DNA of 64,000 nucleotides from Candidatus Eisenbacteria bacterium (GTDB lineage Bacteria > Eisenbacteria > RBG-16-71-46). Positions within the stretch are counted from its first letter, which is position 1. Each line of letters opens with the position of its first letter. This document shows, in pieces, positions 1-64,000 of the stretch. The notes below the pieces were generated by a model. It saw only the letters and a program-made list of their open reading frames with translations. It had not been told where the DNA came from and ran no database searches. Both the position numbers and the translations under genes were made by a program. The stretch covers positions 186,001 through 250,000 of the forward strand of contig JADLBL010000015.1 of NCBI GenBank assembly GCA_020847735.1, written 5' to 3'.

Positions 1-82
1 CGATCTCGATTTCCGGACGCGCGAGCAACGCGGTCATCTCGCGGGCCTTGTCCGGGTTGAACGTCGCGAGCACGAACCTCAC
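1..82 (-). CDS. rdgB: RdgB/HAM1 XTP/dITP pyrophosphatase, N-terminal fragment
   Basis: Only the first 27 codons are inside the window; the gene continues past base 1. The start reads [16 protein letters not shown], which matches the opening beta strand and nucleotide-binding loop of the HAM1/RdgB family (usual form: vhLATgNpgKvrE). Family members hydrolyse non-canonical purine triphosphates (XTP, dITP) to the monophosphate and pyrophosphate, keeping them out of DNA and RNA. The GTG start at bases 82-80 overlaps the TGA of rph by four bases, so the two are almost certainly co-translated. The rph-rdgB order is common in bacteria. The fragment is short, but the motif and context agree. Confidence 0.8.
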
Positions 83-876
83 TTCGGCCCCTCCGGCAGC
101 AGTCCCGATCCTCCGAGCAGCCGGCGCTGGTGGGCCGCGATGCGGCGGACGCCGCCGCGGGCGAGCCGCAGCAGCGCCCGAAGATCGTCGTCGCCGAACG
201 TCGTGCCTTCGCCCGTGCCCTGCAGCTCGATGAAGCGGCCGGCGCCGGTCATCACGACGTTCATGTCCACTTCGGCGGCGGAGTCCTCGACGTAATCGAG
301 GTCCAGGCACGGCACGCCCTTCACCAGACCGACCGAGATCGCGCACACGGTGTCGCGCAGCGGCGCGCGCGCCAGCGCGCCCTGGTTCGACAGCTTCACG
401 AACGCGTCGTGCAGCGCGACGAGGGCGCCGTTGATCGCCGCCGTGCGCGTCCCGCCGTCGGCCTCGAGCACGTCGCAGTCGAGCGTGATCGTGCGCTCGC
501 CGAACGCCGTGAGATCGGTGACCGCCCGCAGCGAGCGGCCGATGAGCCGCTGGATCTCCTGCGCGCGGCCGCCGGTCTGGCTGGTGCGCGGCGTCCGCGT
601 CCCGGTCGCGCGCGGCAGCATGCCGTACTCGGCCGTGACCCAGCCCTTGCCGGAGTTGCGCAGCCAGCCGGGCACGCGGTCCTCGACGCTGGCGCTGCAC
701 ATCACGCGCGTTCGTCCCATGTGCACCACCGCCGAGCCTTCGGCGTGCGACATGACACCGCGCTCGATGCGGAACGGCCGGGCGGCACGCGGCGCGCGAC
801 CGTCGTGGCGGGCGAACGGCGCTTCGGCGGACGGCGCGGCCTCGCGCTCGCGGATCGCTTTCGGCTTGTGGGTCAC
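79..876 (-). CDS. rph: Ribonuclease PH
   Basis: This 265-residue protein has the usual RNase PH length and core: an N-terminal [17 protein letters not shown] block, then [42 protein letters not shown] and [20 protein letters not shown]. The family trims tRNA 3' ends by phosphorolysis, using inorganic phosphate and releasing nucleoside diphosphates. The start chosen is the GTG at 876-874. It overlaps the murI stop by four bases and has GGAGG seven bases upstream. This adds a short lysine- and arginine-containing leader before the conserved domain. The gene sits between murI and rdgB with overlapping starts and stops at both ends. Confidence 0.95.
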
Positions 877-1757
877 GACTCGGAACCTCCGGTGGGCGGC
901 GGCGCGTCGTGCACCCGCTCGAACCAGGGCAGATCGGTCTGGTCCACGACCGTGACGTTCGGGAGCGGACGGCCGAGGAACGACTGCGCGACCTTGGCGA
1001 AGCTGCGGCGCCGCGGTTCGTCGCTGAGGAAGAAGTGGTGCTGCGCCCCGCGCGCGCCCGCGTCGGGCGCGAGCTGGCCGCGCTCGGCGAGCAGATGCGC
1101 GGTCGCGCGCGCCGCCTCGGCGCCCGAGTCCACGAGCGTGACCGCGGGGCCCATCAGTTCGTGCAGCAGCGTCGCGAGCAGCGGGTAGTGCGTGCAGCCG
1201 AGGATCAGGCTCTCGAGGTTCGCCGCCCTCAGCTCCGCGAGGTACTCCTCGGCCACCGCGCGCGTGACCTTGTGCTGGAGCCAGCCCTCCTCGACGAGCG
1301 GTACGAACAGCGGGCAGGCGCGCGAGAGGACGTTCGCCGCGGGCGCGATCCGGTGAATCGCCTCGGGGTACGCGTGACTGCCGACCGTGGCGAGCGTGCC
1401 GACCACGCCGATGAGCCCGTGCGGGCTCGCCGCGACCGCGGCCTTCGCGGCCGGATCGATCACGCCGACGATCGGCAGGTCGAAGCGGGAGCGCAGCGCT
1501 TCGAGCGCGTGGCTCGACGCCGTGTTGCAGGCCACCACCAGGCATTTCACGTTCTGCCGGACGAGGAACGACGCGATCTCGAGGCTGAAGCGGGTGACGG
1601 TCTCCTTCGACTTGTTGCCGTACGGCAGGCGCGCGGTATCACCGAAGTAGACGACCGCTTCGTGCGGGAGCTGGCGGAACAGCTCGCGTACCGCGGTCAG
1701 GCCGCCGATGCCGGAATCGAACACCCCGATCGGGCGTGGGTCGTGCGTTGCGGGCAT
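873..1757 (-). CDS. murI: Glutamate racemase
   Basis: The 294-residue product interconverts L- and D-glutamate in the cytoplasm, supplying D-Glu for peptidoglycan. Both catalytic cysteines are visible: C77 in VACNTASS and C188 in LGCTHYPL. The N-terminal [15 protein letters not shown] and GDTARLPYG blocks are also present. Length is slightly above the usual 260-280 residues because of a proline/glycine-rich tail that runs into the rph start. The ATG at 1757 follows AAAGGA at good spacing. The gene lies 15 bases after the GerMN gene and overlaps rph by four bases. It belongs to the smpB-amidase-gerM-murI-rph-rdgB string, of which two members serve the cell wall. Confidence 0.96.
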
Positions 1758-1772
1758 CTCGGTCCTTTCGGT

Positions 1773-2372
1773 TCAGTCGCCGTCGGCATCCACGCCGATC
1801 GGCCGGTCGAGCGGGATGTGACCGCCGAGCGTGACGAGCGGCGCTCCTCCGCACGTGAACAGGATCCGCCGGACCTCGGGCACGTTGTCGCCGATCGTCC
1901 GCACGATCGCGCCCACCGCCAGATCCTCGGCGGTCGAGCCGCCGCGGAAACCCTGCTGGAACGCGCGCGAAAGGTCCAGCGTGAGCTGGCCGCGCTCGTC
2001 GAGGTAGACGTGCAGGACCGAGGTCCCCGCCGGCAGCACGGCGACCCCGCGCCGCGTCGGACCCTGGTCGAGCGCCGCGACCAGCGCGGCGATGCGGGCG
2101 TGCAGGACCGGCTGTTCGGCGAGTTCGCGCGTCTCGGCCACCAGGCTGTCGCCGTCGGCGGAACCGAACCACAGCGTCACCGAGCGCATTCCGGTCTGCG
2201 TCGTGTCGGGCGCGGCCGCGGCGGCCGCGGCGGCCGCGGCGGCCGAGCGGCGGCGCACCTCCCGCCAGCCGACGAACACCAGCGCCGCGATCAGCACGAG
2301 CGCGCCGAACACGCGCCAGCGTCGCGGGCGGCGCACGGGACGCGCGCCGGGCTCGGCGGGACGGTCCGTCAT
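1773..2372 (-). CDS. GerMN-domain membrane-anchored protein
   Basis: The product is 199 residues. A basic N-terminus is followed by one hydrophobic segment (about residues 22-36), a run of eleven alanines (about 44-54) and then a GerMN domain (about 65-195) with the signature QGPTRRGVAVLPAGTSV and LDLSRAFQQGF. GerMN domains occur in envelope proteins such as spore GerM and LpqB and are thought to bind cell-wall material. Here the protein should be tethered to the inner membrane facing the periplasm. It follows the amidase by 18 bases. The amidase-gerM-(murI)-rph-rdgB order recurs in other bacteria, supporting a cell-wall role. No sporulation genes are seen, so a germination role should not be assumed. 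Confidence 0.8.
   Translation of the reverse strand: MTDRPAEPGARPVRRPRRWRVFGALVLIAALVFVGWREVRRRSAAAAAAAAAAAPDTTQTGMRSVTLWFGSADGDSLVAETRELAEQPVLHARIAALVAALDQGPTRRGVAVLPAGTSVLHVYLDERGQLTLDLSRAFQQGFRGGSTAEDLAVGAIVRTIGDNVPEVRRILFTCGGAPLVTLGGHIPLDRPIGVDADGD
2212..2245 (-). repeat. 9-bp tandem repeat coding the poly-alanine linker of the GerMN protein
   Basis: The plus strand shows about 3.8 perfect copies of the unit GCGGCCGCG. On the coding (minus) strand it encodes the alanine run between the membrane anchor and the GerMN domain. The unit is a multiple of three, so gain or loss of a copy would change linker length by three residues without shifting frame. Confidence 0.85.
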
Positions 2373-2390
2373 CGCGGTTCGTCCGTGCGG

Positions 2391-3800
2391 TCAGTCATGG
2401 CGCTGGTAGGCGAACAGGCCCTCGGCGATCGCCGCGGCCAGATCGCGCAGCCCTTCGGGCGAGGTCACGCGCGCTCGGTCCTCGGGCGAGGTGAGCGTCG
2501 CGCACTCGAGCGTCAGTCCCGGCGCGTTGACCCCGAGCAGGGCCTCCGTCAGGCGCTCGCGCACCCGCGCGGGCCCGAGCCCGCGCTGCTCGAGCGCCGC
2601 CGTCACGGCTTCGCCGAGCGACCGGCTCTCGACGGCATGCTGCAGCGCCACGTCGCGCCAGGGCAGGAGCGACAGGGGCGAGAACGAGGACGTGCGTGCG
2701 TCCGGCGCCGGCCCGGCCGCCGAGGCCGGCGGGCACCAGGCCGTCGCCCCGCGCGCGCGCGCGCCCGCGTAACCGTCGAAGTGCAGCGAAAGCACGACGT
2801 CGGCGCGCGCACGGTTGGCGGTCTCGGCACGCACCTCCTGCGGCGGATCGTCGTCGCCGGTGCGCGTCAGCACGACACGCACGCCGCGCCGTTCGAGATC
2901 GCCCGAAAGCTGGCGCGCCAGCGCCAGCGCCAGGTCCTTCTCGACCGCGTTCCCGGCCTGCGCGCCGGGGTCGGCGCCGCCATGGCCGGGATCCAGCACG
3001 ACGACCCGCAGCGGGCGCGGCCCTGGCGGGCCTTCGGGGGCGAAACGCTCACCTCCACCCGAGCGCGAGAACTCGATCGTCCAGCGCCCCCTTCCCGCGC
3101 TCGCGTCGAAGCCCGCCGCTTCGGGAGCGACCTCGACCTGGAACGTGACGCCTTCGGCGCCCGGCAGGCGGGTCACCGAGCGCACGAGCGATCCGGCCGG
3201 AAAGGAATCCGGCAGCGCCGCCGCGAAGGCGCCGGGGAGGCGGACCCGGAAGTGCCTTCGGCTGCGGCCGACGACGGCGGCCGCCTCGGGTTGTTCGCTG
3301 GCGAAGGTGATTCGCGTGAGTTCGCCCGCCACCGTGACCACCGGTGCGCCCACCCAGCCGCCGGGCGGCGTCGCGCGCACCCGCGCGGCGCCGGCGTCGT
3401 AGGCGAGCCGCACGCCGGTGGAGTCGCGCGGCAGCAGCGCGATGAGCGAGACCGGCACCTGCAGCTCTCCGCCGCGGGAGCGCACCGGCGCGTCGAGGCG
3501 CAGCGTGCGGTCGTCGAGAATCGCGATCGGCACGTCGGCGGTGAGCGTCAGCCGGTGCTCGGCCGTGCGGATGACGAGTTTGCGCACGTCGGCGCGCCAG
3601 TACTTGGTGCCGTCCACGAGGCGTGCGAGGTCGTTGGCGCCCACGTAGGGCGAGCCGTCGATCAGCCGGACCGGCGCGGAAGCCCCGGCCGGCGGGACCG
3701 CGGCCTGCACCGGCCGCGCGAGCGTCACGACCGCGGCCAGCACGGCCAGCACGCCCGCCGCCGACGCACACCTGACGCCCGCTGGCAGCGCGAGAGTCAC
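2391..3800 (-). CDS. Exported N-acetylmuramoyl-L-alanine amidase (Amidase_3) with N-terminal AMIN-like region
   Basis: The 469-residue product cleaves the amide bond between N-acetylmuramic acid and L-alanine in peptidoglycan. A hydrophobic leader (about residues 11-34) suggests export. Residues about 44-150 resemble a copper-amine-oxidase-N-like substrate-binding fold, and about 150-245 are AMIN-like. The catalytic Amidase_3 domain spans about 264-465. Zinc ligands and the catalytic acid are visible: H273 in LDPGHGGADPG, E287, H340 in VLSLHFDGY and E432 in LTLECATL. The start is the GTG at 3800, overlapping the smpB stop by four bases. A much longer in-frame extension upstream runs through smpB and the tRNA and is not real. 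The adjacent GerMN gene supports an envelope role. Confidence 0.9.
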   Translation of the reverse strand: MTLALPAGVRCASAAGVLAVLAAVVTLARPVQAAVPPAGASAPVRLIDGSPYVGANDLARLVDGTKYWRADVRKLVIRTAEHRLTLTADVPIAILDDRTLRLDAPVRSRGGELQVPVSLIALLPRDSTGVRLAYDAGAARVRATPPGGWVGAPVVTVAGELTRITFASEQPEAAAVVGRSRRHFRVRLPGAFAAALPDSFPAGSLVRSVTRLPGAEGVTFQVEVAPEAAGFDASAGRGRWTIEFSRSGGGERFAPEGPPGPRPLRVVVLDPGHGGADPGAQAGNAVEKDLALALARQLSGDLERRGVRVVLTRTGDDDPPQEVRAETANRARADVVLSLHFDGYAGARARGATAWCPPASAAGPAPDARTSSFSPLSLLPWRDVALQHAVESRSLGEAVTAALEQRGLGPARVRERLTEALLGVNAPGLTLECATLTSPEDRARVTSPEGLRDLAAAIAEGLFAYQRHD

Positions 3801-4276
3801 CGGTCGCGCTCCGAGCCCCGCCTCGCGCGGTCGATCTCGCGTTTCGAGTCGCGCTCGGCGATGGCGGCGCGCTTGTCGAACGACTTCTTGCCCCGGGCGA
3901 TCCCGAGCAGCAGCTTGGCCCGCCCCTTCGAGAAGTAGAGCCTGAGCGGCACGAGCGTGTGGCCCTTCTGCGCCACGGCCTTGTTCAGTTTCGCGATCTC
4001 GGCGCGATGGACCAGCAGCTTGCGCGTGCGCACGGGATCCACGTTCCAGCGATTGCCCTGCTCGTAGGGCGGAATGTGCATCTGCCGCACGAACACCTCG
4101 CCGTTGTCGATCGTCGCGTAGGCCTCGGCCAGGCTCGCCTTGCCCGCGCGCAGGCTCTTCACCTCGGTCCCGACCAGCACGAGGCCGGTCTCGAGCGTGT
4201 CGAGGATGAAATAGTCGTGGCTGGCGCGGCGGTTCTGCGCGATCAGGCGGTCGGGCGATTCGCGTTCGGAGGTCAT
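3797..4276 (-). CDS. smpB: SsrA-binding protein SmpB
   Basis: This 159-residue protein carries the full SmpB signature: NRRASHDYFILDTLETGLVL, GTEVKSLRAGKASLAEAYA, and a basic C-terminal tail (KKSFDKRAAIAERDSKREID) that enters the ribosomal mRNA channel. SmpB binds tmRNA and delivers it to ribosomes stalled on broken messages (trans-translation). No tmRNA (ssrA) gene is recognised in this window. The start ATG at 4276 has GAGG about eight bases upstream. The tRNA-Leu gene ends 124 bases upstream on the same strand and has a strong promoter, so one transcript may cover tRNA and smpB. The downstream amidase overlaps smpB by four bases. Confidence 0.97.
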   Translation of the reverse strand: MTSERESPDRLIAQNRRASHDYFILDTLETGLVLVGTEVKSLRAGKASLAEAYATIDNGEVFVRQMHIPPYEQGNRWNVDPVRTRKLLVHRAEIAKLNKAVAQKGHTLVPLRLYFSKGRAKLLLGIARGKKSFDKRAAIAERDSKREIDRARRGSERDR

Positions 4277-4400
4277 GGCGCCGTCCTCGGCCGGCCGGCG
4301 GGCGATCCGGGCCGCGTCGCGCTCGGGTCCGGAGCGGCTTCATGCGGAGGGCCGCGGACCCTGCCCGGCCTCGAAGGCCGGCACCCGGGGGGTTTTTCGA

Positions 4401-4487
4401 TGGTGCGGAAGGGGGGATTTGAACCCCCACACCCTTGCGGGCGCTAGAACCTGAATCTAGTGCGTCTGCCAGTTCCGCCACTTCCGC
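4401..4487 (-). tRNA. tRNA-Leu (anticodon CAG), 3' CCA encoded
   Basis: Read on the minus strand, the gene begins GCGGAAGTGGCGGAACTGG. It has a 7-bp acceptor stem (GCGGAAG with CTTCCGC), a D arm with GGCAGA, an anticodon stem CTAGA/TCTAG around TTCAGGT (anticodon CAG), a long variable arm typical of class II leucine tRNAs, and a T arm with GGTTCAAATCC. The discriminator A is followed by an encoded CCA (bases 4403-4401). It decodes CUG, the dominant leucine codon in a GC-rich genome. Confidence 0.95.
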
Positions 4488-4504
4488 ACTCAATCGGGGC
4501 GCGC

Positions 4505-4533
4505 ATAGTAGGCAGGGCATTTGCGGGCGTCAA
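4505..4533 (-). promoter_or_regulatory. Sigma70-type promoter for tRNA-Leu (and possibly smpB)
   Basis: On the minus strand a -35 box TTGACG (4533-4528) is followed by a 17-base spacer and a -10 box TACTAT (4510-4505). Transcription would start near 4498, about ten bases before the mature tRNA 5' end. Confidence 0.8.
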
Positions 4534-4637
4534 CCTTGACGCCTCCGTCGGGCTCCTCCGCGGCCGCGGCGTCGAAACACGTCCGGCCGAGACGCCGCGG
4601 GCCGACTCACGGCGGCTCGGTCCGGACGCGCGGCGGC

Positions 4638-4666
4638 CGCCCCGCCGCGTCGCCGCCGGCGGGGCG
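4638..4666 (-). terminator. GC hairpin after the lamin-tail gene, possible terminator
   Basis: A perfect 10-bp stem (4638-4647 with 4657-4666) lies just downstream of the stop at 4678. There is no T-run after it on the minus strand, so intrinsic termination is uncertain. Confidence 0.3.
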
Positions 4667-4677
4667 AAACCGGCCGG

Positions 4678-5313
4678 TCAGCGGAAGAACGACTTCACCC
4701 GTCCCCAGCTGGTGGCCTGCGCGGGCGTGCTCGTGCAGACGTTGGGCGCGCCGGGCGTGGGCGCGCAGAGCGTGCCCTGCGGCAGCAACGAGCCGGCGTA
4801 CGGATTGAGGGAGTCGAAGAGCTGCCAGTCGCCGGTGTCGATCGCCCGCCCCGAAGCGCGGTCGGTCGCGGCTTCGTGACTCTTGAACGTGTAGGAGTCC
4901 ACCAGGACCGTGTCGGGTCCCGCGACCTGCCAGAGCATCACCGCGTCTCCGCTGTTGCCGAGAGACAGTCCGAAAGCGGGGTGCCCCGTGGCCTTTTCCC
5001 AGTCCCAGCTCATCTTTCCGGTCACGAGCAGCACCGCCCCGGGCGCCAGCGTGCCCGTGAACGCGAAGCGCGGGATGGAATCGCCGTCGGTCAGGAAGAA
5101 GCCGGCGAGGTCCGCCGCCGCAGGGCCGGCGTTGGCGACCTCGATCCATTCGTCGTCGCGCGACGAAAACGCGCCGCTGCCGTCCCAGTCGCGCGCGGGC
5201 CCGGCCAGGATCTCGTTGAGCCGCACGCCCTGCGCCCGGGCCACCGGCGGCGCCTCGCAGAAGGTGGCGAACAGCGTGAGGACGAAGGCGAACGCGGGTC
5301 GAAGCAGGTGCAC
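4678..5313 (-). CDS. Secreted lamin-tail-domain protein
   Basis: The product is 211 residues. A signal peptide (about 1-26, ending near ARAQG) is followed by a lamin tail domain-like fold: VRLNEILAGP at the start, a DDEWIEVANAGPAAADLAGF strand pair, then LSLGNSGDAVMLW. Bacterial lamin-tail domains occur in exported proteins, often with nucleases or surface adhesins; no catalytic partner domain is present here. The start is a GTG at 5313 with GAGGAG six bases upstream; no ATG fits. A second protein with two such domains lies at 9006-10625, so the family is repeated in this neighbourhood. The molecular role is not known. Confidence 0.75.
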   Translation of the reverse strand: MHLLRPAFAFVLTLFATFCEAPPVARAQGVRLNEILAGPARDWDGSGAFSSRDDEWIEVANAGPAAADLAGFFLTDGDSIPRFAFTGTLAPGAVLLVTGKMSWDWEKATGHPAFGLSLGNSGDAVMLWQVAGPDTVLVDSYTFKSHEAATDRASGRAIDTGDWQLFDSLNPYAGSLLPQGTLCAPTPGAPNVCTSTPAQATSWGRVKSFFR

Positions 5314-5564
5314 GGAAATCTCCTCGCGGGGGCGAAGCGCGGGAGCTTCGGCGCGCGGCCTGTCCGCGCGGTCCGGCCGCGCGGGGCGCGGCGTCCACGC
5401 CCCGCTTCGCACGCCGCGTGCCGGCGGCCCGCGGCCCGGCCAGGTGCGGCGCCGCAGCGCTTTGGGAGCGAGGTCGGGCACCGGGGACGCGAACGCCGCC
5501 GTCGCGCGCGGCGACGGCGGCGTGAACCACGTGGCCGGTGGGCGGGCGACGGGCGATCGCGGCG

Positions 5565-6737
5565 TCAGCCGCGCACGTTCGCCGTCATGAAGTCGCCGAT
5601 GCGGCGCAGGCCTTCCTCGAGCTTCGGGATCGAGTTCGCGTAGGAAAGGCGGATGAAGCCCTCTCCCTCCTCGCCGAATCCCGTGCCCGGCAGCGTCACG
5701 ACCCCCGCCTCCTCGAGCAGTCGGTCGGCGATCTGCGCCGAGGTGAGCCCGGTGCCGGCGATGCGCGGGAACGCGTAAAACGCCCCGGCGGGCATCGGGC
5801 ACGACACGCCCGGGATGGCGTTCAGGCCCTTCACGATGACGTCCCTGCGCCGGCGGAACTCGGCGATCATCGCCGCGACCTCGTCCCGCGGTCCGGCGAG
5901 CGCGGCGATGCCGGCGCGCTGGATGAACGACGCCACGCACGAGGTGGAGTTGTTCATCAGCGTCGCCATGTGCTTCGCCAGCGGTTCGGCCATGATGCCG
6001 AAGCCCAGGCGCCAGCCGGTCATGGCGTAGGTCTTCGAGAAACCGTCCACGGTCACGGTGCGCTCGAACATCCCCGGCAGCGACCCGAACGCGGTGAACT
6101 CGCCTTCGTAGACCATGTCGCCGTAGATGTCGTCGGCGAGGACCATCAGGTCGTGCTTCACCACGAGTTCGCGCACCGCGTGCAGCGTCGAGAGCGGCAG
6201 CACGCCGCCGGTGGGGTTGTGCGGTGAGTTCAGGATGATCGCGCGGGACCGGTCCGTGAGGCGCGCACGCAGCGCGTCGAGGTCGAGGTCGAAGCCGCGC
6301 TCGGGAAGCAGCGGGACGGGCACGACCCGTGCCTCGAGGAAGCTGGCGATCGAGGCGTAGTTCGGAAACGCCGGGGAGGGAATCAGGATCTCGTCGCCGG
6401 GCTCGAGCAGCGCCATCATCGCGAACAGCAGCACCTGCTTGGCGCCGGGCGTCACCACGACGTGCGCCGGCCCGCACGGCAGGCCGCGGCGCTTCGCCCA
6501 GGTCGCGGCGATCGCGGCGCGGAACTCGGGCAGCCCGGCGGCCGGCCCGTAGTGGGTCCAGCCTTCGTCGAGCGCGCGTGCGGCCGCGTCACGAATGAAG
6601 CGCGGGGTGTCGAAGTCCGGCTCCCCGATGCCCAGGTGCACGACGCTGCGGCCGCTGGCCTCGAGCGCCTTGCCGCGCGCCAGCATGTCGAACGACGCGG
6701 CGGATCGGATGCGCTGCATGCGCTGCGCGAATCTCAT
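5565..6737 (-). CDS. PLP-dependent class I/II aminotransferase (aspartate-aminotransferase-like)
   Basis: This 390-residue enzyme belongs to fold-type I, subgroup I-gamma-like aminotransferases. Visible features are LGIGEPDFDTP near the start, NSPHNPTGGV (ligand-binding Asn), ADDIYGDMVY (the Asp that contacts the PLP ring nitrogen and the Tyr), GFSKTYAMTGWRLGF (the Schiff-base Lys) and the substrate-carboxylate Arg in FIRLSYANS. It transfers an amino group between an amino acid and a 2-oxo acid; the exact substrate cannot be read from sequence. The ATG at 6737 is chosen because GGAGGG precedes it at good spacing and it overlaps the upstream stop by four bases. Another ATG 15 codons upstream lacks such support. 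Confidence 0.9.
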   Translation of the reverse strand: MRFAQRMQRIRSAASFDMLARGKALEASGRSVVHLGIGEPDFDTPRFIRDAAARALDEGWTHYGPAAGLPEFRAAIAATWAKRRGLPCGPAHVVVTPGAKQVLLFAMMALLEPGDEILIPSPAFPNYASIASFLEARVVPVPLLPERGFDLDLDALRARLTDRSRAIILNSPHNPTGGVLPLSTLHAVRELVVKHDLMVLADDIYGDMVYEGEFTAFGSLPGMFERTVTVDGFSKTYAMTGWRLGFGIMAEPLAKHMATLMNNSTSCVASFIQRAGIAALAGPRDEVAAMIAEFRRRRDVIVKGLNAIPGVSCPMPAGAFYAFPRIAGTGLTSAQIADRLLEEAGVVTLPGTGFGEEGEGFIRLSYANSIPKLEEGLRRIGDFMTANVRG

Positions 6738-8155
6738 CGGGGCCCTCCGTGCCGCGCTTCGAGTCGCGCGCGGCGTGTCCATTCGGCGGTCCAGCGCGGT
6801 GCGACGTCACGGCCGTCGCCTCCACTGATCGCGATCCCCAACCGTGCGCGTCCGCCGAGCACGGGCGCGTCCAGCTCGCATCGCGTCCTCGTGCCCGCAC
6901 CCGAGAGCGCGCGAAGCACCAGGCGATCCGCATCCGTTTCGAGGACGTAGGCGCGCTCACCGCGCCGCACCCGCCAGGCCGCATGCGCCACGGACAGCAG
7001 CATGTCCGCGGGCAGTGCGGCTTGGACGTTCACGACCGACACCCGCCGGACGACCGAGCGAAGCCAGGGCCGCCCGGCCCACCATTCGTGCCGCAGCGCG
7101 AGCCGGCCGCGCGGCGAAGCCGCGCGCCACTCGCACCACGTGCCCTGCCGCATGCCGACCGCGGCCGCCGCGGCCGCGGACGAACCGGGAACGCGGCGCC
7201 AGCCACGATGCTCCTCGAAACCGACGAAGACGTCGGCATGTTGGACGAGACTCCGGTGCACTTCAAGGAAGCCCCGGTAACCCGGAGCCCCCGGGGCGTA
7301 GCGCCACAGGGCGAACAGGCCGCGGGCCTCGTTGCGCCCCGTTCCGCCGCGTGCGCTCGCCGCCAGCGCGCGCGACGGCCCGGTGCGACGGGGTTCGGCG
7401 AGCGACTGATAGCCGGAGGTGCCGGCGCGCACCAGAACGCGCAGCGCGAGCGGGCCCTCCGCGGCGTTCCACACGGACTCCGCGCGCCAGTTGCCGCGCG
7501 CATCCATTGCCAGTTCATGCCCCGAGCCGGCGAAACCCACGCCGGCGCTCGCCTGCCGGCCGGCCGGCCCACCCACGCCCGCGAAGGTGAAGGGGCCCGC
7601 GGACGCCCGCGCCGCGTGCAGGGTGCGCCGGGAGAATCTTCCGCTGAGCACGGCAAGGCGCTCGCCCGCCTCCCACGCGGCTCCCTCGCCGGCGCGGCCG
7701 CGCAGCGCCGCCAGCTCTCCGCGCTCCGGCGCGACCTCGCTCCAGACCTCGGCGGGCGCTCCCAACAGCAGCCCGCGATTCCAGCGCGGCGCCAGCCGGC
7801 CTACGCGCAGCGTGCCGCGGGCGAGCGGCGCCTCGAGGCGTCCTCCGGCCAGCGCGTCGTCGCCTTCGCGAAGCGAACCGGCGGTGCCGCCGCCGCGGAA
7901 TCGCAACCGCTGCGACCGGCGCGGAGCCGAGCGGACCGAACCGTTCGCCGCGTACGTCGTCTCGTAGACGCCGTCGGCCAGCGAGTCGGTGCGTTCCACC
8001 TCGTAGTCGCCATCGCCCGCCTCCGGCGGAGGCGTGAACTCCTGCGCGCCCGCCGGCCGCGCGGGAGGCGTCCCGAGCAGCGCGAGCGCGAGGGCGATGG
8101 GCGCGGCGCTCCGGCGCATCGCCGCGCCGGCGGACGGGATCGCCCTCGGGTTCAC
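6734..8155 (-). CDS. Exported protein of unknown function, probable outer-membrane beta protein
   Basis: The product is 473 residues. A twin-Met, alanine-rich signal region (about 1-38) is likely cleaved near GAQEFTP. The mature part is rich in Gly, Ala, Arg and Trp with alternating polar/apolar strands, for example GRLEAPLARGTLRVGRLAPR and RGLLLGAPAEVW. This pattern suggests an outer-membrane barrel, but that is inference. No enzymatic motif was recognised. The start is GTG 8155, overlapping the stop of the next upstream gene (8152-9009) by four bases; its own stop overlaps the aminotransferase ATG by four bases. The upstream neighbour also begins its mature part with QDFTP, so the two may be related partners. 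Confidence 0.55.
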   Translation of the reverse strand: MNPRAIPSAGAAMRRSAAPIALALALLGTPPARPAGAQEFTPPPEAGDGDYEVERTDSLADGVYETTYAANGSVRSAPRRSQRLRFRGGGTAGSLREGDDALAGGRLEAPLARGTLRVGRLAPRWNRGLLLGAPAEVWSEVAPERGELAALRGRAGEGAAWEAGERLAVLSGRFSRRTLHAARASAGPFTFAGVGGPAGRQASAGVGFAGSGHELAMDARGNWRAESVWNAAEGPLALRVLVRAGTSGYQSLAEPRRTGPSRALAASARGGTGRNEARGLFALWRYAPGAPGYRGFLEVHRSLVQHADVFVGFEEHRGWRRVPGSSAAAAAAVGMRQGTWCEWRAASPRGRLALRHEWWAGRPWLRSVVRRVSVVNVQAALPADMLLSVAHAAWRVRRGERAYVLETDADRLVLRALSGAGTRTRCELDAPVLGGRARLGIAISGGDGRDVAPRWTAEWTRRARLEARHGGPR

Positions 8156-9009
8156 GGCGACTCCCGGCCGGCGCCCCGCCGAAGCGTCAGCGACACGGTC
8201 GCCGTCTCACCCAGCACCGGATGCCCCTCGATACGCGCGGCGAAGCGCAGCCGCCCGCGCGTTCCCGCGAGGCCCACCGAGGCGCGGGTTGGGGAGCTGC
8301 GCGCCTCCGCCCATACGTCGAGAGCGCCGGCCGCGAGCGAAACGCCGGCGGACTGCGACCCGTCATCTTCCGCCGAGGCGGCGTCGATCGCGATCCAGCC
8401 CGCGAGCGCGCCGCGCGCCAGGCTCGCGCCCAGCTCGAGCGGCCGGGCGAGCGGCGGGGCCTCGCCCCGGGTCCACAACTGCGGCGCGCTCGCCCACAGG
8501 CGCACACCGGTCGCGGGCGCGATCCACGCTCCACCGCCGGCCTCGAATCCCGCGCCGAGCGCCGCATCGCTGGTCAGCAGGCCGCCGCCCGCGCGATCCC
8601 TGCGCGACACGATCCGCAACGCGAAACCGAACTCCGGGGTCGCGGCGCCCGCGCAGGCCCCGGCGCACGTCCAGCCCAGCTCGCCGTCGCCGGTCTGTGA
8701 GAGTCCCGCCGCGAGGCGCAGCGTGCGAACGGGCACGAGCAGCGACAGCGAGCGCGTCTCCAGATCGGGCAGCGCGAACCAGCGTGTCGCCGCGGCCTCG
8801 AACGCCCACCGTTCATCGGGCGCGGGCAGCGCGCGTTCGAGCAGCGCGGCCGATCCGGACTGCACGCCGGCGGCGAGCGCCGGCGTGAAGTCCTGAGACC
8901 TCACGACCGGTGCGCCGGCGAGCGCACCGACCCACAGGAGAGCCGCCCACAACTCCCGGCGCGCCGGCGGGTGGCGCCTCCTCGCGGCGGGGCCGCACCG
9001 CCCGCTCAC
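8152..9009 (-). CDS. Exported protein of unknown function, probable outer-membrane beta protein
   Basis: The product is 285 residues. After a strongly basic N-terminus (about 1-18) comes a hydrophobic stretch ELWAALLWVGALAGAPVV and a likely cleavage near RSQDFTP. The rest is glycine- and alanine-rich with repeated short amphipathic strands (LETRSLSLLVPVRTLRLAAG, RGALAGWIAIDAASAE), consistent with a small barrel or beta sandwich. No known catalytic motif is seen. The GTG start at 9009 overlaps the preceding gene's stop by four bases. It shares the (E/D)FTP mature start and compositional style with the next gene. Function is unknown. Confidence 0.55.
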   Translation of the reverse strand: MSGRCGPAARRRHPPARRELWAALLWVGALAGAPVVRSQDFTPALAAGVQSGSAALLERALPAPDERWAFEAAATRWFALPDLETRSLSLLVPVRTLRLAAGLSQTGDGELGWTCAGACAGAATPEFGFALRIVSRRDRAGGGLLTSDAALGAGFEAGGGAWIAPATGVRLWASAPQLWTRGEAPPLARPLELGASLARGALAGWIAIDAASAEDDGSQSAGVSLAAGALDVWAEARSSPTRASVGLAGTRGRLRFAARIEGHPVLGETATVSLTLRRGAGRESP

Positions 9010-10625
9010 GGCCGGCTTCCCAGGACCCGCAGCGTTTCCTGGCGCGTGACCGCACGCGCGCCGTCGTGCGCCCGCAGCACCGCGACGTACAGGCCGGGTG
9101 GCAGTTCGCCGAGCGCGACCCGGCGCGTGTCCGCCGCTCCGGACGCGACTTCGTCGAGCAGCCGGGCCGCACGCCGGCCGGCGAGGTCGTACAGCTCGAT
9201 GGTCACGCGGCCGCGCGGCCAGGGCAGCGTCCAGGTCAGCGCGAGTTCGCGCTCGTGCGCTCCGAGCCGCCGGGGCGAGAGCGTCAACCCGCCGCCTTCC
9301 GCGCCCGGGTCCCGCGGGAACGCGAGCGGCGTGCCACGAGTCTCCCGTGCGCTCGTCCACACGCCGGCGCGCTTCTCGAGCGGTGTGCCCGCGGGGACGC
9401 CGGCGGCCGAGTACGGCACACGGTCGGCCGGCAATCCGTCGCGCTCCCGCAGCACGACCTCGTCGGCCGTGCCGTCCCCGCCGTCGCTGTTGTTGAAGCT
9501 CGGCCATGGGCCGACCGCGAGCACGCGGGTGCTGTCGAGTCCGGGAAACGCCGCCAGGAGCGCCGTGCGGTCCTGCGCGAGCACCGCGAGGCTTTCGGCC
9601 GCGAGCTCGACCGCGGCGATCAGCGGAACACCGGCGCTCGAGCGGTCGGCGAGCGTGCAGCCGGTCAGCACGAGCGGCACGCCCGAGCGATTGCGCACCT
9701 CGACCCACTCGCCTTCCCCGGCGGCCGGGTGGAACTGGATCTCGGTCAGCTCGAGCGGCCCCGGCCCCACGCGGAGTGCGAGCGTGTCCGCGTTGCTGGC
9801 GGGCGCTTCGTCGAGCGCGAGCACGACGTGGGCGAACAGCGCGCGCCTTCCCGCGTCGCCCGCGGCGGCCGGGCGGACGACTTCGAGGGTTTCTCCGGCG
9901 CCGATTCCCGGCAGCGACGCTGCGAGCGATTCGGCGAGCGCGTCCCCGGCCAGCACGAGCAGCGCTTCGCCGGCCGCGAGCGGTGCTCGCCCCGGGTTCG
10001 CGACCCGCAGCGAGACCAGGAGCGCTTCGCCCGGGGCCGGCTGCCCGGGTCGCACCAGCAGCGTGCCGCGCACGATCGCGAGATCGCGCTGGCGCTGGTT
10101 GGGGCGTCCCGGCGAGGGCTCCGCCGGCCGGAAGTCGAGCGCGTTGGATCCGAAGTCGGCGTCGTCGGGCACACGGGCGAGCGAGCTGCCCGAGGGCGCG
10201 TCCGTGGCGGGCGCACCGCAGGCGTACTCGGCGAACTCGTGCGTGCCCCAGCCGACCGTTTCGCGGCCGCCATCCGGCCATTCGAGGCGGATGGCGTCGG
10301 GACCGTTCTGCAGATCGAGCGTCGCGATCCGGTCCGGCGCGGGCGAGACCAGCGCGCCGCCGACCACGAAGCGCCCGTGCGCCGGCACGCTGTCGCCGGC
10401 CGCGCCGGTCCAGCGGAGGGTCCAGCGGCCGGCGGCCGAGCCGTCGCCCGACTCCAGTCGCAGTCCCGCCAGCGCGCAGGCCGAGCCCGACGGGTTGAAG
10501 AACTCCACGTACTCGCGGCCGCCGTCCTCGCCGGGAGCGTCGTAGTAAACCTCGGCGACGATCGCCCGTCCCGCCGGAGCGCAGACGGCCAGCGCCAGAG
10601 TCGCGGCCAGGTGCTGCAATACCAT
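9006..10625 (-). CDS. Secreted protein with two lamin-tail-like domains and a FlgD/T9SS-like C-terminal domain
   Basis: The product is 539 residues. A signal peptide (about 1-21) precedes a first lamin-tail-like domain (about 22-160; VAEVYYDAPGEDGGREYVEF), a middle region with repeated VRVANPG-type beta strands (about 190-310), a second lamin-tail-like domain (about 315-440; LELTEIQFHPAAGEGEWVEV) and a C-terminal beta domain (about 455-539; VTIELYDLAGRRAARLLDEV, LPPGLYVAVLRA). The C-terminal domain resembles those found on exported proteins of FCB bacteria. The ATG at 10625 immediately precedes the signal sequence; upstream in-frame codons lack support. It heads a chain of overlapping genes running to the aminotransferase. 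Confidence 0.75.
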   Translation of the reverse strand: MVLQHLAATLALAVCAPAGRAIVAEVYYDAPGEDGGREYVEFFNPSGSACALAGLRLESGDGSAAGRWTLRWTGAAGDSVPAHGRFVVGGALVSPAPDRIATLDLQNGPDAIRLEWPDGGRETVGWGTHEFAEYACGAPATDAPSGSSLARVPDDADFGSNALDFRPAEPSPGRPNQRQRDLAIVRGTLLVRPGQPAPGEALLVSLRVANPGRAPLAAGEALLVLAGDALAESLAASLPGIGAGETLEVVRPAAAGDAGRRALFAHVVLALDEAPASNADTLALRVGPGPLELTEIQFHPAAGEGEWVEVRNRSGVPLVLTGCTLADRSSAGVPLIAAVELAAESLAVLAQDRTALLAAFPGLDSTRVLAVGPWPSFNNSDGGDGTADEVVLRERDGLPADRVPYSAAGVPAGTPLEKRAGVWTSARETRGTPLAFPRDPGAEGGGLTLSPRRLGAHERELALTWTLPWPRGRVTIELYDLAGRRAARLLDEVASGAADTRRVALGELPPGLYVAVLRAHDGARAVTRQETLRVLGSRP

Positions 10626-10772
10626 GAGGGTTTCGCCGCGGGGGCGTCGTGACTCGGGGGCCTGGGTGCGGCGCGAACACGCGCATCGCGGGCAAGCCAC
10701 GTGCCGCGGCCGCGGCGCGGCGAGCCGTCCGACGCCGGCGCTCACGCACGTGGCGAAGAGCGGGCCTTCGGG

Positions 10773-12905
10773 CTAGGGCAGCCCGCGTCTCCTGCGCAGC
10801 GCCCATTCGGTCCCGAGCACCGCCACGAGCGCGGCGAAGAGCCACGGCGACTCCCACAGCCGCGTGCTCGCCGCGCGCCGGCGCGTGAGCGCGCGCGTCG
10901 AAAGCCCGCGCGCCCACGCGTCGGCGTGGCCGGCGTCGCCGGCCTTTCCGCCGCTCGCGCGCGCGATCGCGCCGAGGGTCGAGCTGTCCGGTTCGCTGCG
11001 CAGGGCTTCGAGACTCCAGCGGTCCACCGCGAAGGCCGTCGTCGCGCTTGCCCGCGTGCGGCCACCGCCCACGGCCTGCACGCTCACCTGCCAGCGGCCC
11101 GGCGGCAGCGCATCGAGCGACGCCGTGTAGCTGCCCGCTTCACCCGGCTCGAAGTCGAGAGACCGCGAGGCGCCGCGCCCGTCGCTCGCGGTCCCCGCGA
11201 CCTGCGCGCCCGCCACCGGACGGAACGCCTCGTCCTGCAGCGACGCGAACAGCCGTACACGTTCGCCGTTGGCCGACAGCCAGCGCTCGGGGCGCACCCG
11301 CAGCGGCTCGCCCTGCACGGGCTCCGACAACCAGCGCACGGTCTTCCGCCACAATCGCCGGCCCCGTTCGCCCGCCAGCTCGTCGTTGCCCGCCAGCGAC
11401 CAGCGCCAGAAGCCGGTGCCGTTGACGAGCAGCACCGGTCCACGGCCGGCGCGGCGCGCGAACACCAGCGGCGGGCCGCCGCCCTGCGCGCCGACGAGCA
11501 CGCGATCTCCGCCGCCCGGCGAGAACGGCATCACGCCGGAAAGCGGCGCGGCCGCGCGCCAGGCGGCGTCCCCGCGCGCGGGATCGTCGTCCCAGGCGAG
11601 CAGCTCCTCGGCGGCCGGGCTCGGCTGCGGCCGCACCTCGAGCGTCGAAGCGCCCGTCCGGGGAAACTGCAATTCGGCGGCGAGCGCCCCGCGCGAATAG
11701 CGGACGAGACCCGGGGCCGGTCCGCCCAGCAGCAGCAAACCTCCGCCGCCGCGCACGAAGGCCGCCAGCGCGCGGTCGAACCCGTCGCTCACCTCGGCCG
11801 CGGCGAGCGCATCGAGGATCACGACCGCGCGCCCCCGCAGGTCGGCGGCCGACGGCGGGCCGCCCGCGTGTTCGAGCGATCGCCAGCCTCCGCGCTCGCG
11901 CACGCGCGTCTCGAGCGCCAGCGACGAATCGCCGAGCAGCGCGCGACGCAGGAACGTGAGATCCCAGTTGAGCTGGCCCGTCACGATCAGCACGCCGAGC
12001 CGGCCCGGCGCCACCTGCACCGCGGCTTCGCGCGAGTCGTTGAGCGCGCTCGCGTCGCCCGGCAGCGAATCCACGCGCGCCGTCCACACCGCGAGCCCGG
12101 GCCGCACCGGCGTCACGCGCAGCGTGACCGCGGCCTCGGCGCCCGGCCCCGGCGCCGGAACGGTCGCCCGAGCCAGTTCGCGGCCGTCCTCCAGCACGCG
12201 CACCGGGATCGCCGTGCCGCGCGGTTCGCTCGACCGGACGCGCACGCGCACCGGCGCCGCCTCGCCAACGCGCGCGACCGGCGAGGTCTCGACCTCGGCG
12301 ATCGCGCGATCGGGTCCCGCCGGGCCGCCGATCGTCACCGTGTGCACCGGCACGCCCAGTTCGCGCGCGGCCGCGACCGGGTCGGCGCCCGCGTTGACGA
12401 CTCCGTCGCTCACGACGATCACGCCGTCGGGCCGCCGCTCGACCGGCTCGGCCGCGAGCGCCGTCAGCGCGTCACCCAGCGCCGTGGACTGGCGCGCCAC
12501 CGACCCCGTGTCGGCGGCCAGGGTCGCGGCGAAGGGGCGCGTCTGCACGCTCGCGCGCCCGCGCAGCGCCCCCGCCAGATCCTTCGCCACGCGCGCGGCC
12601 ACTTCGGAGCGCGGCGGTCCCCCGGGAGAGGAGCGCAGGTCCATGCTCGCCGAGACGTCGAGCAGCACCGTCACGCGCCGGCCGGCCGCGGGCAGCGCCC
12701 GATCGAGCACCGGCTGGGCGAGCAGCCAGGCAAGCGTCACGAGGGCCGCGCCGCGCAGGATCGCCAGCAGCCGCCGCATGCCCCGCGGCAGCGGCGGGGT
12801 CCCGAATGCGTACGCCCACACGGCCAGCGCCACCAGCACCAGCGACAGCAGGGCGAGCGCGATCCACGGCGCGTTGGGCGCGAAGTGCAGCGAGAGGTCG
12901 TTCAC
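10773..12905 (-). CDS. Membrane protein with von Willebrand factor A domain and GATase-like region
   Basis: The 710-residue product has two N-terminal transmembrane segments (about 14-34 and 47-66), a VWA domain (about 76-195) with a metal-ion-dependent adhesion motif DVSASMD, beta-sandwich regions (about 200-300), a class I glutamine-amidotransferase-like fold (about 305-540; GVLIVTGQLNW, GGGLLLLGG) lacking an obvious catalytic Cys, another beta region, and a C-terminal transmembrane segment (about 684-702). This layout is typical of large inner-membrane proteins found near MoxR/BatA-type systems, but no MoxR ATPase or DUF58 gene is present in the window. The start is GTG at 12905. Its partner is not identifiable. 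Confidence 0.75.
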   Translation of the reverse strand: MNDLSLHFAPNAPWIALALLSLVLVALAVWAYAFGTPPLPRGMRRLLAILRGAALVTLAWLLAQPVLDRALPAAGRRVTVLLDVSASMDLRSSPGGPPRSEVAARVAKDLAGALRGRASVQTRPFAATLAADTGSVARQSTALGDALTALAAEPVERRPDGVIVVSDGVVNAGADPVAAARELGVPVHTVTIGGPAGPDRAIAEVETSPVARVGEAAPVRVRVRSSEPRGTAIPVRVLEDGRELARATVPAPGPGAEAAVTLRVTPVRPGLAVWTARVDSLPGDASALNDSREAAVQVAPGRLGVLIVTGQLNWDLTFLRRALLGDSSLALETRVRERGGWRSLEHAGGPPSAADLRGRAVVILDALAAAEVSDGFDRALAAFVRGGGGLLLLGGPAPGLVRYSRGALAAELQFPRTGASTLEVRPQPSPAAEELLAWDDDPARGDAAWRAAAPLSGVMPFSPGGGDRVLVGAQGGGPPLVFARRAGRGPVLLVNGTGFWRWSLAGNDELAGERGRRLWRKTVRWLSEPVQGEPLRVRPERWLSANGERVRLFASLQDEAFRPVAGAQVAGTASDGRGASRSLDFEPGEAGSYTASLDALPPGRWQVSVQAVGGGRTRASATTAFAVDRWSLEALRSEPDSSTLGAIARASGGKAGDAGHADAWARGLSTRALTRRRAASTRLWESPWLFAALVAVLGTEWALRRRRGLP

Positions 12906-13051
12906 GAGTCGGCGAAGCTAGCGCGGCGAAGCCGCGGGACGCCAGCCGAAGTCACCAGCGCTCGGAAAGCCGCGCCGGGAGCGGCGCGTCCCGGCGCGCG
13001 GCGGGGCACGATCCGCCGGGCCGCAGGGCGCGGCCGCGGGCGTGACGCGTC

Positions 13052-13582
13052 TCAGGCGCTGCCCGCCGCCTGGCGGGCCGCGCGCTCCTGGTCGGCCAGG
13101 CGCAGGCCCTCGAGAATCAGCCGGTCGAGGTCGAGATCAATCTGGATGTCCTCGTCGCACACGGTTTCGCCCGGAACGAACTGGAACCGGCCGTCGCGCC
13201 ACAGGACGAGCCCGTAGACGATGCGGCGCAGCACCTCGTGCACGGCGTCGCGCACCTGCTCGGAGTTCGTCTCGCCCGCTTCGATCAGCAGCTCGCCGAT
13301 CCGCCGGCGTCCGTCCGAGCGCTGGCGCTCGAGCGCGCGCGCGAGCGCGTCCGGCCGCACCTGACCGCGGTGGACGAGCACCTCGCCCGCGCGCACCGAC
13401 ATGCCGGACGTGCGGGCGAACACCGGGCGACCCCGCTCGAGGAACAACTCCACCCGTTCGGATTCGCGCAGCAGTTCGAGCCGGCCGCTCGCCTGCGCGA
13501 GCTGCAGGAGCTGCAGCACCTCGGTCGGGAAGAAGTGCGCGAGATCGCCCGCGAGCGCCGCGGGCAGGGTCACGCCTTCCAT
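13052..13582 (-). CDS. DUF4388-domain protein
   Basis: The product is 176 residues. The first part (LAHFFPTEVLQLLQLAQASG followed by RLELLRESERVELFLERGRP) is the DUF4388/PatA-N type domain, usually found in proteins tied to two-component and gliding-motility signalling. The second part is a helical region (about 85-170) with VHEVLRRIVYGLVLWRDGRF, like the family's C-terminal half. No catalytic residues are evident. The ATG at 13582 lies inside the last codons of the upstream phosphatidyltransferase gene (13-base overlap), so translational coupling is likely. Role unknown; a scaffold or signalling adaptor is the usual guess for the family. Confidence 0.7.
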   Translation of the reverse strand: MEGVTLPAALAGDLAHFFPTEVLQLLQLAQASGRLELLRESERVELFLERGRPVFARTSGMSVRAGEVLVHRGQVRPDALARALERQRSDGRRRIGELLIEAGETNSEQVRDAVHEVLRRIVYGLVLWRDGRFQFVPGETVCDEDIQIDLDLDRLILEGLRLADQERAARQAAGSA

Positions 13583-14481
13583 CGCACGTCGCCCACCACT
13601 CGACCCTCGGAGCGCGCCGCTTCGGTCATCATCTTCAGGTTGTACCAGCCGACGAGGAAGATCTGCACGGTCGTCGCGGCCAGCAGCACGCCCAGCGCGA
13701 TTTCGGTGAGCGGGGTGAGCGTGCGCGCGAGCTGATCGCTCAGCGCCCACAGCAGCGTCAGCAGCGCGATCAGCGAACCCATCACGACGCCCGTGAACCG
13801 GCCGAACGAAGTCGAATGGATGGTGACCGGACCGACGCACAGGTACAGGTAGGCGCCGCCCGTGACGAGGACTGCGTAGCGGGTGACGCCGATCCAGAAG
13901 ACCACCGGCGAGAGCAGGCCGGCCGCCGCGAGCCCGGCGAGCATCGCGAGGTTGAAGACGATGTCCACCAGCGGGTCGAGCACCGTGCCCATGCGGGTCG
14001 TCTGCTGCCAGCGGCGCGCGATCCAGCCGTCGAGCACGTCCGAGAGCGCGGCGACGAGGTAGGTGACGAACGCCACCATGAAGTGCCGCTCCTCGAGGAA
14101 CAGCACGATGCCCGGCACCAGCGAGATGCGCAGCAGCGTGAGCGTGAGCGGCACGTTGAGCGCCGCCAGCCGGTACCCCTTCGCATCGCGCAGCAGCCCG
14201 ACGTACAGCGAGACGAACGCGAACGCCGCCAGCACCCAGAGCGCGGTGTGCAGGAAGAACCGGTACGCGAGCGCCCGGTCCCAGGTGAGGCTCATCGCCA
14301 CCGAGCCCAGGAACGCCAGGGCGAAGAAGGCCAGCGCCAGCGTCCAGATCGAGCGCACGGCGAACGGGTTCGCGAGCCAGTCGGCGCGCGCCTGTGCGGC
14401 CACGTGGCGCACGTACGTGAGGATGGCGCGCGGCGCGAAGCGCCGCGACCTCAGCTCGCGCAGGTGTTCCTCGATGAACAT
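13570..14481 (-). CDS. CDP-alcohol phosphatidyltransferase family membrane protein
   Basis: The 303-residue integral membrane protein carries the complete family motif D-G-x2-A-R-x8-G-x3-D-x3-D in DGWIARRWQQTTRMGTVLDP followed by LVD. Enzymes of this family transfer a phosphatidyl group from CDP-diacylglycerol (or a related CDP-alcohol donor) to an alcohol. The acceptor cannot be read from sequence. Two transmembrane helices (about 45-65 and 80-98) precede the catalytic core, and at least four follow, so the protein is longer than minimal PgsA/PssA enzymes. The ATG at 14481 is the first codon of the conserved frame. It overlaps the DUF4388 gene. A hairpin separates it from ppdK upstream. Confidence 0.85.
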   Translation of the reverse strand: MFIEEHLRELRSRRFAPRAILTYVRHVAAQARADWLANPFAVRSIWTLALAFFALAFLGSVAMSLTWDRALAYRFFLHTALWVLAAFAFVSLYVGLLRDAKGYRLAALNVPLTLTLLRISLVPGIVLFLEERHFMVAFVTYLVAALSDVLDGWIARRWQQTTRMGTVLDPLVDIVFNLAMLAGLAAAGLLSPVVFWIGVTRYAVLVTGGAYLYLCVGPVTIHSTSFGRFTGVVMGSLIALLTLLWALSDQLARTLTPLTEIALGVLLAATTVQIFLVGWYNLKMMTEAARSEGRVVGDVRWKA

Positions 14482-14601
14482 GGCGGCCCCCCCGGTCCGA
14501 TGCGCCGCAACCATACGCGCTCGCCGCGGCACGTGCACGCCCGCGGCCCTCGCGCGCCTTGCGTCCGCCGGGGGCGCGCGCTTCACGCCGGGCAGGCGAA
14601 A

Positions 14602-14627
14602 GGCCGGGACGCACGTTCGTCCCGGCC
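14602..14627 (-). terminator. Hairpin after ppdK, likely terminator
   Basis: A perfect 10-bp stem (14602-14611 with 14618-14627) with a 6-base loop lies 23 bases beyond the ppdK stop. On the minus strand it is followed by TTTCGCC, a weak U-tract. Confidence 0.5.
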
Positions 14628-14650
14628 CTCGTCGTGTCGCGGGACGGAGC

Positions 14651-17539
<2,889 letters not shown>

Positions 17540-17575
17540 GCCTGAACCTCCGTGTGCGAGTGGACAATTCCCGCG

Positions 17576-17604
17576 AGAATAGCGAGCGGCCGATGGCGTC
17601 ACAA
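17576..17604 (-). promoter_or_regulatory. Sigma70-type promoter for ppdK
   Basis: On the minus strand TTGTGA (17604-17599), a 17-base spacer and TATTCT (17581-17576) lie about 40 bases before the ppdK ATG. The -35 box sits in the loop of an imperfect inverted repeat (17588-17597 with 17605-17614). Confidence 0.7.
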
Positions 17605-17648
17605 GCCACCGGCCGCGCGCGTTTTCGGAATGTTTCAGCCGCCGGAGA

Positions 17649-19778
17649 TCACTTCGACGGCAGCACCCTGCCGTGCATCACGGTCGGCTTGCGGAACAGG
17701 GAAGGGTCGTGATCGCCGTTGAGGGTGATCAGCCGGGTCCGGTAGTAGGTCACCCGTTCGCCGTCGAGCAGGCGCTCTTCGAACGCCGGCAGGACGAGCC
17801 CGAGCACCGTCTTCCATTCGGAAAACAGCCGGCGCTCGTGCCAGCGCAGGTCGGAGCCCAGCCCGGCGTCCGCCGCGACGACGCGCTTCGTCGCGCGGTC
17901 GATCGCCAGCCGAAGCCGTTGCCCGCCCGGGGCCGTGAAATCCACCAGGTCGCACGCCGACCCGCCGATCGTTTCGGCGCCGCGCAGCGCCGCGCCGCTG
18001 CCTTCGTCCGCCGCCGCCCGCAGCAGATGCACGAGGTCCCCCTGGAACGTGGACTGGAGCGAGCGCACCTCGAGCGAATCGGCCAGCTTGAGACTGGCCG
18101 TGTCCCCCACCCCCAGCGTCCAGGCTTCGTTCCCGTTCAGGGTCTGCCGAATCTCGAACGTGAGCATGCGCGTGGATTGCGAGAGCTGCATCGGGTCCAC
18201 CCGCACGACGCTGTACTGGCCCTCGACCTTCTGGCCCCGGGACTCGATGCCGATGTCTCCTTCGTAGGCGCTCGACTTCGCCGAGGCGAGCCGCGCCGCA
18301 CCGCCGTGCGCCTCGATCGCTCCGGCGATCGCGGCCCGGCCGGCGCGCAACTGTTCCGCGGTCGGCGCCGGCAGCGTGTCGGGACGGCTCGTGCGCCGGA
18401 CGCTGATCGGAACGCTCGCGACCTTGCCGAGCGGAGCGAGCAGCCGCTGCACGCGGTCCGCCGGGCCCGCGACGAACACCGTCGGCGGCGCGCCGAGCGC
18501 GCGGGCGACGGGGGCGAGATCCAGCGACGGCGAGGCGATCGCGGTGATCGCGTGCGTCACGGCGTCGGGAGTCAGCCCCGCGAAGTCGTCCGCCTGCCAG
18601 CGGCTGATCCGCGCCCCGATCGTTTCGAGCTCGAGCGGCACGGACTGCGCGACGCGGTGTTGCAGCGCCTTCTCCGACGCGCCGGTGGGCGGCGAGGCCG
18701 CGAAGCCGCGCAGCGTTCCGAGCAGGCGGCCCGCGATCGCGCGCGCCGAGTCGGCCGGACCTTCGTCGGCGAGGACGAGCAGACTGGCGTCGCGCAGCGA
18801 GGTGAGCGCGACCGAGGCGCCACTGCCCGCGAGCCGGTCCTCGAGCGCCGCCCGCGCCACCTGCCAGGCGGCGAGTTCCGGAGCCGCCCTGCCGGGTCCG
18901 CGCACCAGGACGCGGACTTCGGCACGCGGGCTTCCGGGCAGGTCCATCAGCCGCACGCCCGCCTGCGGCGCCGGGGCGGGACGCGCCCGGTCGGCGGCGA
19001 CCTTGCCGGCCCAGCGCCCGAACACGTCCTGCGCGGCCGCGAACGCGTGTTCGGGCGTCACGTCACCGGCGATGGCCAGCACCGCGCGGTCCGGGCGCCA
19101 GCGGTCGCGCACGAAGTTCTTCACATCCTCGAGGTGCGTCTCGAGCAGGCCGTCGAAGACGCCGCCCTCGGGGTGTCCGTACGGATGCGGATCCAGCGCG
19201 ATGCCCCACATCCGGTCGTCCGCCAGCGCCGCTTCGCTTCGCGCCCGGGAGCGCAGTCGCGCGATCATCGCGCCCTGGGCCGACTGAAAGGGCTCCTCTT
19301 CGAGTCGCGGGCTGACGACCACGTCGGCCATGATCTCGAGCGCGGCGTCGAAGGACGACGATCGCGCGCCACAGGCCGCCAGCGCGTAGTCGCGCTGCGC
19401 ACTGATCGCCAGCGTCGCGCCCGCCGCGCCGAGGTCGGCCGCGAGCTGCTCGCGGGTGCGCGAGGCCGAACCGGCCTGCACGATACGCGAGGTCAGCTCC
19501 GCCAGGCCCGGCAGCGAGTCCGGCTCGTCGGCCGTACCGGCGGGCACGAGAAGCTGCGCCTGCACGATGGGCAGCGAGCCGGAGGGAAAGACCACGACCC
19601 GCAGTCCGTTGGCGAGCGTTCGCGAAACGGGCTCGGGGAAGCGCGGCGAAGGCGCCGCGGGCGTCACGACGGCGGCCATCGCGGCCGTTGCGGCCATCAG
19701 GCTCGTCACGACGGCCGACAGGGTCGCGGCGTACGCCCGCCGCGGCAACACGGCTCCTGGCTCGGAAAGTCGCTTCAT
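17649..19778 (-). CDS. Exported M16-family-like protein lacking the zinc motif, with C-terminal extra domain
   Basis: The 709-residue product has an N-terminal hydrophobic leader (about 15-36), then an M16 peptidase fold: an RTLANGLRVVVFPSGSLPIV start, the first domain (about 48-250) and the second (about 265-450). Where active M16 enzymes have HxxEH, this protein reads GLAELTSRIV (E94, S97, R98), so zinc binding and catalysis are unlikely. Residues about 475-709 form an additional domain (IEAHGGAARLASAKSSAYEG, LRLAIDRATKRVVAADAG) resembling LolA/outer-membrane lipoprotein-sorting beta folds. It follows the other M16-like gene by one base. M16 proteins often act as active/inactive pairs; here neither member has the motif. 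Confidence 0.8.
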   Translation of the reverse strand: MKRLSEPGAVLPRRAYAATLSAVVTSLMAATAAMAAVVTPAAPSPRFPEPVSRTLANGLRVVVFPSGSLPIVQAQLLVPAGTADEPDSLPGLAELTSRIVQAGSASRTREQLAADLGAAGATLAISAQRDYALAACGARSSSFDAALEIMADVVVSPRLEEEPFQSAQGAMIARLRSRARSEAALADDRMWGIALDPHPYGHPEGGVFDGLLETHLEDVKNFVRDRWRPDRAVLAIAGDVTPEHAFAAAQDVFGRWAGKVAADRARPAPAPQAGVRLMDLPGSPRAEVRVLVRGPGRAAPELAAWQVARAALEDRLAGSGASVALTSLRDASLLVLADEGPADSARAIAGRLLGTLRGFAASPPTGASEKALQHRVAQSVPLELETIGARISRWQADDFAGLTPDAVTHAITAIASPSLDLAPVARALGAPPTVFVAGPADRVQRLLAPLGKVASVPISVRRTSRPDTLPAPTAEQLRAGRAAIAGAIEAHGGAARLASAKSSAYEGDIGIESRGQKVEGQYSVVRVDPMQLSQSTRMLTFEIRQTLNGNEAWTLGVGDTASLKLADSLEVRSLQSTFQGDLVHLLRAAADEGSGAALRGAETIGGSACDLVDFTAPGGQRLRLAIDRATKRVVAADAGLGSDLRWHERRLFSEWKTVLGLVLPAFEERLLDGERVTYYRTRLITLNGDHDPSLFRKPTVMHGRVLPSK

Positions 19779-19779
19779 G

Positions 19780-21099
19780 TCAGCGGCCCTCCCCGGCCGG
19801 CACGTACCACGAGACGCTGCGTCCCGAGTCGAGCAGCCATTTCCGGGCGACGCGTTGCACGTCCTCGGGCGTCAGGTTCTCGAGCGCCTCGATGCGCCTG
19901 CCGACGAGCGCCGGATCGTCGTGCTCGAACACCGCCTCGCCGATCGCCGCCGCGCGCGCGCGCACCGCCTGCGAACCGAACAGCGCATCGAGCACCAGCC
20001 GCGAGCGGAGCCGGGTGAACGGTTCCGCCGGCAGCGGCTCGCGGGCGAGCCGCCCGACCTCGTCGAGCATCACACGTTCGGCCGCGCTCGAGTCCGCGCC
20101 CGCATCCAGCGCCGCCGCCACCCAGAGCAGCGAGGCGTCACGGTAGGACTGCAGACCGCATTCGGTCGCGACCGCCACCTTCCATTCGCTCTCGAGCGCG
20201 CTCCGGTAGCGCGAGCTGTCCGCGCCGAGGGCCGCGGCCAGCAGCTCGAATGCCGGTGCGTCGGCGTCGCCCGATCCGGGCCCGCGCCAGCCCGCGAACG
20301 CGAGCCGCAGCGGTGTCTGCCCGGCCGTCCAGGCGCGCCGTTCGCCCGCCGGCGGCAGCGGCACCGGCGCGAACGGCGAAGCGGCTCCGCGTGGAATCGC
20401 CTCGAACAGGGTACGCACCGACGCGAGCGTGCCCGCGGGTTCGAACAGGCCGGTGATCGTGAGCACCGCACCGCCTGCGCCGTAGTGCGAGCGGCGCCAG
20501 GCCTCGACCGTCGCGGGGGTCAGGCGGCGCAGATCGTCCGCCTCGCCCCACGGCGAGCGGCCATAGGCGCCGTCGCCGAACGCCGTCGCCACGAGCCGGC
20601 TCAGGCCGCGCGCCATGGGCGTGGCCTCCGCGCGCAGCCGACGGTCGGCAAGCGCCTGCGCGCGCGAAGCGTCGAACGCCTTCGCGGACACGGCAAGGCC
20701 GCGCATGCGATCGGCCTCGAGGCGCAGCGCCAGCGTCAGCGCGCCGGCGGGAATCGTCTGCGAATAGCTGGCGGCGTCGGGAGTGTTCGAGTTGCCGAGC
20801 GTCGCCCCTTCGGCGCCAAGCAGCCGCACGTGCTCGCCGTCGGGAAAGTGCGCCGAGCCGCGGTACATGAGCCGCGAGACCAGCGAGGAGACGCCCGCCA
20901 TGCCCTTCGGTTCCCAGCGCGTACCGGCGGGGTACCAGACCGACACGTCCACCGCGGTCGCGAGCGAGTCGGGCGCAAGCACGACCCGCAGCCCGTTGCG
21001 CAGGGTCGTCACGCTGGGCCCTGCCCCGGCGTGCGACGGCGCGGGCGAAAGGGAAAGCAGCACCGCGCATGCGAGCGCGGGGAAACACAGGCGATTCAT
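19780..21099 (-). CDS. Exported M16-family-like protein lacking the zinc motif
   Basis: The product is 439 residues with a signal peptide (about 1-25) and a two-domain M16 fold (TTLRNGLRVVLAPDSLATAV, DVSVWYPAGTRWEPKGMAGV). At the HxxEH site the sequence reads VSSLVSRLMYRGS: S72, S75 and R76 replace His, Glu and His. The surrounding framework, including the Y/F-x-G-S after the motif, is kept. The protein is therefore most likely a non-catalytic M16 homologue. The ATG at 21099 follows AAAGGA and starts the signal sequence. The subtilisin gene ends 34 bases upstream and the second M16-like gene starts one base after this stop, so the four genes from asparaginase down form one operon. Confidence 0.8.
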   Translation of the reverse strand: MNRLCFPALACAVLLSLSPAPSHAGAGPSVTTLRNGLRVVLAPDSLATAVDVSVWYPAGTRWEPKGMAGVSSLVSRLMYRGSAHFPDGEHVRLLGAEGATLGNSNTPDAASYSQTIPAGALTLALRLEADRMRGLAVSAKAFDASRAQALADRRLRAEATPMARGLSRLVATAFGDGAYGRSPWGEADDLRRLTPATVEAWRRSHYGAGGAVLTITGLFEPAGTLASVRTLFEAIPRGAASPFAPVPLPPAGERRAWTAGQTPLRLAFAGWRGPGSGDADAPAFELLAAALGADSSRYRSALESEWKVAVATECGLQSYRDASLLWVAAALDAGADSSAAERVMLDEVGRLAREPLPAEPFTRLRSRLVLDALFGSQAVRARAAAIGEAVFEHDDPALVGRRIEALENLTPEDVQRVARKWLLDSGRSVSWYVPAGEGR

Positions 21100-21133
21100 C
21101 CCGGTCCGGTTCCTTTCGACGGGCGGCTGAGGA

Positions 21134-22984
21134 TCAGCGCAGGGAGACGATGCGCCGCGTGACGCGGCGGTCCCCGGCTTCGAACGCGAGGAAGTACAGC
21201 CCCGGGCCCAGGCGGCCGCGGCCGGTCTCACCGTTCCAGGTGACCGTCACCGGGGCGCCCGGCTGCAGCGCTCCGGACCACGGCGTGGCGACGACGCGAC
21301 CGCCGACGTCGTAGACGCGGATGCGCGCGGATCCCGCCGCCGCGTCGGAGGCCAGCGCGAACTGCAGTCCGATCGGCCAGCCGTCCGGGCGGACGGGGTT
21401 CTGGCCGGTCCACGTGAAGGCGATGCGCGTGCCCTCTCCGGGCACGTGCATCGTGTCGGGCACCCAGGCCAGCGCCGCGGCGCCGTTCGGGATGCCGTAA
21501 CCCAGCAGCGTGTCGGGGGCGTTCGCCTGCGACGCCGTCTCGCGCAGCGCGCGGATCACGAGCGGCGCGGGCCAGTTGGGCCGGGCCTGGATCAGGCACG
21601 CCGCCAGCCCCGCGATCAGCGGGCACGAAAACGACGTGCCGCTCAGGCGCGTGTACGTGCTGACCCCGCCGCTGGCGCTGGCGAGCAGCACGGACGATCC
21701 CTGGGCGGCAAGGTCGGGCTTGATGCGCCGGTCGGCGCTCGGTCCGCGCGAGGAGAAGCTCGAACGGGTGCCGGTGGAATCCACGGAGGCGATGCACAGC
21801 ACGCTGTCGCCGTTCGCGTCGCTCGGGCAGCTCAGCTTGCCGAGCTCGCCCATGTAGGCGCCGTCGTTGCCGGCGGAGTTGACGACCAGGATGCCCTTGC
21901 TCGCGGCGATCTCGGCGGCGCGCGTGACCAGTGAAGTGTGCCCGTCGCGCTGCTCGTAGGGGATGCCGTAGATGCCCCCGGCGCTGTCGGGGAATGACGT
22001 GTAACCGAGCGAGGAACTGATCACGTCGGCGCCGAGGCTGTCGGCCCATTCGGCACCCATCGCCCAGTTGACCATCTCGATCGGCTTCTCGCTGCTGCCG
22101 TTCTCGGTGCGCGCGAGCGCGAAGCGCGCGCCGAAGGCCGGACCGATGTAGCGGCCGGGCCTGTTGCCGCCGACGGCGCTCAGGGTCCACTCGCCGTGCG
22201 AGTGCGACGCGCCGGTGAGGTTCAGCGTGTCCTGCACGACGTCGTCGCCGTCCACGAAGTCACGCGTGCGGTTGCCCACGTCAATGTCGCGCGTCGCCTC
22301 GTGCTTGGTGAAGTAGTTGTAGCCCTCGTCCAGCATGCAGATCGTGACACCGGCTCCGGTGTATCCCGAGTCGTGCAACGCCGGCACGCCCAGCCGCGCG
22401 AGCTGCGTCGCGGTCTGTCCGTAGGCGACGAGTGCGGCGCCGGCCCTCAGGGCGTCCTCGTGCGAGGGGTCGCCGGCCGGCTCGTCCGCGGCTTGTGGAA
22501 GCGGCCTGCGGGGCGCGGCCAACTCGCCGGGAGTGACGCGCGCGACGAAGGGGAGCGACGCGAGCCGCCCCAGCGCGGCACCCGAAACCCGGACGGCGCA
22601 GCCGTTGAACCAGCGCGACTGTCCGTACGGCGCGAAGCCGCCGGCCTTGAGCTCCTCGATGTAGCGTCCCTCGATCGGCAGGTCGAGCCAGTCCACGAGC
22701 GGTTCGAGCCCGGCGCGTTCGCGTCGCCGGCGCGCCTCGGGCGTCAGGTTCGCCTCGGCCAGCGCCAGCTTCGCCGCCAGGTCGGCGGGCCCCGTCTCGC
22801 CCTTGTCCGTGAACTCGATCCACACCGGCTCGGGCTCGGAGCCGGCGATGAGCAGCGGCGCCAGCCGCGGATCGAGCTTCGCTCCCGGCGTCGCCGCAAG
22901 GGCCGGAGCGGCGAGGGCCGCGCAGGCGAGGGCGGCCGCCGCGGACGCGAGCAGTGACGCCAGTCGGGCACGCACGCGCTTCAT
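21134..22984 (-). CDS. Secreted subtilisin-like serine peptidase (S8) with C-terminal sorting-like domain
   Basis: The 616-residue protein has a signal peptide (about 1-31), a propeptide-like region (about 45-170), and an S8 catalytic domain with D219 in ICMLDEGYNYF, H263 in SHSHGEWTLS, oxyanion N373 in NSAGNDG and S451 in LSGTSFSCPLIAGL. The C-terminal 90 residues form a FlgD/T9SS-like beta domain (ARIRVYDVGGRVVATPWSGA, GLYFLAFEAGDRRVTRR). It should be exported and degrade protein outside the cytoplasm. The ATG overlaps the asparaginase stop (ATGA). A longer in-frame reading upstream is an artefact running through asparaginase. Confidence 0.92.
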   Translation of the reverse strand: MKRVRARLASLLASAAAALACAALAAPALAATPGAKLDPRLAPLLIAGSEPEPVWIEFTDKGETGPADLAAKLALAEANLTPEARRRRERAGLEPLVDWLDLPIEGRYIEELKAGGFAPYGQSRWFNGCAVRVSGAALGRLASLPFVARVTPGELAAPRRPLPQAADEPAGDPSHEDALRAGAALVAYGQTATQLARLGVPALHDSGYTGAGVTICMLDEGYNYFTKHEATRDIDVGNRTRDFVDGDDVVQDTLNLTGASHSHGEWTLSAVGGNRPGRYIGPAFGARFALARTENGSSEKPIEMVNWAMGAEWADSLGADVISSSLGYTSFPDSAGGIYGIPYEQRDGHTSLVTRAAEIAASKGILVVNSAGNDGAYMGELGKLSCPSDANGDSVLCIASVDSTGTRSSFSSRGPSADRRIKPDLAAQGSSVLLASASGGVSTYTRLSGTSFSCPLIAGLAACLIQARPNWPAPLVIRALRETASQANAPDTLLGYGIPNGAAALAWVPDTMHVPGEGTRIAFTWTGQNPVRPDGWPIGLQFALASDAAAGSARIRVYDVGGRVVATPWSGALQPGAPVTVTWNGETGRGRLGPGLYFLAFEAGDRRVTRRIVSLR

Positions 22985-23997
22985 GCGAGGGCGACCTCCC
23001 GCACGGACGGCTCGAGCCGTCCGACTTCGGCGCCGATCACGTTGCGCACGACCGGGCGGCGCTGCGGCGCCAGCGTCGCGAGTTCCGCCCCGTCCAGCGC
23101 GCCGAGACGCTCGAGCACCGCGACGGCGGTGGGCGCGAGCGCGCGTCCCGCGCCGTCCTCGCACTTGACCGCGACACCCGTCCCGCGATCGGTGAGGGCG
23201 AGGAGCATCAGGCCCTCGGCGCCGCCCTTGGCGACCACGCGCCCGCCCGTCGCCAGCATGAGCTGGGTGGCCGTGCGCCCGTCGCCCTCGACGGTGCGCG
23301 GGTGCGCGCCCATCGCGCGTGCGATGCGCGCGAGCGCGCGGGTGCGTGCCTCCGGCGCGTCCGCGCGTGCGGCGGCCAGCCGCGCGTAGCCACGGGCCAT
23401 GGACGGAAGCGGCAGCGCGAACACCGGCAGGTTGCAGCCGTCGGTACCCGACTCCATCGAGGCCGGCGAGATCTCGCAGACCTCGGCGATCACCTGCCGC
23501 AGCAACTGCTGCATCGGGTGCGCGGGCAGGTGGTAGCCCTCGATCGGCCAGCCCTCGGCGAGCGCCAGCGCGAGCATGCCCGCGTGCTTGCCGGAGCAGT
23601 TGTTGTAGAGCGCCGTGCGGGGCGCGCCGCCGCGAAGCAGATCGTCGCGCGAGCCGGCGTCCTCCGGGTCGTGATAACCGCAGGCCAGCGCCCCGGGACC
23701 GAGTCCGAGCTGCTCGAGGATGCCGGTGACGAGCTGGACGTGGTATCGGCTGCCCGTGTGCGAGGCGGCCATCACGGCGAGCTGCTCGTCGGTGAAACCC
23801 AGGCGTTCCGCGTGCCCGCGCTCTACGAGCGGCAGGAGCTGAAACGGCTTCGCCGAGGAGCGGAACATCGTGACGAGCCCGGCGTTCGGCGTGCCCGCGA
23901 GCAGCGTGCCCGAAGCGTCCACGGCGGCGCACTGCAGGTGGTGGCGCGACTCCACGGCGGAGCCCCGCCGCACCAGCACTTCGAGTTCGAATCGCAT
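22981..23997 (-). CDS. L-asparaginase, type II-like (Asparaginase_II family, PF06089)
   Basis: The 338-residue protein matches the PF06089 family (related to the Rhizobium etli thermolabile asparaginase): VTMFRSSAKPFQLLPLVERG, AASHTGSRYHVQLV, YNNCSGKHAGMLALA, and SGTDGCNLPVFALPL. The conserved S-S-A-K-P and C-S-G-K-H blocks carry the proposed active-site residues. The reaction is hydrolysis of L-asparagine to aspartate and ammonia. No signal peptide is seen, so it is probably cytoplasmic. The ATG at 23997 has GGAG upstream. It is the first gene of an operon with the subtilisin and two M16-like genes, an odd mix of one cytoplasmic enzyme and three exported proteins. Confidence 0.88.
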   Translation of the reverse strand: MRFELEVLVRRGSAVESRHHLQCAAVDASGTLLAGTPNAGLVTMFRSSAKPFQLLPLVERGHAERLGFTDEQLAVMAASHTGSRYHVQLVTGILEQLGLGPGALACGYHDPEDAGSRDDLLRGGAPRTALYNNCSGKHAGMLALALAEGWPIEGYHLPAHPMQQLLRQVIAEVCEISPASMESGTDGCNLPVFALPLPSMARGYARLAAARADAPEARTRALARIARAMGAHPRTVEGDGRTATQLMLATGGRVVAKGGAEGLMLLALTDRGTGVAVKCEDGAGRALAPTAVAVLERLGALDGAELATLAPQRRPVVRNVIGAEVGRLEPSVREVALA

Positions 23998-24084
23998 CTC
24001 ACTCCGGCCCACCAGGGTGTCGGAACCGGGGCGGAATGCCCCGGTGCGTCGGTCTCTCCGGTCATTGTGACACACGCCGGGACC

Positions 24085-24118
24085 GAAAATCGCGCCGCGT
24101 TTGCGAACGCGGCGCGAT
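24085..24118 (-). terminator. Intrinsic terminator of the secreted-protein operon
   Basis: A perfect 13-bp stem (24089-24101 with 24106-24118) with a 4-base loop is followed on the minus strand by TTTTCGG. It lies about 120 bases beyond the stop at 24238 and about 90 bases before the asparaginase start. Confidence 0.75.
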
Positions 24119-24237
24119 CGCGGTGCAAGAATCGTCAAACTCGTCGCGACACCGCCGCTCGCCGGCCGGCCGGAAAGAACCGCGCGAAGTCCCGGAAGGC
24201 TCGGGCCAACCCGGCTCCCCCCGCGCGGGCCCTTCCT

Positions 24238-25302
24238 TCAGCGGATCACGATCAGCTTGCTCTGGAACTGAAAGCTTGCGGACTCGACCCGGTAGATGTA
24301 GATGCCCGAGGCGACGTCCTTCTGGCGCTCCGAACGCAGGTCCCAGCGCTCGAAGTCTCGCACCGGGTCGTCGTGCTTGAGGGTCCGCACGAGGTCGCCG
24401 GCCACCGTGTAGATCTTGATCGTGGACTGCGCGGGCAGGTTGATGAAGTGCAACTCGCTCGCGTTCGGCTGGTCCCACGCCTCGTGGGCGTTGTAGGGAT
24501 TCGGCACCACCCGGACCTGCTCGAGATTGGCAGCCGGCCCGCCGGTCGGCTCGAGCGGACCCACGAGATTGCGCAGCTTGTTGTTCAGGTTGGGACAGGT
24601 GTTGCGATTCCCGTAGGTCCCGCAGCGCGCGAAGTTGTCGAGCGTGTCGGGGACGAACAGGTCCTCGTTGTCCGTGTCCGTCGTGTTCTTCTTTTCGTAG
24701 GTGATCGAGTACCACGTCCGGAAGCCGTCGTGCGGGCCCGGCGGGGCGATCAGCTTCATCACGGAGTCGCCCTGCGAGATGCAGCGGCCGTATTGGTCGA
24801 GCCTCCGGCAGACCTTCTCGAACCGACCCGTCGAGTCGGGATCCACGAACGTCGCGAGGCTGTCGCTGGCCTCGGCACCGCACGGGACGCAGCGGAACAT
24901 CCCGGTGGCCGAGTCCACGCGTGAGAACTTCCACGTCAGCAGCGTGTCGTTGAGCGAAAAGCGCCGCAGCAGTACGGCGCGCGTGCTGTCGGGCGAGTTG
25001 ACCATGCGGTAGATCCGGTAGCCGCCGAAGTCGGGCCTCGACTCCGCCGTGCGGTCCCGAAGCCAGCGCAGCGTCAGCGTGCGCGGCCGGAACACGAGGC
25101 TCTCGGCCAGCGGGGCCTGGAAGCCTCCCACGGGCACGAACGCGTAGATCAGGGTGCTGTCCCGCCAGGCACCCTGTTCCAACCACATCCGGATGGACGG
25201 AAACGTGCTCGGCTGCTGCGCTCGTCCCTCACCGGCCCCGGCCACGAGCACGAGGGCGGCGAGGGCAAGCGCACTCCAACGGATCCTTCCGGACCGGATC
25301 AT
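24238..25302 (-). CDS. Secreted protein with C-terminal FlgD/T9SS-like domain, function unknown
   Basis: The 354-residue protein starts with a signal peptide (about 1-29, cut near GRAQQP). The middle (about 60-250) reads like a fibronectin-type region (RPDFGGYRIYRMVNSPDSTR) with Cys-rich patches: MFRCVPCG at about 135, and two further cysteines near 165-175 and 230-245. The C-terminus (about 265-354) holds VRVVPNPYNAHEAWDQP, IKIYTVAGDLVRTLKHDDP and GIYIYRVES and ends in LIVIR, the pattern of exported proteins carrying a C-terminal sorting-like domain. No enzyme motif was found. It starts directly after the TAG of the lipoprotein gene, with no spacing, so it is the last gene of that operon. 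Confidence 0.7.
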   Translation of the reverse strand: MIRSGRIRWSALALAALVLVAGAGEGRAQQPSTFPSIRMWLEQGAWRDSTLIYAFVPVGGFQAPLAESLVFRPRTLTLRWLRDRTAESRPDFGGYRIYRMVNSPDSTRAVLLRRFSLNDTLLTWKFSRVDSATGMFRCVPCGAEASDSLATFVDPDSTGRFEKVCRRLDQYGRCISQGDSVMKLIAPPGPHDGFRTWYSITYEKKNTTDTDNEDLFVPDTLDNFARCGTYGNRNTCPNLNNKLRNLVGPLEPTGGPAANLEQVRVVPNPYNAHEAWDQPNASELHFINLPAQSTIKIYTVAGDLVRTLKHDDPVRDFERWDLRSERQKDVASGIYIYRVESASFQFQSKLIVIR

Positions 25303-27738
25303 CTAGCGACTCCCGCTCTTGCGGATGGGCAGTGCGTTGCCGCGGCGCGACGCCGCGGAAACCGGCTGCGCGCCGGCCGCGGTCGGCCGCAGGGCCGCCG
25401 GCGCCGGAGCGGACTTGGGCAGCTTCCAGACCTGCTGCAGGACGAAATCCGTCAGGGCCTGCACGTCCGCGCGCGCCCAGGTCCACAGGTCGAAACCCGT
25501 CTCCACGAACTCGGGTGCGTTGACGCCGTGGTAGTAGGTCATCGCGACGGGCCGCTGACCGGTGAAGGCCGTCGCCAGCGCGCCGCCCTGCAGCTCGTAC
25601 AGCGTATCGAGCACGGAAGCCTGGTTCTCGACCAGCGGACTCTGGTCAATGTCCTCGAAGATGCGGTTCTCGAGCGTCAGGTACTCGACCGCCGGGTTGA
25701 TCGCCGTGGAGTAGTAGCTCGCCGCGAATCCCGCACGCGTCGGGGGCAGCGTGTCCCCGAGCGCCAGGGCCCGGCGCCGCATGAACGCGGGGAGCAGGGC
25801 GTAGTTCGGCGCCGTGATCGTCCCGTTGAACTTCCAGCCCGGGTTCGTCCAGCCGCCGACCGCCGCGGCCGAGCGCCGCGGCAGCGTCACCGGCCGGCTG
25901 GCCACGAATTCGCTCTGCCAGTGCGCCGCGTCCCAGGACATCCGGCCCGGCACCAGCTCTCCGGCGCTCGCCGCGAACACGGTGTAGCCCGGCCCGTACT
26001 TCTGGTCGTTGTTGCGCGCGCCGGCCGCATTGTAGGGCAGCATCGTGCACGTCAGGCCGGTCCCTCCGGCGAGCCACACCTCGCCGCCGGCGAAGATGTA
26101 GGCCGCCAGCGTGTTCGACCGCCCGGTCGCGCTCATCCACCGGAGCGTCGAAATCGGGTCAATCACCGACTCGGGGGCGTAGGTCGTGATCGCACCGGTG
26201 ATGTCCGTCAGCCAGACGACGTGCTTGTACTTTCCGAGCAGGCTGAGCGGCACGCCCGCGCTCGCGATTTCGAACCCGCGCCGCGTGCCGAGCGTGTCGA
26301 ACGAGTAGCCGTTGAAGATGCCCGGCTTCGAGGTCGGAAGGGGCGGCAGAATGCCCTGGGGTCCGCGCCACGGAGCGCCGCCTCTCGCGTACAGGAACGT
26401 GTCCAGCTCGGCGGCCGCGGGCCAGGTCGTGTTTCCGTAGCTTCGCGGAACCCCGCTTGACAGGAACTGGTCCACCGCCAGGCGGGTGTCGTCCACGATC
26501 AGCAGCGACTTCTCGAACGTCGGGGTCACCACCGTGAAGTGGACGATCGCGAGGCTGAGCAGGCCGTTGTTGTCCTGTGCCTCGATGTAGAGGAAGTGAT
26601 CCTGGCCGCCCGGGAATGGTCCGATCGTGCACGAAGTCGTCAGGTTGCTCTTCCGGCTCCAGTGATACCAGTCCGTGGCCTCGTCCGTTCGTGGCGTCTC
26701 GTCGGAAATGTCGCCGTCGAGCCGCCAGCGATACCACTCGATCGCCGAGCCCTCGGGGGGCGCAGCGCCCCAGTTGAACGTGATCGGCTGGCCCGACGGC
26801 GCTTCGAGGTTGATCCAGACCAGCGGATCGGTGCTGACGCCGCCGGAGACGTACTGGTAGGCGAAGAACTCGTTCCAGACGGTGAACACCGGGCCGAGGG
26901 TGCCCGCGAACCCGGGCGTGAACTTGAGCATGTTCGACTCGAGCGAGAACTCCGGCGAGTAGGCCCCCGCCTCGTCGATGCCGATGACCACGAACAGGTG
27001 GGGGGCGTTCGGGGTGAGCTGCGTGTACTGGACGAACGTCGTGTCCCCACCCACCGAATCCCAGCCCGCGAAGTTGCGCGCCGCGTAGAACATCCGCAGC
27101 GAATCGGGATAGAGCTGGGCCTTCTGGAAGTCGTACTCGGTGTCGCCGATGCGGAACAGCCGGTACTTGTACTTGACGGGCTTCTGGGTGAAGACGCCGT
27201 CGTCGTCACGGCCCTGCCAGTTGATGCGCACGGCAGGGGTCACCAGGCGGGAGATGAACTTGTTCGGCGGCGGGTTGGTGATGAACACGACCGGAGCGAT
27301 CGTGTAGGAGTAGAAGGCCCGCGACTTCGGGGCCGAAATCGCGCCGGCGTTGTCGACCGCGCGGATGACGAACGTGTGGTAGTCGTTCGAGCGCCAGCCG
27401 CGCCTCGGATCGAAATACGCATTCGTCGCCCGGAAGAAGAGCTGCTGCTCGTTCTTCTGCGTGGACACCCACAGGGTGTCGGCGTCCGGCGTGGTGGGCG
27501 GATCAATGGCGTACTCGAACCGCTCCACCCGGCCATCCGGGTCGAAGCCCGACCAGTTCATCTTGTACGAGTACCAGGCCGTGTCCGCGCTGCTGACCGG
27601 CGCGGCCGTGAGATCGACGCTCGGGCGCTCGTTCGGGATCAGAAATTTCACGCCCGGCTTGTCACAGCCGAAGGTGGCGGCGGCGAGCAGGAATCCCGCG
27701 CACAACAGGGCGGCGCGGCCGAAGGAAAGGCGCTTCAT
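25303..27738 (-). CDS. Large lipoprotein with fibronectin-like repeats, function unknown
   Basis: The 811-residue product has a lipoprotein signal with the acylation Cys in ATFGCDKP (about residue 25), so it should be anchored in a membrane facing out. The N-terminal half contains beta-sandwich-like modules (YKMNWSGFDPDGRVERFEYA; YHTFVIRAVDNAGAISAP). From about 430 a Rossmann-like segment begins (FEKSLLIVDDTRLAVDQFL, YKHVVWLTDITGAI, AAYIFAGGEVWLAGG) without visible catalytic residues. The W-x-G-x-D-x-DG module is shared with the next upstream lipoprotein (27786-29795), so the two are probably paralogues. The ATG at 27738 follows GGGAGA; an upstream in-frame ATG is less likely. No function can be assigned. 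Confidence 0.7.
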   Translation of the reverse strand: MKRLSFGRAALLCAGFLLAAATFGCDKPGVKFLIPNERPSVDLTAAPVSSADTAWYSYKMNWSGFDPDGRVERFEYAIDPPTTPDADTLWVSTQKNEQQLFFRATNAYFDPRRGWRSNDYHTFVIRAVDNAGAISAPKSRAFYSYTIAPVVFITNPPPNKFISRLVTPAVRINWQGRDDDGVFTQKPVKYKYRLFRIGDTEYDFQKAQLYPDSLRMFYAARNFAGWDSVGGDTTFVQYTQLTPNAPHLFVVIGIDEAGAYSPEFSLESNMLKFTPGFAGTLGPVFTVWNEFFAYQYVSGGVSTDPLVWINLEAPSGQPITFNWGAAPPEGSAIEWYRWRLDGDISDETPRTDEATDWYHWSRKSNLTTSCTIGPFPGGQDHFLYIEAQDNNGLLSLAIVHFTVVTPTFEKSLLIVDDTRLAVDQFLSSGVPRSYGNTTWPAAAELDTFLYARGGAPWRGPQGILPPLPTSKPGIFNGYSFDTLGTRRGFEIASAGVPLSLLGKYKHVVWLTDITGAITTYAPESVIDPISTLRWMSATGRSNTLAAYIFAGGEVWLAGGTGLTCTMLPYNAAGARNNDQKYGPGYTVFAASAGELVPGRMSWDAAHWQSEFVASRPVTLPRRSAAAVGGWTNPGWKFNGTITAPNYALLPAFMRRRALALGDTLPPTRAGFAASYYSTAINPAVEYLTLENRIFEDIDQSPLVENQASVLDTLYELQGGALATAFTGQRPVAMTYYHGVNAPEFVETGFDLWTWARADVQALTDFVLQQVWKLPKSAPAPAALRPTAAGAQPVSAASRRGNALPIRKSGSR

Positions 27739-27785
27739 GACTGCATTCTCCCGTGTGCAACCAGCGGTGACCCCGGTCGTTGGGT

Positions 27786-29795
27786 TCACTGCGAAGAACT
27801 CGAATTGCCGCCGCCGGTGACGCCCTGGGGCGCGGCGATGCTGTAGGTGACGGGGATGTCCACGGTGACGGTGCGCCGACCGTAACGCTCGCTTCGGTTG
27901 GGACGGCCGTCGCTGAGCTGCACCCGCACGATCATCGGCCCGTCCACGAACGAAAGGCTCGGCGTGAAGTTGGGGTTCGGACCCTCGAAGTCCTCGCAGA
28001 TGCGCTGAGTCACCGGGGTCCCGCCCTGGTCCTGGATCAGGTCCACCGTGCGGACGAGCACGGGCAGGGTGTTGTTCTGCGGCCCACCGATGCGCTCCAC
28101 CGTCTTCGTCTCGTCGATCGGGTCGAGGTCGCTGCAGACGAGGTTGAAGAACTGGTTGACGCCGTGGATCACCGAGCGCGGTTTCGGCAGGAACGCCGCG
28201 GCCAGGGTGTCCACGGAGGGCGCGTGGTTGACGTAGAACACCATGACCTTCGATCGCGCCGCGATCTGGGCGGGAGTGCCGGTGCCGCCGTCCACCGCGT
28301 CGGCCACGTTCTCGGCGCCGCCCGCCTGCTGCAGCCGCCGGTCCACCGTGCCGTCGCCGTCCTCGGCCACGACGTACGCGTAGGCCTTGCCCGTGGCCGT
28401 CATGCCGGCGCGGTAGGAGATGCGCGGATCGTGGAACGACGAGGTGATGTCGAAGATCGGGAAGGTGTTGGTTTCGGTCGGCCGGACCGAGCCGCCGTCC
28501 GGCTTGGTGACCGTGACGTTCGCGCGGAAACCGATGGGCGAGCCGTTCGGGTTGGGGTCCACGGTCGTGACGATGCCGATCGGCTTGTTCGGATCGAGCC
28601 CGGACTTGACCAGGTAAGGCGAGTCGGGATCGTAGCCGCCCGCCGGCAGCAGCACCCAGGAGTTCAGGTGGACCGTGTCACCCTCCTGGTGGGCCCAGAC
28701 GCGGTCCTTGTAGAACTCGAAGAACGTCTTGCGGCGCGGGCGGCTCGCCGGCAGCACGTTCACGGAGTCCGCGCTGATCTGCGTGTTCGGGATCGTGAGC
28801 GTGGACCAGGTCACGTTCCTGTAGGTGTAAGCCTTGCCGTTCCCGTCCGTGTAACTCTGCCAGCCCTGGGCCGGATCGTTCAGGTCCGGGCCCGAGAACC
28901 AGCTCTCGGGTGCGAAGTTCATCTGGAAGTAGCGGGTGGCCTCTCCTCGCCAGCCCGACTGCCCGACCGCCCGAAGGGTGAATCGCTTCGTGCCCGGCGC
29001 GACGACGTCGGCGCCCACCCGGGTGTTGTAGGTGGCGACCTTCACGGTCGAGTCCACGATGTTCAGGCTCGGCTCGTCGAGCTTGTATCGGAAGCCCGTG
29101 ACGATCGTGCTCGGGATGGTGGGCTCGCCGTGCCACCGGAACGTCAGCCGCGAGACCGAGGGCACCGTGTCGCGCGGGAACGGACGGGTGATGTCGAAGG
29201 AATCCGTGATCGTGTAGGACCGCACCTGCGCCGTCACACCACCGCCCGGATTGAGGGTGTAGATGGTTCCGACGGCGACCGCCGAATCGATCACCGCCAG
29301 CGGCGGGAAACGGTCGTAGGCGCGGAACATGAACCGGGCGGGCGTCGGATCGGGACGGCCCTTGTTGTCCACGGAATAGATGTAGAAGGTGTGCTCGCGG
29401 ACCGGCACGTCCTCGGACGCGGAGAAGATGAAGACGCTGTCCGTGCGCGACGTGAAGCGGTAGTCCTGCGGCTTCGGTCCCGGCAGGCTCGGAATGCCGA
29501 GCCCGTCGCCCGGCGGCACCGGCAGTGTTTCGACGACGGCCCAGTAGAAGCCCGCCACAGCGCCGTCGAGGTCGGAGCCCGCCCAGTAGAGGTGGTAGCG
29601 GACCGGAACCTCTCCCGGCCGACCCGGGATCGGCGGACCGACGCCCGGCCGATCCGTGATGGTGTCCATCGGCGCGGCGGTGATCCAGGTTTCCGGTGCG
29701 ACGTTGTTATCCGAGTTGGGAGAGAGCGCCTTGCGGCAGCCGACACCCAGAAAGGCCAGAAAAAGGCAAAGAACAACCCCGACACGCAAGCGCAT
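27786..29795 (-). CDS. Lipoprotein with fibronectin-like repeats, function unknown
   Basis: The 669-residue product has a lipoprotein signal: VVLCLFLAFLGVGCRKALSP, with the Cys at about 20. The body is built of beta-rich modules: YHLYWAGSDLDGAVAGFYWA at about 70, EHTFYIYSVDNKG, RLTFRWHGEPTIPSTIVTGF at about 220, and RSVIHGVNQFFNLVCSDLDP near 570. The WxGxDxDG module matches the neighbouring lipoprotein. The tail is Gly- and Ser-rich. The ATG at 29795 has a G-run five bases upstream and a TTGACG/TAGCCT promoter just before it. It is the first gene of a three-gene operon ending at 24238. No enzymatic motif was recognised. Confidence 0.7.
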   Translation of the reverse strand: MRLRVGVVLCLFLAFLGVGCRKALSPNSDNNVAPETWITAAPMDTITDRPGVGPPIPGRPGEVPVRYHLYWAGSDLDGAVAGFYWAVVETLPVPPGDGLGIPSLPGPKPQDYRFTSRTDSVFIFSASEDVPVREHTFYIYSVDNKGRPDPTPARFMFRAYDRFPPLAVIDSAVAVGTIYTLNPGGGVTAQVRSYTITDSFDITRPFPRDTVPSVSRLTFRWHGEPTIPSTIVTGFRYKLDEPSLNIVDSTVKVATYNTRVGADVVAPGTKRFTLRAVGQSGWRGEATRYFQMNFAPESWFSGPDLNDPAQGWQSYTDGNGKAYTYRNVTWSTLTIPNTQISADSVNVLPASRPRRKTFFEFYKDRVWAHQEGDTVHLNSWVLLPAGGYDPDSPYLVKSGLDPNKPIGIVTTVDPNPNGSPIGFRANVTVTKPDGGSVRPTETNTFPIFDITSSFHDPRISYRAGMTATGKAYAYVVAEDGDGTVDRRLQQAGGAENVADAVDGGTGTPAQIAARSKVMVFYVNHAPSVDTLAAAFLPKPRSVIHGVNQFFNLVCSDLDPIDETKTVERIGGPQNNTLPVLVRTVDLIQDQGGTPVTQRICEDFEGPNPNFTPSLSFVDGPMIVRVQLSDGRPNRSERYGRRTVTVDIPVTYSIAAPQGVTGGGNSSSSQ

Positions 29796-29841
29796 TCGCG
29801 CCCCCCAGCACGCCCAGTCAGTTGGAAGGGAAGTGACGGGC

Positions 29842-29870
29842 AGGCTAGAACGCCGTCCGCACCTCGTCAA
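29842..29870 (-). promoter_or_regulatory. Promoter for the lipoprotein operon
   Basis: On the minus strand TTGACG (29870-29865), a 17-base spacer and TAGCCT (29847-29842) precede the lipoprotein ATG by about 47 bases. The -10 hexamer is the same as that of the promoter at 34827-34855. The surrounding 29796-30139 interval otherwise holds only the terminator at 30080-30117; nothing else is seen in it. Confidence 0.6.
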
Positions 29871-30079
29871 GCGCAAATGGCTTGGAATGCCGTGACTTGG
29901 CCCCGGAGTCCACCGGCTGCCGGGCATGGGCGTCGGAATGCCCGTCAGGCTCCGGGAAGCCAGCCGCCCGAAGCGGTTGCCGGAGGTCAGAGTGGAAGGC
30001 CGGGGAGGCGACGCCCGACTCGGCGGCACGGACCCGGGAGGCTGTCCCGTCCTGGTCGTGGATCGGGGTCATGTCGGTC

Positions 30080-30117
30080 AAAAAAAGCACGGGCGGGGAT
30101 CGCTCCCCGCCCGTGCT
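30080..30117 (-). terminator. Intrinsic terminator of the large surface-protein gene
   Basis: A perfect 14-bp stem (30086-30099 with 30104-30117) with a TCGC loop is followed on the minus strand by a run of at least six T. It lies 23 bases beyond the stop and is the best terminator in the window. Confidence 0.93.
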
Positions 30118-30139
30118 CTTACTGCCTAGCTGCCGAGGC

Positions 30140-33100
30140 TTACCGCAACACGACCACGCGGCCGTTGATGGCGGCACCCTTCGTCGCGTACTCGATGCGA
30201 GCGAAGTAGACGCCACGCGCCACCTGGCTGCCACTGTCGTCCGCGCCGTCCCACGCCAGGTCGTACTCACCCGCGTTGAACGAACGGTCGGCCAGCGTGC
30301 GGACCAGACGGCCGGTCACGTCGTACACGCGAATGCGGACGCGATCGGCGTTGGCGAGGCCGAAGTGGATCCGCGCATTACCCGCACGCATGACGCTGTT
30401 GCCAACCTTCATGAAGTTGGCGAACGCCGCACCGTGAGAGTTCTGCGGGACGTCCAGGGTCGCCGGCGGAGACGTCGTCGTGACCTGGCACTGGGCCGCG
30501 AACAGCTTGTTGTACATGTTCCAGTAGTACGCGAGGCGGCCACCGGCCGTCTCACAGTAGCGGCTCCACATGTGCTCGATGTCCCATCCTTCCGTGTAGG
30601 CAACCCACGGACGGGTCGGATCGGTCGGCTTGTGAACCGCAGCCACGTACGGACCGTTGACACCAACGTTCTCGTAGTACATCGCCTCCTGAGACTCGGC
30701 GACGGCGGGATTGCGGTTGAACAGGTCGTTCGAGAACGTGCAGGAGTTGCCGACACCGTAGACGTCGCCGTTCGTCGTGATGACGTTCGTCGAAATCAGG
30801 TCGGCGCAGTCCGCCGTGTTGTTCGAGACCGCCTGGTACGACGGGTTCCGCAGAAGGACGCCGAGCTTCGTCGACACGAACAGATTGTGCGACGCGTTCT
30901 GGCCGTTCAGCAGATCCTCGTCCTGCACGAAGCCGTCGCCGCCGATGAAGATGCCGCGCGGCTGGGCCGTGCTGCCCAGGTCGTTGCCCGTCAGGAAGTC
31001 GTTGAGGATGCCAATGTCATCCTGCGACTTGTTGAAGAACGGGCCCGTGAGACCGGAGTTCAGGTCGCCGGTCAGGATCGTCAGCATGCGGTAGAACTTG
31101 CGCAGCATTTCCGGCGTCGGACCCGTCATCGCCGACTTGCCCGCCGTGAAGCCCATGGAGGCGCGGTTCGCGAGACGGCTGCCGAGGCTGATGCCGCCGG
31201 AGGCGCCGGATTCCGACGCCTTCACGCCATACATGTCCCACGAGGTGCCGGGCTGCTGGTTGCCGTACGTCGGGTAGTTGGCGAGATCCGCAAGCGCCAC
31301 ACCCGGAATCGCCGGCGCGTGCCAGCCGTTGTGGACACCGTACTTGGCCGGAGCCGTGCCGCCGAGCGAGTCCATGATGGACACGAAGATGCGCTCGTTG
31401 CCGCGACGATCGTTCCAGTCCACGTACAGCATGCACGCCATGCCCGATCCGCCGAACGCCACGTCCTTCCAGCGATCCGGCAGGACGGCGAACTGCTGCC
31501 AGCGGTGTCCGTCCGTGCTTCCTTCACCCGACGTGAACGTCGACGTGGTGTCGGGGCACATGGCGTACGCGTTGAGCGAGTCCGCACGAGCCGACTTGCG
31601 CCAGAAGTACTGGACCTGCGAACCCGCGGTCAGCAGGCCGTCCGGGATGATCTTGGTGAACTCCTTCGTGGTGGCCGAGCCGTTCCAGCCCGTACGGGAC
31701 TGCGGAACCGTGGTCAGCCACGCCGGGATCGTACCGTCGCAACGGACGTTGTTCAGCGACGACGAGCTCGACGCGGTCTGCGCCGTGTCCACCATGAAGC
31801 AGACGAACTTGTCCTTGCCGAGGACGGAGTAGTGCGAGTCGTCCTCGTGCAGGATGTTCGCCCACGAGCCGGCCGCCAGGCCGGTACCCGCCTTGCCGGC
31901 CACCGGGAAGATGTTGAGTTCCGCGGTGTCGCAGCGCGCCGAGTTCCAGCTCAGGTAGTCCCACACGCCGCCCGGGTGGGCGCCGGCGGACGCGAACGGT
32001 CCGGGGTTGGAGATGAACTGGCCCCAGAACGAGTTGTCGCCGGAGACGACCAGGTTCGCCTGGTTGTTCGGCACCTGCAGCAGGTGCGTACCCATCGAGG
32101 CCGTCGGCGGGAAGGTGCGGCCGCCGGGGGTCGCGATCTGGTAGTTGCCCGGACCCGGAAGGATGCGGAACACCATGTCCACCCGCGTCGTGTTGCCGAG
32201 CACCGTGTCCACGGAGCCGGAAACGTTCGACGCCGCGATGATCACGGAGTCCGCGAGGATGTCGAAACGCTGCTGGTTGCCCGTGGCCTGCGCGTTGTTC
32301 AGCACGCCCTTGATGAGGGCGGCCGCCGTGTCGAAGGCCGCCGAGTTCGGCAGCTGGGGCGTCTCGTTGGCCGGGAAGGCATCGCCCGGCAGCATCCAGA
32401 TGGCCGAGCTGATGGCGCCCGGCGTGATCGCGTTGGACGCGCTCGCCTGCACCGGACCGGCCACGTCGGCGAACGCCATCGAGATGTTGTCGAAGTAGAC
32501 GCCGTCGTTGTCGTTGCAGCCCAGCGTCACGCCGAAGCGGAAGCACGCCTGGTAGATGCTGACCAGGACGCGCATCGAGTCCGGCACGTTGTAGGCGTTG
32601 TCGACGTCCGGAATGCCGATGTCGTTGCCGAGGCCGTAGAAGTCACCGTAGCACTGGGGATCCGGGTTGTAGACCAGGAAGCCCGGCGTAATCGGATCGC
32701 TCCACACCAGGGCGCCGTTGTTCGGCTGCGCGACCGGCCAGACCATCAGGCCAGGCTGGTAGCCGACACCCGTGAAGGGCAGGTTCAGCTGGCCGGCGTA
32801 AATGTCGAACAGCAGCAGGATGTCGTCCGTCGCGGTGACGATCGACTCCGTCAGGCCGTTCGCATTGACGGCGTTGCCGCCGCTGCGGTCCACGGTCATG
32901 TTGATCGTCGGCGAGATCGCGCCCGGGAAGCCTTCGCGATCCGACAGGTAGCGCGGATCGTTCATGGCTTCGAACACGTCGTAGTTACCCGCCATCAGCA
33001 CGTTGCCGCGAATGTCGCAGATACGCGCCGGCGAGTCCCACGCGCCGCACAGCTCGGAGTAGTTGATGCCACCCTCGAGGTTGCCGAGGTGGAAGTGGAT

Positions 33101-34492
33101 CGAGGGCGGCTTGCCCGTCGACTTCCAGTTGTTGAGCGGGCTCGCGCCAGGACGGTTGTCGATGGCGTTGACTCCGCTCTGCTCCGCGCCTTCGAAGTCG
33201 CCGATGTTGTTGCCGTTCACGATGACGTTGTCGATCATCGCGGCGCCGCGCGTGGCCGAGCTGAAGCCACCGCCACCATCGTCGTCCGAGAAGCCGCGGT
33301 TGGTCTTGACGCGGAACACGATACGCACCGCGCCACCCGAGACCGCGCGGATCGCGTCCACGCCCGCCGCAGGCAGGGTGAGCGCGGCGGTCGGCGTCGC
33401 ATCCGCCGTGTCGGCCGGGACGTTGCCGGCGACCGACATGAGGCAGTAGTAGGGCGAGCCGTCGAAGATGCGCAGCACTTCCGAGAACCACCGGCGCTGC
33501 ACGTCGTAGACCGCGCCCACCGTACCGTCCGAGTAGGTGCAGCTGGCCTCGTTCACCGGCGCACCGACGTACACGGAGAACGAATCGATCGGCGCCGCCG
33601 TACCGGCCGCGCTGCTCGAGATGAAGTTGCCGGCGACCACGTTCAGCGGGTCACCGTGGAACCAGCCCGTGCGCGTCGAGGCCGCCGTGCCGACGCCCGT
33701 GGACATGCGCGTGCGATAGAGGAACGAGATGTTCAGCGGCTGGCCCGCGGGCGCGTTGACGTCGCGGTACAGCATCTGGTCCCACTGGTTCGCATAGCCG
33801 GGGTAACGGCGCGAACCGCCGACGACGCGTTCGACCGCGGCCTGGTTGAAGGGCTGCCCGGTCACGGCGTCGAGGACGGAGTTGTCGTTCAGCTGGCGCA
33901 GACCGCACCAGGCCGAACGCGAACCCGACAGAGGAGTCCAGGTGACACCCGAGCCGCCGGCCTGGCCGGCACCGCCGTCACCGTGCCACACGCCCACGAC
34001 ACCGAACGTGCGCTTGCCGCCCGAGCCCTGGTTGATGACGTAGTTGGCGATGTTGCCGATGTCCACCGCCCACCACGGGCGCTGGTCGTCGGGGTACACG
34101 AAGCCGCCCGTCGTGTTGTACAGGCGCTTGATCGGCCACCAGCCGGCGAGCGAGTCACCGACGCCGTGCGAGGCCAGGATGGACAGGTTGTCCCAGTCCC
34201 AGGTCGCGTTGTTCGGGTCGGGCGTGCCGGGACGGCGCGTTCCGGACCAGATGTTCCAGTAGTTGTTGCTGGCGTTCCAGTGGTCCGTCTGCGAGTAGCC
34301 GACGTACACCGTGTCGGGGTCCGGTCCGGCCGAAACGCGCAGGCGCTGCTTGGCGGCGTTCGCCAGTTCGCGGACCATCTTTCCGTTCTTCACGATGGCA
34401 ACCGGGTCGTCCGAGGTCTGGGCGAGCACTCCGGTGGCCATCATCGCGGCTGCTCCAAAGAGGAGAAGGGCCGCGACGAACGACTTCTTCAT
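30140..34492 (-). CDS. Very large secreted protein with C-terminal FlgD/T9SS-like domain
   Basis: The 1450-residue protein has a signal peptide (about 1-24, MKKSFVAALLLFGAAAMMAT, cut near VLAQTS). The long middle part is rich in Asn, Gly, Ser and aromatic residues. Beta-rich blocks include SGWWPIKRLYNTT-like and SFSVYVGAPVNEASCTYSDG segments, and a DDDGGGGFSS loop that may bind calcium. The last 85 residues hold VRIRVYDVTGRLVRTLADRS and end in GRVVVLR, the C-terminal sorting-like domain. No protease or glycosidase signature was identified. The ATG at 34492 follows GGAGG. It is a single-gene unit with its own promoter (34827-34855), a leader of about 330 bases and a strong terminator. Codon choice is less GC-extreme than in neighbours, which could mean high expression. 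Confidence 0.75.
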   Translation of the reverse strand: MKKSFVAALLLFGAAAMMATGVLAQTSDDPVAIVKNGKMVRELANAAKQRLRVSAGPDPDTVYVGYSQTDHWNASNNYWNIWSGTRRPGTPDPNNATWDWDNLSILASHGVGDSLAGWWPIKRLYNTTGGFVYPDDQRPWWAVDIGNIANYVINQGSGGKRTFGVVGVWHGDGGAGQAGGSGVTWTPLSGSRSAWCGLRQLNDNSVLDAVTGQPFNQAAVERVVGGSRRYPGYANQWDQMLYRDVNAPAGQPLNISFLYRTRMSTGVGTAASTRTGWFHGDPLNVVAGNFISSSAAGTAAPIDSFSVYVGAPVNEASCTYSDGTVGAVYDVQRRWFSEVLRIFDGSPYYCLMSVAGNVPADTADATPTAALTLPAAGVDAIRAVSGGAVRIVFRVKTNRGFSDDDGGGGFSSATRGAAMIDNVIVNGNNIGDFEGAEQSGVNAIDNRPGASPLNNWKSTGKPPSIHFHLGNLEGGINYSELCGAWDSPARICDIRGNVLMAGNYDVFEAMNDPRYLSDREGFPGAISPTINMTVDRSGGNAVNANGLTESIVTATDDILLLFDIYAGQLNLPFTGVGYQPGLMVWPVAQPNNGALVWSDPITPGFLVYNPDPQCYGDFYGLGNDIGIPDVDNAYNVPDSMRVLVSIYQACFRFGVTLGCNDNDGVYFDNISMAFADVAGPVQASASNAITPGAISSAIWMLPGDAFPANETPQLPNSAAFDTAAALIKGVLNNAQATGNQQRFDILADSVIIAASNVSGSVDTVLGNTTRVDMVFRILPGPGNYQIATPGGRTFPPTASMGTHLLQVPNNQANLVVSGDNSFWGQFISNPGPFASAGAHPGGVWDYLSWNSARCDTAELNIFPVAGKAGTGLAAGSWANILHEDDSHYSVLGKDKFVCFMVDTAQTASSSSSLNNVRCDGTIPAWLTTVPQSRTGWNGSATTKEFTKIIPDGLLTAGSQVQYFWRKSARADSLNAYAMCPDTTSTFTSGEGSTDGHRWQQFAVLPDRWKDVAFGGSGMACMLYVDWNDRRGNERIFVSIMDSLGGTAPAKYGVHNGWHAPAIPGVALADLANYPTYGNQQPGTSWDMYGVKASESGASGGISLGSRLANRASMGFTAGKSAMTGPTPEMLRKFYRMLTILTGDLNSGLTGPFFNKSQDDIGILNDFLTGNDLGSTAQPRGIFIGGDGFVQDEDLLNGQNASHNLFVSTKLGVLLRNPSYQAVSNNTADCADLISTNVITTNGDVYGVGNSCTFSNDLFNRNPAVAESQEAMYYENVGVNGPYVAAVHKPTDPTRPWVAYTEGWDIEHMWSRYCETAGGRLAYYWNMYNKLFAAQCQVTTTSPPATLDVPQNSHGAAFANFMKVGNSVMRAGNARIHFGLANADRVRIRVYDVTGRLVRTLADRSFNAGEYDLAWDGADDSGSQVARGVYFARIEYATKGAAINGRVVVLR

Positions 34493-34826
34493 AGGACTAC
34501 CTCCATCGTCGCAATGCATGGGCAATGCGAAGTCTTCCAGGTACAGATTGCGAGCGAGGTGTCGCAAGAAACGAAGCGCCGACGGACCGCGTGCCCTGCA
34601 CGATCGCTCCGGCGGTCGGCTTCACTCGTGTCCCAATCCCCCCTTTCCGCTGTCCCGGCTCGGCCCTTAGGCAGTTCGGGCCGCGCGAGACACATGGTGT
34701 GCGAGATCTCTGTCGTGAGTTGCCGACGACGCGCGGCCGCTGCCAGCCATCGCGCTTCGCGCAACTGCGGAACTCGAGGTGCAAGTGAGGGGTAACTCGG
34801 TCAGTCAGCGCCCCAACACGCAACAA
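34493..34826 (-). promoter_or_regulatory. Long 5' leader of the surface-protein gene
   Basis: About 330 bases lie between the predicted start of transcription and the ATG at 34492. No gene is seen in it. It can form a hairpin with outer stem 34578-34583/34615-34620 and an inner 3-bp stem (34588-34590/34612-34614). It did not match the conserved core of any riboswitch class known to me. Confidence 0.4.
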
Positions 34827-34855
34827 AGGCTAGGCGTGGTTCAGGGCTCTGTCAA
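34827..34855 (-). promoter_or_regulatory. Promoter of the large surface-protein gene
   Basis: On the minus strand TTGACA (34855-34850), a 17-base spacer and TAGCCT (34832-34827). An A-run (34866-34860) lies just upstream like an UP element. The box overlaps the last codons and stop of larC. The 15 bases ending at the -35 box are identical to those at the HU promoter. Confidence 0.6.
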
Positions 34856-36084
34856 TCCGTTTTTTTGCTGGGACTTGGCACGGCGCTCGCGTTCTCGGCG
34901 CCGTCGCCCGGGCGGTCAGCCCGCCAGGCCGCGACGGCCAGCTCGGCGATTTCGCCGATCGGCCTGCCGGTGAGCATGGACAGGGCCCGCACCGACTCGA
35001 ACTCAGGCTGGGCGCGCTCGGAGCCATCCGGAAGCGTCGCGACCTTGAGTTCGACCTCACCCAGCGTCGTCCCGACCCGCACGAGCTTCCGGGGCAACTC
35101 GAGCCTGGTCTCGATCCGGGCGCGCACTCCCAGGGTCGGTGAGTGCTGTTGCACGAGCTGCGCAAGTCGCTCCGCATCATGCACTTCAGAGATGACGACG
35201 AGCAGGTTGCCAGGCCTTCCCTTCTTCATGATCACCGGCGCGAGCATCGCATCCAGCGCCCCGGCGGCAAGCAGTCGGGAGTTCAGGTCGGCGAGCACCT
35301 GAGGCGTCGCGTCGTCGAGCGAAGTTTCGAGCACCGCCACCTCGCGCCGGGCCGGCCCGGAACCGGAGGCCTCCCCGATCAGCAGCCGCAGGACGTTCGC
35401 GTGCTCCGGAAAGTCTCGCGAGCCCGCGCCGATCCCGCTCGCAAGCAGTCGGTAGTCAGGCGGGCCCGACCAGTCGGCGACCAGCTCCGCCAGCAGCGCC
35501 GCTCCCGTGGGCGTGACCAGCTCGGCTTCGACCGGGCCGAGCCGAACCGGCACTCCTTTCAGCAGTTGCACGGTGGCTGGAGCCGGCACGGGGATGCGTC
35601 CGTGTTCGCTCATCACCGTGCCGCCTCCGAGAGGAAGGGTCGAGGCGTAGACCTGTTCGATGCCGAGGTCGACCAGCCCGAGCAGCGCGCCCGCGATGTC
35701 CACGATCGCGTCCACCGCGCCCACCTCGTGAAAGTGCACCTTTTGAACGGTGGTGCCATGGACCTGCGCTTCGGCCTCCGCGAGCCGGCGGAACACCGCC
35801 CGAGCGCGTTCGGTCACTCCGACCGGCAGGTCCGCGGCGGCCAGGATGGCCTCGATGTGGTGCAGGTGGCGATGGGCCTTCTGCGCGGCCGGCCGCACCT
35901 CCACCTGCCGCGCCGCGAAGGCGCCCCTGCGCACGGTCCGGACCTCGATGTCCACGTCCGGCAGGTGCAGCCTCCCCGGCAGACCCGTGAGCGCCTCGGC
36001 GGGCCAGCCGGCCGAAACCAGCGCCGCGAGCGTCATATCGCCGCTCACGCCCGAGAAGCAGTCGAAGTAGGCGATCCGGGACAC
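34852..36084 (-). CDS. larC: LarC, nickel-pincer nucleotide cofactor biosynthesis (nickel insertase)
   Basis: This 410-residue protein matches LarC (DUF111): an IAYFDCFSGVSGDMTLAALV start, HRHLHHIEAILAAADLP with its histidine cluster, KVHFHEVGAVDAIVDIAGAL, STLPLGGGTVMSEHGRIPVP, and MKKGRPGNLLVVISEV in the C-terminal half. In characterised systems LarC inserts nickel into the pincer nucleotide in a CTP-dependent step. Here both halves are in one frame, with no frameshift as seen in some lactobacilli. The GTG start at 36084 has GGAGG eight bases upstream and lies two bases after the larB stop. No larE or larA gene is present in the window; the cofactor user must lie elsewhere. Confidence 0.92.
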   Translation of the reverse strand: MSRIAYFDCFSGVSGDMTLAALVSAGWPAEALTGLPGRLHLPDVDIEVRTVRRGAFAARQVEVRPAAQKAHRHLHHIEAILAAADLPVGVTERARAVFRRLAEAEAQVHGTTVQKVHFHEVGAVDAIVDIAGALLGLVDLGIEQVYASTLPLGGGTVMSEHGRIPVPAPATVQLLKGVPVRLGPVEAELVTPTGAALLAELVADWSGPPDYRLLASGIGAGSRDFPEHANVLRLLIGEASGSGPARREVAVLETSLDDATPQVLADLNSRLLAAGALDAMLAPVIMKKGRPGNLLVVISEVHDAERLAQLVQQHSPTLGVRARIETRLELPRKLVRVGTTLGEVELKVATLPDGSERAQPEFESVRALSMLTGRPIGEIAELAVAAWRADRPGDGAENASAVPSPSKKTD

Positions 36085-36086
36085 GT

Positions 36087-36845
36087 TCAGGTCCTCCGCG
36101 GCGAGTTGATGAGGTGTGCGGCGTAACCCGCTCCGAAGCCGTTGTCCACATTCACCACGGTGATCCCGGCGGCGCACGAGTTGAGCATCGCGAGCAGCGG
36201 CGCAAGCCCTTCGAAGTGCGCACCGTAGCCGACGCTCGTCGGCACCGCCACGAGCGGCCGGTCCACCAGGCCACCGACGACGCTCGGCAGGGCGCCCTCC
36301 AGGCCGGCGACGACGACGAGCACGCGCGCGCCGCGCAGCCGCTCGTGGTGGGCCAGCAACCGGTGCAGCCCGGCCACGCCGACGTCGGCGATCAACTCGG
36401 CGCGGCTACCCATGGTGCGCGCGGTGACGAGCGCCTCCTCGGCCACCGGCAGGTCGGCCGTGCCGGCGCACACCACCAGCACCATGCCTCGCCCGGCTCC
36501 GCGAGCCGCGCGCCGCCTCAGCACCACGCATCGTGCCCGCTCGTGAACTTCGGCCCGTGGAAACGCGGCGAGCAGCGCCGCGCGAGCCTCGGGCTCGACG
36601 CGCGTCGCCAGGACGAGCCCATGCCGGGCGAAGAGCCGCCGGGCGATCCCCACGACCTGCGCGGGGCTCTTGCCCTGCCCGAGGATCACCTCGGGGAAGC
36701 CGGTTCGCAGGGCCCGCTGGTGGTCGAGGGTCGCGAACTCGAGCCGCTCCGCGGGAGCCGCGGTGATGCGCCGCGCGGCCTCGGACTCGCTCACGCTGCC
36801 GCGCCGAACCCCCCGCAGCAGGGCCCGCAGCTCAGCCGGCCGCAT
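36087..36845 (-). CDS. larB: LarB, pyridinium-3,5-biscarboxylate mononucleotide synthase
   Basis: The 252-residue protein has the LarB form of the PurE-like (AIR carboxylase) fold: FPEVILGQGKSPAQVVGIAR in the N-terminal region, MVLVVCAGTADLPVAEEALV, ELIADVGVAGLHRLLAHHER, VVVAGLEGALPSVVGGLVD and VPTSVGYGAHFEGLAPLLAM. In known pathways LarB carboxylates and hydrolyses nicotinic acid adenine dinucleotide as the first step of nickel-pincer cofactor synthesis. The ATG at 36845 lies within the end of the dus gene (overlap of 14 bases). It is followed by larC after two bases. The upstream order is S41-like gene, HAD, dus, larB, larC, apparently one transcript. Confidence 0.92.
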   Translation of the reverse strand: MRPAELRALLRGVRRGSVSESEAARRITAAPAERLEFATLDHQRALRTGFPEVILGQGKSPAQVVGIARRLFARHGLVLATRVEPEARAALLAAFPRAEVHERARCVVLRRRAARGAGRGMVLVVCAGTADLPVAEEALVTARTMGSRAELIADVGVAGLHRLLAHHERLRGARVLVVVAGLEGALPSVVGGLVDRPLVAVPTSVGYGAHFEGLAPLLAMLNSCAAGITVVNVDNGFGAGYAAHLINSPRRT

Positions 36846-37893
36846 GCAGCGTCCCCGGCGCCGCCGGCAGCGCCGGCTCGGGGGCGAACGCATCCAGCCC
36901 GTGTTCGGCGAGGTGTCCGAGGTACTCCTCCAGCAGCGCGGTCATCTCGGACGCCGAACGGGTGCGGTTCACCTGCTCGCGGATCCGGGCGCTGTGCGGC
37001 AGGCCCTTGATGTACCAGGCCACGTGCTTGCGCATCTCCTTCGCCGCGACGGCTTCGCCCGCCGAGCGCACGAGCATCTCGAGGTGGCGGATGCCGGTTT
37101 CGAGTCGTTCCTGCGCGGTCGGCGGCGGCAGCGTCTCGCCCCGCTCGGCCAGCGCCCGGATGCGGCGGAAGATCCACGGATCGCCGAACGCCGCGCGCCC
37201 GAGCATGACGAGGTCGCAGCCCGTCGTCTCGAGCATCCGCACCGCGTCCTGCGCGTCGCGCACGTCGCCGTTTCCGATCACGGGGATGCCGACCGCCCTG
37301 CGGGCCTCGGCGATCATGTCCCAGTGCGCGGTGCCCTCGAACTTCTCCGCCCGCGTGCGGGCGTGGATGGCCACCGCTTTCGCCCCTGCGCCCTCGAGGG
37401 CCTTCGCGACCTCGACGACGTTTCGCGACTGGCCGTCCCAGCCGAGCCGGATCTTGGCGGTCACCGGCAGGTCGGTCGCATCGCTCATCGCGCGCACGAT
37501 TCGCTCGATGCGCGAGACGTCCTGCAGCAGGGCGGCGCCGGCGGAGCGGTTCACGACCTTGCGCACGGGGCAGCCCATGTTGATGTCCACGAGGTCGGGG
37601 CGCCTTCCGGCCGGCAGGTCCGAAAGCACGCGCGTCGCGTCGGCCATCACGGCGGGATCGGATCCGAAGAGCTGGATGCCGATGGGGCGCTCGTGCGGCT
37701 CGAACGCGCAGTACTCGAGCGTCGCCGCGCTGCCCCGCACCAGGCCGTCCGAGGACACCATCTCGGTGTAGACCGCGGCGGCTCCCTGCTCGCGGGCCAG
37801 CTGGCGGAAGGGCGAGTCGCTGACGCCCGCGAGCGGCGCCAGCACGAACGGCGATTCGAGCTCGACGTTCCCGATCTTCACGCCCGCGCCCAT
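36832..37893 (-). CDS. tRNA-dihydrouridine synthase (DusB-like)
   Basis: The 353-residue flavoprotein reduces specific uridines in tRNA D-loops with NADPH. Seen motifs are VLAPLAGVSDSPFRQLAREQ, the catalytic Cys in DINMGCPVRKV, IHARTRAEKFEGTAHW, IPVIGNGDVRDAQDA and DLVMLGRAAFGDPWIFR, all standard for the Dus family. The TIM-barrel is followed by a C-terminal helical domain (about 250-330) with KHVAWYIKGLP. The DusB subgroup is the closest by eye, but specificity is not certain. The ATG at 37893 shares one base with the stop of the HAD gene. The downstream larB overlaps its end by 14 bases. Confidence 0.93.
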   Translation of the reverse strand: MGAGVKIGNVELESPFVLAPLAGVSDSPFRQLAREQGAAAVYTEMVSSDGLVRGSAATLEYCAFEPHERPIGIQLFGSDPAVMADATRVLSDLPAGRRPDLVDINMGCPVRKVVNRSAGAALLQDVSRIERIVRAMSDATDLPVTAKIRLGWDGQSRNVVEVAKALEGAGAKAVAIHARTRAEKFEGTAHWDMIAEARRAVGIPVIGNGDVRDAQDAVRMLETTGCDLVMLGRAAFGDPWIFRRIRALAERGETLPPPTAQERLETGIRHLEMLVRSAGEAVAAKEMRKHVAWYIKGLPHSARIREQVNRTRSASEMTALLEEYLGHLAEHGLDAFAPEPALPAAPGTLHAAG

Positions 37894-38609
37894 CAGGTCC
37901 GCCTCGAGCCGCGGGCCGGGGAGCCTCCCGCGAGCCGGCTCGGCCGGGGCAGCGGAGTTTCGAGGTCGCGACGACGCGCGAACTCCGCGACGTCGCCGAA
38001 GCCCTCGACCGGCACGCAGGCGATTCCTTCGCCCGCGCACCACTCGCGCAGCGGACCGCGCGCGAGCACGGTGTCGGCCGCCGCGGCGCCGTGGCGGTCG
38101 CTGGCGCCGTCGCCGACCAGCACGGTGTGGAAGCCCCGACCGCGGTAGCGGCGCACGTGTTGAGCCTTGCAGTTGCCACACGAGTCGCACGCGGCGCTGG
38201 CGAACGGAAACTCGACGCGGACCCGGCCGCCCTCGAACACGGCGTGATTGGCCGCCCACGGCAGGTCCGGAAAGCCCGCGCGCGCGAGATGGTCGCGCAC
38301 GTAGAAGTCGAGACCCTCGCTGACGATCATCACGGCGTCTCCCCGCCCGAGCGCCTCACGCACGAACGGTGCGAAGTGCGGGTCGAGGCGGAAGCGGCGC
38401 GTGAACGCCAGCGCCTGCGCCTCGGTCACCTCGAGCAGCGCGCACTGCGCTTCGGTCAGTTCGCGATGGCCGGCGCGGCCCGCGAGCCAGTCGGCGAGCA
38501 GGTCGAGTCTGCCGGCGGCCCCGCCGGGCGAGAAGCGGTCGGCGAACGCCGCGCCGATGTCGCGCGGCGAGACCGTGCCGTCGAAGTCGCACAGGTACGC
38601 GAACGGCAT
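37893..38609 (-). CDS. HAD-superfamily phosphatase, MtnX/PSPase-like
   Basis: The 238-residue protein carries HAD motif I in YLCDFDGTVS (the first Asp is the nucleophile), motif II in VMIVSEGLDFYV (Ser), and motifs III/IV around CGNCKAQHVRRYR and LVGDGASDRHGAAAA. The layout resembles MtnX and phosphoserine-phosphatase-like enzymes. A small CxxC (ACDSCGNCK) lies in the middle as in MtnX-type proteins. The substrate could be a phosphorylated methionine-salvage intermediate or another small phosphate ester. No other methionine-salvage genes are in the window, so mtnX is not assigned. The ATG follows the S41-like gene by one base. Confidence 0.8.
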   Translation of the reverse strand: MPFAYLCDFDGTVSPRDIGAAFADRFSPGGAAGRLDLLADWLAGRAGHRELTEAQCALLEVTEAQALAFTRRFRLDPHFAPFVREALGRGDAVMIVSEGLDFYVRDHLARAGFPDLPWAANHAVFEGGRVRVEFPFASAACDSCGNCKAQHVRRYRGRGFHTVLVGDGASDRHGAAAADTVLARGPLREWCAGEGIACVPVEGFGDVAEFARRRDLETPLPRPSRLAGGSPARGSRRT

Positions 38610-38610
38610 T

Positions 38611-40038
38611 TCAGCGCGACCCCGCGCCCGGGCGCGTCGCCGGAGGTGAAGCCCGCCGGGGAGTCGCGGCCGGCGGAGTCGCGGGCGGGCCCGGGAGCTT
38701 CGCGAACGCGAACACGTCCGCGGGTCCCTTCGCGCGCCGCAGCACCTCGGCCGCGCGCAGGAACGCCGCGTCCCGCGAAAGGGCCGCGCGCACGGCGGCC
38801 GCGCCCGCCACCGGCGGCAGCGAGTCCGCATGAGCCTCGAGATCCGGCGCGATGCCGCCTCCCCCGCGCACCGTCCGACCGGAGGCCGTGCGGTACTCCG
38901 GCCGGGCGGCCGAATCGGCGGCGGCGGTGTCGGCGGCCGCGAGGGTCGGGTCGTCCTCGGCCTCTTCATCGTCCCCGGTGCCGCTCGCCGCCCGGCTCAC
39001 GACACGCCCGCTCGGCGTCAGGTAGCGGGCGGTGGTGAGGCGAACCCCGCCTTCGCCGCCGCGCAGCGGAATCAGACTCTGCACGTCACCGCTGCCGAAC
39101 GTGCTCGTCCCGACGAGCAGCGCGCGGTCGAGGTCCTGCAGTGAACCCGCCAGGATCTCGGCCACCGACGCGGTGCCGCCGTCCACCAGCACGGCCATCG
39201 GCCACGTCACCCGCGTGCCGCCCCGGGGGACGACGAGCCGGCCGTCGGCCCCGGCCCTGCGGCCGCGGGTGGCGGCGAGCTCCGAGCCGGCGGGCAGGAA
39301 CGACCCGGCGACGCCGAGGGCCTGCTCGGGGAGCCCGCCTGGATTGCCGCGCAGATCCAGAACCAGGCTTCGCGCGCCCGCGCGCCGCAACGTATCGAGC
39401 GCCGCGCGCACCTGCGCGGATGCGCGCGAGTTGAACGTCGTCAGGCGCAGGTAGCCGACGCCGCCGTCCAGCACGAGCGTGCCGCGCACGGCCGGCAGCT
39501 GAACCGTCCCGCGCGTCAGCACCAGATCGCGATCGTGCGGCGCGTCACCGCGCAGGACCGAGAGCGTGACGGTCGTGCCCGCCGGCCCGCGCAGCCGGGT
39601 GGCGATCTCCGCCGGCCCAAGGCCCCAGGCCGAGTGGCCGTCGATTCGCGTGATGATGTCGCCCTCGGCCAGCCCCGCCCGCCACGCCGGGGAGCCTTCG
39701 ATCGGCGCGATCACCACCGGCCAGCCTTCCCGCGTGCCGACGAACAGGCCCGAGCCGTCGGCGTCGCCCGGCGACTCCGACTCGGCGATCTTCCAGTCCT
39801 TCGCGTCGAGATACTCCGACGAGGCGTCGAGCACGCGCATCATGCCGCTCAGCCCGCCCTGCACGAGTCGCGCCGGATCCGGCTCGTCCACGTAGTTCGA
39901 CTGCACCGCGTACAGCACCTCGACGAACAGGTCCACGTTCGAGTAGAAGCCGCTGGTCGCCCGGCCACGACCCGCCCACCAGCCGAGGGTGAAGAGCACC
40001 GCGAGCAGCACGCCCAGCAGAACGCGACGGCGGATCAA
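38611..40038 (-). CDS. S41 C-terminal-processing-peptidase-like protein with altered catalytic dyad
   Basis: The 475-residue product has an N-terminal signal anchor (about 5-22), a helical region, a PDZ domain (about 90-165; LFVGTREGWPVVIAPIEGSP, GLAEGDIITRIDGHSAWGLG) and the S41 fold (about 190-345). The nucleophile Ser is kept (S291 in GGTASVAEILAGSLQDLDRA), as is the helper Gln (Q320). The position of the catalytic Lys, 25 residues after the Ser, is S316 (TSTFGSGDVQ, normally FGKG). The C-terminal 130 residues are Ala/Pro-rich. The most plausible start is a TTG at 40038 with GGAGG close upstream. It heads a five-gene transcript through larC. Activity is doubtful. Confidence 0.8.
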   Translation of the reverse strand: MIRRRVLLGVLLAVLFTLGWWAGRGRATSGFYSNVDLFVEVLYAVQSNYVDEPDPARLVQGGLSGMMRVLDASSEYLDAKDWKIAESESPGDADGSGLFVGTREGWPVVIAPIEGSPAWRAGLAEGDIITRIDGHSAWGLGPAEIATRLRGPAGTTVTLSVLRGDAPHDRDLVLTRGTVQLPAVRGTLVLDGGVGYLRLTTFNSRASAQVRAALDTLRRAGARSLVLDLRGNPGGLPEQALGVAGSFLPAGSELAATRGRRAGADGRLVVPRGGTRVTWPMAVLVDGGTASVAEILAGSLQDLDRALLVGTSTFGSGDVQSLIPLRGGEGGVRLTTARYLTPSGRVVSRAASGTGDDEEAEDDPTLAAADTAAADSAARPEYRTASGRTVRGGGGIAPDLEAHADSLPPVAGAAAVRAALSRDAAFLRAAEVLRRAKGPADVFAFAKLPGPPATPPAATPRRASPPATRPGAGSR

Positions 40039-40105
40039 GAAACCTCCGGAAGGGGTCCACGGGCGGCGGCGCGATGCCGCGCCCGGGGCGGGGATTCGGA
40101 CCGGC

Positions 40106-40114
40106 AATATACCA
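40106..40114 (-). promoter_or_regulatory. Extended -10 promoter for the S41-HAD-dus-larBC operon
   Basis: On the minus strand TGGTATATT (40114-40106) gives a TGn-extended -10 box TATATT, in an otherwise very GC-rich gap. No good -35 box is present. Transcription would begin near 40099, about 60 bases before the TTG start. Confidence 0.5.
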
Positions 40115-40192
40115 TGCGGTCGAGCCGCCTCCGCCCGGGCGTCGCGTGGCGCGCGACCGCGTCCAGGGCGCCCGGAAGCTGCAACGCCGCGT

Positions 40193-40825
40193 TCAGCTTC
40201 TCGCGAGCGCCAGTCGCGGGCCGACCGCCTCCCAGACGCGGGCCTCGAGCTCGTTCTCGCCGACGGTGCCGTCGAGCACGCGCCAGCGCTCCGGTTCGGC
40301 GGCCGCCAGCTCGAGGTAGCGCGCGCGCACGCGCTCGTGGAACTCGGCCGGTTCGCGGTCGAGGCGATTGGTGGCCCCGGCCGAGGCATGGCGCCGGTCG
40401 AGCCCGACGGGCACCGGCACGTCGAAAAGGAGCGTCACGGCCGGCACGAGTCCACCGGTCGCGGCGCGGTTGAGCTCCACCAGCAAGGCGTGCTCGACTC
40501 CGCGACCGCCGCCCTGGTAGGCGAGCGTGCTGTCGCCGTAGCGGTCGCAGAGCACGATCCGGCCGGCTTCGAGCGCCGGTCGCAGCACGCCGCCGACGAG
40601 CTGGGCGCGCGAGGCGACCATCAGCAGCGCTTCGGTCATCGCCGAGGGCCGCCGTTCGTGGTCGAGCAGCAGCGCCCGGATGCCCTCCCCGACCGGGGTG
40701 CCGCCGGGCTCGCGGGTCACCAGCGGGTCGTGCCCCGTCGCCCGCAGGCGCGCGGCGAGCCGCGCGACCTGCGTGGACTTGCCCGAGCCCTCGCCGCCCT
40801 CGAACGTGACGAAGACTCCGGACAT
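40193..40825 (-). CDS. tmk: Thymidylate kinase
   Basis: The 210-residue enzyme phosphorylates dTMP to dTDP with ATP. The P-loop is FEGGEGSGKSTQ (residues about 8-19). The substrate-binding TREPGGTPVGEGIRALLL block, the DRYGDSTLAYQGGGRG block and the LID-like region (GLDRRHASAGATNRLDRE) are all present at the expected spacing. Length is standard. The gene begins seven bases after the inositol-phosphate synthase stop and is the last of the rsmI-PI synthase-ino1-tmk string. The start ATG at 40825 has only a weak ribosome site, consistent with translational coupling. Confidence 0.96.
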   Translation of the reverse strand: MSGVFVTFEGGEGSGKSTQVARLAARLRATGHDPLVTREPGGTPVGEGIRALLLDHERRPSAMTEALLMVASRAQLVGGVLRPALEAGRIVLCDRYGDSTLAYQGGGRGVEHALLVELNRAATGGLVPAVTLLFDVPVPVGLDRRHASAGATNRLDREPAEFHERVRARYLELAAAEPERWRVLDGTVGENELEARVWEAVGPRLALARS

Positions 40826-40832
40826 GGCGGCG

Positions 40833-42089
40833 CTACTTCGCGCGCGCCTTCGCGCGCGCGCGCTTGCGCGCCGCCGGCCGGCGGGCTGCGGGCTTCGCGT
40901 GCGCCGCGCCGTTCGTGCTGCCGTTCATCGCCGCCCCGGGGCGCTGACCCTTCGCGACCGGCTTCTTCTCGCGCACCAGCGTCGGGGCCGACACGCGCAG
41001 CTTCGCCTCGGTGCCCTTCGGGTCGCGGATGTACTGCTCGGTCAGCTCGCGCGAAATGTCGTCGGGAATCTGCACCGGCGGGGACTTCTTGAAGTACGAC
41101 GACGGCGCGATGAGAGCGCCCTTCAGCCCATGGTCGAGCGCCAGCTTCGCGCAGCGAACCGCGTCGATCACCACCCCGGCCGAGTTCGGCGAGTCCCAGA
41201 CCTCGAGCTTCAGCTCGAGGTTGAGCGGCACGTCCCCGAACGTCGTGCCCTCCATGCGGATGTGGCACCACTTGCGATCCTTGAGCCACGGCACGTAGTC
41301 CGACGGGCCGACGTGCACGTCCTCGGCCGGCAGGTCATAGGGGATGTTGCTCGTGACCGCCGAGGTCTTGCTGATCTTCTTGGACTCGAGCCGCTCGCGC
41401 TCGAGCATGTTGAGGAAGTCGGTGTTGCCGCCGAAGTTCAGCTGATACGTGCGGTCGATGCGCACGCCCCGGTCCACGAACAGGTTCGCGAGCACCCGGT
41501 GCGTGATGGTCGCGCCGACCTGCGACTTGATGTCGTCGCCGATGACCGGCAGGCCCTTCTTCTCGAAGCGCTGCTGCCAGTACTTCTCGCGGGCGATGAA
41601 CACCGGAATGCAGTTCACGAACGCGCACCCGGCCTCGAGAATCTGCTCGACGTACCACTTGGTGGCCTCTTCCGAGCCGACCGGCAGGTAGCTCACCACG
41701 ACATCGGTCTTCGTCTCCTTCAGCAGCCGGACAATGTCCACCGTCGAGCCCGGGGCCTTCTCGATGATCTGCGAGAGATACTTGCCGAGACCGTCGTGCG
41801 TCATGCCGCGCTGCACCCGGACGCCCAGCTTCGGCACCTTCGCGAACACGGCGGTGTTGTTCGGCGCCGTCACGATCGCCTCGGAGACGTCCTTGCCGAC
41901 CTTGTTCCGGTCAATGTCGATCGCGGCGACGATCTCGACGTCCCGGACGTGGTAGCCGCCGAGGTTCACATGCATCAGGCCGGGAATGCGGTCGGTTTCC
42001 TTCGCGTTCCGGTAGTAGTACAGGCCCTGCACGAACGACGAGGCGCAATTGCCCACGCCGATGATCGCGACACGCACCTTGTTGCCCAT
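40833..42089 (-). CDS. ino1: Myo-inositol-1-phosphate synthase
   Basis: The 418-residue enzyme converts glucose 6-phosphate to inositol 1-phosphate through an NAD-linked oxidation, aldol closure and reduction. Clear features are the NAD-binding [44 protein letters not shown]-like [27 protein letters not shown], the [11 protein letters not shown] block and [19 protein letters not shown]. It is the short bacterial/mycobacterial type. The last ~55 residues form an Ala/Arg/Lys-rich tail ([15 protein letters not shown]) absent from most relatives. Two starts are possible: ATG 42098, too close to the GGAGG, or ATG 42089, chosen here. It follows the CDP-alcohol transferase closely, which argues for inositol phospholipid synthesis. 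Confidence 0.93.
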
Positions 42090-42094
42090 GGACC

Positions 42095-42820
42095 TCATGC
42101 CTCCGTTCGAGTCGAATCAGGACCCGCTTCGCGGGTGAGTTTCCAGACGTGCGCCATCCGCTGGAAGGCGGTGGCGAAGGTGAGCCCCGCGAGGATCAGC
42201 AGCCCGGCCGGGATGACCGGGCCGACACCCGCGAAGCCCATGATGATGACGAGCGCCATGCGCTCCGGCCGCTCGAACCAGCCGACCTTGCACTCGAGCC
42301 CGAGCCCCTCGGCTCGCGCCCGGGTGTACGAAACCATGAACGACCCGACCGCCGACAGCATCGCCAGCAGCGCGAGCACGCCGAACGTGATCGGCTCGAG
42401 CCCGTTCTGCAGGTTCGCCAGCACGCGTTGCGGATTCTCGGCCATGTCGAGCAGCCCGAGGATGTAGAAGCCGGCGAATCCCAGCAGCAGCGCCGCGTCG
42501 GCCAGGCGGTCGAGCGTCGAATCGAAGAACGCGCCGAAGCGGGTGATGGAGTTCGTCCGCCTCGCCAGTTGCCCGTCGAGGATGTCGAACAGGCCCGAGA
42601 CCAGGGCGATGAGCGCCCCGGTGCGGAATCGCCCGAGCGCGAACGCGTAGCCCGCGCCCAGGCTGAGCGTGAACCCGAGCAGCGTGAGGTGGTTCGGGCG
42701 CAGCCCGATCGTCGCCATGCCCCCCACGACCGGATCGAGCACGGCGTGCGCCGCCGCCTTCGCCCGCTCCTTGTAGCCGCCCATGGTGCGTCCGCCCGCC
42801 GTCGCGACCGGCGTGCTCAC
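42095..42820 (-). CDS. CDP-alcohol phosphatidyltransferase, probable phosphatidylinositol-phosphate synthase
   Basis: The 241-residue integral membrane enzyme has the complete motif D-G-x2-A-R-x8-G-x3-D-x3-D in [20 protein letters not shown] followed by TLD. Five to six transmembrane helices surround it. It would join CDP-diacylglycerol and a polar alcohol. Its neighbour is inositol-1-phosphate synthase, five bases downstream, so the acceptor is likely inositol 1-phosphate, as in mycobacterial PgsA1 and archaeal archaetidylinositol-phosphate synthase. This substrate assignment is inference from context. The start is GTG 42820, overlapping the rsmI stop by four bases; a second in-frame Met at residue 13 is possible. 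Confidence 0.85.
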
Positions 42821-43539
42821 TCGCCCGCCGCGCGCTCGGCGCGCGTCCTGCCACCCAGTACCAGCACCAGTTCCCCCCGCTTCTGGTCCTCGCGCAGCGC
42901 CGCGCGAACCTCGCGCGCGCTGCCGCGCAGCACCTGCTCGTGCACCTTCGTCAGCTCCCGCACCAGGGCCATCGGGCGCTCGCCCCAGACCGCTTCGAGG
43001 TCCGCGAGGCAGCGTTCGATGCGGTGCGGCGACTCGAACGCCACGACCGTCTCGCGTCGTTCATGCAGCTCCTCGAGCGCGCGCCGCCGCGCTCCCGGTT
43101 TGACCGGCAGGAAGCCCACGAACACGAACGCGTCCGTCGGCAGCCCGCTGACCTGCAGCGCGGCGACCACCGCGCTCGGACCCGGCACGCTCTCGACCCG
43201 GAGTCCTTCCGCCACGGCGGCCCGCACGACCGGGTACCCCGGGTCGGCGATGCCCGGGGAGCCCGCGTCGGTGACGATCGCCACCGACGACCCTCCCTTC
43301 AGCTTCTCGACGAGCAGCCCGCTGCGCGAGCGCTCGTTGTGCTCGAACAGGCTGACCAGTCTCGCCTCGATCCCGAAATGTTCCAAGAGTCGCCGGGTGT
43401 GACGCGTGTCCTCGGCGGCGACCAGGTCAACCTCGCGAAGGATGCGCAGCGCCCGGGCGGTGATGTCTTCCAGGTTGCCGATGGGCGTCGCCACGAGGTA
43501 CAGCGTGCCTCCGTGGCCGGAGGAGCGGGTCTCGCTCAA
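42817..43539 (-). CDS. rsmI: 16S rRNA (cytidine(1402)-2'-O)-methyltransferase
   Basis: The 240-residue protein is an SAM-dependent tetrapyrrole-methylase-fold enzyme that modifies C1402 of 16S rRNA. Seen blocks are LYLVATPIGNLEDITARALR, VAAEDTRHTRRLLEHFGI, SLFEHNERSRSG, VAIVTDAGSPGIADPGYPVV, VPGPSAVVAALQVSGLPTDA, FVGFLPVKPGARRRALEEL and ALVRELTKVHEQVLRG. The start is ambiguous: TTG at 43539 has GAAGGA at good spacing and is chosen, but an in-frame GTG seven codons upstream is possible. The stop overlaps the next gene by four bases. It is the first gene of the rsmI-PI synthase-ino1-tmk group. Confidence 0.93.
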   Translation of the reverse strand: MSETRSSGHGGTLYLVATPIGNLEDITARALRILREVDLVAAEDTRHTRRLLEHFGIEARLVSLFEHNERSRSGLLVEKLKGGSSVAIVTDAGSPGIADPGYPVVRAAVAEGLRVESVPGPSAVVAALQVSGLPTDAFVFVGFLPVKPGARRRALEELHERRETVVAFESPHRIERCLADLEAVWGERPMALVRELTKVHEQVLRGSAREVRAALREDQKRGELVLVLGGRTRAERAAGE

Positions 43540-43702
43540 GCCAGTTCCTTCCGCGCGCACGGGAGAGCCGTGCCGAAAAAGCGCGCGGGAACGTAGCACG
43601 CGCCCCGGCGGGGGTCCACCGGGCGGGCGGCGGGCCGCGCCCGCGACTTCCCCGGGCCGTCCGCCCGGTCGCGCGGCGAAGCGAGGGGGCGTTGCCGTGG
43701 CG

Positions 43703-44758
43703 TCAGCGCCCCGGGCCCTCGGCCAGTGCTTCGACCGCACCCCGAAACGCCTCGATCGCGCGCGCGATCCCGTCGTCGTCCACGTCGAGGTGAGCGATCG
43801 CGCGGATGCGACGGGGCCCGAACGCGACCATTCGGACGCCGCGGGCCTGCAGCGACTCGAGCACGGCTTCCACCTCGAGCGGCGGCGCCAGCTCGGCGAT
43901 CACGATGTTGGTCTCCGGCTCCGCCACCGTCACCCCCGGGCACTCGCGCAGCCCGTCCGCCAGGGTGCGGGCCCGGGCGTGATCGTCGGCCAGGCGTTCG
44001 ACGTGGTGGTCGAGCGCGTGCAGACAGGCGGCCGCGAGGATGCCGGCCTGCCGCATGCCGCCGCCCCAGCGCTTGCGCGCCCGGCGCGCGCGCCGCACCA
44101 CGTCGGCGGGACCGGCGAGGATCGAGCCCACGGGCGCGCCGAGGCCTTTTGAGAAGCTCAGCATGACGGTGTCGGCGCAGGCCGACCATGCCGGGACGGG
44201 AACACCGCTCGCGACGCTCGCGTTCCAGAGCCGCGCGCCGTCGAGGTGCATCCGCACGCCGCGCGAGCGCGCCAGCTCGTGCAGGGCCCGCAGCCGCTCG
44301 AGCGGCACGATCGCGCCGCCGGCCCGGTTGTGGGTGTTCTCGGCGCACACCAGCGTGAGCCGCGCGGCGTGATCGTCCTCGGCGCGCAGCGCGCCCGCCA
44401 GCGCCTCGGGGGCGAGCACGCCGCGGGCGCCGCGCACGATGTGCGCGAGGCATCCGGAGTTCGCGGCGATGCCACCCTGCTCGTACAGGAAGATGTGCGA
44501 TTCGGCCTCGAGCAGCACCTCGTCGCCCGGGGTGGTCAGCGCGTTCACCGCGAGCTGGTTGCCCATCGTGCCGCTGGTCACGAACAGCGCCGCCTCCTTG
44601 CCCGTGAGCTGCGCGCAGCGCTGCTCGAGCGCGAGCACGGTGGGGTCGTCGCCGAACACGTCGTCGCCGACCGCCGCCCCGGCGATGGCGCGGCGCATGG
44701 CCGGGGTGGGCCGGGTGATCGTGTCGCTGCGCAGGTCCACCGCGGGAGGAGTCGTCAT
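43703..44758 (-). CDS. ltaE: Low-specificity L-threonine aldolase
   Basis: The 351-residue PLP enzyme splits L-threonine and L-allo-threonine to glycine and acetaldehyde. Key features are VDLRSDTITRPTPAMRRAIA at the start, DDVFGDDPTVLALEQRCAQL, FVTSGTMGNQLAVNALTTPG, CAENTHNRAGGAIVPLERL, MHLDGARLWNASVASGVPV, and the Schiff-base Lys in MLSFSKGLGAPVGSILAG. The WGGGMRQAGILAAACLHALD block is typical. Length is standard. The ATG at 44758 is the natural start of the conserved frame. It is transcribed away from the YugP-like gene. It appears to be a single-gene unit. Confidence 0.94.
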   Translation of the reverse strand: MTTPPAVDLRSDTITRPTPAMRRAIAGAAVGDDVFGDDPTVLALEQRCAQLTGKEAALFVTSGTMGNQLAVNALTTPGDEVLLEAESHIFLYEQGGIAANSGCLAHIVRGARGVLAPEALAGALRAEDDHAARLTLVCAENTHNRAGGAIVPLERLRALHELARSRGVRMHLDGARLWNASVASGVPVPAWSACADTVMLSFSKGLGAPVGSILAGPADVVRRARRARKRWGGGMRQAGILAAACLHALDHHVERLADDHARARTLADGLRECPGVTVAEPETNIVIAELAPPLEVEAVLESLQARGVRMVAFGPRRIRAIAHLDVDDDGIARAIEAFRGAVEALAEGPGR

Positions 44759-44871
44759 GGGGGCTGAGTCTATCCCCGGCGAATCCGCCGCCGCCAGCGT
44801 TGCCGCCCGGGCGCCGCGCACGGCCCGACAGGTCCGGATTTGCCCGCCGTTCGCGCGCATCTGACAGCGGC

Positions 44872-44902
44872 CTGACGTTCGCGCCAACGCGCGTGCGATA
44901 AC
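44872..44902 (+). promoter_or_regulatory. Possible promoter of the YugP-like peptidase
   Basis: CTGACG (44872-44877) and GATAAC (44897-44902) are spaced by 19 bases. The -10 is preceded by a TGC, giving an extended -10. The spacing is at the upper limit, so this is tentative. Confidence 0.3.
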
Positions 44903-44964
44903 TTTCCGCGACGCCACGAACCGTCGTGGCGGTGTCGTCACTCCCCCACGCGAGGTTTCGCCCC

Positions 44965-45666
44965 ATGCCGTTCGGCTTCTTCGACCCCACGTTCCTGCTG
45001 CTGCTGCCCGCGATGGCGTTCGCGATGTGGGCTCAGCACAAGGTGACGAGCACCTACCAGAAGTTCTCGACGGTTCCGGCCGCGAACGGCCTGAGCGGAC
45101 AGGACATGGCCCGCACGATCATGCGCCGCAACGGCGTCACCGACGTCGGCATCGAGGCGGTCGGCGGGGTGCTGAGCGACCACTATGACCCGGGCGCGAA
45201 GACGGTGCGGCTGTCCGCCGGCAACTACGGCGGCCGATCCATCGCCTCGATCGCGGTCGCCGCGCACGAAGTCGGTCACGTCCTGCAGCACCACCAGCGC
45301 TGGTACCCGCTCCTGCTGCGCGCCCAGCTCGCGCCCGTGGCGGGCTTCGGCAGCATGCTGGCGATGCCGCTGTTCTTCATCGGCCTGCTGTTCGGCGCAC
45401 GGCTGCCGTTCGGGACGATGCTGATGGACGTCGGCATCGTGTTCTTCGCGGCGGCGGTGCTGTTCCACGTCGTCACGCTGCCGGTCGAGTTCGACGCGTC
45501 GCGGCGCGCGCTCGCGCAGCTCACCGAGTCGGGAGCGCTCATGCCGCAGGAAGTGGACGGCGCGAAGAAGGTGCTCGACGCCGCGGCGCTGACCTACGTG
45601 GCCGCTGCGGCGATGGCGGCGCTGCAGCTCGTCCGCCTGCTGCTGATTCGCGACAGCCGGCGCTGA
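44965..45666 (+). CDS. YugP-like zinc-dependent membrane metallopeptidase
   Basis: The 233-residue membrane protein matches the Zn_peptidase_2 (YugP) family. An N-terminal transmembrane segment (about 8-23) is followed by AGNYGGRSIASIAVAAHEVG and the zinc motif HEVGH (H101, E102, H105) with VLQHH after it, then two to three further transmembrane segments (about 127-150, 155-180 and 212-230). VEFDASRRALAQL near the C-terminus is also typical. Substrate is unknown; the family is membrane-embedded and likely acts on membrane or periplasmic proteins. The ATG at 44965 is preferred over an in-frame ATG 13 codons upstream. It is the only plus-strand gene in the middle of the window. Confidence 0.88.
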   Translation: MPFGFFDPTFLLLLPAMAFAMWAQHKVTSTYQKFSTVPAANGLSGQDMARTIMRRNGVTDVGIEAVGGVLSDHYDPGAKTVRLSAGNYGGRSIASIAVAAHEVGHVLQHHQRWYPLLLRAQLAPVAGFGSMLAMPLFFIGLLFGARLPFGTMLMDVGIVFFAAAVLFHVVTLPVEFDASRRALAQLTESGALMPQEVDGAKKVLDAAALTYVAAAAMAALQLVRLLLIRDSRR

Positions 45667-45691
45667 TCGCCGGCCGGAACGCCGGAAACGG

Positions 45692-45724
45692 TCGAGGCGG
45701 CCGCCCGATGGGCGGCCGCCTCGA
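45692..45724. terminator. Bidirectional terminator between the YugP-like gene and HU
   Basis: A perfect 15-bp GC stem (45692-45706 with 45710-45724) with a 3-base loop sits between two convergent genes. Both strands read CGTTTCC just past the stem, so it could stop transcription both ways, though the T-runs are short. Confidence 0.7.
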
Positions 45725-45748
45725 TCGTTTCCGGATCCGTTCGCAGCC

Positions 45749-46027
45749 CTACTGCTGCGACACCATGTCCTTGAGCTCCTTCGAGACCTTGAACACGGGC
45801 ACCCGGCGCGGGGGCACCGGGACGGCCGCGCCGGTGCGCGGGTTGCGGGCGATGCGCGACTTGCGGTCCTTGACGCGGAAGGTTCCGAAGCCGCGGATCT
45901 CGATGTGGTGGCCGCTCGAGAGGGCCTTCGCCACCGCGTCGAGGAAGCCATCGACCGTCTCCGCGACATCCTTCTTCGTCAGGCCGGTGCGCTCGGAGAT
46001 CTGGTCAACGATATCGGCCTTGGTCAT
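45749..46027 (-). CDS. HU/IHF-family DNA-binding protein
   Basis: This 92-residue basic protein carries the HU/IHF signature: MTKADIVDQISERTGLTKKD, VDGFLDAVAKALSSGHHIEI, RGFGTFRVKDRKSRIARNPR with the flexible arm, and TGAAVPVPPRRVPVFKVSKE. It binds and bends DNA as a dimer. The arm contains RNPRTG, with the conserved proline that intercalates into DNA. HU and IHF cannot be told apart with confidence; the IEIRGFGTF core fits IHF/HU-beta-like proteins. The start ATG at 46027 has GGGAGGG upstream. It has its own promoter at 46096-46124 and a hairpin terminator. Confidence 0.95.
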   Translation of the reverse strand: MTKADIVDQISERTGLTKKDVAETVDGFLDAVAKALSSGHHIEIRGFGTFRVKDRKSRIARNPRTGAAVPVPPRRVPVFKVSKELKDMVSQQ

Positions 46028-46095
46028 CTCGTCCCTCCCTCACGCCAGCCATGGCGAGGACGTGTCCGACTCGAACGACTCGATGGACGCGGGGG

Positions 46096-46124
46096 ACCGT
46101 ACCGGCCGGTTTCGCCACTGTCAA
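46096..46124 (-). promoter_or_regulatory. Promoter of the HU gene
   Basis: On the minus strand TTGACA (46124-46119), a 17-base spacer and TACGGT (46101-46096). A short A-run and ACGGA precede the -35 box; the 15 bases 46133-46119 are identical to those at the surface-protein promoter. Confidence 0.75.
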
Positions 46125-46171
46125 TCCGTTTTTGGGCAACGGGTTGGGGCGTTGCACCGCGCCATTGGGGA

Positions 46172-47110
46172 CTATTCGAGCCCCAGCGCGCGGCGCCGGG
46201 CCGCTTCCATCGGGTGCGCCGCGGCGGCGGCGACCGCCGCGCGGGTCCGGGGGTGACCGGCCGCCGACTCGGCCGCCAGCTCGCGGGCGAATCGGCCGTC
46301 GCGGATCTCGGCCAGCATCGCCCGCAGCTGGTGACGGGATGGCTCGCCGATGACGCGCGGCCCGCGCGTGACGTCGCCGTAGAGCGCCGTGCCGCTGATG
46401 CCCTCCCGCAGTCCGGTCACGCCCCGCTCGTGCAGGAGGTCGGCGAGGAACTTGAGCTGGTGGACGCACTCGAGGTACGCGATCTCGGGCGCGTACCCGG
46501 CTTCGACGAGCGTCTCGAACGCCGCCGTGACCAGCGCGTTCATGCCGCCGCACAGCACCGACTGCTCGCCGAACAGGTCCACCTCGGTTTCCTCGCGGAC
46601 CGTGGTGCGCCACACGCGCGCGCAGCCGAGGCCGTCCGCGTAGCGCTCGGCGAGCGCCCAGGCGCCGCCACTGCCGTCGCGATGCACGGCGATGTAGGCG
46701 GGCAGCCCCTCGCCGCGTTCGTAGACCTGCCTCAGCACCCGCCCGGGTCCGGTGGGCGCGACCAGCACGGCGTCCGTCCCGGCGGGAAACTCCAGATCGG
46801 AATAGAGCAGGTTGAAGCCGTGCGCGAACACCACCCCGGCGCCCGGGCGTAGCGCCCGCGCCAGGCCCGGCCACAGCGCCGGAACCGCGTCGTCGGGAAG
46901 CAGCACCGCGACGACGGCCGCGCGCGTGACGGCCTCTTCGAGGGCGCACGTCTCGAAACCGGCCGCCCTGGCGCGGGCTTGCGCGCCGTGCCCCGGGCGC
47001 GCCCCGACCACGACCGGCTCACCCGAATCGCGCAGGTTGAGCGCGTGCGCGGCGCCCTGGTTGCCGTAACCGAGAATCGCGACGGTCCCGCCGCCGACCG
47101 GCCCGCTCAT
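46172..47110 (-). CDS. Ketol-acid reductoisomerase-like protein with two altered active-site residues
   Basis: The 312-residue protein aligns by eye along its whole length with class I KARI (IlvC): the NADP-binding ILGYGNQGAAHALNLRDSG, FAHGFNLLYSDLEFPAGTDA, VREETEVDLFGEQSVLCGGM and LREGISGTALYGD. The general-acid His (H97) and metal ligands D178, E182 and E214 are kept. However, the conserved Lys in APKGPG is Thr (T120 in VAPTGPG), and the last metal-site Glu in ECxHEL is Gln (Q218 in YLECVHQLK). True KARI activity is therefore doubtful. No branched-chain amino-acid genes are nearby. Start is uncertain: ATG 47122 is also possible. It stands alone between HU and the TPR gene. Confidence 0.75.
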   Translation of the reverse strand: MSGPVGGGTVAILGYGNQGAAHALNLRDSGEPVVVGARPGHGAQARARAAGFETCALEEAVTRAAVVAVLLPDDAVPALWPGLARALRPGAGVVFAHGFNLLYSDLEFPAGTDAVLVAPTGPGRVLRQVYERGEGLPAYIAVHRDGSGGAWALAERYADGLGCARVWRTTVREETEVDLFGEQSVLCGGMNALVTAAFETLVEAGYAPEIAYLECVHQLKFLADLLHERGVTGLREGISGTALYGDVTRGPRVIGEPSRHQLRAMLAEIRDGRFARELAAESAAGHPRTRAAVAAAAAHPMEAARRRALGLE

Positions 47111-47244
47111 CGAGCACCCCACATTCGTTTCTCGCGCCCGCCGGGCGTGCAGGGCAGGACGGCCCCCGGCGGAGCTTCCGCGGAGGGCCGTCGTGCCTCA
47201 GGTCCCGGTGCTCACCCGCATCGCCGTGGGGCGGGCTCCCGCGA

Positions 47245-48663
47245 CTACTTCTTCGCCGCGGTCCAGTCGGATTTCTGCACCAGCGCGCCCGCCGAGTTGA
47301 AGGTGAACGCCAGCTTCTTCGCTCCGTAGACCCACGTCTGCAGGACTCCGGCGCCGCTGGTGTCGTCCCATTCGAGCACCTTCTCGGGGCTCCCGACCGA
47401 CGCGAGCGTGTTCGCCGCGGCGGAACCGGCCCTCGCGCCCTTCGCGGCGGCGGCCGGATCGGCCAGCGCCTTGCCCTTGCTCATCGCCATGTAGACGAGC
47501 AGCATCTCGGTGGACTTCGCGTTGTCCCCGGCCTTGCTGTACACCGCGCCGAGCTGGCGGAAGTACACCTTCTCCTCGGGCTTGAGCGCGATCGCGCGCA
47601 GCAGCACGGTCGTCGCGTCCGCGAACTTCTTCTCGTCCGCGAGCACCGACCCCAGCGACGAGAGCGCGTCCGGGTCGTCCGGCGATTTCGCCAGCACCGC
47701 GCGCCACTGCGCCTCGGCCGCGGCCAGGTCGCCCGCGTACTGGTACGCGAGCGCGGCGTTGAACACCAGGTTCGCGTCGTCCGGCTTCAGCTGGTAGGCC
47801 TTCGCGTACGCGTCGCCGGCGCCCTTGTAGTCGGACTTCTTCGCGGCGTCGTCCTTCTGGGTTTCGGCGCGCTTGAAGTACGCGTTGCCGAGCCCCATCC
47901 ACAGGTCCGAGTTGCCCGTCTCGGACTTCGTCAGGTCGGTGAAGTAGGCGATGGCCTCGTCGAACTTGCCGGCGGTGAGCAGCGCGTTCGCCTTGTTCGC
48001 GCGCACGGTCTTGAGGGCCTCGCCGAGCTGCGCGACGCTCGTGTCCTTCGCCGCCTCGGTCTGGCCGTTCTTGAGCACGGCCTCGGCGCGCTCGAAGTCG
48101 TCGTCCATCGCGTACGCCGTCGCCAGGTTGCGGATCGTCTGGGCGTGGCCCGGCCGCAGCAGCTTGGCGCGGGTCAGCGAGACGACCGCCTTGCCGAAGG
48201 CCTCGTGCGCTTCCTTCTTCGCGTCGGCCTCGGCGTATTGCTGGCCGTCCTGGATGTTCTTGATGCCGTCGTTGTAGGCGATGGACCAGTAGTGGTCGCG
48301 GTTCGCGACGATGATCTCGGCCTTCTTCTTGTCGCCCTTGGCACGGGCCGCCTCGAGCGACTTCTCGAACGCGTCGCCGGCCGGTCCGGCGCTGTCCACC
48401 TCGGCGTACGCCCAGCCCAGGTAGCCGAGCGCTTCGAAGTCCGCTGGATCCTCGCTCGAACAGGTCGTCAGCTGTTCGATCGCCTTGCGCATCTCGCGCT
48501 CGTAGTCCTCGGTGTTGCCGCGGTCCTTGTCCTTCAGGCCCTGCACCACGTACTGGATGCCGCCGGCGCAGTGCGGGTTGCGGGCGAGCGCCGAACCCGT
48601 CCACGCGAGACACGCGATGGCCGTGACGGCGGCGACCCGCGAAGCGTACGAACGCAGTTTCAA
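47245..48663 (-). CDS. Exported TPR-repeat protein
   Basis: The 472-residue protein has a signal peptide (about 1-27, ending GSALARNP) and a long set of tetratricopeptide repeats: FEALGYLGWAYAEVDSAGPA (about 78), AQTIRNLATAYAMDDDFERA (about 175), SDLWMGLGNAYFKRAETQKD, ANLVFNAALAYQYAGDLAAA, PDALSSLGSVLADEKKFADA. The C-terminal ~55 residues form a separate beta-like domain (EKVLEWDDTSGAGVLQTWVY). TPRs mediate protein-protein contacts, so a periplasmic assembly or scaffold role is likely but unproven. The start is a TTG at 48663 with AAGGAGG six bases upstream. It follows the HD gene by 22 bases. Confidence 0.8.
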   Translation of the reverse strand: MKLRSYASRVAAVTAIACLAWTGSALARNPHCAGGIQYVVQGLKDKDRGNTEDYEREMRKAIEQLTTCSSEDPADFEALGYLGWAYAEVDSAGPAGDAFEKSLEAARAKGDKKKAEIIVANRDHYWSIAYNDGIKNIQDGQQYAEADAKKEAHEAFGKAVVSLTRAKLLRPGHAQTIRNLATAYAMDDDFERAEAVLKNGQTEAAKDTSVAQLGEALKTVRANKANALLTAGKFDEAIAYFTDLTKSETGNSDLWMGLGNAYFKRAETQKDDAAKKSDYKGAGDAYAKAYQLKPDDANLVFNAALAYQYAGDLAAAEAQWRAVLAKSPDDPDALSSLGSVLADEKKFADATTVLLRAIALKPEEKVYFRQLGAVYSKAGDNAKSTEMLLVYMAMSKGKALADPAAAAKGARAGSAAANTLASVGSPEKVLEWDDTSGAGVLQTWVYGAKKLAFTFNSAGALVQKSDWTAAKK

Positions 48664-48685
48664 GACGTCCTCCTTGTGAATCCGG

Positions 48686-49402
48686 TCAGACGAGGCGGTT
48701 GCCGTTGACCTGCAGGCCGAACGTGGCCCCGAGGAACTTGGCCGCCTTCCGCGACGCGAGCATGCGCGTCATGAATATCTCGAAGTACTCCATGACGTGG
48801 GAAATATTCGAGTCGATCACGAGCTCCAGGGTGATGTGCTTGCGATCCTCGTCCACGTTCAGGAAGCTCTTCTCGACCGCGTAGTTGACACGGTCGTGAA
48901 TGTCGAAGCGGATCATGTCGGGATTGCGGACGCGCGTGCGGTGCACGTCGCTCTTGTCGGCGAGGATCACGGCCGCCGCCACCGGGTTGACCGGGTCGCC
49001 GTCGTTTTCGTGATGGTTGCCGATCGCGGCGATCACCTTGAGGACCTCGAGGTCGTCCATGCCGAAGTCGTTCAGGAACTGCATCGCCATGACCGCGCCC
49101 GTCTGGGCGTGGTGGTCACGGTTCACCGCGTTGCCGATGTCGTGAAGCACACCCGCGATGGCGGCCAGCTCGCACTCTCGCTCGGGATGCCCCATGCGCT
49201 TGAGCACGTTGTAGGCGATTCGGCTGACCAGCCCGACGTGCCGCTCGCCGTGCTCGGTGTAGCCGATCTGCTCGAGCGCCGCGTCGGCCATGCGGATGTA
49301 GTGGCGCACCCGCGGGTGGTCGCGCACGAACTCGAACGTCACCGGGCTCGGGGGCGTGAGTGGGTGGCCGGCGTCGGCGGTCCTGGCGGTCGGCATGCTC
49401 AT
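48686..49402 (-). CDS. HD-domain phosphohydrolase
   Basis: The 238-residue cytoplasmic protein has an HD domain with the metal-binding residues in ERHVGLVSRIAYNVLKRMG, AAIAGVLHDIGNAVNRDHHA (H and D) and IAAIGNHHENDGDPVNPVAA. The later VILADKSDVHRTRVRNPDMI and DIHDRVNYAVEKSFLNVDED are typical of a subgroup near YmdA/RNase Y-like HD enzymes. Possible substrates are nucleotides or RNA ends; no specificity can be stated. The ATG at 49402 is preceded by a TTGACG/TAGATT promoter (49472-49501). It is the first gene of a two-gene unit with the TPR protein. Confidence 0.85.
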   Translation of the reverse strand: MSMPTARTADAGHPLTPPSPVTFEFVRDHPRVRHYIRMADAALEQIGYTEHGERHVGLVSRIAYNVLKRMGHPERECELAAIAGVLHDIGNAVNRDHHAQTGAVMAMQFLNDFGMDDLEVLKVIAAIGNHHENDGDPVNPVAAAVILADKSDVHRTRVRNPDMIRFDIHDRVNYAVEKSFLNVDEDRKHITLELVIDSNISHVMEYFEIFMTRMLASRKAAKFLGATFGLQVNGNRLV

Positions 49403-49471
49403 GTCATCAGGTTCCCAGTGCGGGAATCGGGCCAGCCCTCGGAAAGGCTCGAGGCGGTGGCGGGACGCGCG

Positions 49472-49501
49472 AATCTAGGCCCGCAACTCGAAACGCGTCA
49501 A
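49472..49501 (-). promoter_or_regulatory. Promoter for the HD-TPR genes
   Basis: On the minus strand TTGACG (49501-49496), an 18-base spacer and TAGATT (49477-49472). Start of transcription is predicted about 60 bases before the HD ATG. Confidence 0.65.
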
Positions 49502-49640
49502 GAATGAGCGGGGTTTGACGCCCGCGTGACGGTCGCGTGCGCTCGCGGCGCCTGCGGCACGCGCGCACGGGCCGCGACACTTTCGCCACAACCCGTCCAA
49601 GGGCGGGCGCCGAACGGGACGATTATGGCCGGCGCCGACG

Positions 49641-51695
49641 TCACAACACCTCGATCGGGTCCACGTCGGCGACGACGCGCACGCGCCGCCGGCCCGGCTC
49701 CTCGGACCACGCGAGCGCGGCCGCGGCGGTCTCGCGCAGCGCGCCGCCCTTGTCGCCCTTGAGGAGCAGGTGCCAGCGGTGCCGCCCGCGCAGTCGCGAG
49801 AGCGCCTGCGGCGCGGGCCCGAGCACGGTGATGCCGTGCGGCTCCGCGACGGCGCGCGCCCGTTCGGCGAGCGCGTTCGCGGCCGCCTCGACCTCCGATT
49901 CGTCGGGACCGTCGGCGAGCAGCGCGACGAGCCGCGTGAAGGGCGGATAGCCCGCCTCGCGGCGCATCGCCAGCTCGTCCTTCACGAACGCTGCGCTCTC
50001 GCCCGCGAGCATCGCGGCGATGGCGGGGTGCTCCGGCGTGCACGACTGCACGATCACCTCGCCCGGCGTCCGTCCGCGCCCCGCGCGCCCGGCGACCTGC
50101 GTGAGCAGCTGCCAGGTGCGCTCGGCGGCGCGAAAGTCGGGCAGGTGGAGCGCGATGTCGGCGTCGAGCACGCCGACGAGCGTCACGCGCGGAAAGTCGA
50201 GGCCCTTGGCGATCATCTGCGTGCCGAGCAGCACGTCGGCTTCGCCGCGCGCGAAGCGGGAGAGCACGTCGGCCGGCGCCTCGCGGTCGCGCGCGATGTC
50301 GAGATCGAGGCGCAGGACGCGGGCCTTCGGGAACACCCGCGCCAGTTCGCGCTCGGCGCGCTGCGTGCCGGCGCCCCCGAAGCGCAGCAGCGGCATCCGG
50401 CACGAGGGGCACTGCGCGGGAGCGGCCTCGCGGTGATCGCAGTAGTGGCAGCGCAGTGTCGGCGGATCGAGGTGCAGGGTCAGCGTGATGTCGCAGCGCG
50501 GGCAGTCGGGCGTCCAGCCGCAGCCGCGGCACTGCACGTGGTGCGAGTGGCCGCGCCGGTTCAGCCACAGAAGCGACTGCTCGCCGCGCTCGAGCCGCTC
50601 CGCAAGCGCCGTGCGCAGCGGCGCCGAAAGCATGCCGCCGCCCGCGTCCTCGCGACGCAGGTCGGCGAGGCGCACGACCGGCAGCGCGCGGCGGTCCACG
50701 CGTTCCGGCAGCACGAGCCGCCGGTACTTGCCGCGCGCGGCGTTGGCGAGCGTCTCGAGCGCGGGCGTCGCCGAGCCGAGCACCACCGGAACGCCGAGCA
50801 TCTGCGCGCGCCGGACCGCGACGTCGCGGCCGTGGTAGCGGAGCTGTTCGCTCTGCTTGTAGGCGGGCTCGTGCTCTTCGTCCACGACGATCAGCTTCAC
50901 GGCAGGCAGCGGCGCGAACACCGCCGAGCGCGCGCCGACCACGACGTCCACCGCGCCGCGGCGCGCCAGCTCCCAGTTGCGCCGCCGCTCGCCGGCGCCG
51001 AGATAGGAGTGCAGCAGCGCGACACGCCCGCCGAAGCGGCGGGTGAACTGCGCGACGATCTGCGAGCCGAGCGCGACCTCGGGCACCAGCACCAGGGTCT
51101 GCCCGCCGGCCTCGCGCGCCGCGCGCGCGCCGCGCAGGTAGACCTCGGTCTTGCCGCTCGCGGTGACGCCATGCAGCAGGAACGGCGCGAACCGCCCGGC
51201 GGCGACGGCCGACTCCACGGCGGACACGGCTTCGCGCTGCGCGGCGGTCAGCGTCACGCGCTCGGGCAGCGGGATCCGCAGCGAGGCGTCCTCGCGCGCG
51301 GCCTTGCGCGCCCGGCTGCCGGCGAGGCCCGTGTGTCCGCCGGGAAGCATCGCCGCGACCACTTCACCGGCCGGCGCGAGGTAGTAATCCGCCACCCAGG
51401 AGGCGAGCTCGAGCAGGTGGGCGGAAAGCAGCGGCGGGCCGAGCACCTTGCCCAGCTCGGCGACCTTCTCGACCGCCGACTTCGCGACGCGCTCCACGAG
51501 CACGCCGCGCACGCGCCGGCCGCGAAACGGGACTTCGACGGGCGCGCCGGGGACGGCCGCGTCCGCGAGCGCTTCGGGCACCCGGTAGACGAAGGTCTGT
51601 CGGACCGGCACGGGCAGCGCGACCTGCGCGAACGGCAGGTTCAACGCCGCGTCGCTCGGGCGGACGGCCGCTTCGCGCGGGGCGAGCGCGGCCAT
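49641..51695 (-). CDS. priA: Primosomal protein N' (PriA helicase)
   Basis: The 684-residue helicase restarts stalled replication forks. An N-terminal DNA-binding domain (FAQVALPVPVRQTFVYRVPE) is followed by the helicase core with Walker A in LHGVTASGKTEVYLRG, Walker B DEEH (VVDEEHEPAYKQSEQLRYHG), SAT (LGSATPALET) and the zinc-binding cysteines in CRGCGWTPDCPRC and CHYCDHREAAPAQCPSC. Motifs V and VI (GTQMIAKGLDFPRVTLVGV, QVAGRAGRG) are intact. Length is a little below E. coli PriA. The ATG at 51695 is four bases after the carbonic anhydrase stop. Confidence 0.96.
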   Translation of the reverse strand: MAALAPREAAVRPSDAALNLPFAQVALPVPVRQTFVYRVPEALADAAVPGAPVEVPFRGRRVRGVLVERVAKSAVEKVAELGKVLGPPLLSAHLLELASWVADYYLAPAGEVVAAMLPGGHTGLAGSRARKAAREDASLRIPLPERVTLTAAQREAVSAVESAVAAGRFAPFLLHGVTASGKTEVYLRGARAAREAGGQTLVLVPEVALGSQIVAQFTRRFGGRVALLHSYLGAGERRRNWELARRGAVDVVVGARSAVFAPLPAVKLIVVDEEHEPAYKQSEQLRYHGRDVAVRRAQMLGVPVVLGSATPALETLANAARGKYRRLVLPERVDRRALPVVRLADLRREDAGGGMLSAPLRTALAERLERGEQSLLWLNRRGHSHHVQCRGCGWTPDCPRCDITLTLHLDPPTLRCHYCDHREAAPAQCPSCRMPLLRFGGAGTQRAERELARVFPKARVLRLDLDIARDREAPADVLSRFARGEADVLLGTQMIAKGLDFPRVTLVGVLDADIALHLPDFRAAERTWQLLTQVAGRAGRGRTPGEVIVQSCTPEHPAIAAMLAGESAAFVKDELAMRREAGYPPFTRLVALLADGPDESEVEAAANALAERARAVAEPHGITVLGPAPQALSRLRGRHRWHLLLKGDKGGALRETAAAALAWSEEPGRRRVRVVADVDPIEVL

Positions 51696-51699
51696 GGGC

Positions 51700-52341
51700 T
51701 CACGCGCTTCCGGCGCCGGCGCCGCTCAGGACCACCGGCTCGCCCGTTTCGGCGGGCACGCCGAGCAGCTCGCCGAGCGTGAGGTCGAAGTACCAGGCGT
51801 GAAGATCCAGCCGCCGCGCTTCGACGGCGGCGCGGATCCACGGGAAGCTCAGCAGGTTGCGAAGCGACAGGCGCAGGGCGGCGACGTTGAGCGCCCGCTC
51901 GCGAGCCTCCACGGGGAGATGCGCTCCCTCGTGGAGCGTCCCGGCGCGCGCGGCGGTCGCCATGGACATCCAGCGCGGCAGGAACTCGCCCTCGGTGCCG
52001 TCGAGCAGTGCGCGGATGCCGCCGCACTTCTCGTGGCCCATCACCACGATGTGACGCACGCCCAGCACGCGCACGCCGAACTCGAGCGCGGCGCTCACGC
52101 CGTGCAGTCCGCCACCCTGCTCGTGGGGAGGTACGAGGTTGGCGATGTTGCGCACCACGAAGAAGTCGCCGGGGTGCGCGTCGAGCACGATCGCGGGGTC
52201 CACGCGCGAATCGCAGCACGCGACGATCATCGTCGAGGGCGCCTGGCCCTCGCACAGCGCCTTGTAGACGTGCTCGTCACCCGTGAAGTAGCGGCGGCGG
52301 AAGCGTCCGAACCCCTCGATGAACCGCGCGATCTCGGGCAT
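51700..52341 (-). CDS. Beta-class carbonic anhydrase
   Basis: The 213-residue zinc enzyme interconverts CO2 and bicarbonate. Zinc ligands and active-site residues are visible: C42, D44 and R46 in ACCDSRVDPAIVL, H103 and C106 in VVMGHEKCGGIRALLDG. The region RNIANLVPPHEQGGGLHGVS AALEFG follows the family pattern. No signal peptide is seen, so it is cytoplasmic. The ATG at 52341 is at the start of the conserved N-terminal helix (MPEIARFIEGFGRFRRRYFT). The gene is followed by priA after four bases, a pairing with no obvious functional link. Confidence 0.95.
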   Translation of the reverse strand: MPEIARFIEGFGRFRRRYFTGDEHVYKALCEGQAPSTMIVACCDSRVDPAIVLDAHPGDFFVVRNIANLVPPHEQGGGLHGVSAALEFGVRVLGVRHIVVMGHEKCGGIRALLDGTEGEFLPRWMSMATAARAGTLHEGAHLPVEARERALNVAALRLSLRNLLSFPWIRAAVEARRLDLHAWYFDLTLGELLGVPAETGEPVVLSGAGAGSA

Positions 52342-52488
52342 GGGCGTCCGGCGGGGCCACTGCCGGCGCCGCCCCATGCGGCGCCCGCGCCTGCCGGGCC
52401 GGGTCCGCACTGTGCGACGCGCGCCGCCGCGAGCGCAAGCCGCCGCGCGGCGCGCCTCCCCGCGGTCGCGCGGGACCGCGGAAACGCG

Positions 52489-52518
52489 GACGGCCCGGGG
52501 CGCGAACCCCGGGCCGTC
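52489..52518 (-). terminator. Hairpin terminator after the response regulator
   Basis: A perfect 12-bp stem (52489-52500 with 52507-52518) with a 6-base loop lies 22 bases past the receiver-gene stop. On the minus strand it is followed by TCCGCGTTTCC, a weak T-run. Confidence 0.55.
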
Positions 52519-52540
52519 GTCTTCGGGACCTGGCGTCCCG

Positions 52541-52939
52541 TCACGCCTGCATGCGCTGCTGCGAGCTGCCCTGACCGAGGATCGCGTTGATGCGCTCGAC
52601 CAGCTTGCGCGGGCTGAACGGCTTGGTGATGTAGTCGTCGGCGCCGACCTCGAAGCCGACCTTCTGGTCCACGTTGCGGCCCTTGGCGGACAGCAGGATC
52701 ACGGGAATGGCCTTGGTCGCGTCGTCGGCCTTGAGGCGCTTGCAGGTCTCGTAGCCGTCGAGCTTCGGCATCATGATGTCGAGCACGATGAGGTCGGGCT
52801 TCTCCGCGCGCGCCTTCTCGAGCGCCTGCTCGCCGTCGAGCGCGGTGACGACCGCGTAGCCTTCCATGCCGAGGCTGAAGTCCAGGATGTGAACGATGTA
52901 GATCTCGTCGTCCACGACCAGGATCTTGCCCTTCGCCAT
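52541..52939 (-). CDS. Single-domain response regulator (CheY-like receiver)
   Basis: The 132-residue protein is one receiver domain: KILVVDDEIYIVHILDFSLG (acidic pair), DLIVLDIMMPKLDGYETC (phospho-acceptor Asp at about 50), VILLSAKG (Thr/Ser) and GADDYITKPFSPRKLVERI (Lys). No output domain follows, so signalling is by protein contact or by phosphotransfer. The likely start is ATG 52939, about ten bases after GGAGG; a GTG three codons upstream sits on top of the ribosome site. The histidine kinase-HD-GYP gene is immediately upstream on the same strand (stop at 53111), so they may be partners. A hairpin follows the gene. Confidence 0.92.
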   Translation of the reverse strand: MAKGKILVVDDEIYIVHILDFSLGMEGYAVVTALDGEQALEKARAEKPDLIVLDIMMPKLDGYETCKRLKADDATKAIPVILLSAKGRNVDQKVGFEVGADDYITKPFSPRKLVERINAILGQGSSQQRMQA

Positions 52940-53110
52940 TCCCTTCACCTCCTCGTCCGGCCCTTCGTCGGGACCGGTCTCCGAGTTCCGCCTCGTGACT
53001 GCTCCACCCGGTCTGCTGCATCGCGCCCCGGCCGCGGATTCGGGCGGAACGATTTTCGCCTCCGGTATCGGCGGGGATGTCCCCCCGCTTGAGCGGGATC
53101 GCGGACCGTG

Positions 53111-55438
53111 TCAGGCCGCTTCGCGCAGCCTTCCCTCGCGCTCCAGCACCCGGACCAGGGCCTCCACCACCTCGGCGTCGAACTGGCTGCCGGCGGCCCT
53201 GCGCAGCTCGACCGCCGCCTGCGCCGGGTCGCGGGCGGGCCGGAACGGCCGTTCGAACGTCATGCTCTGCCAGGCGTCCACGACGGCCAGGATGCGGGCC
53301 CCGAGCGGGATCGCCTCGCCGGCGAGGCCGCGCGGGTAGCCGGTGCCGTCCCAGTGTTCGTGGTGGCTCAGGATCAGATCCCGGACCACGCCGAGGTACT
53401 CGAGCGGGCGCAGGATCGCGATGCTCACGGCCGGGTGGGTCGAGACCGCGGTGCGCTGCGCCGCGCTCAGCTCGCCGCTGTCGCCGGTCTCGCCGGTGAC
53501 GCGCACCATGCCGACGTCGTGGATGCTGGCCACGTAGCCGATCACGTCCACGTCCGCGGCGGGCACACCCAGCTCGCGGGCGACGGAGCGCACCAGCTTC
53601 ACTTCCCGCCGGCCGCCGAGCGAGAGCTCGCGCTTGAGCCGCGTCATGCAGCGCACCGCCTCGAGCGCGTCCTCGATCACGCGATGGCTGTCGGGGTAGG
53701 CGCAGGCGCGCTCGATGGCGCTGCCGACGCGCTCGGCCAGCATCACGAGCAGGGTGAGATCGTCCTCGTCGAACGGCTCGCCGCTCGTCTTGTTGTTCGC
53801 GTTGATGACGCCGATGATCTCGCCCTCGACGCGCAGCGGCACGCACAGCAGCGACTTGGTCTGGTACTGCGGATGATTGAGCCGCCGGAAGCGGCGGTCG
53901 GTCTCGATGTTCTCGACCAGCACCGGGCGCCCCCAGGCCGCGACCGCGCCCGCGACCCCGGAGCGCAGGGTGGTCCGCCGTCCGTTCACGCCCTGCGGCG
54001 CGAGGCCGACGGCGGCGGCGACGAACAGGTCGCCGCGATCGGCGTCCACGAGCACGAGCGAGACGATGCCGGTCTCGAGCGTCACCGCGACCATCTCGAC
54101 GGTCGCCTGGAAGAGCTCGGCGAGGTCCTGGCGCCCGACCGTCTGGCGCGCGATGCGCCGCGCGCGCGCCGAAGCGACCTGGCGCACGGGCATCGCGAGG
54201 CTGAAGCGCGTTCCGCCTCCGGGCGGCAGCTCGGCCCACATGCGGCCGCCATGGAGCTGCGCGATGCTGCGGGCGATCGCGAGTCCGACCCGCGTGCCCT
54301 CGTGCGAGGGCTGGCCGTTCGGCAGCTGCCGGCGCGCACGGTAGAAGCCCTCGAACACCGCCGAGAGGTCCTCGGTGGGCGGCGGCGGCCCGTCGTCGGT
54401 CACCGAAAAGCTCCACTCGTCGCCGTGGACCGCGAAGCGCACGCGCACGGTCGCGCCCTCGGGCGAGAACTCGACCGCGTTCTCGATCAGGTTGGCGAGG
54501 GCCCTGCGGGTGAAGTCGGGGTCCAGCTCGACGCGGGCGTCCCCGGATTGTTCGTGGGCGAGCGTCACCCTGCGTCGCGCGGCCGTGTCGGCGAGGGCGG
54601 CGCAGACCTCGCGACCGAACTCGGTCAGCGACTGCGTGGTCAGCCGCAGCGTGCACTCGCCGCTCTCGAGCCGTGAGAGGTCGTGAACGTCGGTGACGAG
54701 CGCGCCGAGCCGGTTGCATTCGTCGTCAATCACGTTCAGGAAGCGTCCGCGCGGAGCGTTCGGATTGTCGAGGTTGCTGCCCAGCGTCTCGGCGTAGGCC
54801 TTGATCGAGGAGAGCGGCGAGCGCAGCTCGTGGGCGACGATCGCCATGAGGGCCGACGCGGCCTCCTGCGCGGTCGCCAGCCGGCGTTCGGCGGCGACGA
54901 CGCGCGTGCGCTCCTCGTCCAGCGCCCGCACGAGGTCGGCGCGCTCGAACGCCAGCGCGAGCGCGTCGGCAAGCGCCTGCAGGAAGCGCCGCTCGGGCCC
55001 CTGCAGCGAACGGGGACCGGCGAAGGCGACGAGCAGGAATCCCCACACGGCGTTGCCCGCCACCAGCGGAAGCGTGCACAGCGCGGCCGGCGGCTGCTGC
55101 CAGAGCAGCGTCTCGCGCGGCGCGTTCGCGTCGGCGGAGCCGTCGTCGTACAGGGGGCGGTCGTTGCGCATGACCCACTCGACCGGTCCGCCGTCCTCGG
55201 CGAGGTAGGGCGTCTCGACGCCCGACTCCTCGAAGCGGAACAGCGCCCCGCTGCGGCGGTCCATGCGCAGCAACCGCGCGTCCGCGGCGCCCAGCGCCCG
55301 CGTGGCGTTGGCGTTGGCGATGCCCCACGAGACGCCGAGGTCGCAGGTCGTGCGCAGGGCGAGCACCGCCTCGGCCAGCAGCGCGACGGCCTCTCCGGGC
55401 AGTTCCAGCAGCCGTGTTCCGGGGTCGGTGGGGTTCAA
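53111..55438 (-). CDS. Hybrid GAF-histidine kinase-GAF-HD-GYP protein
   Basis: The 775-residue soluble protein has, in order, a GAF domain (about 20-165), a HisKA domain with H203 in IVAHELRSPLSSIKAYAETL, an ATPase domain with N320 in LANLIENAVEFSPEG and a DDGPPPP segment where the G1 box is expected, a second GAF domain (about 430-575), and an HD-GYP-like domain (about 600-770). The HD pair (H640, D641 in YVASIHDVGMV), H668, HH692-693 and HHEHWDGTGYPRGLAGEAIP are kept. The usual HDIGK lysine is Met. No transmembrane segment is seen. Start is a TTG at 55438 with GGAG eight bases upstream, 11 bases after the GGDEF gene. A kinase fused to a c-di-GMP phosphodiesterase-type domain is unusual. Confidence 0.85.
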   Translation of the reverse strand: MNPTDPGTRLLELPGEAVALLAEAVLALRTTCDLGVSWGIANANATRALGAADARLLRMDRRSGALFRFEESGVETPYLAEDGGPVEWVMRNDRPLYDDGSADANAPRETLLWQQPPAALCTLPLVAGNAVWGFLLVAFAGPRSLQGPERRFLQALADALALAFERADLVRALDEERTRVVAAERRLATAQEAASALMAIVAHELRSPLSSIKAYAETLGSNLDNPNAPRGRFLNVIDDECNRLGALVTDVHDLSRLESGECTLRLTTQSLTEFGREVCAALADTAARRRVTLAHEQSGDARVELDPDFTRRALANLIENAVEFSPEGATVRVRFAVHGDEWSFSVTDDGPPPPTEDLSAVFEGFYRARRQLPNGQPSHEGTRVGLAIARSIAQLHGGRMWAELPPGGGTRFSLAMPVRQVASARARRIARQTVGRQDLAELFQATVEMVAVTLETGIVSLVLVDADRGDLFVAAAVGLAPQGVNGRRTTLRSGVAGAVAAWGRPVLVENIETDRRFRRLNHPQYQTKSLLCVPLRVEGEIIGVINANNKTSGEPFDEDDLTLLVMLAERVGSAIERACAYPDSHRVIEDALEAVRCMTRLKRELSLGGRREVKLVRSVARELGVPAADVDVIGYVASIHDVGMVRVTGETGDSGELSAAQRTAVSTHPAVSIAILRPLEYLGVVRDLILSHHEHWDGTGYPRGLAGEAIPLGARILAVVDAWQSMTFERPFRPARDPAQAAVELRRAAGSQFDAEVVEALVRVLEREGRLREAA

Positions 55439-55449
55439 GTCGCTGCTCC

Positions 55450-56409
55450 TCAGGCGACGCTGCGGTCCGAGTCGGATTCGTGGCGGCGCCGGTCGCCGAC
55501 CAGCACGCTGCCGCTGATGCCCTTGCCGTGCGCCTTCAGTTCCTGGGCGATGTCGATCAGCTCGGCGAGGTGCGTGACCGGTACGAGGGCCGTGCTGACG
55601 AGCGCGATGGTCAGGCTCATGAGCGGAAAGCGCTCGATCGCGTGGCGCCGGCTGAGCACCTCGACGTGTCCGCGCTCGCGGTCCTCCTGGTCGTAGAGCT
55701 CGCGCGACGACTGATTGAACCGATTGAGGATCAGTTCTCCGAGACCCTCGGCGCGATCCGGATGGGTCAGCACGACGAAGTCGTCGCCGCCGATGTGGCC
55801 GACGAAGCTGTCGGCGCTGCCGGAGCGCTGCGCGGACTCGGTCAGGATGCGCGACAGCATCTGGATGGCCTGGTCGCCTCGCGCGTAGCCGTAGTAGTCG
55901 TTGAAGGCCTTGAAGTGGTCGATGTCCACCTGCAGCAGCGCGAACGGCTCGCTGCCGGCGAGCCGGCGGCGGATCTCGTCATTGATGGACAGGTTGCCCG
56001 GCAGCCCGGTGAGCGGGCTGGCCGAGCGCTGCTGCTTGCTCCACTCGAGCACGTTGTGGATGCGCAGCATGAGTTCGCCGCGGTTCCACGGCTTGGTGAC
56101 GTAGTCGTTCGCGCCGCCTTCGAGGCCGTGGACCTTCGCGTTCATGTCGGTCCGGGCGGTGAGCATGACGACCGGGATGTGGCGGGTGCTGAACTGGGCG
56201 CGCAGCTGCCGGCAGACCGCGTAGCCGTCGAGGAACGGCATCATGACGTCGAGGAGCATCAAGTCGGGCATCTCGGCGGTGGCCCGCTCGAGCGCCTGGC
56301 GGCCGTCGTGGGCTTCGCTGACCTCGTAGTCCTCGAGTTCCAGCTGCATGCGGAGCACATCCCGCAGCGCCGGTTCGTCTTCCGCGATGAGAATTCGAGC
56401 CTTCGGCAC
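55450..56409 (-). CDS. Response regulator with GGDEF-type output domain
   Basis: The 319-residue protein has a receiver domain (about 5-120; acidic pair in ILIAEDEPAL, phospho-Asp D54 in MLLDVMMPFLDGY, K106 in GANDYVTKPWNRGE) and a GGDEF-like domain (about 130-310; SPLTGLPGNLSINDEI, LLQVDIDHFKAFNDYYG). The signature reads GHIGGDDFVVL (residues 207-211 GGDDF), with Asp in place of the usual fourth-position Glu. Diguanylate cyclase activity is therefore uncertain. The GTG start at 56409 has GGAG seven bases upstream. It precedes the kinase-HD-GYP gene by 11 bases, joining potential c-di-GMP synthesis and breakdown in one operon. Confidence 0.88.
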   Translation of the reverse strand: MPKARILIAEDEPALRDVLRMQLELEDYEVSEAHDGRQALERATAEMPDLMLLDVMMPFLDGYAVCRQLRAQFSTRHIPVVMLTARTDMNAKVHGLEGGANDYVTKPWNRGELMLRIHNVLEWSKQQRSASPLTGLPGNLSINDEIRRRLAGSEPFALLQVDIDHFKAFNDYYGYARGDQAIQMLSRILTESAQRSGSADSFVGHIGGDDFVVLTHPDRAEGLGELILNRFNQSSRELYDQEDRERGHVEVLSRRHAIERFPLMSLTIALVSTALVPVTHLAELIDIAQELKAHGKGISGSVLVGDRRRHESDSDRSVA

Positions 56410-56693
56410 ACCCAGCTCCCGTTCGGGATAGCGGACGCTTCCGGTCCCCCCGCACCCTCCGCCGACCAGCACAGCAACGCGCGTACCCGGCCCGGGGGCG
56501 GCCGAACGTCCGCGATGTCCCCGGGTTTATCGGCCTGCCCGTGCGGCCGCTTGCGATGTTTGTGGAAACACGCCCAGCCCCCGCCTTCGCGTGCGGATCG
56601 CGCCGGGGCGTGCGGAATGCAACGCCGGAGGGTCCGGGCTGGTAGCGCGGGTCCTTCGCGCCGGGCGGTGGCCCGGCCCGTCGGGCAGCCGGC

Positions 56694-57740
56694 TCAGCCG
56701 CCGAGCGGCAGGCCCGAGGCTTCGAGCGAGGCGGCCGCGTCCAGCTCGGGTCCCGAACGCTCGCCGCGCGCCAGGCGCCACGCGCCGACCAGCGCGATCA
56801 TCGCCGCGTTGTCGGCGCACAGGCGTGGCGAGGGAATGCGCAGCGCGACGCCAAGCTGCCCGCACGCCTCGCCCAGCGCGGCGCGCAACGCTCGATTGCA
56901 CGCCACGCCACCGCCCAGGCACAGCGCCTTCGCGCCGACGTGCACGATCGCGCGCAGGCTCTTGCCCACCAGCGTCTCGACCACGGCGGCCTGGAACGAC
57001 GCCGCGACGTCGTTCACGAACTCCTCCGGGTAGGGCGGCTCGCCGCGGCCCTTGAGCACGTTCGCGACGGAGGTCTTGAGGCCGGAGAAGCTGAAGTCGA
57101 AACCGGGCCGGTCGAGCATCGGGCGCGGGAAATCGAAGGCGTCGGCACGGCCCCGCGTCGCGAGCCGGTCCAGCACCGGCCCGCCGGGAAATCCCAGTCC
57201 GAGGCGCTTGGCGACCTTGTCGTAGGCCTCGCCGGCGGCGTCATCGAGCGTCGCGCCGAGCCAGCGGTATTCGCCCAGCCCTCTCACCTCGACCAGCTCC
57301 GTGTGCCCGCCCGAGACGACGAGCGCCACCGCCGGCAACGGGCACTCGCCATGTTCGAGCGAGCTCGAGTGCAGGTGCGCCTCGATGTGGTTGACGCCGA
57401 TCACCGGCACCCCCAGCGCCGCGGCCCATGCCTTGGCGAACGCCACGCCCACCACCAGCGAGCCGACGAGCCCGGGGGCATGCGTGACCGCGATCGCCGT
57501 CAGGTCCTTCGGCGTCACGCCCGCTTCGGCGAGCGCTCCTTCGACCAGCTTCGGAAGCAGCTCGAGGTGGGCGCGCGAGGCCAGCTCCGGCACGACGCCG
57601 CCGTAAAGGCGGTGCACGTCCTGGGCGGCGATCAGGTGCGAGCGCAGCCGCCGGCCGTTCTCGAGGACCGCGACGCTGGTGTCGTCGCACGAGGTCTCGA
57701 TCCCGAGAACCAGCCCCGCGGCGGGATCGGTGCGGGTCAC
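56694..57740 (-). CDS. tsaD: tRNA N6-adenosine threonylcarbamoyltransferase
   Basis: The 348-residue protein transfers threonylcarbamoyl to A37 of ANN-decoding tRNAs. Visible features are VLGIETSCDDTSVAVLENGR, YGGVVPELASRAHLELLPKL, the metal-binding HIEAHLH in VIGVNHIEAHLHSS, ALVVSGGHTELVEVRGLGEY, DDAAGEAYDKVAKRLGLGFP, FSFSGLKTSVANVL, GGGVACNRALRAAL and CADNAAMIALVGAW. Length is standard. The GTG start at 57740 overlaps the cutA stop by four bases. It ends the HipA-like-DUF3037-cutA-tsaD string, and is probably read from the same transcript. Confidence 0.96.
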   Translation of the reverse strand: MTRTDPAAGLVLGIETSCDDTSVAVLENGRRLRSHLIAAQDVHRLYGGVVPELASRAHLELLPKLVEGALAEAGVTPKDLTAIAVTHAPGLVGSLVVGVAFAKAWAAALGVPVIGVNHIEAHLHSSSLEHGECPLPAVALVVSGGHTELVEVRGLGEYRWLGATLDDAAGEAYDKVAKRLGLGFPGGPVLDRLATRGRADAFDFPRPMLDRPGFDFSFSGLKTSVANVLKGRGEPPYPEEFVNDVAASFQAAVVETLVGKSLRAIVHVGAKALCLGGGVACNRALRAALGEACGQLGVALRIPSPRLCADNAAMIALVGAWRLARGERSGPELDAAASLEASGLPLGG

Positions 57741-58066
57741 GGCGCCTCCGGCGCAAGCTGCGCCTCGAGCCATGCCAGGTACTTCGGTGCGCCCGCCGCG
57801 ACCCGCACCGCCAGCAGCTCGGGCGTGTCGTAGGGGTGCAGGTCGTGCAGGCGCGAGAGCAGCGCCGTCCAGTCCTGCTTGCGCGTCTTGAGCAGCACCA
57901 CGACCTCGCGCTCGTCCTTCATGCGGCCCTCCCAGCGGTAGAGCGAGCGTGCGCCCGGCAGCAGGCTGGCGCAGGCGATGAGGCGCTCCTGCAGAAGCAC
58001 CTGCGCGACGCGCGCGGCGTCCTGTTCACTGGCAAAGCTGGTGAAGGCGATCAGGGCTTCGGTCAT
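57737..58066 (-). CDS. cutA: CutA divalent-cation tolerance protein
   Basis: The 109-residue protein has the CutA1 core: ALIAFTSFASEQDAARVAQV, LLQERLIACASLLPGARSLY, RWEGRMKDEREVVVLLKTRK, LLSRLHDLHPYDTPELLAVR and APKYLAWLEAQL. CutA forms very stable trimers related to PII proteins; its link to copper tolerance in E. coli is debated, and its real role is unclear. The ATG at 58066 overlaps the DUF3037 gene's stop by four bases, and its own stop overlaps tsaD. Confidence 0.93.
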   Translation of the reverse strand: MTEALIAFTSFASEQDAARVAQVLLQERLIACASLLPGARSLYRWEGRMKDEREVVVLLKTRKQDWTALLSRLHDLHPYDTPELLAVRVAAGAPKYLAWLEAQLAPEAP

Positions 58067-58476
58067 GGCTCTCGCCCGGGATTCCCGGACCCCGGGAGGA
58101 CGAGCTGCTCGAACAGATGCGCCAGCGCCTTCGCGGGGTCTTCGCACAGTCCCTCGTGCACCTCGGAGACCTGGATCACCGTGCTGCGCGGCGCGACCAG
58201 CCAGCGGAAGCGCTCCGGCGCGTCGAGCGCCCCGATCGGACCGGAGCCCTCGCCGCCCGCGGCGATCTTCTCGATGCTCGCGAGATGCGCGTGAATCGTG
58301 GCCACGTCGGCATCCGGCGCGAGTGCCGAAAGCCGCGCGTGATCGAGAGCGACGCGCGCGCCCAGCCACATGAGCGAGCGGCACCAGACGATGACGCCCG
58401 CGTTGAAGCACTCGCCGCGTTCGACGCGCGGCACGACGCGGACGGTCGCGTACTCAAAGGAGCGTCGCTCGGGCAC
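58063..58476 (-). CDS. DUF3037 protein, partner of the HipA-like kinase
   Basis: The 137-residue protein matches DUF3037: FEYATVRVVPRVERGECFNA, GVIVWCRSLMWLGARVALDH, ALDAPERFRWLVAPRSTVIQ, and VHEGLCEDPAKALAHLFEQL. DUF3037 genes very often follow HipA-like kinase genes; function is unknown. The start is a GTG at 58476 with GGAGG about six bases upstream, inside the end of the kinase gene (23-base overlap). The two are thus translationally linked. Its stop overlaps the cutA start by four bases. Confidence 0.85.
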   Translation of the reverse strand: MPERRSFEYATVRVVPRVERGECFNAGVIVWCRSLMWLGARVALDHARLSALAPDADVATIHAHLASIEKIAAGGEGSGPIGALDAPERFRWLVAPRSTVIQVSEVHEGLCEDPAKALAHLFEQLVLPGSGNPGREP

Positions 58477-59233
58477 GCGCCGCCTCCTGTTCGAAGATCG
58501 CGGCGTTCGCGAGGCGGCCCGCGAACCAGGCTTCGTAGGCCGCACGCGTCGCGGCCGGGTCGCCCGGTGCGTCGGGCGCCGCGAGCCACGCGTCGGGCAG
58601 CGCGGCGAGCAGGGCCTTCACCGGCGCGACCGCAAGCTCCGCGCGCAGCGCCTCGCCGGCGTCGGCGAGCCGCGTCGCGCGCGGCAGCAGCACGTGTTCG
58701 CGCACCGGCGCGAACGGGCTGGCGGCGCTGGCCCGCGCGCCGTTCCACGCATGGTGGAAGTAGAGGCTGGCCCCGTGATCGATCAGCCAGAGCTTCGTCC
58801 CCGTGAGCAGCAGGTTCGGGTTCCGGGGCGTGCGGTCCACGTTCATGACGAAGGAGTCGAACCAGACGAGCCTGGAGGCCAGCGCTTCGTCCACCACGGG
58901 CGGCGCGATGGGGTCGTAGGACACGGCGCCGGGCAGGAACCCGAGCCCCAGGTTCGCGCCGGTGCTCGCGCGCAACAGGTCGCGGATCTCGGGGTCGGGC
59001 TCGTTGCGCCCGAACGCCTCGTCCAGCTCGAGCCGCACCATGCCCGGCACCGCGAAGCCGCAGGCCCGCGCCAGCTCGCCCGCCAGCCACTCGGCGATCA
59101 ACGCCCGCGGTCCCTGCCCCGCGCCGCGGAACTTGGCGACGTAGAGCCGGCCGTCCGAGGCCTCGACCACGGCCGGCAGCGAGCCGCCTTCGCGAAGGGG
59201 CGTGACGTAGCGGGTGGCGAGGAGCGTCTGCAT
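58454..59233 (-). CDS. HipA-family (HipA_2-like) kinase
   Basis: The 259-residue protein has a compact HipA-like kinase fold: SLPAVVEASDGRLYVAKFRG and GQGPRALIAEWLAGELARAC in the N-lobe (the Lys in VAKF likely binds ATP), a catalytic loop DSFVMNVDRTPRNPNLL with Asp and Asn in place, and a metal-binding LWLIDHGASLYFHH, where DHG takes the place of DFG. It is much shorter than the 440-residue HipA toxin and lacks its N-terminal subdomain. The gene overlaps a DUF3037 gene. Toxin-antitoxin function is not established; no HipB-like helix-turn-helix gene is adjacent. Start is the ATG at 59233. Confidence 0.8.
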   Translation of the reverse strand: MQTLLATRYVTPLREGGSLPAVVEASDGRLYVAKFRGAGQGPRALIAEWLAGELARACGFAVPGMVRLELDEAFGRNEPDPEIRDLLRASTGANLGLGFLPGAVSYDPIAPPVVDEALASRLVWFDSFVMNVDRTPRNPNLLLTGTKLWLIDHGASLYFHHAWNGARASAASPFAPVREHVLLPRATRLADAGEALRAELAVAPVKALLAALPDAWLAAPDAPGDPAATRAAYEAWFAGRLANAAIFEQEAARARATLL

Positions 59234-59325
59234 GGGTGGCGAAGGCTAGGGGGCACGCGGGGCGGATGGCAAACGGCGGGCGGGCGCCATCGCGTCCGGG
59301 CGCGCTGCGCCACCGCGCCCCACCC

Positions 59326-60177
59326 CTACCGGTACGCCACGCAGTACGCGATCCAGCAATCGTCGTTGTCGAGCTTCGCGCGGCGGTGCAGGCGGCCGGT
59401 GTGCGTTCGCCGCGCGGCGTCCCAGCCTTCGCTCCAGACTTCGAAGTCGCGGAAGCCGGCCTCCATCACGGCGTCGCGCAGTTCGGGCAGCGTGTACATG
59501 CGCCAGTCGTAGGTGAAGGCCCTGCGCAGGACCGTGCCGTCGCGAAGCTCGAAATGAATGTGCGCCACGAGATTCCTGGTCAGCGGCTCGAAGCGCGCCT
59601 GCTCCCAGACATAGGTGAAGCCCGGAACGGCCTCGCCGTCCGGGCCGTTCGCGGCGCCCTTGCGCGTGCGCTCTTCGAGCGTCCGCTCGGCGCGTGATCC
59701 TCCGAAGGCGTTCAGCACCAGCACGCCCCCCGGAGCCAGCGACGCCCTCGCCGCGCGCAGGTACGCCAGCAGGTCGGCGCGCGCATGAAAGATCCACCAT
59801 GAAAAGTTCAGGGCGCAGGTCACGTCCGCCAGCGGCCTCCGCACGCGGCGCACATCGCCGCGCACCAGCGTCACGCGCCCCCCGGTGCCGCGCGCGAACG
59901 GCAGGCGATGCCGGCGCGCCCACGCGAGCGGCTCGGGATCCAGGTCCACCGCCCACGCGCGGTTCGCGGGGTGGCGCTGCGCCCAGCCCACGGCCAGCGC
60001 GGCCGTGCTGCAGAAGTCCTCGCGAAACACGCGGGCCTCGCGGCCGTTGCGGGCGCGATAGACCCGTTCGAGAAAATCCAGGTCCCAGTCCACGCCCTGC
60101 ACGGCGACTTCGTAAAGGGCGTGACGGTCGCGATAGGCGCCGGGAGGCGGCCTGCGGCCCCGCGCGGGGGACGTCAT
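59326..60177 (-). CDS. Class I SAM-dependent methyltransferase
   Basis: The 283-residue protein has a Rossmann-type methyltransferase core. The SAM-binding glycine-rich stretch is modified (VFREDFCSTAALAVGWAQRH), followed by the acidic loop WAVDLDPEPLAWARRH, then GDVRRVRRPLADVTCALNFS and SLAPGGVLVLNAFGGSRAER. The C-terminal half (VWEQARFEPLTRNLVAHIHF) forms the family's extra beta sheet. Substrate is unknown; similar proteins are found without fixed partners. It starts at ATG 60177 without a clear ribosome site and is transcribed away from the metallopeptidase gene. Confidence 0.78.
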   Translation of the reverse strand: MTSPARGRRPPPGAYRDRHALYEVAVQGVDWDLDFLERVYRARNGREARVFREDFCSTAALAVGWAQRHPANRAWAVDLDPEPLAWARRHRLPFARGTGGRVTLVRGDVRRVRRPLADVTCALNFSWWIFHARADLLAYLRAARASLAPGGVLVLNAFGGSRAERTLEERTRKGAANGPDGEAVPGFTYVWEQARFEPLTRNLVAHIHFELRDGTVLRRAFTYDWRMYTLPELRDAVMEAGFRDFEVWSEGWDAARRTHTGRLHRRAKLDNDDCWIAYCVAYR

Positions 60178-60220
60178 CGCGCCGGGTCCGCGGACGGCGC
60201 GGCTTCGCTGACCAGCAAGC

Positions 60221-60248
60221 TTGGCATGGACCCTCTCTCAAGTATCAT
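60221..60248 (+). promoter_or_regulatory. Promoter of the metallopeptidase-ATP-grasp genes
   Basis: TTGGCA (60221-60226), a 16-base spacer and TATCAT (60243-60248). Transcription would start near 60255, giving a 5' leader of about 110 bases that contains a GC hairpin at the ribosome site. Confidence 0.6.
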
Positions 60249-60366
60249 GCGGCCGATTCCGTTCGCACCCGGCGGGGCACGCCGGGCCGCGCATGTTCGC
60301 GAGGGCGGCGCGGAGCGTCAAACGCATCCCTTTCGCGCGGCGCGAAGCGCGCCGCGCCGGAGAGCC

Positions 60367-61404
60367 ATGGCCGGCCGTCCTGCGTCCCGGCGCGCGCCGA
60401 CGCGCTGGGCATCGTTGTCCGACGAGCACCTGCTCGACCTGCGTTTCAGCGATCTCGGACTGCGCCTGGAAGGTTCGTGGGCGGAGGCGCGCGTGCACGA
60501 GGTGTGGGCCGAACTCGAGGCGCGCGGGCTGCGCCTGAAGCCGCACGCGTGGCTCTCGACCGAGTGGTTCTCCCCCGAAGGCGTGCCCGGCATCGCGATT
60601 CCCTTCTACCTCGCGCACCCGCGGCTGCTGCGGCTCGAGCGCCGCATGCTGCTCGAAGCCGAGGGCGGCACGCGCGAGGAGTGCCTGCAGATCCTGCGGC
60701 ACGAATCCGGTCACTGCGCGCAGCACGCCTGGCGTCTCAGCCGCCGCGGCGGCTGGCGGCGGCTGTTCGGGAACACCCACAAGCCCTACCCCGTCACCTA
60801 CCGGCCCGACCCCTCGAGCCAGCGCCACGTCCAGCACCTGCGGCAGTACTACGCGCAGGCGCACCCCGACGAGGACTTCGCCGAAACCTTCGCGATCTGG
60901 CTCACGCCGCGCTATCCGTGGCGGCGGCGCTACGCGGGCTGGCCCGCGCTGCGCAAGCTCGAGTGGGTCTCCGAAGCGATGCGCGAACTGCGCGGCGTCG
61001 CACCGACCGTTCGCGCGCGCCGCACCGTCGAGCCTCTCGACTCGGTGCGCCGCACGCTGGGCGAACACTACGCCGACCGTCAGGAAGCGCTGTCGCGCTG
61101 GCGGCCGAGCGTGCCGGACCGCGACCTGCAGCGGCTCTTCCCCGCCGAGCCCGGCCGCCGCGGCGACGCCGCCAGCCGCTTCCTGTCGCGCAACCGGCGC
61201 GAGATCCGCCGGCTCGTGTCGCGCTTCACCGGCGAGTCGCCGTTCACCATCGAGCGCGTGCTGGACGACGTCATCGCCAGTTGCCGGGTGCTCGACCTGC
61301 GCGCCTCGGGCAGCGAGCGCCGCCTGCGGGTGGACGTGGCGCTGCTGCTCACCGTGCGCACCGTGCACTTCCACTACAGCCGGCGAAACTGGGTGGCGCT
61401 GTGA
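60367..61404 (+). CDS. Putative zinc-binding metallopeptidase
   Basis: The 345-residue protein shows the zinc motif HESGH (H112, E113, H116) in ILRHESGHCAQHAWRLSRRG, and a downstream ETFAIWL (HPDEDFAETFAIWLTP), which may give the third ligand. The N-terminal LLDLRFSDLGLRLEGSWAEA and TEWFSPEGVPGIAIPFYLAH blocks are typical of a family of uncharacterised bacterial metallopeptidases, often next to ATP-grasp genes. No signal peptide or membrane segment is evident. The ATG at 60367 follows GGAGA. Its predicted transcript starts at the promoter at 60221-60248. A GC hairpin sits directly before the ribosome site. Confidence 0.75.
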   Translation: MAGRPASRRAPTRWASLSDEHLLDLRFSDLGLRLEGSWAEARVHEVWAELEARGLRLKPHAWLSTEWFSPEGVPGIAIPFYLAHPRLLRLERRMLLEAEGGTREECLQILRHESGHCAQHAWRLSRRGGWRRLFGNTHKPYPVTYRPDPSSQRHVQHLRQYYAQAHPDEDFAETFAIWLTPRYPWRRRYAGWPALRKLEWVSEAMRELRGVAPTVRARRTVEPLDSVRRTLGEHYADRQEALSRWRPSVPDRDLQRLFPAEPGRRGDAASRFLSRNRREIRRLVSRFTGESPFTIERVLDDVIASCRVLDLRASGSERRLRVDVALLLTVRTVHFHYSRRNWVAL

Positions 61405-61450
61405 ACGGGCCCTGCGTGGCGCCGGCCGCGCGTCCCGGCGGGGCGGGCTC

Positions 61451-62476
61451 GTGAAGAAGCCCCTGCGCATCCTCGTCGTCATGCACCCGACGCTCGTGCC
61501 ACCCGACACGCTCAAAGGCCGCACGCCGGAGGAGATCAATCTCTGGAAGACCGAGTACGACGTGGTCTCGAACCTGCGCGGCCTCGGGCACGAGGTGCGC
61601 GCGCTCGGCGTGCAGGAGGAGCTGAACCCGATTCGCGTCGCCGCCGAGGAGTGGAAGCCCGAAGTCGTCTTCAATCTCCTCGAGGAGTTCCACGGCGTCT
61701 CGAACTTCGACCAGCATGTGGTCGCCTACCTCGAGCTGCTCAAGCTCGCGTACACCGGCTGCAATCCGCGAGGCCTCGTGCTCGCCCGCAGCAAGGCGAT
61801 CACCAAGAAGATCGCCGCCTACCACCGCGTGCGCGTGCCCGCGTTCTTCGTCGTCCCACGAGGGCGCAAGGTCGTCCGGCCGAAGAGGCTGCGCTTTCCG
61901 CTGTTCGTGAAGAGCGTCAGCGAAGAGGCCTCGCTCGGCATTTCGCAGGCCAGCATCGTCGAAAGCGACGAGAAGCTCGCCGAGCGCGTGCGCTTCATCC
62001 ACGAGTCCATCGGCTCCGACGCGCTGGTCGAGGAGTACATCGAGGGACGCGAGCTGTACGTGGGCGTGATCGGCAACGAACGGTTGCGCGTGCTGCCGAC
62101 CTGGGAGCTGGATTTCGGCAAGCTCGTCGAGTCGGGCGAGCCGATCGCGACCGCGCGCGTCAAGCACAGCCCCGAGTACCAGAAGAAGCACCGCATCGAC
62201 ATCCGCCGCGCCGGCGAACTCGAGCCGGCCGTCGAACGGCTGATTCAGCGCACCACGCGGCGCGTGTACCGCATGCTCGAGCTCGACGGCTACGCGCGGG
62301 TGGATTACCGCCTCACCTCGAAGGGCGAGCTCTACCTGCTCGAAGCGAACCCCAATCCCGAGATCGCCGAAAAGGAGGAGTTCTCCAGCGCCGCCGCCGC
62401 GGCCGGACTCGGCTACCGGGCGCTGCTCGCGCGCATCCTGGGTCTCGCCGTGTCGCGCCCCGGCCGACTGGACTGA
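61451..62476 (+). CDS. ATP-grasp ligase, D-Ala-D-Ala ligase-like
   Basis: The 341-residue protein has an ATP-grasp fold: an N-terminal LRILVVMHPTLVPPDTLKGR, VVFNLLEEFHGVSNFDQHVV, the ATP-binding RFPLFVKSVSEEASLGISQA, VEEYIEGRELYVGVIGNE, and a C-terminal YARVDYRLTSKGELYLLEAN PNPEI carrying the metal ligands Asp/Glu/Asn. It would join a carboxylate and an amine through an acyl phosphate. It lacks the whole set of Ddl features, and substrate is open; a peptide or cell-wall-like target is plausible. The GTG start at 61451 follows a G-rich stretch. It lies 46 bases after the metallopeptidase gene. Confidence 0.8.
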   Translation: MKKPLRILVVMHPTLVPPDTLKGRTPEEINLWKTEYDVVSNLRGLGHEVRALGVQEELNPIRVAAEEWKPEVVFNLLEEFHGVSNFDQHVVAYLELLKLAYTGCNPRGLVLARSKAITKKIAAYHRVRVPAFFVVPRGRKVVRPKRLRFPLFVKSVSEEASLGISQASIVESDEKLAERVRFIHESIGSDALVEEYIEGRELYVGVIGNERLRVLPTWELDFGKLVESGEPIATARVKHSPEYQKKHRIDIRRAGELEPAVERLIQRTTRRVYRMLELDGYARVDYRLTSKGELYLLEANPNPEIAEKEEFSSAAAAAGLGYRALLARILGLAVSRPGRLD

Positions 62477-62515
62477 GCGCCGCGACCGCGGCCGCGAGGC
62501 GCTGCGTGCCACGCG

Positions 62516-62544
62516 TTGCCAGATCCCGAACCCGGTGCTAAGCC
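62516..62544 (+). promoter_or_regulatory. Promoter of the phosphate-transport genes
   Basis: TTGCCA (62516-62521), a 17-base spacer and TAAGCC (62539-62544), with TGC before the -10 box. The start of transcription would be about 50 bases before the GTG at 62601. Confidence 0.5.
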
Positions 62545-62600
62545 TCCCCGGCCTCACCGAACGACGCTCCGTCGTCCCACCCCGAAATCCCGAGGCGGCC

Positions 62601-63218
62601 GTGAAGCTCTCCCTGTTCCCGAAGGAAGAGGACTTCTTCCTGCTGTTCCGCAAGCAGGCCGAACTGGTCCGCAGCAGCTGCGACCAGCTGCACGAGATGA
62701 TGGAGAAGTTCGACCGGCTCGAGGAGCGCGCGAAGGCGCTCCGGGAAACCGAGCACCGCGCCGACCTCGTCACGCACGAGCTGTTCGAGAAGCTCAACCG
62801 CACGTTCATCACGCCGCTGGAACGCGACGACATTCACGACCTCGCCAGCGGGCTCGACGACGTCGTGGACGCGGCCGAGGCGATCGGCAGCCGGCTGCTG
62901 CTGTTCGGCATCACCTCCTCGCGCCCCGAAGCCGTGCGCATGACCGCGATTCTCGCCGAGTGCGGACGCCAGATCGAGAAGGCCGTGGACGGCCTCAAGA
63001 ACATGCAGAACCTGATGTCGTTCACGATCGAGATCAACCGGCTCGAGAACGAGGCCGACATCATTTCGAGGCAGGTCGTCGGCGAGCTGTTCACCGGCCG
63101 CCACGAGGTGCTCGACATCCTGCGCTGGAAGGAGATCATCGGCCGGCTCGAGAACGCGGCGGACCAGTGCGAGGACGTCGCGAACACGATCGAGTCCATC
63201 GTGATCAAGAGCCGCTGA
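62601..63218 (+). CDS. DUF47 (PhoU-like) protein, probable PiT regulator
   Basis: The 205-residue, all-helical protein belongs to the DUF47 family: FPKEEDFFLLFRKQAELVRS, ERAKALRETEHRADLVTHEL, KLNRTFITPLERDDIHDLAS GLDDVVD, IEINRLENEADIISRQVVGE, and RLENAADQCEDVANTIESIV. The E/D-x3-D clusters bind metals in PhoU-type proteins. DUF47 genes are nearly always beside low-affinity PiT transporters and are thought to modulate phosphate uptake. The start is a GTG at 62601 with GAGG upstream. The PiT gene starts six bases after its stop. Confidence 0.9.
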   Translation: MKLSLFPKEEDFFLLFRKQAELVRSSCDQLHEMMEKFDRLEERAKALRETEHRADLVTHELFEKLNRTFITPLERDDIHDLASGLDDVVDAAEAIGSRLLLFGITSSRPEAVRMTAILAECGRQIEKAVDGLKNMQNLMSFTIEINRLENEADIISRQVVGELFTGRHEVLDILRWKEIIGRLENAADQCEDVANTIESIVIKSR

Positions 63219-63223
63219 CGCCC

Positions 63224-64000
63224 ATGGCGCTGCCTTTCCCGCCGGAAATCCTGTTCGTCATCGCGGTCGCGCTCGCGTTCGACTACAGCAACGGCTTCCA
63301 CGACGCGGCCAACTCGATCGCGACCATCGTCAGCACCCGGGTGCTGTCGCCCCGCCAGGCCGTCGCGTGGGCGGCGTTCTTCAACTTCGCGGCATTCGGC
63401 GTCTTCGGCGTGCACGTCGCGCAGACGATCGCCAAGGGAACCGTGCACCCGGACATCGTGACGCCCGCCATCGTGCTGGGCTCGCTGACCGGCGCGCTGG
63501 CCTGGAATATCCTCACCTGGTGGTGGGGACTGCCCACCTCGTCGTCCCACGCCCTGATCGGCGCCTTCGTGGGCTCGGCGCTGCTGGACGCCGGGCCGGG
63601 GGCGATCGTCGCCTCGGGGGTGCTGAAGACGGTGGCCTTCATCGTCATCTCGCCCGTCCTCGGCCTGGTGCTCGGCTTCGGGCTGATGCTGGCGACGGTG
63701 TGGATCTTCCGGCGGTCCACGCCGCGCCGGGTGGACGTACTTTTTCGGCGGCTCCAGCTCGTCTCGGCGGCGCTGTTCAGCCTCGGCCACGGCTCGAACG
63801 ACGCGCAGAAGACGGCGGGCATCATCACCGCGCTGCTCTACTCGACGGGCCACCTCAGCGGCGACTTTCACGTGCCGTTCTGGGTCATCCTTTCCAGCTA
63901 CGGCGCGATCGGGCTCGGCACGCTTTCGGGCGGCTGGCGGATCGTGAAGACCATGGGCATGAGCATCACCAAGCTGCAGCCGGTCGGCGGCTTCTGCGCC
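63224..64000 (+). CDS. pit: PiT-family inorganic phosphate transporter, N-terminal part
   Basis: The gene runs off the window edge after 259 codons. The frame is open to the last base. Translation opens MALPFPPEILFVIAVALAFD and carries both PiT signatures: DYSNGFHDAANSIATIVSTR near residue 20-40, and LGHGSNDAQKTAGIITALLY at about 188-206. Several transmembrane segments lie between. PiT proteins carry phosphate (often as a metal-phosphate complex) with protons or sodium. It begins six bases after the DUF47 gene, the standard pairing. The ATG at 63224 is the only fitting start. Confidence 0.95.
   Translation, partial: MALPFPPEILFVIAVALAFDYSNGFHDAANSIATIVSTRVLSPRQAVAWAAFFNFAAFGVFGVHVAQTIAKGTVHPDIVTPAIVLGSLTGALAWNILTWWWGLPTSSSHALIGAFVGSALLDAGPGAIVASGVLKTVAFIVISPVLGLVLGFGLMLATVWIFRRSTPRRVDVLFRRLQLVSAALFSLGHGSNDAQKTAGIITALLYSTGHLSGDFHVPFWVILSSYGAIGLGTLSGGWRIVKTMGMSITKLQPVGGFCA

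Follow-up and report, generated by a model that had tools for sequence, protein, structure and literature searches.

The window analysed here is a stretch of 64,000 nucleotides from Candidatus Eisenbacteria bacterium (contig JADLBL010000015.1, positions 186,001 to 250,000). It holds, all on the minus strand, a gene for a REC-GGDEF response regulator, a gene for a 775-residue kinase-HD-GYP fusion and a gene for a stand-alone receiver (Table 1), in the positions and the order that a sequence-only reading of the same DNA had given. The GTG start of the REC-GGDEF gene was chosen by aligning homologues and by an upstream GGGAG, and the stop codon of this gene lies 11 nt before the TTG start of the fusion gene, which is itself preceded by a GGAG. 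For the stand-alone receiver, an alternative GTG at 52948 would yield 135 residues. The inverted repeat directly past the receiver gene probably marks the end of the transcription unit, albeit with no T-run; our terminator scan, which requires such a run, did not report it, and in this G+C-rich DNA the promoter and terminator scans of the locus were uninformative. The earlier proposal that the three genes form an operon is supported. That the fusion is a chance open reading frame is ruled out by its full-length or near-full-length homologues in 32 of 47 genomes.

Table 1. Genes, domains and repeat at the fusion locus, in window coordinates
Feature	Position	Strand	Details
REC-GGDEF response regulator gene	55450..56409	-	319 aa from GTG 56409; Pfam Response_reg and GGDEF above cut-off
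Fusion gene	53111..55438	-	775 aa, TTG start; Pfam and full-length homologues
HisKA/DHp domain	54659..54856	-	H203 (54832-54830); IKAYAET of the docking face retained
HATPase_c domain	54182..54523	-	N320 kept; two ATP-lid Gly replaced
Second GAF domain	53711..54130	-	Pfam
HD-GYP-like domain	53168..53611	-	Pfam; M644 at 53509-53507
Stand-alone receiver gene	52541..52939	-	132 aa from ATG 52939; Pfam Response_reg
Inverted repeat	52489..52518		perfect 12 bp, GACGGCCCGGGG-6 nt-CCCCGGGCCGTC; directly past receiver gene

The fusion protein reads, from its N-terminus, GAF (residues 15-165, approximate limits taken from the structure model), HisKA (195-260; E = 1e-14, 54.6 bits), HATPase_c (306-419; E = 1.5e-24, 87 bits), a second GAF (437-576, the best of the two GAF stretches) and HD_5/HD-GYP (610-757; E = 3.4e-29, 102 bits), with all the domains above the Pfam cut-offs. 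Thus, the proposed succession of kinase, GAF and HD-GYP domains was borne out by Pfam, and H203, N320 and the HDVGM motif with M644 are exactly as first read. The structure predicted from eight sequences had a mean pLDDT of 69, falling below 50 over residues 641-705, and since the HD-GYP part is of low confidence, the model was kept out of all active-site arguments. In a Foldseek search with this model, the best 50 matches listed were all kinase proteins or kinase parts.

The locus order tsaD > REC-GGDEF > fusion 1 > fusion 2 > REC > priA is conserved, and the pair of REC-GGDEF and REC, flanked by tsaD and priA, forms a core found across this uncultured phylum. The fusion gene sits between the two in the same 32 genomes, often duplicated as two ancient tandem paralogues, while in the families without it the REC-GGDEF and REC genes are still adjacent, or nearly so. 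The architecture had been called unusual, and outside the phylum this holds: 352 sampled genomes from four other phyla yielded GAF-HD proteins but not one full-length HK-GAF-HD fusion. Within the phylum, however, the architecture is common. A literature phrase search for kinase-HD-GYP fusions also gave no match, which is weak evidence. The fusion is a new variant assembled from known parts.

In the kinase core, the phosphoacceptor H203 and the N-box Asn N320 are in place, but neither the G1 (DxGxG) nor the G2 (GxGxG) motif is intact: the second Gly of G1 is Pro352 (54385-54383; DDGPPPP) and that of G2 is Arg383 (54292-54290; GTRVGL). HK853 of Thermotoga maritima (2c2a/3dge), the best solved match to the DHp-CA core, has both motifs intact (DNGIGIP and GTGLGL); at the docking-face positions A271, Y272 and T275 of HK853, the window fusion has the same residues. 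The same replacements, DxGxG to DxGPP and GxGLGL to GxRxGL, occur throughout a clade of eight genomes comprising the window's genus and two other genera (Pro in G1 and Arg in G2, each 8/8), and Gly is found at both lid sites in all 42 copies outside it. In every fusion-bearing genome outside this clade, one copy or more still has the full set of eight kinase signature residues. The housekeeping tree recovers the clade as monophyletic (SH-aLRT 100), and in the fusion tree it likewise forms a single group, on a long stem; only paralogue 1 was seen in its members, and the sequences place the origin of the altered lid in this one clade. Two members, G018 and G019, have lost the phospho-His. The kinase of the eight-genome clade would on these grounds be disabled, although the window fusion may retain some ATP binding or kinase activity, since H203, N320 and the G1 Asp remain. 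Neither the altered lid motifs nor the further missing HD-GYP residues described below had been remarked upon in the sequence-only reading.

The HD-GYP-like domain carries H640, D641, M644 in place of Lys, H668, H692, H693, D721 and Q724, with HHEHWDGTGYP matching the HHExxDGxGYP signature in addition to the HD_5 profile. The closest solved relative of this C-terminal half is PmGH, the GAF-HD-GYP phosphodiesterase of Persephonella marina (4mcw), from which the fusion differs in having its HD-GYP half joined behind a kinase core. The two share the GYP residues and all the core metal ligands, with H640, D641, H668, H692, H693 and D721 corresponding to H221, D222, H250, H276, H277 and D305 of PmGH. 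In contrast, D183, E185, H189, K225 and D308 of PmGH are replaced by R603, L605, G609, M644 and Q724, and the loss of these active-site residues is phylum-wide. Alanine substitutions at D183, H189, K225 or D308 abolished the activity of PmGH, or nearly so (PMC4159591), and by this comparison the fusion would have lost its phosphodiesterase activity. Nevertheless, such activity is possible, considering the intact H, D, H, HH and D ligands and the precedent of RpfG, an HD-GYP phosphodiesterase that likewise lacks counterparts of E185 and H189 (PMC4159591). The Met in place of the HDIGK Lys had been singled out in the window protein; the residue is correct, but it is no peculiarity of that protein, as the Met of HDxGM is ancestral for the family as a whole and is present in nearly every copy. 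It is thereby ruled out as a sequencing error or an oddity of one genome.

Taken at face value, the locus could encode a working kinase that phosphorylates both the REC-GGDEF protein and the lone receiver, together with an HD-GYP domain that degrades c-di-GMP, such that one protein would switch between synthesis and breakdown. The Pfam assignments, H203 and N320, the intact metal core with its HHExxDGxGYP signature, and the complete kinase motifs in most sister lineages all speak for this arrangement, but the replacement of the lid glycines in the whole clade, the absence of the phospho-His in two of its members and the missing counterparts of D183, K225, H189 and D308 make it quite improbable. 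Of the earlier proposal, the domain order and the operon are supported, but the suggestion that phosphorelay and c-di-GMP turnover are combined in one unit is not supported in that form, given the Pro and Arg of the ATP lid and the same gaps in the HD-GYP domain.

The partners of the fusion retain their own motifs. The receiver of the REC-GGDEF protein is intact, with its DE pair, the Asp in LLDVMMP, the Thr in VMLTAR and the Lys in VTKP. The cyclase motif is GGDDF rather than [G/A/S]G[D/E]E[F/Y], a form found in all the genomes shown and conserved class-wide. It is shared with GSU1937 of Geobacter sulfurreducens, which illustrates that GGDDF can be catalytically active (PMC8835794). GSU1937 belongs to the Hypr enzymes, carries a transmembrane domain at its N-terminus and has the Ser that is diagnostic of that class (PMC8835794). 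At the corresponding position, equivalent by motif alignment to D344 of PleD, the window protein has Asp (RGD) and not Ser, so a Hypr (cGAMP) cyclase is disfavoured and the residue points to c-di-GMP as the predicted product. In the stand-alone receiver the phospho-Asp (position 57 in the 135-residue form), DDE, S and K are all there, and the protein is 78-94% identical across most fusion-bearing genomes.

The docking-face residues IKAYxE[TS] are retained in the fusion, and E204, adjoining the phospho-His, is present in 8/8 of the clade. A Glu at this position is required for the phosphatase action of HisKA proteins. One could thus envision a dedicated phosphatase that lost the kinase, kept the DHp phosphatase and only dephosphorylates the receiver or receivers, tuned by the GAF and HD-GYP domains. 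The Ser found at the T/N position in all eight can be read either for or against such an enzyme, and the nucleotide-binding site of the CA domain is altered, though nucleotide binding often supports phosphatase activity. On balance we consider this unlikely. For the pseudokinase DivL, the phosphate half-life of DivK~P is reported to be unchanged or lengthened (PMC4211667).

The long stem branch could also reflect slow decay, where paralogue 2 was lost and the remaining copy, under relaxed selection, no longer has an important function. The dN/dS of the CA domain (0.36-0.43 in g1 pairs, exceeding the other domains in three of the four) would fit. However, dN/dS is below 0.45 in every domain of the clade pairs, no frame breaks were found among the clade's copies (that of G008 runs past the contig end), and the operon is intact at all complete loci. 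Moreover, dN in the DHp domain of the His-less G018 and G019 proteins is 0.000 at a dS of 0.21, which argues that the protein is not a decaying pseudogene; judging from these rates, it is under strong purifying selection. Slow decay is accordingly already disfavoured, and is the least probable of the explanations. In the sister lineages, DHp identity (69%) is far higher than that of the N-terminal GAF (51%), while in the window's genus it is lower (74%) than that of the N-terminal GAF (78%) and HD-GYP (79%), and the second GAF is the most conserved domain; constraint, as measured by identity, has shifted between the two.

The residues of the fusion suggest a sensor or a scaffold for binding that has been retained, rather than a two-way enzyme. 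The precedent is DivL of Caulobacter crescentus (PMC4211667), whose solved structure, 4q20, was a profile match to the fusion. The two would have in common a HisKA/HATPase fold without normal kinase function, and the DivL partners DivK and PleD are a lone receiver and a REC-GGDEF cyclase, as at the window locus; divK and pleD are adjoining genes in Caulobacter. DivL differs in its PAS sensors, in the Tyr in place of the His and in lacking an HD-GYP domain, whereas the window fusion has kept H203, with the His lost only in G018 and G019, and has GAF and HD-GYP domains. We propose, at about even odds, that the fusion is a kinase-disabled, receiver-docking and probably c-di-GMP-binding regulator acting on a divK-pleD-like REC/DGC pair. 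That pair would be ancestral in the phylum, with the sensor fusion inserted between its genes. The DHp domain of the clade would still dock the receiver or receivers, while the CA domain would no longer deal normally with ATP, the two GAF domains would sense a cytosolic signal, and the HD-GYP-like domain would most likely bind c-di-GMP, or a relative, rather than hydrolyze it efficiently. With the receiver phosphate supplied by another kinase, the fusion would act much as DivL does, as a receptor that recognises the phosphorylated receiver or receivers and couples their state to the c-di-GMP of the adjacent cyclase. A stronger version is a tentative possibility: a double pseudoenzyme, dead as kinase and as phosphodiesterase, in which the DHp domain would read receiver phosphorylation and a non-catalytic HD-GYP domain of the HDxGM type would read c-di-GMP. 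In this version, an ancient tandem pair of kinases would have lost one member, and the remaining one would have been converted from writer to reader.

Across the phylum, a single locus presents a natural series, from two intact tandem copies to one intact copy, to one copy with altered motifs and finally to one without the phospho-His. This makes a long-standing question testable, namely how a kinase becomes a pseudokinase while the protein, its partner genes and the operon are conserved. The HDxGM family, in turn, is a defined set in which to ask whether HD-GYP domains can act as c-di-GMP receptors.

The fusion first noted from the sequence is real and its architecture is unusual. Pfam recovered HisKA, HATPase_c, GAF and HD_5 in the order originally described, plus a second GAF at the N-terminus, and H203, N320 and the HDVGM motif were confirmed exactly. 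The genes are transcribed from the minus strand in the order REC-GGDEF, fusion, stand-alone receiver (REC), with 11 nt between the REC-GGDEF stop and the TTG start of the fusion, a gap of about 170 nt between the fusion stop and the receiver start, and a 12-bp perfect inverted repeat downstream of the receiver gene. The window has a G+C content of about 72%; the genome, of 3.66 Mb, is closest to Candidatus Eisenbacteria among named relatives, with 75% identity across the full fusion. In a collection of 84,980 species, the 80 best relatives included just seven loci that join a kinase core to HD-GYP, all of them from Eisenbacteria; the remainder were mostly GAF-HD or other HD-GYP proteins, with HDIGK in most. 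The expectation of rarity was further borne out in 352 genomes of four other phyla, where the kinase-GAF-HD alignment found GAF-HD matches only (E <= 1e-85) and no full fusion; four candidates were scored per genome in the largest of these sets, and rare cases may be missed.

Coordinates of the genes and of one further segment discussed in the text
Locus	Feature	Positions	Strand	Remark
Window	REC-GGDEF	56409-55450	-	
Window	Fusion	55438-53111	-	TTG start, GGAG directly upstream
Window	Stand-alone receiver	52939-52541	-	own GGAGG
Window	Carbonic anhydrase	51700-52410	-	Pfam Pro_CA
Window	Small HD-domain protein	48686-49402	-	adjoins priA
L140 (G005)	Receiver	11070-11468	+	IVLEITMPKLDG
L178 (G038)	Receiver	10215-10658	+	
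L173 (G020)	Segment between REC-GGDEF and receiver	8328-9545		about 1.2 kb

Within the phylum as sampled, 32 of 47 genomes had a full or near-full fusion homologue, and the fetched loci shared the order tsaD, REC-GGDEF, fusion, REC, priA, HD protein, TPR protein. Family f5 and much of f1 carry a tandem pair of fusion genes, while only the second kind is present in f4, f8 and two f1 genomes (G005 and G014). In the fusion-less families REC-GGDEF and REC are directly adjacent at the same site, with genome G020 as the sole exception; thus the receiver/cyclase pair, which resembles divK-pleD of Caulobacter, is the phylum-wide core and the kinase fusion the variable part. Between receiver and priA the window has a carbonic anhydrase gene, of which no homologue was seen at that position among related loci, and the small HD-domain protein by priA is about 60-82% identical wherever found in the class, a higher conservation than that of PriA. 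The fusion tree resolved two ancient paralogues with full support, their split predating the f1/f5 divergence. A tree of TsaD, PriA and REC-GGDEF, built by a quick method without bootstrap, placed the window genome, four congeners, G008, G018 and G019 in one clade (SH-aLRT 100). Paralogue 1 alone was found in these eight genomes; for G008, whose contig ends within paralogue 1, the lack of a second copy was judged from a genome search.

In all eight clade copies the second Gly of the ATP-lid motif G1 is replaced by Pro and that of G2 by Arg; Gly stands at both sites in 42/42 copies outside the clade, where each fusion-bearing genome has at least one copy with all eight kinase residues. In G018 and G019 the phosphoacceptor His is Thr as well. 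Since their DHp (HisKA) regions differ by dN 0.000 at dS 0.21, with few differences in other domains, strong purifying selection acts on the protein even without its His. Comparing the genus with its sister lineages, constraint has shifted away from the DHp/CA core and toward the GAF and HD-GYP domains, and the receiver-facing DHp surface (IKAYAET) is retained. From these sequence patterns, we read the kinase as having been turned into a reader or a phosphatase. That the fusion acts as a phosphatase, the nearest rival to a kinase-disabled regulator, we hold to be rather improbable.

The Met in place of the HDIGK lysine is indeed present but is not special to this genome: nearly all copies of both paralogues have HDxGM, so the Met is ancestral, and HDxGM turns up sporadically elsewhere (loci L092, L101 and L124). 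Aligned to PmGH, the solved GAF-HD-GYP phosphodiesterase of Persephonella marina, the fusion keeps H221, D222, H250, H276, H277, D305 and the GYP motif, and replaces D183 (R603), E185 (L605), H189 (G609), K225 (M644) and D308 (Q724). In PmGH a single change to Ala at H189, D183, K225 or D308 abolishes or nearly abolishes activity, and GYP-loop changes have little effect (PMC4159591). The HD-GYP domain has therefore likely lost activity, though not certainly, because RpfG also lacks counterparts of E185 and H189 (PMC4159591). The two-metal-capable core and substrate-side Arg residues would fit a nucleotide-binding domain. In four genomes with two fusion copies (G010, G011, G012 and G007; loci L145, L146, L147 and L142), one HD-GYP core is damaged and the other intact, as though the loss of both were not tolerated. 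No EAL domain was found in the window genome, which has seven GGDEF domains and one PilZ protein. It also encodes further HD-GYP-like proteins that have HDxGK, so the fusion is not necessarily required for c-di-GMP breakdown.

The REC-GGDEF protein has an intact receiver and, in all genomes shown, the GGDDF variant, which is active in Geobacter GSU1937 (PMC8835794); at the position that tells c-di-GMP synthases apart from Hypr (cGAMP) synthases it has, by motif equivalence, the same Asp that PleD has. The stand-alone receiver is 78-94% identical in nearly all fusion-bearing genomes, against 34-75% for the fusion. At G038 the receiver is divergent (43% identity), with changes near the acceptor site and at the Ser/Thr position. 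In G005, which has paralogue 2 only and has lost several HD-GYP core residues, the receiver phospho-Asp is Glu, unique among 43.

With the ATP-lid glycines replaced in 8/8 copies and residues essential in PmGH missing, the sequence-only proposal of a working kinase and phosphodiesterase in one unit is doubtful. Judging from sequence, the likeliest function, at about even odds, is instead that of a kinase-disabled regulator, which would dock a conserved receiver and would sense cytosolic signals, c-di-GMP probably among them.
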